23,688 nt of DNA. It comes from a virus. Position numbers and translations under genes: made by a program. Below are positions 1 to 23,688 of the stretch, piece by piece. How positions within the stretch are numbered: the stretch's first letter is position 1; the number at the start of each line of letters is the position of its first letter. Location of the stretch: IMG/VR virus record IMGVR_UViG_3300027896_000223, positions 1 through 23,688 of that record; one strand, given 5' to 3'. The notes below the pieces were generated by a model. That model saw only the letters and a list, made by a program, of their open reading frames with translations. It was not told the DNA's origin and made no database searches.

Positions 1-1068
1 CTTTTGACCTTCAGGATGCTTACGGATGACACGGCATAGTAACTGATAAATCCTATCAACATTTTGACTTGTAGTCATGTCAACTACATTCACGAGTTCT
101 GGATAATTGAAACCCAATATACCACGACCAACAACTATAAGAATAAGACAATCAATATCTTGCTTAAAGACTTCAATTTCGCTACTATCATAGTCGATGT
201 CAGATATACTGAGTGCTGACTTCACACCAATCTTATCAAAGTAATGTTTAACCTGCATTGCCTGATGCTGACTCCTGCAAGCAATCATTGTCTTTTGTAA
301 ACGCTTCAATGTTGGCAACCATTCGGGAAGCAAATTCTGATAATCATTACCTCGGATACTCTTCAATCGCTCAACAATCTTCGCAACAAGGTCATCGAGA
401 GTTTTCTTGGTTTCCGATTCCTTAATATAAACATCCATCTTCAATTCATCTTGAACATTGAAGTCAGTCATCGGGTCGAAAGTATATGATGATGTTGCTA
501 TCTCAACATATAAGTCAGAAATCATACCTTCGTCAAAAATTGTGTTGAGTGTAACAGGAATGATTTTAAAACCTTTTCTTATGAACGGTGATGGTGTTCC
601 TGTAAGAAGCAGTTGTTTCTTCGGCTTGGTCTGTTTGATGATTTCCTTCATCATCTTCTCTGCGAAGTAAAATTGGTGTGCTTCGTCCACTATCAACAGG
701 TCAATCTTATTCAATACATTTCCTGCGAGAGTCTGAGGTAAACAGATATTAACATCTGCGGTGACATCGTATTGTGTAAATTTTTCAACAAGGTTATATG
801 TGAAAGCAGGTTTGGTTTCTTTCAGAACATCATGAAACTGTGTTCGGAGAATTGTTGTACCGTGTGCCAATACCATAATCTTATGATTGGGGTTTTCACG
901 AAGATATTCTTCCATCATGTAAATTGTCATAAGAGTTTTCCCTGCTGACGGACAAGCAGCAAGAACTGTTATCTCACGCTGTCCGAGACTTTCTTGTACT
1001 TTAGCAATTGCTTCGGACTGGTATGTTAATACTCTCAGACCTCTACTTTCAAACCACTGGTTGTTCAT
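1..1068 (-). CDS. SF2 DEAH helicase, UvsW-like (3' end outside window)
   Basis: This is an open frame of 356 codons running off the left edge, with ATG at 1066-1068 and no stop inside the window. The product reads as a superfamily 2 helicase or ResIII-type ATPase. The Walker A motif PSAGKT is at residues 40-45 and the Walker B/DEAH box at 128-131. A motif III-like TGTPSP follows, and a motif VI-like stretch (YQLLCRVIRKHPEG) lies near the window edge. Phage proteins of this type (T4 UvsW) unwind branched DNA or R-loops during recombination and replication. That role is inferred from family. It is the last visible gene of the leftward block, 36 bases after the DUF3307 gene. Its DNA looks less AT-rich than its neighbours. 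It could also be a restriction-type helicase subunit, but no nuclease domain is visible in this part. Confidence 0.85.
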   Translation of the reverse strand, partial: MNNQWFESRGLRVLTYQSEAIAKVQESLGQREITVLAACPSAGKTLMTIYMMEEYLRENPNHKIMVLAHGTTILRTQFHDVLKETKPAFTYNLVEKFTQYDVTADVNICLPQTLAGNVLNKIDLLIVDEAHQFYFAEKMMKEIIKQTKPKKQLLLTGTPSPFIRKGFKIIPVTLNTIFDEGMISDLYVEIATSSYTFDPMTDFNVQDELKMDVYIKESETKKTLDDLVAKIVERLKSIRGNDYQNLLPEWLPTLKRLQKTMIACRSQHQAMQVKHYFDKIGVKSALSISDIDYDSSEIEVFKQDIDCLILIVVGRGILGFNYPELVNVVDMTTSQNVDRIYQLLCRVIRKHPEGQK

Positions 1069-1104
1069 CTTTATCTTTTAATTGTTGTATAATTTTGTGT
1101 AATA

Positions 1105-1530
1105 TTATCGTAGCAGTTGATAAGCACCCCACATTAATATAAGATGCATTGTATTATCTGTTACTGCATAAACAAATGCTCTAAAACCACCAGTAAGCAT
1201 TCTTTGCCCTTCTGAAGTATCAATCCAAGTTTTTGTATATTGGTGATCAACACTGTCAATATAATCCTTTAAACCGCTTCTTTTGATGTATTTCATATAT
1301 TTTTCAGCAAGTCCGAATTTATCAATAAAGAAATGTGAGAAAAATACCGCAATTATCCAAATTGGTTGAAAATTCCACATGAATAAACAAACAGCAAAGG
1401 TATATAGTAGACAGTGTAATATTGCTGCAATCCAACCCTTTAAAGTATTCTTGGATTTATTCATCGCCATCCATTCGTTCTGAAAAAGGTAGTCCCCGCA
1501 TAGGTGACCAAGTAACATTCTAAACATCAT
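1105..1530 (-). CDS. DUF3307-family membrane protein
   Basis: The product has 141 residues. The N-terminal pattern LLGHLCGDYLFQNEWMA, followed by a K-rich stretch and a later HCLLYT within hydrophobic segments, is characteristic of DUF3307 proteins. These are small multi-helix membrane proteins of unknown biochemical role, found in bacteria and many phages. At least three hydrophobic helices can be seen, roughly residues 30-50, 54-75 and 115-138. A GTG at 1536 is in frame, but I chose the ATG at 1530 because it gives an ATGA overlap with the stop of the preceding gene, the same coupling used elsewhere here. The stop is TAA. The family call is from memory of the motif. Function is unknown. Confidence 0.72.
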   Translation of the reverse strand: MMFRMLLGHLCGDYLFQNEWMAMNKSKNTLKGWIAAILHCLLYTFAVCLFMWNFQPIWIIAVFFSHFFIDKFGLAEKYMKYIKRSGLKDYIDSVDHQYTKTWIDTSEGQRMLTGGFRAFVYAVTDNTMHLILMWGAYQLLR

Positions 1531-1910
1531 TTGCACATTTCTTTAAGTTCTGCCCATGTTGGCTTTGTGCCTTCTGGTACATAAAATAAAATACCGTCTT
1601 CTTCCTCATTGTTACCATCATATTTTAACACGCTTTTGGTTTCACCATTCACTATTCCATCAACCAAATATGCTTCATCAAATTTTGCGCCATCCATAAA
1701 AAAATGATCAGTACTTGATGAACCAATGAAGTGTGATTCAGTTTTGCTGAGTTCCATTATTATGAATTTTGTAAGATCAAACCAATCTTTTACGAAATTA
1801 CCTGAATCAAACACTTTTTTTTCTTTCAAGTTGTCATAAGAAATTTCAACGGATTTGTAACCCAAATCTTCGTCACCAAATTCTGTATAATTTATTCCGT
1901 AGACTGCCAT
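1527..1910 (-). CDS. hypothetical acidic protein (127 aa)
   Basis: I do not recognise this protein. It is acidic, without membrane segments, and probably cytosolic. The C-terminal part carries an acidic stretch (NNEEEDGILFYVPEG) followed by a short helix ending in MCK. The ATG lies 16 bases downstream of a TTGTAAC/CGTATAA motif (1927-1957), so it is probably the first gene of its own transcript, with the DUF3307 gene coupled behind it through an ATGA overlap. The stop is TGA. Confidence 0.75.
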   Translation of the reverse strand: MAVYGINYTEFGDEDLGYKSVEISYDNLKEKKVFDSGNFVKDWFDLTKFIIMELSKTESHFIGSSSTDHFFMDGAKFDEAYLVDGIVNGETKSVLKYDGNNEEEDGILFYVPEGTKPTWAELKEMCK

Positions 1911-1926
1911 AAATTTATTTTGTTTG

Positions 1927-1957
1927 TTATACGATATCTTTAATTAAAAAGTTACAA
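1927..1957 (-). promoter_or_regulatory. phage-type promoter motif, copy 1
   Basis: On the minus strand TTGTAAC (1957-1951) is followed by 17 bases and CGTATAA (1933-1927). The motif sits in the gap between two leftward genes, 16 bases before the ATG at 1910. It matches six other copies in this window in sequence, spacing and placement. A promoter role is inferred. Confidence 0.65.
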
Positions 1958-1960
1958 AAA

Positions 1961-2452
1961 TTACTGATTATTTTTTTGAAATTCAATTGCTTTATCAAGA
2001 TTTGCCATAAGCATATCATGTTCAAGTCCTGAAAAATGCTCAATATGACTCAATTTTACTACCACACCTTTCTTAGTATTCTTTATAATTGATCTTACAT
2101 TATTGAAATCATCATAATCTGTTTGATATACACCAACACTAATAGTCATAAGATTTTCAGGTACTCCAATTTCAATTGGATGATTATTTTTTTTCTTTTT
2201 TCTTGGTACTAAAACAGTATATTTTGGATTAACAATATCTTTATCAATATCATAAGTAAATTTAAAATCAAATACAAATCGTACTTTATTAAGTGGTATT
2301 TGCTGAAGTATAAATAAATCTTTAGCTGCTTTGATTTGTTTCTTTTCAAGTTCTGTTAATTCTTCGCCATTAACAATAACAGTATCAAAGTTCGGTGGTG
2401 TCTGAACTTCAACATGTTTAAAAAATGGAAATTTACGTATTAATTGTAGCAT
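1961..2452 (-). CDS. hypothetical protein (163 aa)
   Basis: I do not recognise this protein. It has no signal peptide or membrane helix. There is a basic cluster near the middle (PRKKKKNNHP, about residues 83-92), and the C-terminal part has mixed helix and strand character, ending in KAIEFQKNNQ. It starts 2 bases after the stop of the HD-domain gene, so it is almost certainly co-transcribed with it. A promoter motif for the next gene lies immediately after its stop. Function cannot be assigned. Confidence 0.72.
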   Translation of the reverse strand: MLQLIRKFPFFKHVEVQTPPNFDTVIVNGEELTELEKKQIKAAKDLFILQQIPLNKVRFVFDFKFTYDIDKDIVNPKYTVLVPRKKKKNNHPIEIGVPENLMTISVGVYQTDYDDFNNVRSIIKNTKKGVVVKLSHIEHFSGLEHDMLMANLDKAIEFQKNNQ

Positions 2453-2454
2453 TA

Positions 2455-3003
2455 TTATAATTGTTCAATAAACCAATCATAATTTTCTTGTGACTTATCA
2501 CCAGTAGCATTATCACATTCATAAAACTTAATATAAAGGTCTATATTATCAAGAATATTTAATTTATCAATTAATTTTATTGCACGTTCTTTTGCTTTAT
2601 ACCAATCTCCACGTCTACCACCTATTGACCATGCATTATATGCATCATCATGCAATAAAATAACTTGAAGAACATTTGTATTATGACAATAATTTTCCGC
2701 AAATTTTTGTGCGATATAACCATGATGATTTTCTCCAGATTTTGGTAAATTATGATTTACTTTATATTTAAAAGTATCATGAACTATTGCAATAAGACGT
2801 AATTTATCATAGTCTTTATCATCAGAATAAAATTTGTCAATGTTAGCCAGTACTTCTTTTATATGATAGATTACAGCACCCTCTTTATGTCCGGGTCTTG
2901 GTTTACCATAATAGCAACCAATAATAAAATCATTATTATTACAAATTGCAGTTTCAATGCCATTTTGAGGTTTAATAATATCTAATATTTCTTCATTTTT
3001 CAT
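2455..3003 (-). CDS. HD-domain phosphohydrolase
   Basis: The product has 182 residues and a pattern typical of HD metal-dependent phosphohydrolases. A histidine (H47) sits in the first helix (YHIKEVL). The HD pair is H75-D76 in IAIVHDTFKY. A further histidine pair is at 93-94 (NHHGYIAQKF), and another HD is at 118-119 (LLHDD). Proteins of this family hydrolyse phosphate esters of nucleotides or nucleic acids, and the substrate here cannot be read from sequence. The gene sits one base after the homing endonuclease gene stop (3005-3007) and two bases before the next gene. The layout suggests one leftward operon. Confidence 0.7.
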   Translation of the reverse strand: MKNEEILDIIKPQNGIETAICNNNDFIIGCYYGKPRPGHKEGAVIYHIKEVLANIDKFYSDDKDYDKLRLIAIVHDTFKYKVNHNLPKSGENHHGYIAQKFAENYCHNTNVLQVILLHDDAYNAWSIGGRRGDWYKAKERAIKLIDKLNILDNIDLYIKFYECDNATGDKSQENYDWFIEQL

Positions 3004-3004
3004 C

Positions 3005-3850
3005 TCAGGAATTTAAAAAATTTATACATTCTGTTACTATATTTTCTTTATTTTTTCTATAATCACTCTCCCAAATCACTTTTAAATCATAACCCCTTTC
3101 TTTTGCTTTTTGTATTTTAATTTCATCTTTTTTCCAAATGTCTTTAGCTTTTTCATTAATAAATTTTAACGGAATATCAGAAGATTTATATTTTTCTGGA
3201 TTTGCATGAAATTTATCTCCATTAAATTCAATAATTTTTTTAATATCTTCAACTACAAAATCAAAATTAGTTGAATGAATACCACAACTAAATTCATGAT
3301 TTAATTCTCCAAAATATACTTTTTCGTATTTAATTTTTTCGTATATTTTCCAAAATAATTCTTGTGAAATAGAAGACCAATTATTTTTATTCATTAAATT
3401 ATATATCTTAAAATGTGATTTTTCTGAAGTTTTTTTATTTCTTTCACAATATTTTATATTTCCTTCAATTTCACCATATTTTTTAATATACCAAGATAAT
3501 GAAAAAACACCTTTCATACTATTTCTAAAAGCAAGATATTCTTCATCATTTAATCTTTCTTTAATTGATAATCCTTTTTGAGCATTTTGTGCTTTTTTTA
3601 AACCATCTAATTGTAATTTTTTTCTCTCTTCTTTTTTGCTGTTCCATTCAGCATTAATTTTATTAACATCAATATTAAGATAATTTAATAAATAATCTTG
3701 ATATAACATCCCATCGTGTTTGTTAAGTATATGGGATGCAATACCAGATGCACTTTTAAGTTTAATGCCACAAATTTTACAAATATATGGACCTGTAATT
3801 TTAATTTTTACTTTAGTTTTATATCGTTTTTTTGAAGAAATTTTATTCAT
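3005..3850 (-). CDS. Vsr-like homing endonuclease with C2H2 zinc finger
   Basis: The product has 281 residues. Near the N-terminus there is a single C2H2 finger: C24xxC27, then H40 and H45, with SGIASHILNKH. The middle is K-rich with short DNA-binding-type segments. The C-terminal part resembles the very-short-patch-repair fold used by phage homing endonucleases of the EDxHD type. The key stretches are FDFVVED (D197), IIEFNGDKFHANPEKY (E208, H215), a K/D helix around D242, and a final GYDLKVIWESDY (W260-E261). Such proteins cut a recognition site and spread their own gene. It overlaps the kinase gene start by an ATGA and is followed one base later by the HD gene, so it sits neatly inside an operon. 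The exact catalytic residues are inferred from family. Confidence 0.75.
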   Translation of the reverse strand: MNKISSKKRYKTKVKIKITGPYICKICGIKLKSASGIASHILNKHDGMLYQDYLLNYLNIDVNKINAEWNSKKEERKKLQLDGLKKAQNAQKGLSIKERLNDEEYLAFRNSMKGVFSLSWYIKKYGEIEGNIKYCERNKKTSEKSHFKIYNLMNKNNWSSISQELFWKIYEKIKYEKVYFGELNHEFSCGIHSTNFDFVVEDIKKIIEFNGDKFHANPEKYKSSDIPLKFINEKAKDIWKKDEIKIQKAKERGYDLKVIWESDYRKNKENIVTECINFLNS

Positions 3851-4239
3851 AATTTAATACTATTCATTAAACGATTTTTCATTTTTTCAATTGTTTCAAC
3901 AGGAACATCATGAATGTTTACACCATTGTGCCTATTTTCAATTACAACTGAAAAAATTTTATAATTAAAACATTTTGCATATTCAATATATATTTCAATT
4001 TCTTTTTCAGTTGTATTTGTGTTAGCTATAATAATTGGAGAAATATCTTTCTGCATAAATCTCCAACATTTTTTTTGACACCATGCATGAGCAATCCCCA
4101 CATTTTGAGGTAACCAATTATATTTGCCTTTACGTGTGTGCCAATCATCAGCACAACATATAGCCTTTCCAAGCAATTCTGCAAAAGAATTTTTACCTGC
4201 ACCCGGGATGCCCCTCAATATTATTAATACTTTTTTCAT
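3847..4239 (-). CDS. P-loop kinase, AAA_33 / polynucleotide kinase-like
   Basis: The product has 130 residues. The N-terminal P-loop GIPGAGKN (residues 10-17) follows a hydrophobic strand (VLIILR). The stretch ADDWHTRKGKYNWLP resembles the substrate-binding part of N4BP2L1/PNK-type kinases. IIIANTNTT and the C-terminal VPVETIEKMKNRLM also fit that family. These enzymes phosphorylate nucleic-acid ends or small substrates. The last P-loop position is Asn rather than the usual Ser/Thr, which could reduce Mg-nucleotide binding. The ATG is 7 bases after the CGTATAA of a promoter motif, so the gene likely heads the transcript 4239 to 1961. Confidence 0.75.
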   Translation of the reverse strand: MKKVLIILRGIPGAGKNSFAELLGKAICCADDWHTRKGKYNWLPQNVGIAHAWCQKKCWRFMQKDISPIIIANTNTTEKEIEIYIEYAKCFNYKIFSVVIENRHNGVNIHDVPVETIEKMKNRLMNSIKL

Positions 4240-4246
4240 CCTGCAA

Positions 4247-4276
4247 TTATACGAATATTTTTTGAATTAGTTACAA
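4247..4276 (-). promoter_or_regulatory. phage-type promoter motif, copy 2
   Basis: On the minus strand TTGTAAC (4276-4270) is followed by 16 bases and CGTATAA (4253-4247). The ATG at 4239 follows after only 7 bases, so a transcript from this site would have almost no leader. Confidence 0.65.
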
Positions 4277-4286
4277 ATTACCATTA

Positions 4287-4487
4287 TTATTTTTGAGGAA
4301 TTACTCGTAATAGTTTAATATCAATATCTGGTCTATCTTTTGGATATATTTTTACTTTTTCTATACGTATTGCTGAATCAATTTTATTAGCAATATCATA
4401 AATTTGTGTTTCAGTCAAATCAAATTTTAATTCAACATCAATTTCAACCACAAATTTTAATTTTTTAATTTTTTTTAAATCTTCCAT
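4287..4487 (-). CDS. hypothetical protein (66 aa)
   Basis: I do not recognise this small charged protein. It starts MEDLKKIKK, is rich in alternating hydrophobic and charged residues (KFVVEIDVELKFDL), and has a short helix around residues 26-40. No membrane segment is seen. It lies between the 123-residue gene (24-base gap) and the promoter motif at 4247-4276, so it probably ends the transcript coming from about 5413 or 4883. Confidence 0.6.
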   Translation of the reverse strand: MEDLKKIKKLKFVVEIDVELKFDLTETQIYDIANKIDSAIRIEKVKIYPKDRPDIDIKLLRVIPQK

Positions 4488-4511
4488 TTTTTCATATTAT
4501 TAAATTACAAA

Positions 4512-4883
4512 TTACCACCATAAAGTGAGAAATATTTTTGGAAATGCATCTAAACCTTCATCCAGTTGCTTTTCTTCTTCATCAGTAAGAATTAATGTAC
4601 CATTATCTCGTGCTGTTAATTTCATTGCAATTAAAAACTTTTCAATATCATTAATTAATTCTTCGTCTTGATCTAATATATTTTTTGAAATTTCTACATA
4701 TCTTTCTAAACGTGGAATAATGAAATTGGCTATTGTATCCCGTAAACTCCAAGTTTCAGAATCATCAAATCCCCTTCTGATACGTTGTTCAGAATATTCT
4801 TTTTCTCTTTTATCATCCTTTTCAGTTAATGAAAAACAAATATTTGGAGTACCAATATATTTGTGATCAATCAATTTTCTCAT
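4512..4883 (-). CDS. conserved phage-type hypothetical protein (123 aa)
   Basis: The stretch RIRRGFDDSETWSL, followed by TIANFIIPRLERYVEI, resembles a protein type I recall from many large phages, where the motif SETWSL...TIAKFILPRLKR is strongly conserved. No function is known to me. The rest is helical and acidic (LTDEEEKQLDEG), ending in FLTLWW. A Bacteroidota-type -7 element (TATCTTTG) sits only 4 bases before the ATG, and the CDS follows an unknown small gene. Confidence 0.75.
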   Translation of the reverse strand: MRKLIDHKYIGTPNICFSLTEKDDKREKEYSEQRIRRGFDDSETWSLRDTIANFIIPRLERYVEISKNILDQDEELINDIEKFLIAMKLTARDNGTLILTDEEEKQLDEGLDAFPKIFLTLWW

Positions 4884-4887
4884 AATA

Positions 4888-4895
4888 CAAAGATA
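4888..4895 (-). promoter_or_regulatory. candidate Bacteroidota -7 element
   Basis: TATCTTTG on the minus strand fits the TAnnTTTG consensus of Bacteroidota primary sigma promoters. No clear -33 TTG is found at the right distance, and the start codon is only 4 bases away. The call is therefore weak. Confidence 0.3.
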
Positions 4896-4900
4896 TAAAA

Positions 4901-5137
4901 TTAATTTAAATCAGATACATGAAATTTTTCATTTAATGTTTTTTCCAAACTATCATAAATTTCTGTATGCTTTTCCCAAAATATAACAGTGTTAATTAGT
5001 TCTTCAGCAGCTTCCTGATTATTTTGATCTCGTATATCAAACTTTTCTTTTAATGAAGGAATCATTTTTGAATAATCGCTTGGCTCTAAATTATTTGCCA
5101 TACTGTAACCACAAATAAAATTAATTACTTTTTTCAT
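4901..5137 (-). CDS. hypothetical protein (78 aa)
   Basis: I do not recognise this protein. It is probably a soluble, mostly helical protein (residues 20-70: SDYSKMIPSLKEKFDIR, then NNQEAAEELINTVIFW). It lies 12 bases after the preceding gene and 17 bases before the next, co-directional with both. Its start ATG (MKKVINFICG) is the only good one. Confidence 0.65.
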   Translation of the reverse strand: MKKVINFICGYSMANNLEPSDYSKMIPSLKEKFDIRDQNNQEAAEELINTVIFWEKHTEIYDSLEKTLNEKFHVSDLN

Positions 5138-5149
5138 ATTTTTTTTAAT

Positions 5150-5413
5150 TTAATTTTTTTTAATTTTATCTAAATCAAAAATACCGTCTGCTTCACCCAT
5201 TTCATTATAATATTTCAGACAGTCTTCTGTGGCAGGATAAAATAAAAGTCTGTCAATCACTTCTTTGTAATCTTCAAAATTTGGGTCAGTACGAAGTTCT
5301 TCTCTGAGTCTATCAGCTTCTGCGTCCCAATTTGCGGGTTCTTCCCAATATCCAACAAAATGAATAACAGTAAAATTTTCACTTTTAAAATCTTCTGGAT
5401 TTAAAGGGTACAC
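5150..5413 (-). CDS. hypothetical acidic protein, possibly N-terminally truncated
   Basis: I do not recognise this protein. It has 87 residues if the GTG at 5413 is the start; there is no ATG. It is acidic and probably helical (EEPANWDAEADRLREEL). Its start lies only 2 bases from the left inverted repeat of the tnpB element (5416-5443). Reading upstream in frame, a TAA is met at 5441-5443, inside that repeat. The insertion may therefore have removed the original start and N-terminus, leaving a GTG-started or unexpressed remnant. No obvious ribosome binding site precedes the GTG. Confidence 0.55.
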   Translation of the reverse strand: MYPLNPEDFKSENFTVIHFVGYWEEPANWDAEADRLREELRTDPNFEDYKEVIDRLLFYPATEDCLKYYNEMGEADGIFDLDKIKKN

Positions 5414-5415
5414 TA

Positions 5416-5443
5416 ACAGTTCAATAAAATCTACAAAATCTTA
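5416..5443 (+). repeat. left inverted repeat of tnpB element
   Basis: This 28-base segment matches the reverse complement of 6781-6808 at 24 of 28 positions (my alignment by eye), with the shared core AAAATCTACAAAA. It matches the solo copy at 12202-12229 in direct orientation. It probably marks the left edge of the inserted element. Confidence 0.6.
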
Positions 5444-5497
5444 CAAAAAACTATAAAAAATAATTTTTAACAAAAACCGATATTTTTATTTAATATA

Positions 5498-5512
5498 TAG
5501 TATTTATAAATA
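5498..5512 (+). promoter_or_regulatory. palindromic AT element upstream of tnpB
   Basis: The perfect 12-base palindrome TATTTATAAATA is at 5501-5512. It overlaps the 11-mer TAGTATTTATA (5498-5508), which is also found at 8164-8174 before the other plus-strand island. It lies about 20 bases before the tnpB ATG. It could be a promoter element or an operator, and no clear -33/-7 pair was found. Confidence 0.25.
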
Positions 5513-5530
5513 AGGAATGTATTTACACCC

Positions 5531-6793
5531 ATGTTAAGAGCAATTAAAATAAGATTATATCCGAATAAAGATCAACAGGCTTACATAAGTCAGTTACTTG
5601 GTTGTTATAGAAAGGTTTATAATCTTTCACTTAATTATAAAATGGAGCAACACACTTTAAGTGGCATAACAGCAAATATGAAATCAATTGGGAATGAATT
5701 TCATAATAACTGGACAAAATCAGATGAATTTCATTATTTGAATGACCATAATACAAAGGTAATGAAACAAGCAATTATCAATATGCTTGATTCTTACAAA
5801 AGATTTTTCATTAATCATTCCGGCTTTCCGAAATTTAAATCAAAACATGATAATAAACAGTCTTGTAGATTTCCATCAGAAGCAATATCAAAAAGAAATG
5901 ATTATGAATCTAATAGACTTACTTTAATTTCTCAATTAAAAGATATAAAATTCAAGTGTTCAGACGAATACAAAAAGTATTTAAATAATCATAAACAGAA
6001 TATAAGGTCAACAAGTCTCTCCAGAACAAAATCTGGTAATTATTTTCTTTCGATTTTAATAGATGGTGATTTAATGAAAACATATGGCAATTCAAGGAAT
6101 GAGATTGTTGGTATTGATTTAGGAATTAAAGATTTTATTGTTACCTCGAAAAATCAGACATTCGAAAATATTAAAATTAAAAGAAATAATCAAAAGAAAT
6201 TAGCTAAATTAAATCAAGAACTTTCAAGAAAACAAAAAAATAGTAAAAACAAAAACAAAGCAAGAATCAAATTAGCAAAATATCATGAAAAATTAAATAA
6301 CATCAAAGAGAATTATTTACATCAAGTTTCAAACCAATTACTTAACGAAAATCAAGTTATTATAATGGAAGACCTTAATGTAAATGGAATGTTACAAAAT
6401 CATCACTTAGCAAAATCAATTCAGGAATTATCACTTTCTCATTTTAAAGAAATATTAAAATACAAAGCAGAATGGACTGATAGATATATTGTTGAGGTTG
6501 ATAGATTTTATCCTTCGAGTAAATTATGTTCAAATTGTGGTTACAAAAATAATGAATTAACATTGAAAGACAGAGAATGGACTTGTCCAGTATGCAAAAC
6601 TCGTCATAATAGAGATTTGAATGCTGCAATTAATATAAAAAATGAAGGAATGAGAATAATTAAAAATAAAATATTTAAGTCAATTGACTTGAATTTAGTA
6701 CCCACCCGTTGTGGGAAATTAACGCCTTTGGAGAGCAGTCAAAAGACACTCGATGAATTAGGAAATAAAAACTACACTACTAATTTTTTGTAG
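5531..6793 (+). CDS. tnpB: TnpB, RNA-guided RuvC nuclease
   Basis: The product has 420 residues, normal length for TnpB. The N-terminal MLRAIKIRLYPNKDQQ is the usual OrfB opening. RuvC-I is GIDLGIKDF with D196. RuvC-II is IIMEDLNVNGM with E280. The zinc ribbon is C333xxC336 and C352xxC355. RuvC-III is HNRDLNAAINI with D362. All three acidic catalytic residues and all four cysteines are present, so the enzyme looks intact. TnpB uses an RNA copied from the element's right end to cut matching DNA, helping the element persist. The gene ends in TAG inside the right repeat, next to and converging on the NADAR gene. It is the only gene on the plus strand between 1 and 8192. Confidence 0.95.
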   Translation: MLRAIKIRLYPNKDQQAYISQLLGCYRKVYNLSLNYKMEQHTLSGITANMKSIGNEFHNNWTKSDEFHYLNDHNTKVMKQAIINMLDSYKRFFINHSGFPKFKSKHDNKQSCRFPSEAISKRNDYESNRLTLISQLKDIKFKCSDEYKKYLNNHKQNIRSTSLSRTKSGNYFLSILIDGDLMKTYGNSRNEIVGIDLGIKDFIVTSKNQTFENIKIKRNNQKKLAKLNQELSRKQKNSKNKNKARIKLAKYHEKLNNIKENYLHQVSNQLLNENQVIIMEDLNVNGMLQNHHLAKSIQELSLSHFKEILKYKAEWTDRYIVEVDRFYPSSKLCSNCGYKNNELTLKDREWTCPVCKTRHNRDLNAAINIKNEGMRIIKNKIFKSIDLNLVPTRCGKLTPLESSQKTLDELGNKNYTTNFL

Positions 6794-6808
6794 ATTTTTT
6801 TGAACGGT
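6781..6808 (-). repeat. right inverted repeat of tnpB element / likely omega-RNA 3' end
   Basis: Read on the minus strand this segment is 27/28 identical to 12202-12229 and 24/28 to 5416-5443. It covers the last four codons and stop of tnpB plus 15 bases beyond. In TnpB systems the RNA scaffold ends at the element's right end, with the guide taken from the flank. Here that would be the bases just after 6808. Confidence 0.6.
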
Positions 6809-6828
6809 CAATAATCATTATACCATAC

Positions 6829-7326
6829 CTAAACTTTTCCATCTATATCGTCTTTTAAAATTTCACGTACTTCCATAAGAGCTTTTCCAAGTAAATTTTG
6901 ACCTCTCCAATTCTTTTCATCAAGAATTCTATCGTCATTATGATATAACCCAATGCCCCAGATTTGATCGTAGGGACTGCTTTCAACTATTATTTTATCT
7001 CCTGTGGAAAGTAAGATTTCTTTCAATTTTGGATTTTGCCCAAACTTAGCCAAATTAACAGCTACCATAACATAATATCCTTCTTTTAACCATTTTTCAG
7101 CATTAAAATTTTTAACTTTACGTCCTAATCTTTTGCATTGATCTGGTGAAGGAGTTTTTAATATTTTTTCAGCAATTTCCATATCACCAAAATATGTTGC
7201 TTTTACCCACATGAATGCCTGTTCAGAATTAAAGAAAATTATGTCTCTATATCTGAATTTACAATCATACCAGTTTGAAAATTCTGACCCCCAAAAAAAT
7301 ACATATTTATCCGTTATTCTTTCCAT
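6829..7326 (-). CDS. NADAR (YbiA-like) domain protein
   Basis: The product has 165 residues, the full length of a single NADAR/YbiA domain. Family motifs in order: FFWGSEFSNWY (residues 10-20), FNSEQAFMWVKA (32-43), CKRLGRKVKNF (64-74), SPYDQIWGIGL (117-127) and WRGQNLLGKALMEVR (140-154). NADAR proteins act as N-glycosidases. Some remove ADP-ribose from guanine bases in DNA or act in riboflavin-intermediate repair, and phage or defence-linked versions are known to counter ADP-ribosylation. The precise substrate is not readable here. It begins 6 bases after a small membrane-peptide gene and likely shares the promoter at 7445-7474. The stop is TAG, which supports standard-code use in this genome. 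Confidence 0.88.
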   Translation of the reverse strand: MERITDKYVFFWGSEFSNWYDCKFRYRDIIFFNSEQAFMWVKATYFGDMEIAEKILKTPSPDQCKRLGRKVKNFNAEKWLKEGYYVMVAVNLAKFGQNPKLKEILLSTGDKIIVESSPYDQIWGIGLYHNDDRILDEKNWRGQNLLGKALMEVREILKDDIDGKV

Positions 7327-7332
7327 AATTAA

Positions 7333-7437
7333 TTATTTAATTATTCCTTTGTTTGCTAATATTCCATACACAATAAAATATATTATATATAATATTGGAA
7401 ACCAAAAGAATTTTAATATTTTGATAAATTTTTTCAC
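7333..7437 (-). CDS. small single-helix membrane peptide (34 aa, GTG start)
   Basis: This short frame starts at GTG (7435-7437) and encodes KKFIKILKFFWFPILYIIYF followed by IVYGILANKGIIK. That is a positively charged N-terminus and one strongly hydrophobic helix, so it is probably an inner-membrane peptide. It sits exactly 7 bases after the CGTATAA of a promoter motif and 6 bases before the NADAR gene, which supports real expression despite its size. No function can be named. Confidence 0.5.
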   Translation of the reverse strand: MKKFIKILKFFWFPILYIIYFIVYGILANKGIIK

Positions 7438-7444
7438 GATTCAA

Positions 7445-7474
7445 TTATACGTGTAGGGTTTAAATAAATTACAA
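7445..7474 (-). promoter_or_regulatory. phage-type promoter motif, copy 3
   Basis: On the minus strand TTGTAAT (7474-7468; one mismatch to the usual TTGTAAC) is followed by 16 bases and CGTATAA (7451-7445). It would drive the 34-residue peptide and the NADAR gene. Confidence 0.6.
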
Positions 7475-7475
7475 A

Positions 7476-8060
7476 TTACCAACTATTTTTATTTGTATTC
7501 ATTACCTTTTTTAATTCAGCAATAATGTTTAACATTTTTGTATTAATGTCTTGTTTAATATCTACCCAATCCATATCCCATTTTGTTTGCCAATTTTTAT
7601 TCTTTAAAAACATAAATGAAGATAATGTTAAATCCGTATCAACATCTTCACCCGTAATAGTATTGAGATATTTAAATTGGAAATTAGAAAAATTATATTT
7701 ATATTTTCCATCTTTAGTTTGAATTTCTACAGTAAAATTAACCACACCATAAATAGGTTGGTGAATCATACCAGCACGACAATGAGCAATACCTGCATTA
7801 AAATTTCCTTTTCCTATTATTTTTCCAGCTTCTTTATCATTTAACTGTATAACATCTTTTGCTGATTTAAATATATTGACAAACCATTCATTCGCTCTAC
7901 CATAAAGTTCCTTAGAATTAACGCTATCAATATTAATTATGCCTGAATAAACAATTTCACCATTTTCATTAAGTGGAAAAATAGATTTGGTTTGTGAGAA
8001 ACTTGGTAATACTATTACTAACATTACCGACATTAAGAACAACACATTTTTTAATTTCAT
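7476..8060 (-). CDS. secreted DUF4468-like protein
   Basis: The product has 194 residues. The N-terminus MKLKNVLFLMSVMLVIVLPS is a clear signal peptide, with likely cleavage before QTKSIFP. The mature part has the hallmarks of DUF4468 (TBP-like fold) proteins, which are almost confined to Bacteroidota. These are a YSGIINIDSVNSKELYGRA region, NEWFVNIFKSAKDVIQLND, and a strand pattern around IIGKGNF. The role in host cells is unknown, and the location should be periplasm or outer envelope. On a phage it would be a cargo gene acting on the infected cell's envelope. It has its own promoter motif (8089-8118) with a 28-base leader. Confidence 0.75.
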   Translation of the reverse strand: MKLKNVLFLMSVMLVIVLPSFSQTKSIFPLNENGEIVYSGIINIDSVNSKELYGRANEWFVNIFKSAKDVIQLNDKEAGKIIGKGNFNAGIAHCRAGMIHQPIYGVVNFTVEIQTKDGKYKYNFSNFQFKYLNTITGEDVDTDLTLSSFMFLKNKNWQTKWDMDWVDIKQDINTKMLNIIAELKKVMNTNKNSW

Positions 8061-8088
8061 GATTTCTATTTTAAATTAATAATATCTT

Positions 8089-8118
8089 TTATACGTATAT
8101 TTTTTAAATAAGTTACAA
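8089..8118 (-). promoter_or_regulatory. phage-type promoter motif, copy 4
   Basis: On the minus strand TTGTAAC (8118-8112) is followed by 16 bases and CGTATAA (8095-8089), within a TATACGTATA palindrome. It precedes the DUF4468 gene by 28 bases, the longest leader of the set. Confidence 0.65.
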
Positions 8119-8165
8119 ATATAAGAAATATTTTTAAAATAACTTGCTTTTTTAATTATTTTTTA

Positions 8166-8183
8166 GTATTTATATGTAAATAC
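8166..8183 (+). promoter_or_regulatory. palindromic candidate operator before RHH gene
   Basis: GTATTTA-TATG-TAAATAC is a perfect 7-base inverted repeat with a 4-base centre. It ends 9 bases before the ATG of a ribbon-helix-helix gene. Such regulators usually bind short palindromes next to their own start, so autoregulation is a reasonable inference. Confidence 0.45.
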
Positions 8184-8192
8184 ATTGTTACT

Positions 8193-8339
8193 ATGAAAAA
8201 TAAAGAAATAAAAAAATTGTATACGATTAGAATATATTCAAAGCAATTAGAATATTTGCGTAAAGTTGCTGAGAAAAATTTTACTACTGTTACACAATAT
8301 TTTACAGATTTAATTAATGCTGACATGAAAAAAAAATAA
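8193..8339 (+). CDS. small ribbon-helix-helix DNA-binding protein (48 aa)
   Basis: This is a short frame of 48 residues ending in TAA. The layout fits an Arc/CopG-type ribbon-helix-helix: a strand (KKLYTIRIYSK, residues 7-17), helix A (QLEYLRKVAEKN), a turn with TTVTQ, and helix B (YFTDLINADM). Such proteins bind DNA as dimers and commonly repress their own operon. It is only 2 bases before the GIY-YIG endonuclease ATG, so the two form a plus-strand cassette. The palindrome just upstream is a likely target. Both genes lie against the direction of the surrounding block, as expected for a mobile insertion. Confidence 0.65.
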   Translation: MKNKEIKKLYTIRIYSKQLEYLRKVAEKNFTTVTQYFTDLINADMKKK

Positions 8340-8341
8340 TT

Positions 8342-9004
8342 ATGAATAAAATTTGTGGAATATATAAAATTACATCGCCAACAGGTAAAATTTATATTGG
8401 TCAATCAAGAAATATTAATTTAAGAATTAAGTATTATAAAAATGCTTGGTGTAAGGACCAACAAAAAATTTATAATTCAATTATAAAATATGGCTGGGAA
8501 GCACATAAAACTGAAATTATCTGTGAATGTAATTTAGATGAATTGGATGATTTAGAAAAATATTACATTAATTTTTATAATACTTTTGATACTAAACATG
8601 GATTAAATTTGACTAATGGAGGTACAACAGGTAAATTATTATCTAAACAAACAAAAGAAAAAATCAGTGATATCCATAAAAATCAAATAGTGAAATCTGA
8701 AACAAGAATAAAATTAAGTTTAGCAATTAAAGGCATTAAACGTTCTTTAGAAACTATTGAAAAAATGCGAAAAGTTAAAACCGGATTAAAACATACTGAA
8801 AAAACAAAACAAAAAATTAGAGACAATAAATGTCACACATATGAAATTTATGACAACAACGCATTATTAACGCATAAATTTCATTCAAATATAAAAAAGG
8901 AATTAAAAAAATTAAATTTACCTGAATGCCTTTGTAAAACATATAGAAATAATAATAAATTACAACGTGGAAAACATAAAGGTTGGTATATAATTAAATT
9001 ATAA
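8342..9004 (+). CDS. GIY-YIG homing endonuclease with NUMOD3 repeats
   Basis: The product has 220 residues. The catalytic module has GIY at residues 6-8 and YIG at 18-20 (GKIYIGQSRN), with arginines at 23 and 28 and the metal-binding glutamate likely E72 (DDLEKYYI). After NLTNGGTTG come NUMOD3-like DNA-binding segments (LSKQTKEKISD near 100-110; GLKHTEKTKQKIRD near 150). The protein ends with a conserved KGWYI. Such enzymes make a site-specific cut and copy themselves into intron-free or intron sites. Its stop overlaps the stop of the convergent helicase gene (8999-9004). No intron or interrupted host gene is evident beside it, so it is probably free-standing. Confidence 0.9.
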   Translation: MNKICGIYKITSPTGKIYIGQSRNINLRIKYYKNAWCKDQQKIYNSIIKYGWEAHKTEIICECNLDELDDLEKYYINFYNTFDTKHGLNLTNGGTTGKLLSKQTKEKISDIHKNQIVKSETRIKLSLAIKGIKRSLETIEKMRKVKTGLKHTEKTKQKIRDNKCHTYEIYDNNALLTHKFHSNIKKELKKLNLPECLCKTYRNNNKLQRGKHKGWYIIKL

Positions 9005-10498
9005 ATCAATCCTATTGGTTAAAACATATGCTAATGTTGTTGGTCTACTTACTGCAACATAAAAAATTTGATTTTGCTCACACAAAATTCTATTTAATCT
9101 AATATCAGTTTCTAAAATAAATACATTATTAAAATTACCACCCTGAACTTTATGAATGGTGCAAGCAAAACCATAATCTAAATCTTTTTTTATAATATCA
9201 ATTGTACTTCGATACGTACCATCGGCATACTTATCAATGTCACACATTAGTAAATTATTTCTTCTAAAATCATAATATTTAGACCACAATTTTTTATTAT
9301 TTTTTCCCATGTCAACAAAAAAATCGTGCATTTGTCCATATAAATGAAGGTTCTCATAATTACTGGTGTCTATAATAAAAATATCATCGTATTTAAATTT
9401 TTTTCCGCCCAAATCTTCTTTAAGTTTTATCTCAAATCCTTTTATATCGTATTTATTTTTTATTAAATCAGACTTCTCAACTATTCTATAATCAGCACTA
9501 TTTTCAATTATGTTATATGTTAATTTAGAATTAGTAATGGTTCTATATCCAGTTAACAAATCATTTTTCTCAACAATGTCAACATGTTCTCCAAATAATT
9601 CAGTTCTAATTATTTTATTACACTTCATTACGGTTTCATTTCTCCAAGCAATAGTTTTAACATAATTGGGATTATTCTTAAACTCATCTGAATTATATTT
9701 CTCAAACATTGCTTTACGAAATTCTTTATTATCTACGGTAAATATAATGCCTTCTCCTTTAATATTAATATTTGTTTTTCTGTCGAACCCATTATTAATT
9801 TCAATATTATTTCTTATGTCGTCATATAATAATAATAATGGATTACCATCAATTTGTCTTTCAATTTTAGTTAATTCTATTTTTTCTATTTCATTATCAA
9901 AAAAAACTTCACTGCGTCTTTCATTTACGGGAGGTATCTGATAAATATCCCCAATGAATAATATTTTTGTTTTACTATTTTTATTCTTTTCTTTTATTAA
10001 ATTTAATAATCCAATATTTATCATCGATGCTTCATCTATAATAATTAAATTGTACTGTGTTATTTGAGGTTCAGCAATAGGATTAAAAATAGGATTATTT
10101 GGTGAGAAATCTTCAACCGATACATCTATTCTTAATCCAAGCAATGAATGTATGGTTTTAGAATTTTTACCTGTTGTGTCGGCAATAACTTTTTTAGCAC
10201 GATGTGTAGGCGCAGACACTACTATACCACCATGATATTCATCCAATATTTTTTTTATAATTGTACTTTTACCTGTACCTGCAGGACCGGTTAGAACCAA
10301 ATATGATTTATTTTTCTCTTTCAGCCATCTACGAATTTTATTAATACCTTCATATTGTTGATCGTTGAATGTAATTATCTTACCAGTTGGTAATTGTAAT
10401 TGATTATCTGCAAGTTTTTCTTTGGCTTGCTTTTGTGTATAATCGCTGAAGAGTTGTTTAAGCTCTTCTTTTTTGCTCTCTTCTATATCTTCTTCCAT
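8999..10498 (-). CDS. Dda/RecD2-like SF1B DNA helicase
   Basis: The product has 499 residues, about the length of T4 Dda (roughly 440) with an added charged N-terminus. Walker A is GPAGTGKST (71-79). The motif Ia region is SAPTHRAKKV (95-104), with SKTIHSLLG next. Walker B is IIIDEAS (D155, E156). Motif III is FIGDIYQIPPV (181-191). Near the C-terminus is ACTIHKVQGGNF, then FYVAVSRPTT (motif VI). These place it among 5'-3' SF1B helicases of the Dda/RecD family, which help start replication forks and strip proteins from DNA. It is coupled to the preceding 86-residue gene by a TAATG overlap, and its 3' end meets the GIY-YIG gene tail to tail. Confidence 0.92.
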   Translation of the reverse strand: MEEDIEESKKEELKQLFSDYTQKQAKEKLADNQLQLPTGKIITFNDQQYEGINKIRRWLKEKNKSYLVLTGPAGTGKSTIIKKILDEYHGGIVVSAPTHRAKKVIADTTGKNSKTIHSLLGLRIDVSVEDFSPNNPIFNPIAEPQITQYNLIIIDEASMINIGLLNLIKEKNKNSKTKILFIGDIYQIPPVNERRSEVFFDNEIEKIELTKIERQIDGNPLLLLYDDIRNNIEINNGFDRKTNINIKGEGIIFTVDNKEFRKAMFEKYNSDEFKNNPNYVKTIAWRNETVMKCNKIIRTELFGEHVDIVEKNDLLTGYRTITNSKLTYNIIENSADYRIVEKSDLIKNKYDIKGFEIKLKEDLGGKKFKYDDIFIIDTSNYENLHLYGQMHDFFVDMGKNNKKLWSKYYDFRRNNLLMCDIDKYADGTYRSTIDIIKKDLDYGFACTIHKVQGGNFNNVFILETDIRLNRILCEQNQIFYVAVSRPTTLAYVLTNRIDL

Positions 10499-10758
10499 TA
10501 TTTTCTAAGTGACTTTAACATTTTTATAAAATCGTATAATTTATTAATATCTCTGAATTTACCAATATTTGAATGTTCATATAATTCAATAGTCCATGTA
10601 TTTTTAACACGTTCATCATTGCTATTACTGATAAAACATAATCCTTTTATATCCAACGTATAATAATAAAACGGATTTTCACCACAAGCATCTTTTTCAT
10701 TTACGTCTTGTCTTTTAAAACCAAGAAAAATCAATTTTTTTTCTGTTATATTATTCAT
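10498..10758 (-). CDS. hypothetical protein (86 aa)
   Basis: I do not recognise this protein with confidence. It opens MNNITEKKLIFLGFKR, has aromatic strands (NPFYYYTLDIKGLCFISN) and ends in a basic helix (LYDFIKMLKSLRK). Small proteins with a similar FLGF...YY layout occur in Bacteroidota phages, in my recollection, with unknown role. It is coupled on both sides: ATGA with the Nudix gene and TAATG with the helicase. One transcript is therefore likely. Confidence 0.7.
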   Translation of the reverse strand: MNNITEKKLIFLGFKRQDVNEKDACGENPFYYYTLDIKGLCFISNSNDERVKNTWTIELYEHSNIGKFRDINKLYDFIKMLKSLRK

Positions 10759-11369
10759 ATTCTTTTAAAATTTTCATTAAAAAACCGCATTGCATCTTTA
10801 ATAGTATCATCATGATTAAATGCCCATTGATAATCGTCATAAGTAGAATAGAACTCAATCATTTTCATCCATTTAACCATAGCAGTTTCTTTGTTTGTAA
10901 ATGTTTCCGCAAACAATGGAAATTTATCTGGTTCATTTTCAACAAAGTCAAATACTGAAAGATAAATATGTGAAACGTTTTGACGTTTATTATTTGGATT
11001 ATCATTAATATAAATTGGTTGTTTATTGTTATTAAATATAAGTTGTTTTTCATATTCTGGAAGATATACTGATGTTTCTTCATAAACTTCTCTAATCATT
11101 GCTTCATGAGTGGTTTCGTCATAGTCCAAATATCCACAAGGTACACCATATTTACCAGCTTCATCAAGCATTTTTTGTGAGCGTTTGGTAATAAGAACAT
11201 ACATACCATCATTTTTAACAGCAAATACAACACCAACTACTGCAACTGATCTACTAATCCAGAAATCCTGATCGATTTTAAGTCCACGACCATCATTATA
11301 ATTATATCTAAGATGATAGTTTGGTCTATTATTAAATTTTCTTACTTCGTATTTTCCTTGTTCTTTCAT
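10755..11369 (-). CDS. Nudix hydrolase
   Basis: The product has 204 residues. The Nudix box runs from G79 with E85 and the REVYEE core at residues 93-98 (GYLDYDETTHEAMIREVYEE). It fits Gx5Ex7REUxEExGU except that the late glycine is serine. The flanking strands (SVAVVGVVFAVKNDG, VLITKRS) also fit. Nudix enzymes cleave nucleoside diphosphates linked to another group, such as NAD, dNTPs, RNA caps or ADP-ribose. The sequence does not say which. The N-terminal 40 residues are an extra aromatic/basic segment. It is coupled to the nuclease gene upstream (TAATG) and the 86-residue gene downstream (ATGA). Confidence 0.9.
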   Translation of the reverse strand: MKEQGKYEVRKFNNRPNYHLRYNYNDGRGLKIDQDFWISRSVAVVGVVFAVKNDGMYVLITKRSQKMLDEAGKYGVPCGYLDYDETTHEAMIREVYEETSVYLPEYEKQLIFNNNKQPIYINDNPNNKRQNVSHIYLSVFDFVENEPDKFPLFAETFTNKETAMVKWMKMIEFYSTYDDYQWAFNHDDTIKDAMRFFNENFKRI

Positions 11370-12049
11370 TATCTTCTGTTTTTACTTAAGTATGTTAAAT
11401 TCTTCCACCTTTCTTTTATTTTTTTTCTTTCTTCATCAGATACATTCAATGATTCAGTATATTCATATAACAAATTACTATATTTAAGTTCAAGATCATT
11501 ATAGTTTAATATTATGTCTTGAATTTTCTTTCCAAAACCCTTTAACTGACTTCTTTGTAATGCATGTACTCCATAATAATTATTTGATAATTCAATTCTT
11601 CTGCTATTATAAACTCTACCTTTGAAAAAAAGCATTGATAATAGTGCTTCCTGTGGAATATCAATAACTCTTTTTTTTGCTGCTTTAACCGTTCTCCACC
11701 CATTTTCACCCTTTATTATTAATCCAACATCTGGTGGCATTTCTTCTGCAGTTGTAATACCTGCTAAACAAGCATAATAAAATCTATTACAATATGATAA
11801 ATATTTTTCATATTTTTTTGATTTTAAATCCTGTATAAAATCTGATCGAGTTACTTTACATTCAAAAATATTTACAATAAATTTAACATAAGAACAATCA
11901 ATTGATATCACATCAGCCACGCCCAATCCCTTTTTATTTAACCAAACACTTCCTAATGGAACTTCAATAAAATTAGTACCTTTAGCTTCAGCCAGAGAAA
12001 AACATAGGTCTCTATGGGTTTCACTCGGTTTTAGCTTTGTTGCTGTCAT
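11369..12049 (-). CDS. MmcB-like PD-(D/E)xK nuclease family protein
   Basis: The product has 226 residues. The first 90 look like an MmcB/restriction-endonuclease fold. E29 is in FIEVPLGSVW, D46 in GVADVISID, and E63-C-K65 in IFECKVTRSDF, giving the D...ExK pattern, followed by KYEKYLSYCNRFYYAC. MmcB-type proteins are linked to DNA repair. Related phage proteins may degrade or process DNA. The C-terminal half is basic and helical, ending in SDEERKKIKERWKNL. A Bacteroidota-like -7 element lies 29 bases upstream of the ATG. It is coupled to the Nudix gene by TAATG. Confidence 0.7.
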   Translation of the reverse strand: MTATKLKPSETHRDLCFSLAEAKGTNFIEVPLGSVWLNKKGLGVADVISIDCSYVKFIVNIFECKVTRSDFIQDLKSKKYEKYLSYCNRFYYACLAGITTAEEMPPDVGLIIKGENGWRTVKAAKKRVIDIPQEALLSMLFFKGRVYNSRRIELSNNYYGVHALQRSQLKGFGKKIQDIILNYNDLELKYSNLLYEYTESLNVSDEERKKIKERWKNLTYLSKNRR

Positions 12050-12070
12050 TATTTTTAATTTGTATTTCTT

Positions 12071-12145
12071 TCATAGTACAAAGATATGAATTAATAAATA
12101 AATAGCTATAAGTATAATTAATAATATGCCAATTTTTTTAAACAT
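12071..12145 (-). CDS. possible 24-residue hydrophobic peptide
   Basis: The frame ATG (12143-12145) to TGA (12071-12073) encodes two lysines followed by one continuous hydrophobic stretch (IGILLIILIAIYLLIHIFVL). It would be a membrane-inserted micropeptide. In AT-rich intergenic DNA such frames can arise by chance, and no good ribosome site is seen. It overlaps the candidate promoter of the nuclease gene. Confidence 0.25.
   Translation of the reverse strand: MFKKIGILLIILIAIYLLIHIFVL
12079..12086 (-). promoter_or_regulatory. candidate Bacteroidota -7 element
   Basis: TATCTTTG on the minus strand, 29 bases before the ATG at 12049, fits TAnnTTTG. No convincing -33 TTG is seen at 18-21 bases, so support is partial. 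A second TATCTTTG occurs at 12250-12243 without an assigned gene start. Confidence 0.35.
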
Positions 12146-12201
12146 TTATATATTATGCTAATTTTTTATCTTTAATTAAATCACGTAAAAATACATTTTT
12201 T

Positions 12202-12229
12202 ACCGTTCATAAAAATCTACAAAAAATTA
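12202..12229 (+). repeat. solo copy of the tnpB-element end repeat
   Basis: This segment is identical to the reverse complement of 6781-6808 at 27 of 28 positions and continues for three more matching bases (GTA). It has the same orientation as the left repeat at 5416-5443. No tnpB is nearby. It could be what is left of a second element, a non-autonomous relative, or a target-like site. The last codon and stop of the small gene 12227-12346 lie at and just beyond its edge. Confidence 0.65.
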
Positions 12230-12346
12230 GTAAAAAGTTTGACAAAGATACAAATATTTTTCTAAATAATCATAATTTTTCTTAAATTTTTCTGAACTGT
12301 TCAATAACCCCAAAGATTTCATATTTTCAGTAACCACTTTATACAT
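12227..12346 (-). CDS. hypothetical small protein (39 aa)
   Basis: The frame starts with an ATG that shares its A with the TAA of the upstream membrane-peptide gene (TAATG), a coupling used repeatedly in this genome. The product opens MYKVVTENMKSLGLL and continues with a charged helix (SSEKFKKNYDYLEKYLYL). It has no membrane segment. The last codons and stop fall at the edge of the solo repeat, so its natural C-terminus may have been changed by that insertion. Function is unknown. Confidence 0.45.
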   Translation of the reverse strand: MYKVVTENMKSLGLLNSSEKFKKNYDYLEKYLYLCQTFY

Positions 12347-12489
12347 TATCTTTTCTTCTCATTATTACGTATTTCTTTTTTTCTTTTTCTTTCGTGAATA
12401 TATAAAAATATACCAAATATTATACACATTCCAATTACTGCAGCAAATAAAATTATTAATAATTCATCAACAGTTTTTATATTTTTCAT
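12346..12489 (-). CDS. small membrane protein (47 aa)
   Basis: The product has 47 residues. One hydrophobic helix (ELLIILFAAVIGMCIIFGIF, about residues 9-28) is followed by a very basic tail (ERKRKKEIRNNEKKR), giving a predicted N-out/C-in single-pass membrane protein. Its ATG is one base beyond the CGTATAA of promoter motif copy 6, so either the transcript is essentially leaderless or the true transcription start lies inside this frame. It is coupled to the 39-residue gene by TAATG. Function is unknown. Confidence 0.6.
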   Translation of the reverse strand: MKNIKTVDELLIILFAAVIGMCIIFGIFLYIHERKRKKEIRNNEKKR

Positions 12490-12490
12490 A

Positions 12491-12521
12491 TTATACGTAA
12501 ATCAATAAACAATAGTTACAA
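12491..12521 (-). promoter_or_regulatory. phage-type promoter motif, copy 6
   Basis: On the minus strand TTGTAAC (12521-12515) is followed by 17 bases and CGTATAA (12497-12491). The motif exactly fills the gap between the stop of the protease gene (12522) and the ATG of the 47-residue membrane protein (12489). Confidence 0.65.
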
Positions 12522-14456
12522 TTACTGATTTAAAAATTTTATTACTTTATCTTCATATGAATATGATAACTTATCATTGATTTCAGTTTGTTTCAAATTC
12601 AAGCCATTTTCATTACATATTTCAAGAAAATGTACTGTGGTAATTCCATTATTATCAATAGTATGTTTAATCAATTCTTTATAAATGCCCATATTTTCAT
12701 TTAAAAGGTCTTTGGCTCTAATTTTTTCTTCCTTTAAGATACCTTCAATAATATCATCTGTTTTTTCAGTACAATAATTTAATTCTTGTGATTGTGGTGC
12801 TTCTTTTTTAATTGTTCTTGAAACAATGCCGTCCATTCCATATTTTCTAACATAACAACCAGCAGTGTCAGTTGCATTTGATATATCTGCAGATGCTCCA
12901 ATTGATTTATAATCTTCACCAAATACAAGTTCTTCAGCAACTAAGCCGCCTAAATAAATAGCAATACGATTTCTTACAAATGTTCTGTTTTCAATTGAAC
13001 TATGATTAATAACAAATCCTTCTGATAAACCAGAACTATTTACATTGATCTGTCTGGGCGGAGTTTTATATAAAATAGCATATAATAACGCATGACCTAA
13101 TTCATGAACAGTTACTAGTATTTTTTCATCTCTTGTTTTTCCTTCACGAATATTATCAATATCAAGCACCACATCCTTTTCATATCTTTTTTCTTCAATA
13201 TAAGTAACTAATTGATTATCTATAATATCAAGACACATTTTATTTAAATCATTCACCAAACATAAATATAAGAAAAATGGTAAATTACTGCCTAACAAAT
13301 TATAAACTGTTGAAATTGCGGGTCTTACACCCTGTGTTGGAAACACACCATTTCTATAGATAGCATCATAAACATTATCAGTTAAAATAATCTCAATATT
13401 ATGTTCACTTTTAACTCTATTAAGAATTAAAGCACAATTTCTTTTAATAATTTCATAATAACTTTTCTTATCCAAACAAGGATAAATCACATGATTATTT
13501 CCAAATCTTGCAATTTGCTCTGGTTTGAATTGCTTTGCAAGTGCATTTTTAATATGAATAATATTAACTCTTTTTGATAATTCATGATATATGTCAGCAT
13601 CTCTTTCACTATCTTCAACTTCATCAGCCATTGTAAATGCTTGATCAAGATTACCAGATATGAAGATAAGCAATTTTTCATATGATTTGCCTTCATTAAC
13701 ATTACCTAACTTAAGACTGCTTTCCATAATTTCCATGCGCTGTTCAAGACTCATTTTCATGATCTCTTCTGCGGAAACACTTAAATTAAGCATTTTTTTA
13801 AACCTGTTTGCAGTCCAATATGATGTTTTATATTTATAATTTTTAGGTTTCTTTTCTTTGGGTACACCATTTTTACCTTTACCTTTTTTTAATTGTTTAT
13901 TACTTGGTTCATCCTCTTCATCTTCATTTTCTCTTCTATCTGAATAATACATTTCTTCAAATAATAAATCCAGTATTTCTGCTCTACGTTGAGAATTATT
14001 CTGAAATTTACCATCAGAAAGAAGCATCCAAATATCATTGAAATACTTATTTTCAATCATTATACCAGCTTCATCAACAGTGCGATAACGTTGAATTTCA
14101 TCCAGCAGAAGTATTGCTGGTTCATTTGAATCAATACCAGAACTTTCCAAAAAATTTTCAATATTTTTTGAATAGTCATTCTTCATATCCATCTGGATTT
14201 CTATAAACTTGTCAGTATAATTTAACAATTTTACAAGATTACGCACTAAATCAGTTTTGCCCACACCTGTAATGCCCCAGAGAGAAACTATTAAAGGTCT
14301 AAATTGAAGTTCTGGAGTAAGATACCATAATGATATGCTATCAATTATCTTATCAATTACTTCATCAATTCCAATAAATTTTTCTTTAAGTGCGACTTTA
14401 ACCCCATCAAGCACTTCTCTTCTCGACTTAATTCTTTCAAGAAATTCGTTATTCAT
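12522..14456 (-). CDS. soluble AAA+ / M41 metalloprotease (Clp-type ATPase fused to FtsH-type peptidase)
   Basis: The product has 644 residues. The AAA+ part has Walker A GITGVGKT (61-68), Walker B ILLLDE (115-120), sensor-1 FISGNLD (265-271), a possible arginine finger in EQIARFGN (313-320) and a Clp-like sensor-2 TQGVRPAI (374-381). This makes it closer to ClpB/ClpX-type ATPases than to FtsH. About 100 extra residues, highly charged around 175-207, sit between Walker B and sensor-1. The peptidase part has HELGH at 451-455 and a probable third zinc ligand D524 in GASADISNATDTA, as in FtsH M41. No membrane helix is present, unlike FtsH. It probably unfolds and degrades cytosolic proteins during infection; the target is unknown. 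It has a good Bacteroidota-type promoter (14477-14506). Confidence 0.88.
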   Translation of the reverse strand: MNNEFLERIKSRREVLDGVKVALKEKFIGIDEVIDKIIDSISLWYLTPELQFRPLIVSLWGITGVGKTDLVRNLVKLLNYTDKFIEIQMDMKNDYSKNIENFLESSGIDSNEPAILLLDEIQRYRTVDEAGIMIENKYFNDIWMLLSDGKFQNNSQRRAEILDLLFEEMYYSDRRENEDEEDEPSNKQLKKGKGKNGVPKEKKPKNYKYKTSYWTANRFKKMLNLSVSAEEIMKMSLEQRMEIMESSLKLGNVNEGKSYEKLLIFISGNLDQAFTMADEVEDSERDADIYHELSKRVNIIHIKNALAKQFKPEQIARFGNNHVIYPCLDKKSYYEIIKRNCALILNRVKSEHNIEIILTDNVYDAIYRNGVFPTQGVRPAISTVYNLLGSNLPFFLYLCLVNDLNKMCLDIIDNQLVTYIEEKRYEKDVVLDIDNIREGKTRDEKILVTVHELGHALLYAILYKTPPRQINVNSSGLSEGFVINHSSIENRTFVRNRIAIYLGGLVAEELVFGEDYKSIGASADISNATDTAGCYVRKYGMDGIVSRTIKKEAPQSQELNYCTEKTDDIIEGILKEEKIRAKDLLNENMGIYKELIKHTIDNNGITTVHFLEICNENGLNLKQTEINDKLSYSYEDKVIKFLNQ

Positions 14457-14476
14457 AATTTAATTTATTTCAGTTG

Positions 14477-14506
14477 CAAAGTTACTATATTAAATTAGAT
14501 TTGCAA
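14477..14506 (-). promoter_or_regulatory. Bacteroidota-type promoter for the protease gene
   Basis: On the minus strand TTG (14506-14504), 19 bases, then TAACTTTG (14484-14477). This matches the -33 TTG / -7 TAnnTTTG layout. The ATG at 14456 lies 20 bases beyond, leaving a short normal leader. The -33 part lies inside the end of the preceding gene. Confidence 0.55.
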
Positions 14507-14909
14507 TATATTTTATACAATTATCACAAAGTTCAAGTTCTCCAGTAATTATACTCATAATTTTTTTCTTTACTTCAATATTTGTAGTTTCATTATAATT
14601 TCTCACCATTGATACTAAACCGCTTAATGGACTGAGTTTATTACGTATGTCTGCACCAACAATATCTACTTCATACATTTCAAACTCCACAAGTTCATAA
14701 TCATCGATATTAAAATTCACATCTGCCCATAAATTTTTATTGTAGAGTATTTTCATTAAATCAATTGTAGCTGTAATTGGTTGTGGATTAGGTAATTCTG
14801 AAGTAAAAATTATATTTAATCCACCGAGTTGTTGTATTTCAACAAATTCTTTTGTTTCCTTTTTTCTAAGTGCTTTGAATTTCATAATTAATTTTTTATA
14901 ATTTGTCAA
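14490..14909 (-). CDS. hypothetical protein (139 aa)
   Basis: I do not recognise this protein with confidence. The N-terminal half is basic then mixed, and the middle is acidic (NIDDYELVEFEMYEVDIVG). The C-terminal helices contain ADIRNKLSPLSGLVSMVRNY, which faintly recalls the dimerisation helix of sensor histidine kinases (HDLRNxLSPL), but the phospho-accepting histidine is absent and there is no ATPase domain. It overlaps the following small gene by 14 bases and is the gene immediately before the protease. Confidence 0.65.
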   Translation of the reverse strand: MTNYKKLIMKFKALRKKETKEFVEIQQLGGLNIIFTSELPNPQPITATIDLMKILYNKNLWADVNFNIDDYELVEFEMYEVDIVGADIRNKLSPLSGLVSMVRNYNETTNIEVKKKIMSIITGELELCDNCIKYIANLI

Positions 14910-15153
14910 ATTCTTCTTGAGTTAAAAAACTTTCCAATACAATTTCGCTGTCAGGATTTATTCTATCCGATTTATCAATTGCAAGCACACAACGGTCTTC
15001 AACATTAACTTCAACTATAATTGCTTTAAAATAATCAAAATCAAGTCCTGCAGGAACTTCTTGATATATAGCATCACCCACTTTAAGTGCTCTCCAGCGT
15101 TTGTCTTCTTCGACAAAATCTGTCATGATTTTATAAAATTCTTTTGGTTTCAT
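14896..15153 (-). CDS. hypothetical protein (85 aa)
   Basis: I do not recognise this protein. It opens with a helix (MKPKEFYKIMTDFVEEDKRW) followed by a strand-rich part resembling a small SH3-like barrel (KVGDAIYQEVPAG, IIVEVNVEDRCVLAID), and ends LTQEEFDKL. The barrel idea is only an impression. ATGA coupling to the gene before it, and an overlap with the gene after it, indicate one operon. Confidence 0.7.
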   Translation of the reverse strand: MKPKEFYKIMTDFVEEDKRWRALKVGDAIYQEVPAGLDFDYFKAIIVEVNVEDRCVLAIDKSDRINPDSEIVLESFLTQEEFDKL

Positions 15154-15461
15154 AATTCTCGTGTTACAATTTCAAATAATTTCTTTATGAACATTCTATG
15201 GAATACCGCACTTGATTGATAATCACCATAATTTTCTTCAGTAATAACCACATCAGGAGTATTTTTAAGTATTGCAACTTCTATGGTCATGTCTTCAAAA
15301 CCATACTCACCAGTGGGTTCGACTTCACCCATACCATTAGAACGACCATACTGCACCTTTCTTTTCAAAGTTATATTTTTCACAATGTGATCTTTTTCAA
15401 GAACCTTCTTAACTTGATTTTCATCAAAAAATCCATCAAATTTAAAATAATATTGTTTCAT
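15150..15461 (-). CDS. hypothetical protein (103 aa)
   Basis: I do not recognise this protein. An aromatic start (MKQYYFKFDGFFDENQVKKV) suggests a beta-alpha unit. A basic loop (KRKVQYGRSNGMGEVEP) and a strand-rich stretch (GEYGFEDMTIEVAIL) follow. It begins 3 bases after the HicB-like gene's stop and is joined to the next gene by an ATGA overlap. It is a member of the 18168-14490 leftward operon. Confidence 0.7.
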   Translation of the reverse strand: MKQYYFKFDGFFDENQVKKVLEKDHIVKNITLKRKVQYGRSNGMGEVEPTGEYGFEDMTIEVAILKNTPDVVITEENYGDYQSSAVFHRMFIKKLFEIVTREL

Positions 15462-15464
15462 AAT

Positions 15465-15665
15465 TTATTTGTTTTCTTCTATTGGTAACGTATTTTTATG
15501 TGAATATATGTCATGCATTGCTTTTTGTAAATTATCCAATGCTTCATCTTTTGTTCCTCCCTCTGAAATTACATTGGAAAATTCTTTAAAGAATACAGTA
15601 AAACCACCTTGTGGGTCTTCTACATATATTGGAGTTACTGGTATTGTAAGTAGATATACACTCAT
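15465..15665 (-). CDS. orphan HicB-like antitoxin-fold protein
   Basis: The product has 66 residues. The sequence YVEDPQGGFTVFFKEFSNVI, then SEGGTKDEALDNLQKAM, follows the HicB partial-RNase-H fold (gGfxvxfPdlpg...sxGdTxeEAlxN). A full HicB would usually add a C-terminal DNA-binding domain, which is missing, and no HicA toxin (a small double-stranded RNA-binding-fold protein with an active His) lies next to it. It may neutralise a host HicA or serve another role. It overlaps the preceding gene by ATGA (15662-15665). Confidence 0.75.
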   Translation of the reverse strand: MSVYLLTIPVTPIYVEDPQGGFTVFFKEFSNVISEGGTKDEALDNLQKAMHDIYSHKNTLPIEENK

Positions 15666-15952
15666 TTTATTTCCTCTTTTTTTATTCTAAATGAATGCTC
15701 TTCATTTTGAGATTTTATTTTTATTTCATTTTTTAACATTTTTCCAATGTGTTCTGCAGCAAGACGGGCATTAACACAATGTGTCAGGTCTTCTTTAGTA
15801 TAAGGCTGACCATTAAGTGTTGAAATACCTTCCCAGATATTTCTACCCTTTGGTGGTATTCCTTCAACTTGTCTTAGTTCAATTAACAAGTTTAAATCTT
15901 TTGGCTCTCTATCAAGAGTGTAAGATAGTTTATAATTACCCTTTAGTTCCAT
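15662..15952 (-). CDS. hypothetical protein (96 aa)
   Basis: I do not recognise this protein. The ATG at 15950-15952 (MELKGNYKL) was chosen over a TTG five codons earlier. The product is charged and soluble, with a G/P-rich loop (VEGIPPKGRNIWEGI) and a helical part (LTHCVNARLAAEHIGKML). It overlaps the end of the preceding gene by 17 bases and the HicB-like start by ATGA, so it is translated from the same message. Confidence 0.65.
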   Translation of the reverse strand: MELKGNYKLSYTLDREPKDLNLLIELRQVEGIPPKGRNIWEGISTLNGQPYTKEDLTHCVNARLAAEHIGKMLKNEIKIKSQNEEHSFRIKKEEIK

Positions 15953-16127
15953 TTGTACAGTTATCAATTGTTACAGATATAAATTGTTTGTCATCATCGT
16001 ATTTACCCGCTTTATTAATAAACACAATACTGTCTTTTTGCTTAATCAAATCAATGATTTGCTGTTTATTGGTACAGATAGTACCTTTACGATAAGTTTC
16101 CTGATAAGTAATTTTTTTCTTTGCCAT
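15936..16127 (-). CDS. hypothetical basic protein (63 aa)
   Basis: I do not recognise this protein. I chose the ATG at 16125-16127 (MAKKKITYQETYRKG), one base after the SprT-like stop; another ATG at 16139 lies inside the SprT-like gene. The product is basic at the N-terminus, then has a helix (NKQQIIDLIKQKDSIVFI) and an acidic turn (KYDDDKQF). No known motif is seen. Confidence 0.6.
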   Translation of the reverse strand: MAKKKITYQETYRKGTICTNKQQIIDLIKQKDSIVFINKAGKYDDDKQFISVTIDNCTNGTKG

Positions 16128-16128
16128 A

Positions 16129-16578
16129 TTAATTTTCATTTAAAGTCCATACAAATAAAAAATCTCTATTAAATTTATTATCACAAATTGAACATGATAT
16201 TGCTTTTCTTCTATGCCTTAATATTCTTTTACCACAATTAGGACAAGTACCCATATATTTTGGCTTAACATGTGCTTCACCATGATATAATCTTTCACCA
16301 TTACAGCCAATTTCAATTGCTTTTTGTTTCCACATTAAATCATGTCCATGTTTTCCTCCAACTAAGCCATGTGCAATTTCATGAAGTATAGTATCTTTAA
16401 TTTCTTCTGGTTTAAGAAGTGGTAAATAAATTTTTGACAATGAAATTATTTTTCTTCTACCCATACAACGACCTAATCTATGACGTGCATTATCAAATAC
16501 AAATTTCTATGTTAACGTGGAAAGACCGTTTTTTTCCATTAATGTTATTGCTAATATCTTTGCTTTAGCTTCTGTCAT
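16129..16578 (-). pseudogene. SprT-like zinc metalloprotease, interrupted by in-frame TAG
   Basis: Read from the ATG at 16576-16578, which makes an ATGA overlap with the ATP-grasp stop, the frame is open for 150 codons except for TAG at codon 24 (16507-16509). The stretch after the TAG, KFVFDNARHRLGRC, is the conserved SprT N-terminal segment, normally preceded by Trp. TGG to TAG is a single change. Downstream are ISLSK, DTILHEIAHGLVGG (H66, E67, H70), GHDLMW with a probable third ligand, and a zinc ribbon (CPNCGKR ... CSICDNKF). Translation might restart at ATG 16462-16464 (codon 39), keeping the active site but losing the N-terminal part. SprT proteins cleave DNA-protein crosslinks. It may be dead, suppressed, or a sequencing error. 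Confidence 0.75.
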
Positions 16579-17381
16579 AATATAATAAATTTATTTTTTA
16601 CCATTTCTCTTTGTAAGTACTGATAGAACCATTTACTAAACATATTCGGAAGTTTTGCATAATCAGCAAAACCATAGAGTCCACAACTATGAAAATCGTG
16701 AATTTCGATTATAAATGTATGATAATCATTTACTCCAACATCCAATGTATATGCCACAGGTGCTTCACCAGATTTTTCAAAGGCAGTAATCATTTCACTT
16801 ATTGCCAATACTCTTGGAAATTTTGTGAATTCACCAGAATAATTTTGTAAACCTACAATTTTGCCCTCAAAGACAAAAACACGCCATTCACTATCAATAC
16901 TAATAAATTGTGAAACTTGATAATTACCTGCTGGCAATGGCAGCATGCCCGGTTCTTTAAGTTCAATAAATTCAGCAAATCCTTTTATTTTATCATTACT
17001 TTTAACAAAATATTTTGCCCCAATTACATTTTCAAAATCCATATGATTACCGTTTTTTATTGGTCTATGTGAATATCGTGGGTCAAATAAACATGCAGGT
17101 ACGTTTCTTGGCTTTGGTGTTAAACCATAAAAATGCTGAAGAAATTCAGTGACAAATTCTACGCTACCAACAGGCACATAATTTTTGTGAAATTGTTTGA
17201 ACTCTATAGGTGGATAAATGTCATCTGGCTCAAGTAATTCAGGTGTGTTAATAAATTTCACCTTAATCTTTTCTTTTTTATCATTACGTGTCAGCCAATT
17301 CTTAAATCTTACAGACTCAAGTAAGGCAAAAGAAAAATCATGTCTGATTTCTCCATCAATTTTTTGAATTAAAAATTTCAT
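16575..17381 (-). CDS. ATP-grasp domain protein
   Basis: The product has 268 residues. The C-terminal half has the ATP-grasp pattern: SQFISIDSEWRVFVFEGKIV, then GLQNYSGEF, then a central helix, TLDVGV, and FIIEIHDFHSCGLYGFADY with acidic and polar metal-binding positions. The N-terminal part (residues 1-110) is less typical and includes PRYSHRPIKNG. Phage proteins of this DUF4343-like group form amide or peptide-type bonds with an unknown substrate. It couples by ATGA to the 65-residue gene before it and to the SprT-like gene after it. That coupling fixes the SprT start at 16578. Confidence 0.8.
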   Translation of the reverse strand: MKFLIQKIDGEIRHDFSFALLESVRFKNWLTRNDKKEKIKVKFINTPELLEPDDIYPPIEFKQFHKNYVPVGSVEFVTEFLQHFYGLTPKPRNVPACLFDPRYSHRPIKNGNHMDFENVIGAKYFVKSNDKIKGFAEFIELKEPGMLPLPAGNYQVSQFISIDSEWRVFVFEGKIVGLQNYSGEFTKFPRVLAISEMITAFEKSGEAPVAYTLDVGVNDYHTFIIEIHDFHSCGLYGFADYAKLPNMFSKWFYQYLQREMVKNKFIIL

Positions 17382-17575
17382 CGTTGATGTTTTGATGCTT
17401 CTTCTAAAATAGCTTTCTCATATTCTTCCCAGATTTTAATACTATCTCTAATATAATTTTTTATATCAAGACTTTCAGTATTTGCCAAATCAGCATAAAG
17501 TGTTTTAATGATATCACCACATCTTACCAATACATCTCCGTTTTTTACTATTGAAGTTACTTTTACTGCTCCCAT
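17378..17575 (-). CDS. hypothetical protein (65 aa)
   Basis: I do not recognise this protein. A short strand region (VKVTSIVKNGDVLVRCGDII) is followed by a helix (DIKNYIRDSIKIWEEYEKAI). It is soluble. It begins 2 bases after the HAD gene stop and couples by ATGA to the ATP-grasp gene, so it is part of that operon. Confidence 0.65.
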   Translation of the reverse strand: MGAVKVTSIVKNGDVLVRCGDIIKTLYADLANTESLDIKNYIRDSIKIWEEYEKAILEEASKHQR

Positions 17576-17577
17576 AA

Positions 17578-18168
17578 TTAAAATGTTTTATGTTTAAAAA
17601 AAGTTTTTATGTTATTCACAATTGTAGGCGTTAAACCACAATATTTATCACATTGAAAAAAATTAAATTGTTGATTTAAAAGCATATCGTTATCATCATC
17701 AATTATTGCATAACGATGAAAATCAAAATAATGCACACCAAACCATTGAAAACAATTATCTTTAAGCCATTTACTTATTTCAGTACCTCTTTCGTATCCA
17801 GTATATGGTGTTTTGTCAATAATTGTAAATGTTGCTCCACAGTAATTGAATATTTTCTGCAGGTCTTCAACAGACCAACCACTTCTCATTGAAGCACTAA
17901 TCACAATCGCACTGTTTGTTTCCTTGCAAAGCCAGTTCAATAATCCGATACGCATTTCACAAGTTTCGCTCTTATAATATTCTAAATCAGTAAGCTGTTT
18001 TTGTTTAAGAAGTTTACGAAGATATTTTTTGACTGTCTTATATAGAGGTATACCATCAAAGCGTTTCAGATGTGCAAACTTTTCATCATAAAAAAGCTGG
18101 CAATTCAGAACACCGTCATGATCAAGGAAAATAACGTTTGTAAATTTGTTTACTTCTGGCTTAATCAT
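17578..18168 (-). CDS. HAD-superfamily phosphatase (SAK-type)
   Basis: The product has 196 residues. Motif I is VIFLDHDGVLN (D16, D18), motif II is IVISASMRSG (Ser near 91-93), and the late acidic motif is AIIDDDNDM (D157-D159). The order and the SAK-like segment YTGYERGTEISKWL fit the HAD-like group called HAD_SAK, which is common in phages and thought to act in RNA repair or end-healing. Between motifs I and II lies a helical region of about 70 residues. It starts the ATP-grasp block, 12 bases after the gene 18181-18423. Confidence 0.85.
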   Translation of the reverse strand: MIKPEVNKFTNVIFLDHDGVLNCQLFYDEKFAHLKRFDGIPLYKTVKKYLRKLLKQKQLTDLEYYKSETCEMRIGLLNWLCKETNSAIVISASMRSGWSVEDLQKIFNYCGATFTIIDKTPYTGYERGTEISKWLKDNCFQWFGVHYFDFHRYAIIDDDNDMLLNQQFNFFQCDKYCGLTPTIVNNIKTFFKHKTF

Positions 18169-18180
18169 TATATTTTACGT

Positions 18181-18423
18181 TTAAAATATTATTTTTTTGC
18201 AAAATTGTTCTTCAAATGTTATAACAGTTATTTCACCACCACAATGACTGGTAAATAATTCTTTTAATTTGTTTCTGAATTCTTCAAGTTCTTCGTTATT
18301 ATCAAAATAGAAACTGCCTTCAACATTAAATGTTACTGGATTTTCGCCATTCACAATAATATGAAAACCATTTATTTTTATGATCTTTATAAGATTGGCT
18401 AATAATTTTTTTGTAATTTTCAT
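18181..18423 (-). CDS. hypothetical protein (80 aa)
   Basis: I do not recognise this protein. A basic helix at the start (KKLLANLIKIIKINGF) is followed by strand-like parts (HIIVNGENPVTFNVEG) and a charged helix (EELEEFRNKLKELF). Its ATG is 5 bases from the CGTATAA of copy 5 and also lies downstream of a host-type promoter. It is the first gene of the leftward arm. Confidence 0.7.
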   Translation of the reverse strand: MKITKKLLANLIKIIKINGFHIIVNGENPVTFNVEGSFYFDNNEELEEFRNKLKELFTSHCGGEITVITFEEQFCKKIIF

Positions 18424-18428
18424 ACTCG

Positions 18429-18459
18429 TTATACGTATATAATTAATAAAAGGTTACAA
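18429..18459 (-). promoter_or_regulatory. phage-type promoter motif, copy 5
   Basis: On the minus strand TTGTAAC (18459-18453) is followed by 17 bases and CGTATAA (18435-18429), within a TATACGTATA palindrome. It precedes the ATG at 18423 by 5 bases. Confidence 0.65.
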
Positions 18460-18469
18460 ATTTTCCATG

Positions 18470-18498
18470 CAAATATAATTAATTTATTTTAATTGCAA
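18470..18498 (-). promoter_or_regulatory. Bacteroidota-type promoter, leftward
   Basis: On the minus strand TTG (18498-18496), 18 bases, then TATATTTG (18477-18470). It matches the TTG/TAnnTTTG layout and lies upstream of the phage-type motif, giving the leftward arm two stacked promoters. Confidence 0.5.
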
Positions 18499-18514
18499 CT
18501 TTTTTTCAAAAAAA

Positions 18515-18545
18515 TTTGTTGATTAAATAAATTGTATTACTTTTG
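18515..18545 (+). promoter_or_regulatory. Bacteroidota-type promoter, rightward
   Basis: TTTG (18515-18518), 19 bases, then TACTTTTG (18538-18545). It fits the Bacteroidota -33/-7 consensus well. It decides the start of the next gene at the ATG 18565, because an upstream TTG (18532) would lie inside the promoter. Confidence 0.65.
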
Positions 18546-18564
18546 TTGTTTAAATCTAAAAATA

Positions 18565-18780
18565 ATGGAAGAAATAAGAAAACATCTTGAATCAAAAGTA
18601 GAATATACAACAAAAGAATACGATGATATTTATTATCATTGGAGAAACGCTAAAAAAGAAATTGAAAGAATGACGAATGAATTCAAATCACTCACAACAT
18701 CACTTGATAAAGCAAAAAGTGATCTGGACTATTATAGAAAACTTTTAAAAGAACTTAACGAACACGAAAATATCCAATGA
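18565..18780 (+). CDS. small coiled-coil protein (71 aa)
   Basis: The product has 71 residues and is almost entirely charged helix: EEIRKHLESKVEYTTKEY, HWRNAKKEIERMTNEFKS, and KAKSDLDYYRKLLKELNEH, with heptad-like spacing. A coiled-coil or dimerising role is likely, but no function is known. I start it at ATG 18565 rather than an upstream TTG because the promoter at 18515-18545 ends just before. It couples by ATGA to the HD gene and opens the rightward operon. Confidence 0.7.
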   Translation: MEEIRKHLESKVEYTTKEYDDIYYHWRNAKKEIERMTNEFKSLTTSLDKAKSDLDYYRKLLKELNEHENIQ

Positions 18781-19358
18781 AATACGATTTTGTAAAAATT
18801 AGAGAATATGCTGAAAAGTGTCACGATGACGCTAATTGTAAATATGCTGACGGAAGCTACATGATTCATGTTGATAAAGTGGTATATGCTGTTGAAACAT
18901 ATCAAGACGTATTTCTTCGTCCAATTGATGCGGAAATTACTAAAGCAGCGGCTTATTGTCATGATTTACAAGAAGATGCAAGAGAAACTTTCAATAATAT
19001 AAAAGAAATAATAAGTATTGAAGCAGCAAAAGTTGTACTGAGAGTAACTGATGTACCTGCAGAAAACAGATTAATGAAACATTTACTCACAATGGGTAAG
19101 ACTGTTGAAGATCATCGTGCTATTATTTTAAAAATGTGTGATATTTGGGCAAACGCAACATTTAGCTGTGAAAATAGTACCTCAATGTATCCTAAATATG
19201 TTGATGAATACCAATATCGTAAGCCAATATTTCAATCAGCATTAAAATGGTACACACAGTATCTTGATCAGGAAATACTTAAACATTTATGGGGAGAACT
19301 TGATTATGCTCATGGTGTTAAAAGCACTTACTTATATTTAAGATTAAATTTAGAATAA
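18777..19358 (+). CDS. MESH1/SpoT-like HD hydrolase
   Basis: The product has 193 residues. H31 (YMIHVDKV), H62-D63 with E66-D67 (AAYCHDLQEDARETF) and D122 (ILKMCDIWANA) match the HD hydrolase pattern of SpoT/MESH1 proteins (HDxxED ... KLADRLxN). No synthetase domain follows. Enzymes of this group hydrolyse (p)ppGpp or NADPH. A phage copy could remove a host alarmone, but the substrate is inferred only. The C-terminal part (residues 140-193) is aromatic and basic. It overlaps the coiled-coil gene start by ATGA and lies 3 bases before the 89-residue gene. Confidence 0.8.
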   Translation: MKYDFVKIREYAEKCHDDANCKYADGSYMIHVDKVVYAVETYQDVFLRPIDAEITKAAAYCHDLQEDARETFNNIKEIISIEAAKVVLRVTDVPAENRLMKHLLTMGKTVEDHRAIILKMCDIWANATFSCENSTSMYPKYVDEYQYRKPIFQSALKWYTQYLDQEILKHLWGELDYAHGVKSTYLYLRLNLE

Positions 19359-19361
19359 TAT

Positions 19362-19631
19362 ATGAAAAAAAAGGTTTACACAGAAAATGTAGAGGCATTA
19401 ACCTTATGTGATGAAGTTCAGCGTTTAACTCGCAGAAGAAATAAACTTAATGCTGAAATTTATGACAAAATAAACAAAATGAGATTGGTGTGTACACATA
19501 CAGAAACAAAAGTTGAAGACAGTTATGTTAGTGGTGGATATCTCAACAGAGAAGAATTCATTAAAACAACTATTTGTATTGTATGTGGGAAAGAACTTAA
19601 TAAAGATATTACTTACGGTGGATTTAATTAA
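19362..19631 (+). CDS. hypothetical protein with C/H metal-type motif (89 aa)
   Basis: I do not recognise this protein as a named family. After a charged helix (LTRRRNKLNAEIYDKINKM) come a C-x-H (LVCTHTET) and a C-x-x-C (CIVCGKEL). Together they resemble a small zinc-binding site with a 30-residue loop. It is probably soluble. It starts 3 bases after the HD gene stop and is followed 12 bases later by the exonuclease gene. Confidence 0.7.
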   Translation: MKKKVYTENVEALTLCDEVQRLTRRRNKLNAEIYDKINKMRLVCTHTETKVEDSYVSGGYLNREEFIKTTICIVCGKELNKDITYGGFN

Positions 19632-19643
19632 TAACTTAATAAT

Positions 19644-20228
19644 ATGGCAATAAAAAGTGGTTATCCAGAAGAACCTTGTTTGGGTCATCTTATGCTTGAC
19701 CTTGAAACTATGGGTAAAAGAGCAGGATGTGCAATTGTTTCAATTGGTGCAGTAGAATTTAATATTAATACTGGTAATATAGGAAGAACCTTTTATAGAG
19801 TGATTAATCTTCAATCATGTTTAAATGTTGGTCTTGTTATTGATGCCAGTACTCTTTATTGGTGGTTACAACAAAGTGATGTAGCAAGACAAGCAATTTG
19901 TAAACCAGCAGATAGTATTCAAACTGTTTTAAATGAATTTAGTTCATTTTTAGCCATTCTTCGTGATTTTCAAATTTGGGGTGATGGTGTAAGATTTGAT
20001 GTTGGAATTCTTGAAGCAGCATATTTTGCAATTGGTAAAGGAGATACATTACCTTGGTACTTTAGAAATGAAAGAGATGTAAGGACATTGGTTTCTTTTG
20101 CTCCAGAAATTAAAGAACAGTATCCTTTTATGGGCACTCAGCATAATCCAATTGATGATTGTAAACATCAAATAGGCTATTGTTCAACAATTTGGAACAA
20201 ATTAAAAATAAAACAAAAATTTTTGTAA
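19644..20228 (+). CDS. DEDDh 3'-5' exonuclease (Rv2179c-like)
   Basis: The product has 194 residues. The Exo I motif is HLMLDLETMG (D19, E21), with GCAIVSIGAVEF next. The Exo II region is QIWGDGVRFDVGIL. Exo III is QHNPIDDCKHQI, where the His and Asp are the DEDDh residues. YWWLQQSDVAR in between is characteristic of the Rv2179c-like exoribonuclease group. Such enzymes trim RNA or DNA 3' ends. The last codons overlap promoter motif copy 7, so its TAA forms part of TTGTAAC. Confidence 0.88.
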   Translation: MAIKSGYPEEPCLGHLMLDLETMGKRAGCAIVSIGAVEFNINTGNIGRTFYRVINLQSCLNVGLVIDASTLYWWLQQSDVARQAICKPADSIQTVLNEFSSFLAILRDFQIWGDGVRFDVGILEAAYFAIGKGDTLPWYFRNERDVRTLVSFAPEIKEQYPFMGTQHNPIDDCKHQIGYCSTIWNKLKIKQKFL

Positions 20229-20253
20229 CCTTTTTAATGTTGGTTACGTATAA
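20223..20253 (+). promoter_or_regulatory. phage-type promoter motif, copy 7 (plus strand)
   Basis: TTGTAAC (20223-20229), 17 bases, then CGTATAA (20247-20253). The ATG of the second HAD gene follows 12 bases later (20266). This copy faces right, showing that the motif follows gene orientation and not the minus strand. Confidence 0.7.
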
Positions 20254-20265
20254 TATGCATTTATA

Positions 20266-20748
20266 ATGAACAATGAAAAACGATATTTATTTTTAGACCT
20301 CGACAGTGTTATGATTACAGAAAGAGAATTCAATTCAGTAATACAATCTACTTATATTGTAAAGCCATTTGACCCACATTGCGTTGCGGTGTTAAATGAA
20401 ATTATTGAAGCTGTTAATCCTTTCATTATTCTTACTACTGACAGGAGATTAGAATTAAAACTCAAAGAAATGAATGAGGTCTTTAGATATAATGGTATTA
20501 ATTCACCAGTTAAAGATTACACTCCTGATTTCTGGGGTACACAATTCAAAAAACTTCAAGATGCTGATATGTGTCGTGGATTTGAAATTCTCAGATATGT
20601 ACATCAATATCAAATTGAAAATTATGCTGTGGTTGATGATATGAATCTCATGTGTTGGGTTTCAGATCATTTTGTTTGGTGTACGAATTCAGTTGAAGGA
20701 CTTAATCAAAATGGTATTAAAGAACAAATTTTAAAACTTTTAATATAA
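20266..20748 (+). CDS. HAD-like phosphatase (second copy, divergent)
   Basis: The product has 160 residues. Motif I is LFLDLDSVM (D11, D13; a Ser replaces the common Gly), motif II is FIILTTDRRLE (T57/T58), and the acidic motif is YAVVDDMNLM (D124-D125). It shares overall layout with the HAD protein at 17578 but is only distantly similar. The likely role is a phage phosphatase or RNA-end processing enzyme. It is headed by its own phage-type promoter. Confidence 0.78.
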   Translation: MNNEKRYLFLDLDSVMITEREFNSVIQSTYIVKPFDPHCVAVLNEIIEAVNPFIILTTDRRLELKLKEMNEVFRYNGINSPVKDYTPDFWGTQFKKLQDADMCRGFEILRYVHQYQIENYAVVDDMNLMCWVSDHFVWCTNSVEGLNQNGIKEQILKLLI

Positions 20749-20772
20749 AACAATGTATATAAATTTATTTTT

Positions 20773-22197
20773 ATGAAAAACGAAAAACTGGAATTATTAT
20801 TAAACAAGGTTGTTGAGTACAACAATCCTGCTGCCTATGATGGTAAAGGTTGCAATTTCAAAGGCTTTCTTTATAAAGACAGCGAGCAATGTTACTATAT
20901 CAAGGTAATTGAACACATTAGTGGTACTGATATCGCTGAAGGCGATAAAATATCACTTATAGAAGGTGATGAAGAATTTATTATTCATGCCGAGAAACCA
21001 AAACTTATGGTAGTTGATAAAGAATCATGGCACTATGGCTTAATGACATATGTACTTGGTAAAAAAGCACCAACTCCACAAACAATGCAAAACGGTTGTC
21101 CATATTTTTGGTTATTATTATTTTCACTATTTGCATGTTCATTTGTAGCAATTTGGCAAATTTTGAAGTTCATTGTATTGCTCTTTCCAAGAGGATTTGT
21201 TTGGTGTCTTGCAAAATCAGTGGATAATTGGATTAAAAGTCTTGATGATGTAACAGCTTATGAAATGGCTGAAAATCAACATACAAATAGAAAAGATGTG
21301 CAAAAACTTCCACTTACCGCAAAAATATTTTTTGATGATATTGATGAAAGTTTCTTTAGTTATTTTTTAACTAAAAAATATGGAGAAGGAGCAAAATATG
21401 ATAAAGAAAAAAGAGCTGAAATTTATGATAATTGGGCAAAATGGCGTAAAGAAGTAAATGAAGCACGTCAAAAACGTAGTGATGAATATTATGCAAGATT
21501 ACAAGAAGAGGAAAAACTTGAAGCAATCCGTGAAGCAAAAAGAGAAGCAAGAAAAGCTAAATGGGATGCTCGCATGAAACCATTTTTTACTGCCAGCCAA
21601 AATTTCTTTGCCTCACTTCGTCAGGCATTTACATTCAAAGGTGATGTGAAAACTCTTATTAAAAGAACCAAACAAGTTGTAGGTGCACTTATTACGCTTA
21701 TTTTACTTGTAGCAGCATTTTTCTTTGTTGAATATTTCGCATGGGCATTAATGATTGTAATTGATTCATGTATTAAATTATGGTATGTATTTGTAACTAT
21801 TATTGGAGTGGTTGCATCAGCAGGTCTTTTATACGTTATTTGTATATTCATTGGTGGTTGGCTTCAAAAAATTGTCAATAAATATAAAGGTGGTAAAAAA
21901 GTATGGTATATTGAACCATTAATTTATTGTATATGGTATCCTGTAAAATATATTGCACTTGCATTATTTTATACCATTATTTATGTTATCGGTTATCCAC
22001 TTAAATTCATTTTCTATAATTTTTTGTGGAAAATTGTACTTGTAAATCTTGGTAAATTAATCTGGAAATTATTGTGTGCAATTGGTCGTGGATTGGTTAC
22101 AAGTACTGGAGTATTTGGAGAATATCTACATGCTGATTATACAGGTTTATGCCCGGGTTTGGAATGGCGTGGTTTTGATGAAGAAGAAAAGAAATAG
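20773..22197 (+). CDS. large multi-pass membrane protein with charged cytosolic segment
   Basis: The product has 474 residues. Hydrophobic segments are at about 111-138, 301-329, 335-362, 382-408 and 410-435. Between 180 and 290 is a long charged helix (residues 211-270, e.g. EEEKLEAIREAKREAR), probably a cytosolic coiled coil. The N-terminal 100 residues look like a small soluble domain, and the tail reads DYTGLCPGLEWRGFDEEEKK. No known family is recognised. It is the first and largest of a run of membrane proteins on this arm. It might act on the cell envelope during infection, but nothing in the sequence proves this. It ends in TAG. Confidence 0.8.
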   Translation: MKNEKLELLLNKVVEYNNPAAYDGKGCNFKGFLYKDSEQCYYIKVIEHISGTDIAEGDKISLIEGDEEFIIHAEKPKLMVVDKESWHYGLMTYVLGKKAPTPQTMQNGCPYFWLLLFSLFACSFVAIWQILKFIVLLFPRGFVWCLAKSVDNWIKSLDDVTAYEMAENQHTNRKDVQKLPLTAKIFFDDIDESFFSYFLTKKYGEGAKYDKEKRAEIYDNWAKWRKEVNEARQKRSDEYYARLQEEEKLEAIREAKREARKAKWDARMKPFFTASQNFFASLRQAFTFKGDVKTLIKRTKQVVGALITLILLVAAFFFVEYFAWALMIVIDSCIKLWYVFVTIIGVVASAGLLYVICIFIGGWLQKIVNKYKGGKKVWYIEPLIYCIWYPVKYIALALFYTIIYVIGYPLKFIFYNFLWKIVLVNLGKLIWKLLCAIGRGLVTSTGVFGEYLHADYTGLCPGLEWRGFDEEEKK

Positions 22198-22228
22198 TTT
22201 TATTGTCTAACCTAAAAATTTTAAAATT

Positions 22229-22864
22229 ATGTTAATATTTGTATTATCGTTCATAGCAACAGTGATAGTTTCACTGTGCTTTTTCAAAAGTAAATTCTGG
22301 GAAAATCGATATCTTGTTTTATTAATTGGTGCAGGTGTGGCTCTCGTTGCCACACTCACCACCAATTTTATTGTACGTGGACATCTGCAAAAAAGAAGTG
22401 AAACCATTTGGACAAAACCAATATACACTTTTTATATGCCAGATTCAATTTATAATAAAAACATTTCATATAAAGATAGTCTTAAAAAATTATCATTCAT
22501 AAAAGACTATAATTGGTATAAAAATCATAAAAATATTGAATTTTGGAAAAACAGAATTATTAAACAAACACCAGTTAGCTTTGTATTATATACTACTGAC
22601 AAAAAAGGTACGTGTACGTATATTGGCATATTTAAAAGTAGTGCTAGTCAGGATTACTATGATTTTAATGATGTATATATCGCTTCAAGTGGTAATGATA
22701 CTCTTAGATATGTTCAAAAAAAGAAACTTGTTTATACTGTGCCACCAAGTAACTGGATAACTGGTATTAGTTTTCCAAGAATAGAAACAGCTACAGTAAT
22801 ATATGTTCCGCCAAAGGAATTTGTTATGATACCAGATTCATTAATTAAAAAAATACCATTCTAA
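22229..22864 (+). CDS. membrane-anchored protein with extracytoplasmic domain
   Basis: The product has 211 residues. Two hydrophobic segments lie at the N-terminus (about 1-19 and 28-48: RYLVLLIGAGVALVATLTTN), followed by a soluble, strand-rich domain of about 160 residues (QTPVSFVLYTTDKKGTCTY; VPPSNWITGISFPRIET). No known family is recognised. The soluble part may be on either side of the membrane. It overlaps the next gene by TAATG, so the two are coupled. Confidence 0.7.
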   Translation: MLIFVLSFIATVIVSLCFFKSKFWENRYLVLLIGAGVALVATLTTNFIVRGHLQKRSETIWTKPIYTFYMPDSIYNKNISYKDSLKKLSFIKDYNWYKNHKNIEFWKNRIIKQTPVSFVLYTTDKKGTCTYIGIFKSSASQDYYDFNDVYIASSGNDTLRYVQKKKLVYTVPPSNWITGISFPRIETATVIYVPPKEFVMIPDSLIKKIPF

Positions 22865-23109
22865 TGAAAACAACATTATTACAAATCTTTATAAAGAAAG
22901 AAAAAAGTCATTGGCAACGTATTGGACAAATGTTTGGTAAGTTTAATAATTGGATATTTAAATTAACATTTGGAATATTTGTTGCAATACTATTGATTAT
23001 TACTCATTATTACATGACATTTATGAGTATATTATGGGAAGTTGGACTATATGTTTTTGCCCGTGATATGTTTAAAGCAAATTTACAAAAACTAGCACTA
23101 AAAGTATAA
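22864..23109 (+). CDS. hypothetical membrane protein (81 aa)
   Basis: The product has 81 residues with a basic N-terminus (KKEKSHWQRIGQMFGKFNNW) and one or two hydrophobic helices (LTFGIFVAILLIITHYYMTF, about 34-53). No family is recognised. It begins at the TAATG overlap with the preceding gene and is followed after 4 bases by a 42-residue membrane peptide. Confidence 0.65.
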   Translation: MKTTLLQIFIKKEKSHWQRIGQMFGKFNNWIFKLTFGIFVAILLIITHYYMTFMSILWEVGLYVFARDMFKANLQKLALKV

Positions 23110-23113
23110 TATT

Positions 23114-23242
23114 ATGACACTAAAAGAATTTATTGAATATGTAGGACAAGATTCTAACCATTTTATAGGTTTTCTTTTTGTACTTATAATTGTTATGAGT
23201 GGACTTACACAAATTGCAAAATATATTTTTAAAAGAAAATAG
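23114..23242 (+). CDS. small membrane protein (42 aa)
   Basis: This short frame runs from ATG 23114 to TAG 23240-23242. An acidic N-terminus (MTLKEFIEYVGQDSNH) is followed by one hydrophobic helix (FIGFLFVLIIVMSGLTQIA) and a basic end (KYIFKRK). It is one base before the next gene. Its size and position between clear genes make it likely real, though the function is unknown. Confidence 0.55.
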   Translation: MTLKEFIEYVGQDSNHFIGFLFVLIIVMSGLTQIAKYIFKRK

Positions 23243-23243
23243 C

Positions 23244-23486
23244 ATGTGGAAAATATTTCTTTTTATTGAACGTTGGATACTTTATCCACCATATTTCACA
23301 ATTTGTTTTGTTGTGTATTATCTTTTTTATGTAATACTTATGTTCAAACTTCCAAAAATTAATTTTGTTGAAGAATATAATGGTGATAAAGATTTTAAAA
23401 GTATGTCAGCAGTGGCACACATATTATCTATTTATGTGACTGGATTAATAATTTTCTTTTATGTGTTTTTTAAAAAATTTTTTTAA
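23244..23486 (+). CDS. hypothetical membrane protein (80 aa)
   Basis: The ATG at 23244 (MWKIFLFIERWILYPPYF), directly after the preceding TAG, is preferred to an in-frame GTG at 23199 that lies inside the previous gene. Two hydrophobic helices can be seen (about 13-32 and 58-78). It has no recognised family. It is followed directly, without spacing, by the partial gene at 23487. Confidence 0.65.
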   Translation: MWKIFLFIERWILYPPYFTICFVVYYLFYVILMFKLPKINFVEEYNGDKDFKSMSAVAHILSIYVTGLIIFFYVFFKKFF

Positions 23487-23688
23487 ATGAGTAAATATAA
23501 AGTAGAATCACCAAGGATACCTGTTCAGTTTATTAATGCAAAAACAGAAGCAGTTCTATTTGAAATAAAAGATAGAAATTGGATGAATATTGGAGAGTTA
23601 CTAACAGCACATTATGCTGGCACACTGGTTGAAACTGAAATGAAAGGTAAGGTTGAACCAGATGAAGTATTGGTTATTGCAGTAGTTA
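23487..23688 (+). CDS. hypothetical protein, 3' end outside window
   Basis: An open frame of 67 codons continues past the window edge. It starts MSKYKVESPRIPVQFINAKT and contains no membrane helix. The product seems soluble, unlike the preceding run of membrane proteins. The ATG abuts the TAA of the preceding gene. No family is recognised from this part. Confidence 0.6.
   Translation, partial: MSKYKVESPRIPVQFINAKTEAVLFEIKDRNWMNIGELLTAHYAGTLVETEMKGKVEPDEVLVIAVV

What the first reader, a model, noticed from the sequence alone, without database searches (positions are those of the whole stretch)
5416..6808. tnpB element bounded by inverted repeats, unusual for this class
5416-5443 and the reverse complement of 6781-6808 agree at 24 of 28 bases. 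TnpB elements of the IS605 type normally end in subterminal hairpins, not terminal inverted repeats. The right copy lies across the tnpB stop, where the RNA scaffold of such elements normally lies. The left copy may also fold or act as the recognition end.
Basis: seen in the sequence. Interest (0 to 1): 0.6.

Follow-up and report, generated by a model that had tools for sequence, protein, structure and literature searches.

The report
Phage IS607-type tnpB-only transposon
A small jumping gene in a bacterial virus, carrying only the RNA-guided DNA cutter TnpB, has split a viral gene; its paired end repeats are real and normal for its true family (IS607, not IS605), and uninterrupted versions of the gene in related viruses show where it went in.

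Summary
The inverted repeat is real (24/28; 0 of 1000 shuffles reach it) and belongs to a mobile element, but the contrast with IS605 is the wrong comparison. Related phages (L006, L211) carry the target gene uninterrupted. Removing exactly 5409-6807 (1399 bp) between two GG dinucleotides rejoins that gene in frame, and the same excision rejoins genes around sibling elements in L043, L044 and L013. No target duplication and insertion at GG(G) are the signature of IS607-family serine transposases. The same ends bound complete 2.7-2.9 kb elements that encode an IS607 TnpA. Published work already says that IS607 ends carry imperfect inverted repeats near, but not at, the termini and at unequal distances (PMC6188088). 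Here the arm starts 10 bp inside the left junction and 0 bp inside the right one. The element is therefore a transposase-less, tnpB-only IS607 derivative. Its TnpB has an intact RuvC triad. Its right end encodes a covarying reRNA core (RAGATH-18-like), and the repeat overlaps the tnpB stop. Side results: a phage TnpB clade with IS607 partners whose bacterial relatives have Y1 partners, a tnpB frame kept open through the reRNA, and a 105-bp end-end remnant at 12203-12307. Ordinary as to the repeat; modest interest overall.

The parts
5409..6807 (+). whole element, 1399 bp (equivalently 5407-6805; the GG core is shared)
   Evidence: excision rejoins the split gene in frame; uninterrupted orthologues in L006 and L211
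5407..5408 (+). left GG core, end of the GGG target/TAM-like motif (AAAGGG)
   Evidence: GGG precedes every sibling left end seen
5419..5443 (+). left subterminal inverted-repeat arm, 10 bp inside the junction
5431..5453 (+). left-end iterons CTAC / CTTAC / CTAT at element positions 23, 32, 43; putative phased TnpA sites
   Evidence: same spacing in L044 (23, 33, 43, 53) and L160
5531..6793 (+). tnpB, 420 aa; RuvC D196, E280, D362 and Zn cysteines C333/336/352/355 conserved
6701..6715 (+). reRNA hairpin CCCA..TGGG, replaced by GGGT..ACCC in relatives
6725..6764 (+). RAGATH-18-like reRNA core, inside the tnpB frame
   Evidence: 24 bits, below the gathering score 44.9; covariation
6781..6805 (-). 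right inverted-repeat arm, abutting the junction; holds the tnpB stop
6806..6807 (+). right GG core
6808..6827 (+). inferred guide (host flank) TCAATAATCATTATACCATA
   Evidence: position by analogy with ISDra2 and ISXfa1 reRNAs; inference
6808..6842 (-). 5' part of the interrupted gene (MEKFRYGIMIID..)
5150..5408 (-). 3' part of the interrupted gene (..PLNPEDFKSENFTVIHFVGYW..)
12203..12307 (-). 105-bp remnant: IS607-type left end fused to right end, no gene

Best explanation
The feature is a non-autonomous, tnpB-only insertion sequence with IS607-family ends, in the genome of a phage. It inserted at a GGG in a small conserved phage gene. Shown by sequence: the edges, the GG cores, the split gene, and the sharing of ends with complete elements that encode an IS607 serine transposase. 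Inferred: a TnpA supplied in trans by such a complete element binds the phased left-end motifs and the right arm and swaps DNA at GG. TnpB, loaded with an RNA copied from its own 3' end plus host flank (reRNA), then cuts the empty GGG+flank allele. This favours recopying and keeps the element in the phage population. The inverted repeat is the shared TnpA-binding end sequence; on the right it also forms the last part of the reRNA and encodes the TnpB C-terminus.
For: Excising 5409-6807 rejoins MEKFRYGIMIIDPLNPEDFKSENFTVIHFVGYW, which aligns without gaps to the uninterrupted MEKFTHGIMVVDPENPDDIGSDNTTVIHFVGYW of L211, including GACCC at the target; L006 is a second empty site. The same GG-to-GG excision rejoins ORFs around L043 (an Hsp20 gene, PF00011), L044 and L013. 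The same ends bound L012 and L013 elements whose TnpA passes the IS607 equivalog cut-off (NF033518, 184-185 bits against 110). One 299-kb phage (G003) holds two tnpB-only siblings plus IS607 TnpA genes and a full-length-type right end. TnpB of the same clade sits directly behind an IS607 TnpA in L179 and L139. reRNA core: 10 of 15 pairs with changes on both sides, against 6.4 in shuffles, 0/500. Arm offset 10/0 in six of eight elements, 12/2 and 16/6 in the other two. IS607 features in PMC6188088; GGG TAM of ISXfa1 in PMC10711439.
Against: NCBIfam scores this TnpB higher with the IS200 model (341 bits) than with the IS607 model (165), below both cut-offs. No TnpA is on the 23.7-kb fragment. 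RAGATH-18 is below its gathering score. Free folding of the 118-nt right end is no better than shuffles (z -0.96). Activity, guide use and TAM are untested.
Confidence: 0.92

Rival explanations
1. An IS200/IS605-type (Y1 transposase) tnpB element with subterminal hairpins that happens to have an inverted repeat.
For: TnpB resembles IS200/IS605 TnpBs most, and its bacterial relatives (at most 41% identical) include four next to Y1 TnpA genes.
Against: The junctions are GG/GG with a GGG target, the ends are those of IS607 TnpA elements, clade members sit behind IS607 TnpA, and none of 80 bacterial loci had an IS607 TnpA in the held flank, so the phage clade differs in partner.
Confidence: 0.04
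2. The repeats are native phage DNA (promoter or terminator elements) that flank a stationary tnpB.
For: The repeat also occurs at 12205 in an intergenic stretch.
Against: The uninterrupted genes in L006 and L211 lack the repeats. The repeats travel with elements at different sites in at least six records. The 12205 copy is itself a fused left and right end.
Confidence: 0.01
3. A domesticated, no longer mobile TnpB (regulator of the TldR kind or homing nuclease) that happens to sit between old transposon ends.
For: No transposase in the fragment; the element splits a gene, so it may be at a dead end.
Against: RuvC and Zn residues are intact, whereas TldR-type proteins are nuclease-dead (own knowledge). 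Both ends and the cores are intact, and siblings at other sites show mobility of the kind.
Confidence: 0.05

Closest known systems
IS607 family (IS607, IS1535, ISC1926; PMC6188088)
   Same: GG at both junctions, (G)GG target, no target duplication, imperfect inverted repeat at unequal distance from the two junctions, phased direct motifs in the left end
   Different: no tnpA in this copy
IS607 TnpB with RAGATH-18 reRNA (ISFba1; PMC11061315) and ISXfa1 TnpB (PMC10711439)
   Same: reRNA core motif GGAG...GAUGAA..AGGAA between the TnpB domains and the right end; GGG next to the target (ISXfa1 TAM GGG)
   Different: here the tnpB frame runs through the reRNA core; PMC11061315 reports reRNAs wholly outside the coding sequence. 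The TAMs reported there are AGGAG or GAGGG.
IS1341-type tnpB-only elements (PMC9956272)
   Same: only tnpB between two transposon ends
   Different: here the ends can be assigned to an IS607 partner, which PMC9956272 leaves open for the group
ISDra2 / IS200-IS605 TnpB (PMC8612924)
   Same: homologous TnpB (8bf8, E 2e-48); guide RNA overlaps the end of the tnpB gene
   Different: TTGAT target and Y1 transposase there; GG target and IS607-type ends here
Prevotella Lak phage TnpBs
   Same: 47-52% identical TnpB, in the same phage group, related reRNA core
   Different: the family inverted repeat was not seen next to the two Lak genes examined

Membership tests
IS607 family | GG dinucleotide at both junctions, insertion at (G)GG | tested here: met
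   window and four sibling elements
IS607 family | no target-site duplication beyond the core | tested here: met
   excision keeping one GG rejoins ORFs
IS607 family | imperfect inverted repeat near both ends at unequal distances; phased direct motifs in the left end | tested here: met
IS607 family | encodes or is moved by an IS607 serine transposase | tested here: inconclusive
   not encoded in this copy or fragment; elements with the same ends encode it; mobilisation in trans is inferred
IS200/IS605 family | Y1 TnpA partner and insertion 3' of a TTAC- or TTGAT-like motif without GG exchange | tested here: not met
   GG/GG junctions; no Y1 ORF in the element
IS200/IS605 family | TnpB protein lineage | tested here: inconclusive
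   closest NCBIfam model is IS200_TnpB but below its cut-off; bacterial relatives have Y1 partners
TnpB RNA-guided nucleases | RuvC D-E-D triad and Zn ribbon | tested here: met
   NF040570 280.8 bits against cut-off 100
TnpB RNA-guided nucleases | RNA-guided cleavage next to a TAM | not testable with these tools
   needs biochemistry
RAGATH-18 reRNA (Rfam RF03064) | covariance-model score at or above gathering | tested here: not met
   24.0 bits against 44.9
RAGATH-18-like reRNA | covarying core helices at the right end | tested here: met
   with hand-chosen segments

The most novel reading that the evidence does not exclude
In large phages a lineage of TnpB close to the IS200/IS605 type has switched to IS607 ends and transposase, and keeps its protein reading frame open straight through its own guide-RNA scaffold up to the transposon end (dual coding). 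The same ends are exchanged between elements with unrelated TnpBs, so ends plus TnpA and TnpB plus reRNA behave as separable modules.
Probability: 0.5. Interest if true: 0.45.

Novelty: new member of a known kind. Interest (0 to 1): 0.33.

Why it matters
It settles, with empty sites, the edges and target of a tnpB-only phage element and assigns it to an IS607 partner; for tnpB-only (IS1341-type) elements the partner is often unknown (PMC9956272). It also gives a set of phage elements with defined edges, flanks and guides, in which retention by RNA-guided cutting of the empty allele and trans-mobilisation could be tested.

Tried and rejected
IS605-type interpretation: rejected on junctions and partner. 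Native-repeat interpretation: rejected by the empty sites. Rfam gathering threshold on the right end: no family passes. Free-energy folding of the right end: not better than shuffles for 118 nt, z -2.5 for 168 nt; replaced by comparative counts. Exact right-end pattern in 84,980 prokaryote genomes: no match, which does not exclude diverged copies. Whole window against named phages by megablast: no match. The 105-bp copy at 12203-12307 was first read as a transposed MITE, but its two flanks lie about 1 kb apart in relatives, so it is more likely a deletion scar between two insertions. A regular expression for TnpA upstream of relatives missed true cases and was replaced by tblastn and NCBIfam.

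Full report
Observation. The reported arms are real: 5416-5443 and the reverse complement of 6781-6808 match at 24 of 28 bases. None of 1000 dinucleotide-preserving shuffles of the two flanks reached 24 (mean 18.1, maximum 22). The core motif occurs three times in the window against 0.11 expected. The gene between them is a 420-aa TnpB whose stop lies in the right arm.

Edges. The short gene to the left (5150-5413, minus strand) is truncated. A relative in L006 is a complete 94-aa ORF. The missing start lies to the right of the element at 6808-6842 (MEKFRYGIMIID). Removing 5409-6807, so that one GG remains, gives an in-frame MEKFRYGIMIIDPLNPEDFKSENFTVIHFVGYW. A second related phage (L211, on the 299-kb contig G003) has the uninterrupted MEKFTHGIMVVDPENPDDIGSDNTTVIHFVGYW with GACCC at the insertion point, aligning without gaps. 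The repeats are absent from both empty sites. Because the target is GGG, the exact cut is ambiguous by one or two bases; I use 5409-6807. The same rule rejoins ORFs around siblings in L043 (an Hsp20 gene; the upstream piece, read from the identical insertion in L018, matches PF00011), L044 (an ORF that reads like a MazG-type protein by eye; Pfam did not recognise the fragment) and L013.

Family. Insertion at GG(G) with no other duplication is what is reported for IS607 elements, which also have imperfect inverted repeats near the ends at unequal distances and short direct motifs in the left end (PMC6188088). All are met here: the arm starts 10 bp inside the left junction and 0 bp inside the right junction in the window and in L043, L044, L012, L013 and L128 (12/2 in L132, 16/6 in L160), and CTA/CTTA motifs lie about 10 bp apart (element positions 23, 32, 43). 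The same ends bound complete elements in L012 and L013 (2718 and 2909 bp), whose TnpA passes the IS607 equivalog cut-off. The large phage G003 carries two tnpB-only siblings together with IS607 TnpA genes and the right end of a full-length-type element. Mobilisation of the window element in trans is therefore plausible but inferred.

TnpB and guide RNA. RuvC D196/E280/D362 and the Zn cysteines are intact. Rfam's RAGATH-18, which PMC11061315 identifies as the reRNA of IS607 TnpBs, matches 6725-6764 at 24 bits, below gathering. Ten phage sequences with the same core (the window among them) show 10 of 15 pairs with changes on both sides, against 6.4 in shuffles (0/500 as high) and at most 6 for slid partners. 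A broader set gives a similar result. The segments were cut and placed by hand, so these counts lean towards the structure. The host flank from 6808 would be the guide, and GGG the adjacent motif, as in ISXfa1 (PMC10711439); this is inference. The likely role is cutting the empty allele so that the element is recopied, as proposed for ISDra2 (PMC8612924).

Wider context. A tree of 55 TnpBs puts the window in a 31-row phage-only group (support 99/30, so not firm as a clade) that includes the Lak phage TnpBs; 8 rows have an IS607 TnpA nearby. Bacterial relatives are at most 41% identical; none of 80 had an IS607 TnpA in the held flank, and four of five tested neighbour ORFs were Y1 transposases. 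This suggests a change of transposase partner, but the root is arbitrary and sampling was by similarity. The TnpBs of L012/L013 are only about 20% identical to the window's yet share the ends and the right-end-encoded C-terminus TNFL. In 26 phage loci the tnpB frame is open through the reRNA core in 19, the other two frames in none (21 stops against 95 and 99). The loci are related, so this is not 19 independent events, but it points to selection on the frame. PMC11061315 describes its reRNAs as wholly outside the coding sequence.

The third repeat copy. At 12203-12307 (minus) a left end is fused to a right end in 105 bp. The left-end part is 83% identical to the L013 left end, and the fusion point shows the 9-nt microhomology ACTAATTTT. 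One flank is the C-terminus of a gene conserved in L006, L009 and L013; the two flanks lie about 1 kb apart in relatives. It is best read as the scar of a deletion between two such insertions.

Verdict. The repeat is genuine and marks a real element, but it is what IS607-type ends look like. The element is a new member of a known kind.

Noticed in passing
window 12203-12307 (-): 105-bp fusion of an IS607-type left end and right end; flanks about 1 kb apart in relatives L006/L013, so probably a deletion scar that removed most of a conserved gene (its C-term VKNVFLRDLIKDKKLA remains)
   Followed up: partly
L128-L179 and window 6681-6793: tnpB reading frame open through the reRNA core in 19 of 26 phage loci, other frames in 0 of 26
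   Followed up: partly
L012 1806-2453 and L012/L013 TnpB: complete IS607 elements with a very divergent 377-378 aa TnpB and, in L012, an extra ORF that reads like a GIY-YIG protein by eye (no Pfam or NCBIfam match) share the window element's ends
   Followed up: partly
window 8342-9004 (+) and 3005-3850 (-): other probable selfish genes: a GIY-YIG homing endonuclease (PF01541, phrog_314) and an endonuclease-like protein (phrog_22677; weak match to an endonuclease family)
   Followed up: no
L012 5823-6264: GOLLD RNA, 181 bits, on the same 13.8-kb phage contig as two tRNAs and the complete IS607 element
   Followed up: no
window 6829-7326 (-): NADAR-domain protein (PF08719) next to the interrupted gene, conserved in L006
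   Followed up: no
window 12522-14456 (-): protein with AAA ATPase and M41 (FtsH-like) peptidase domains encoded by the phage
   Followed up: no
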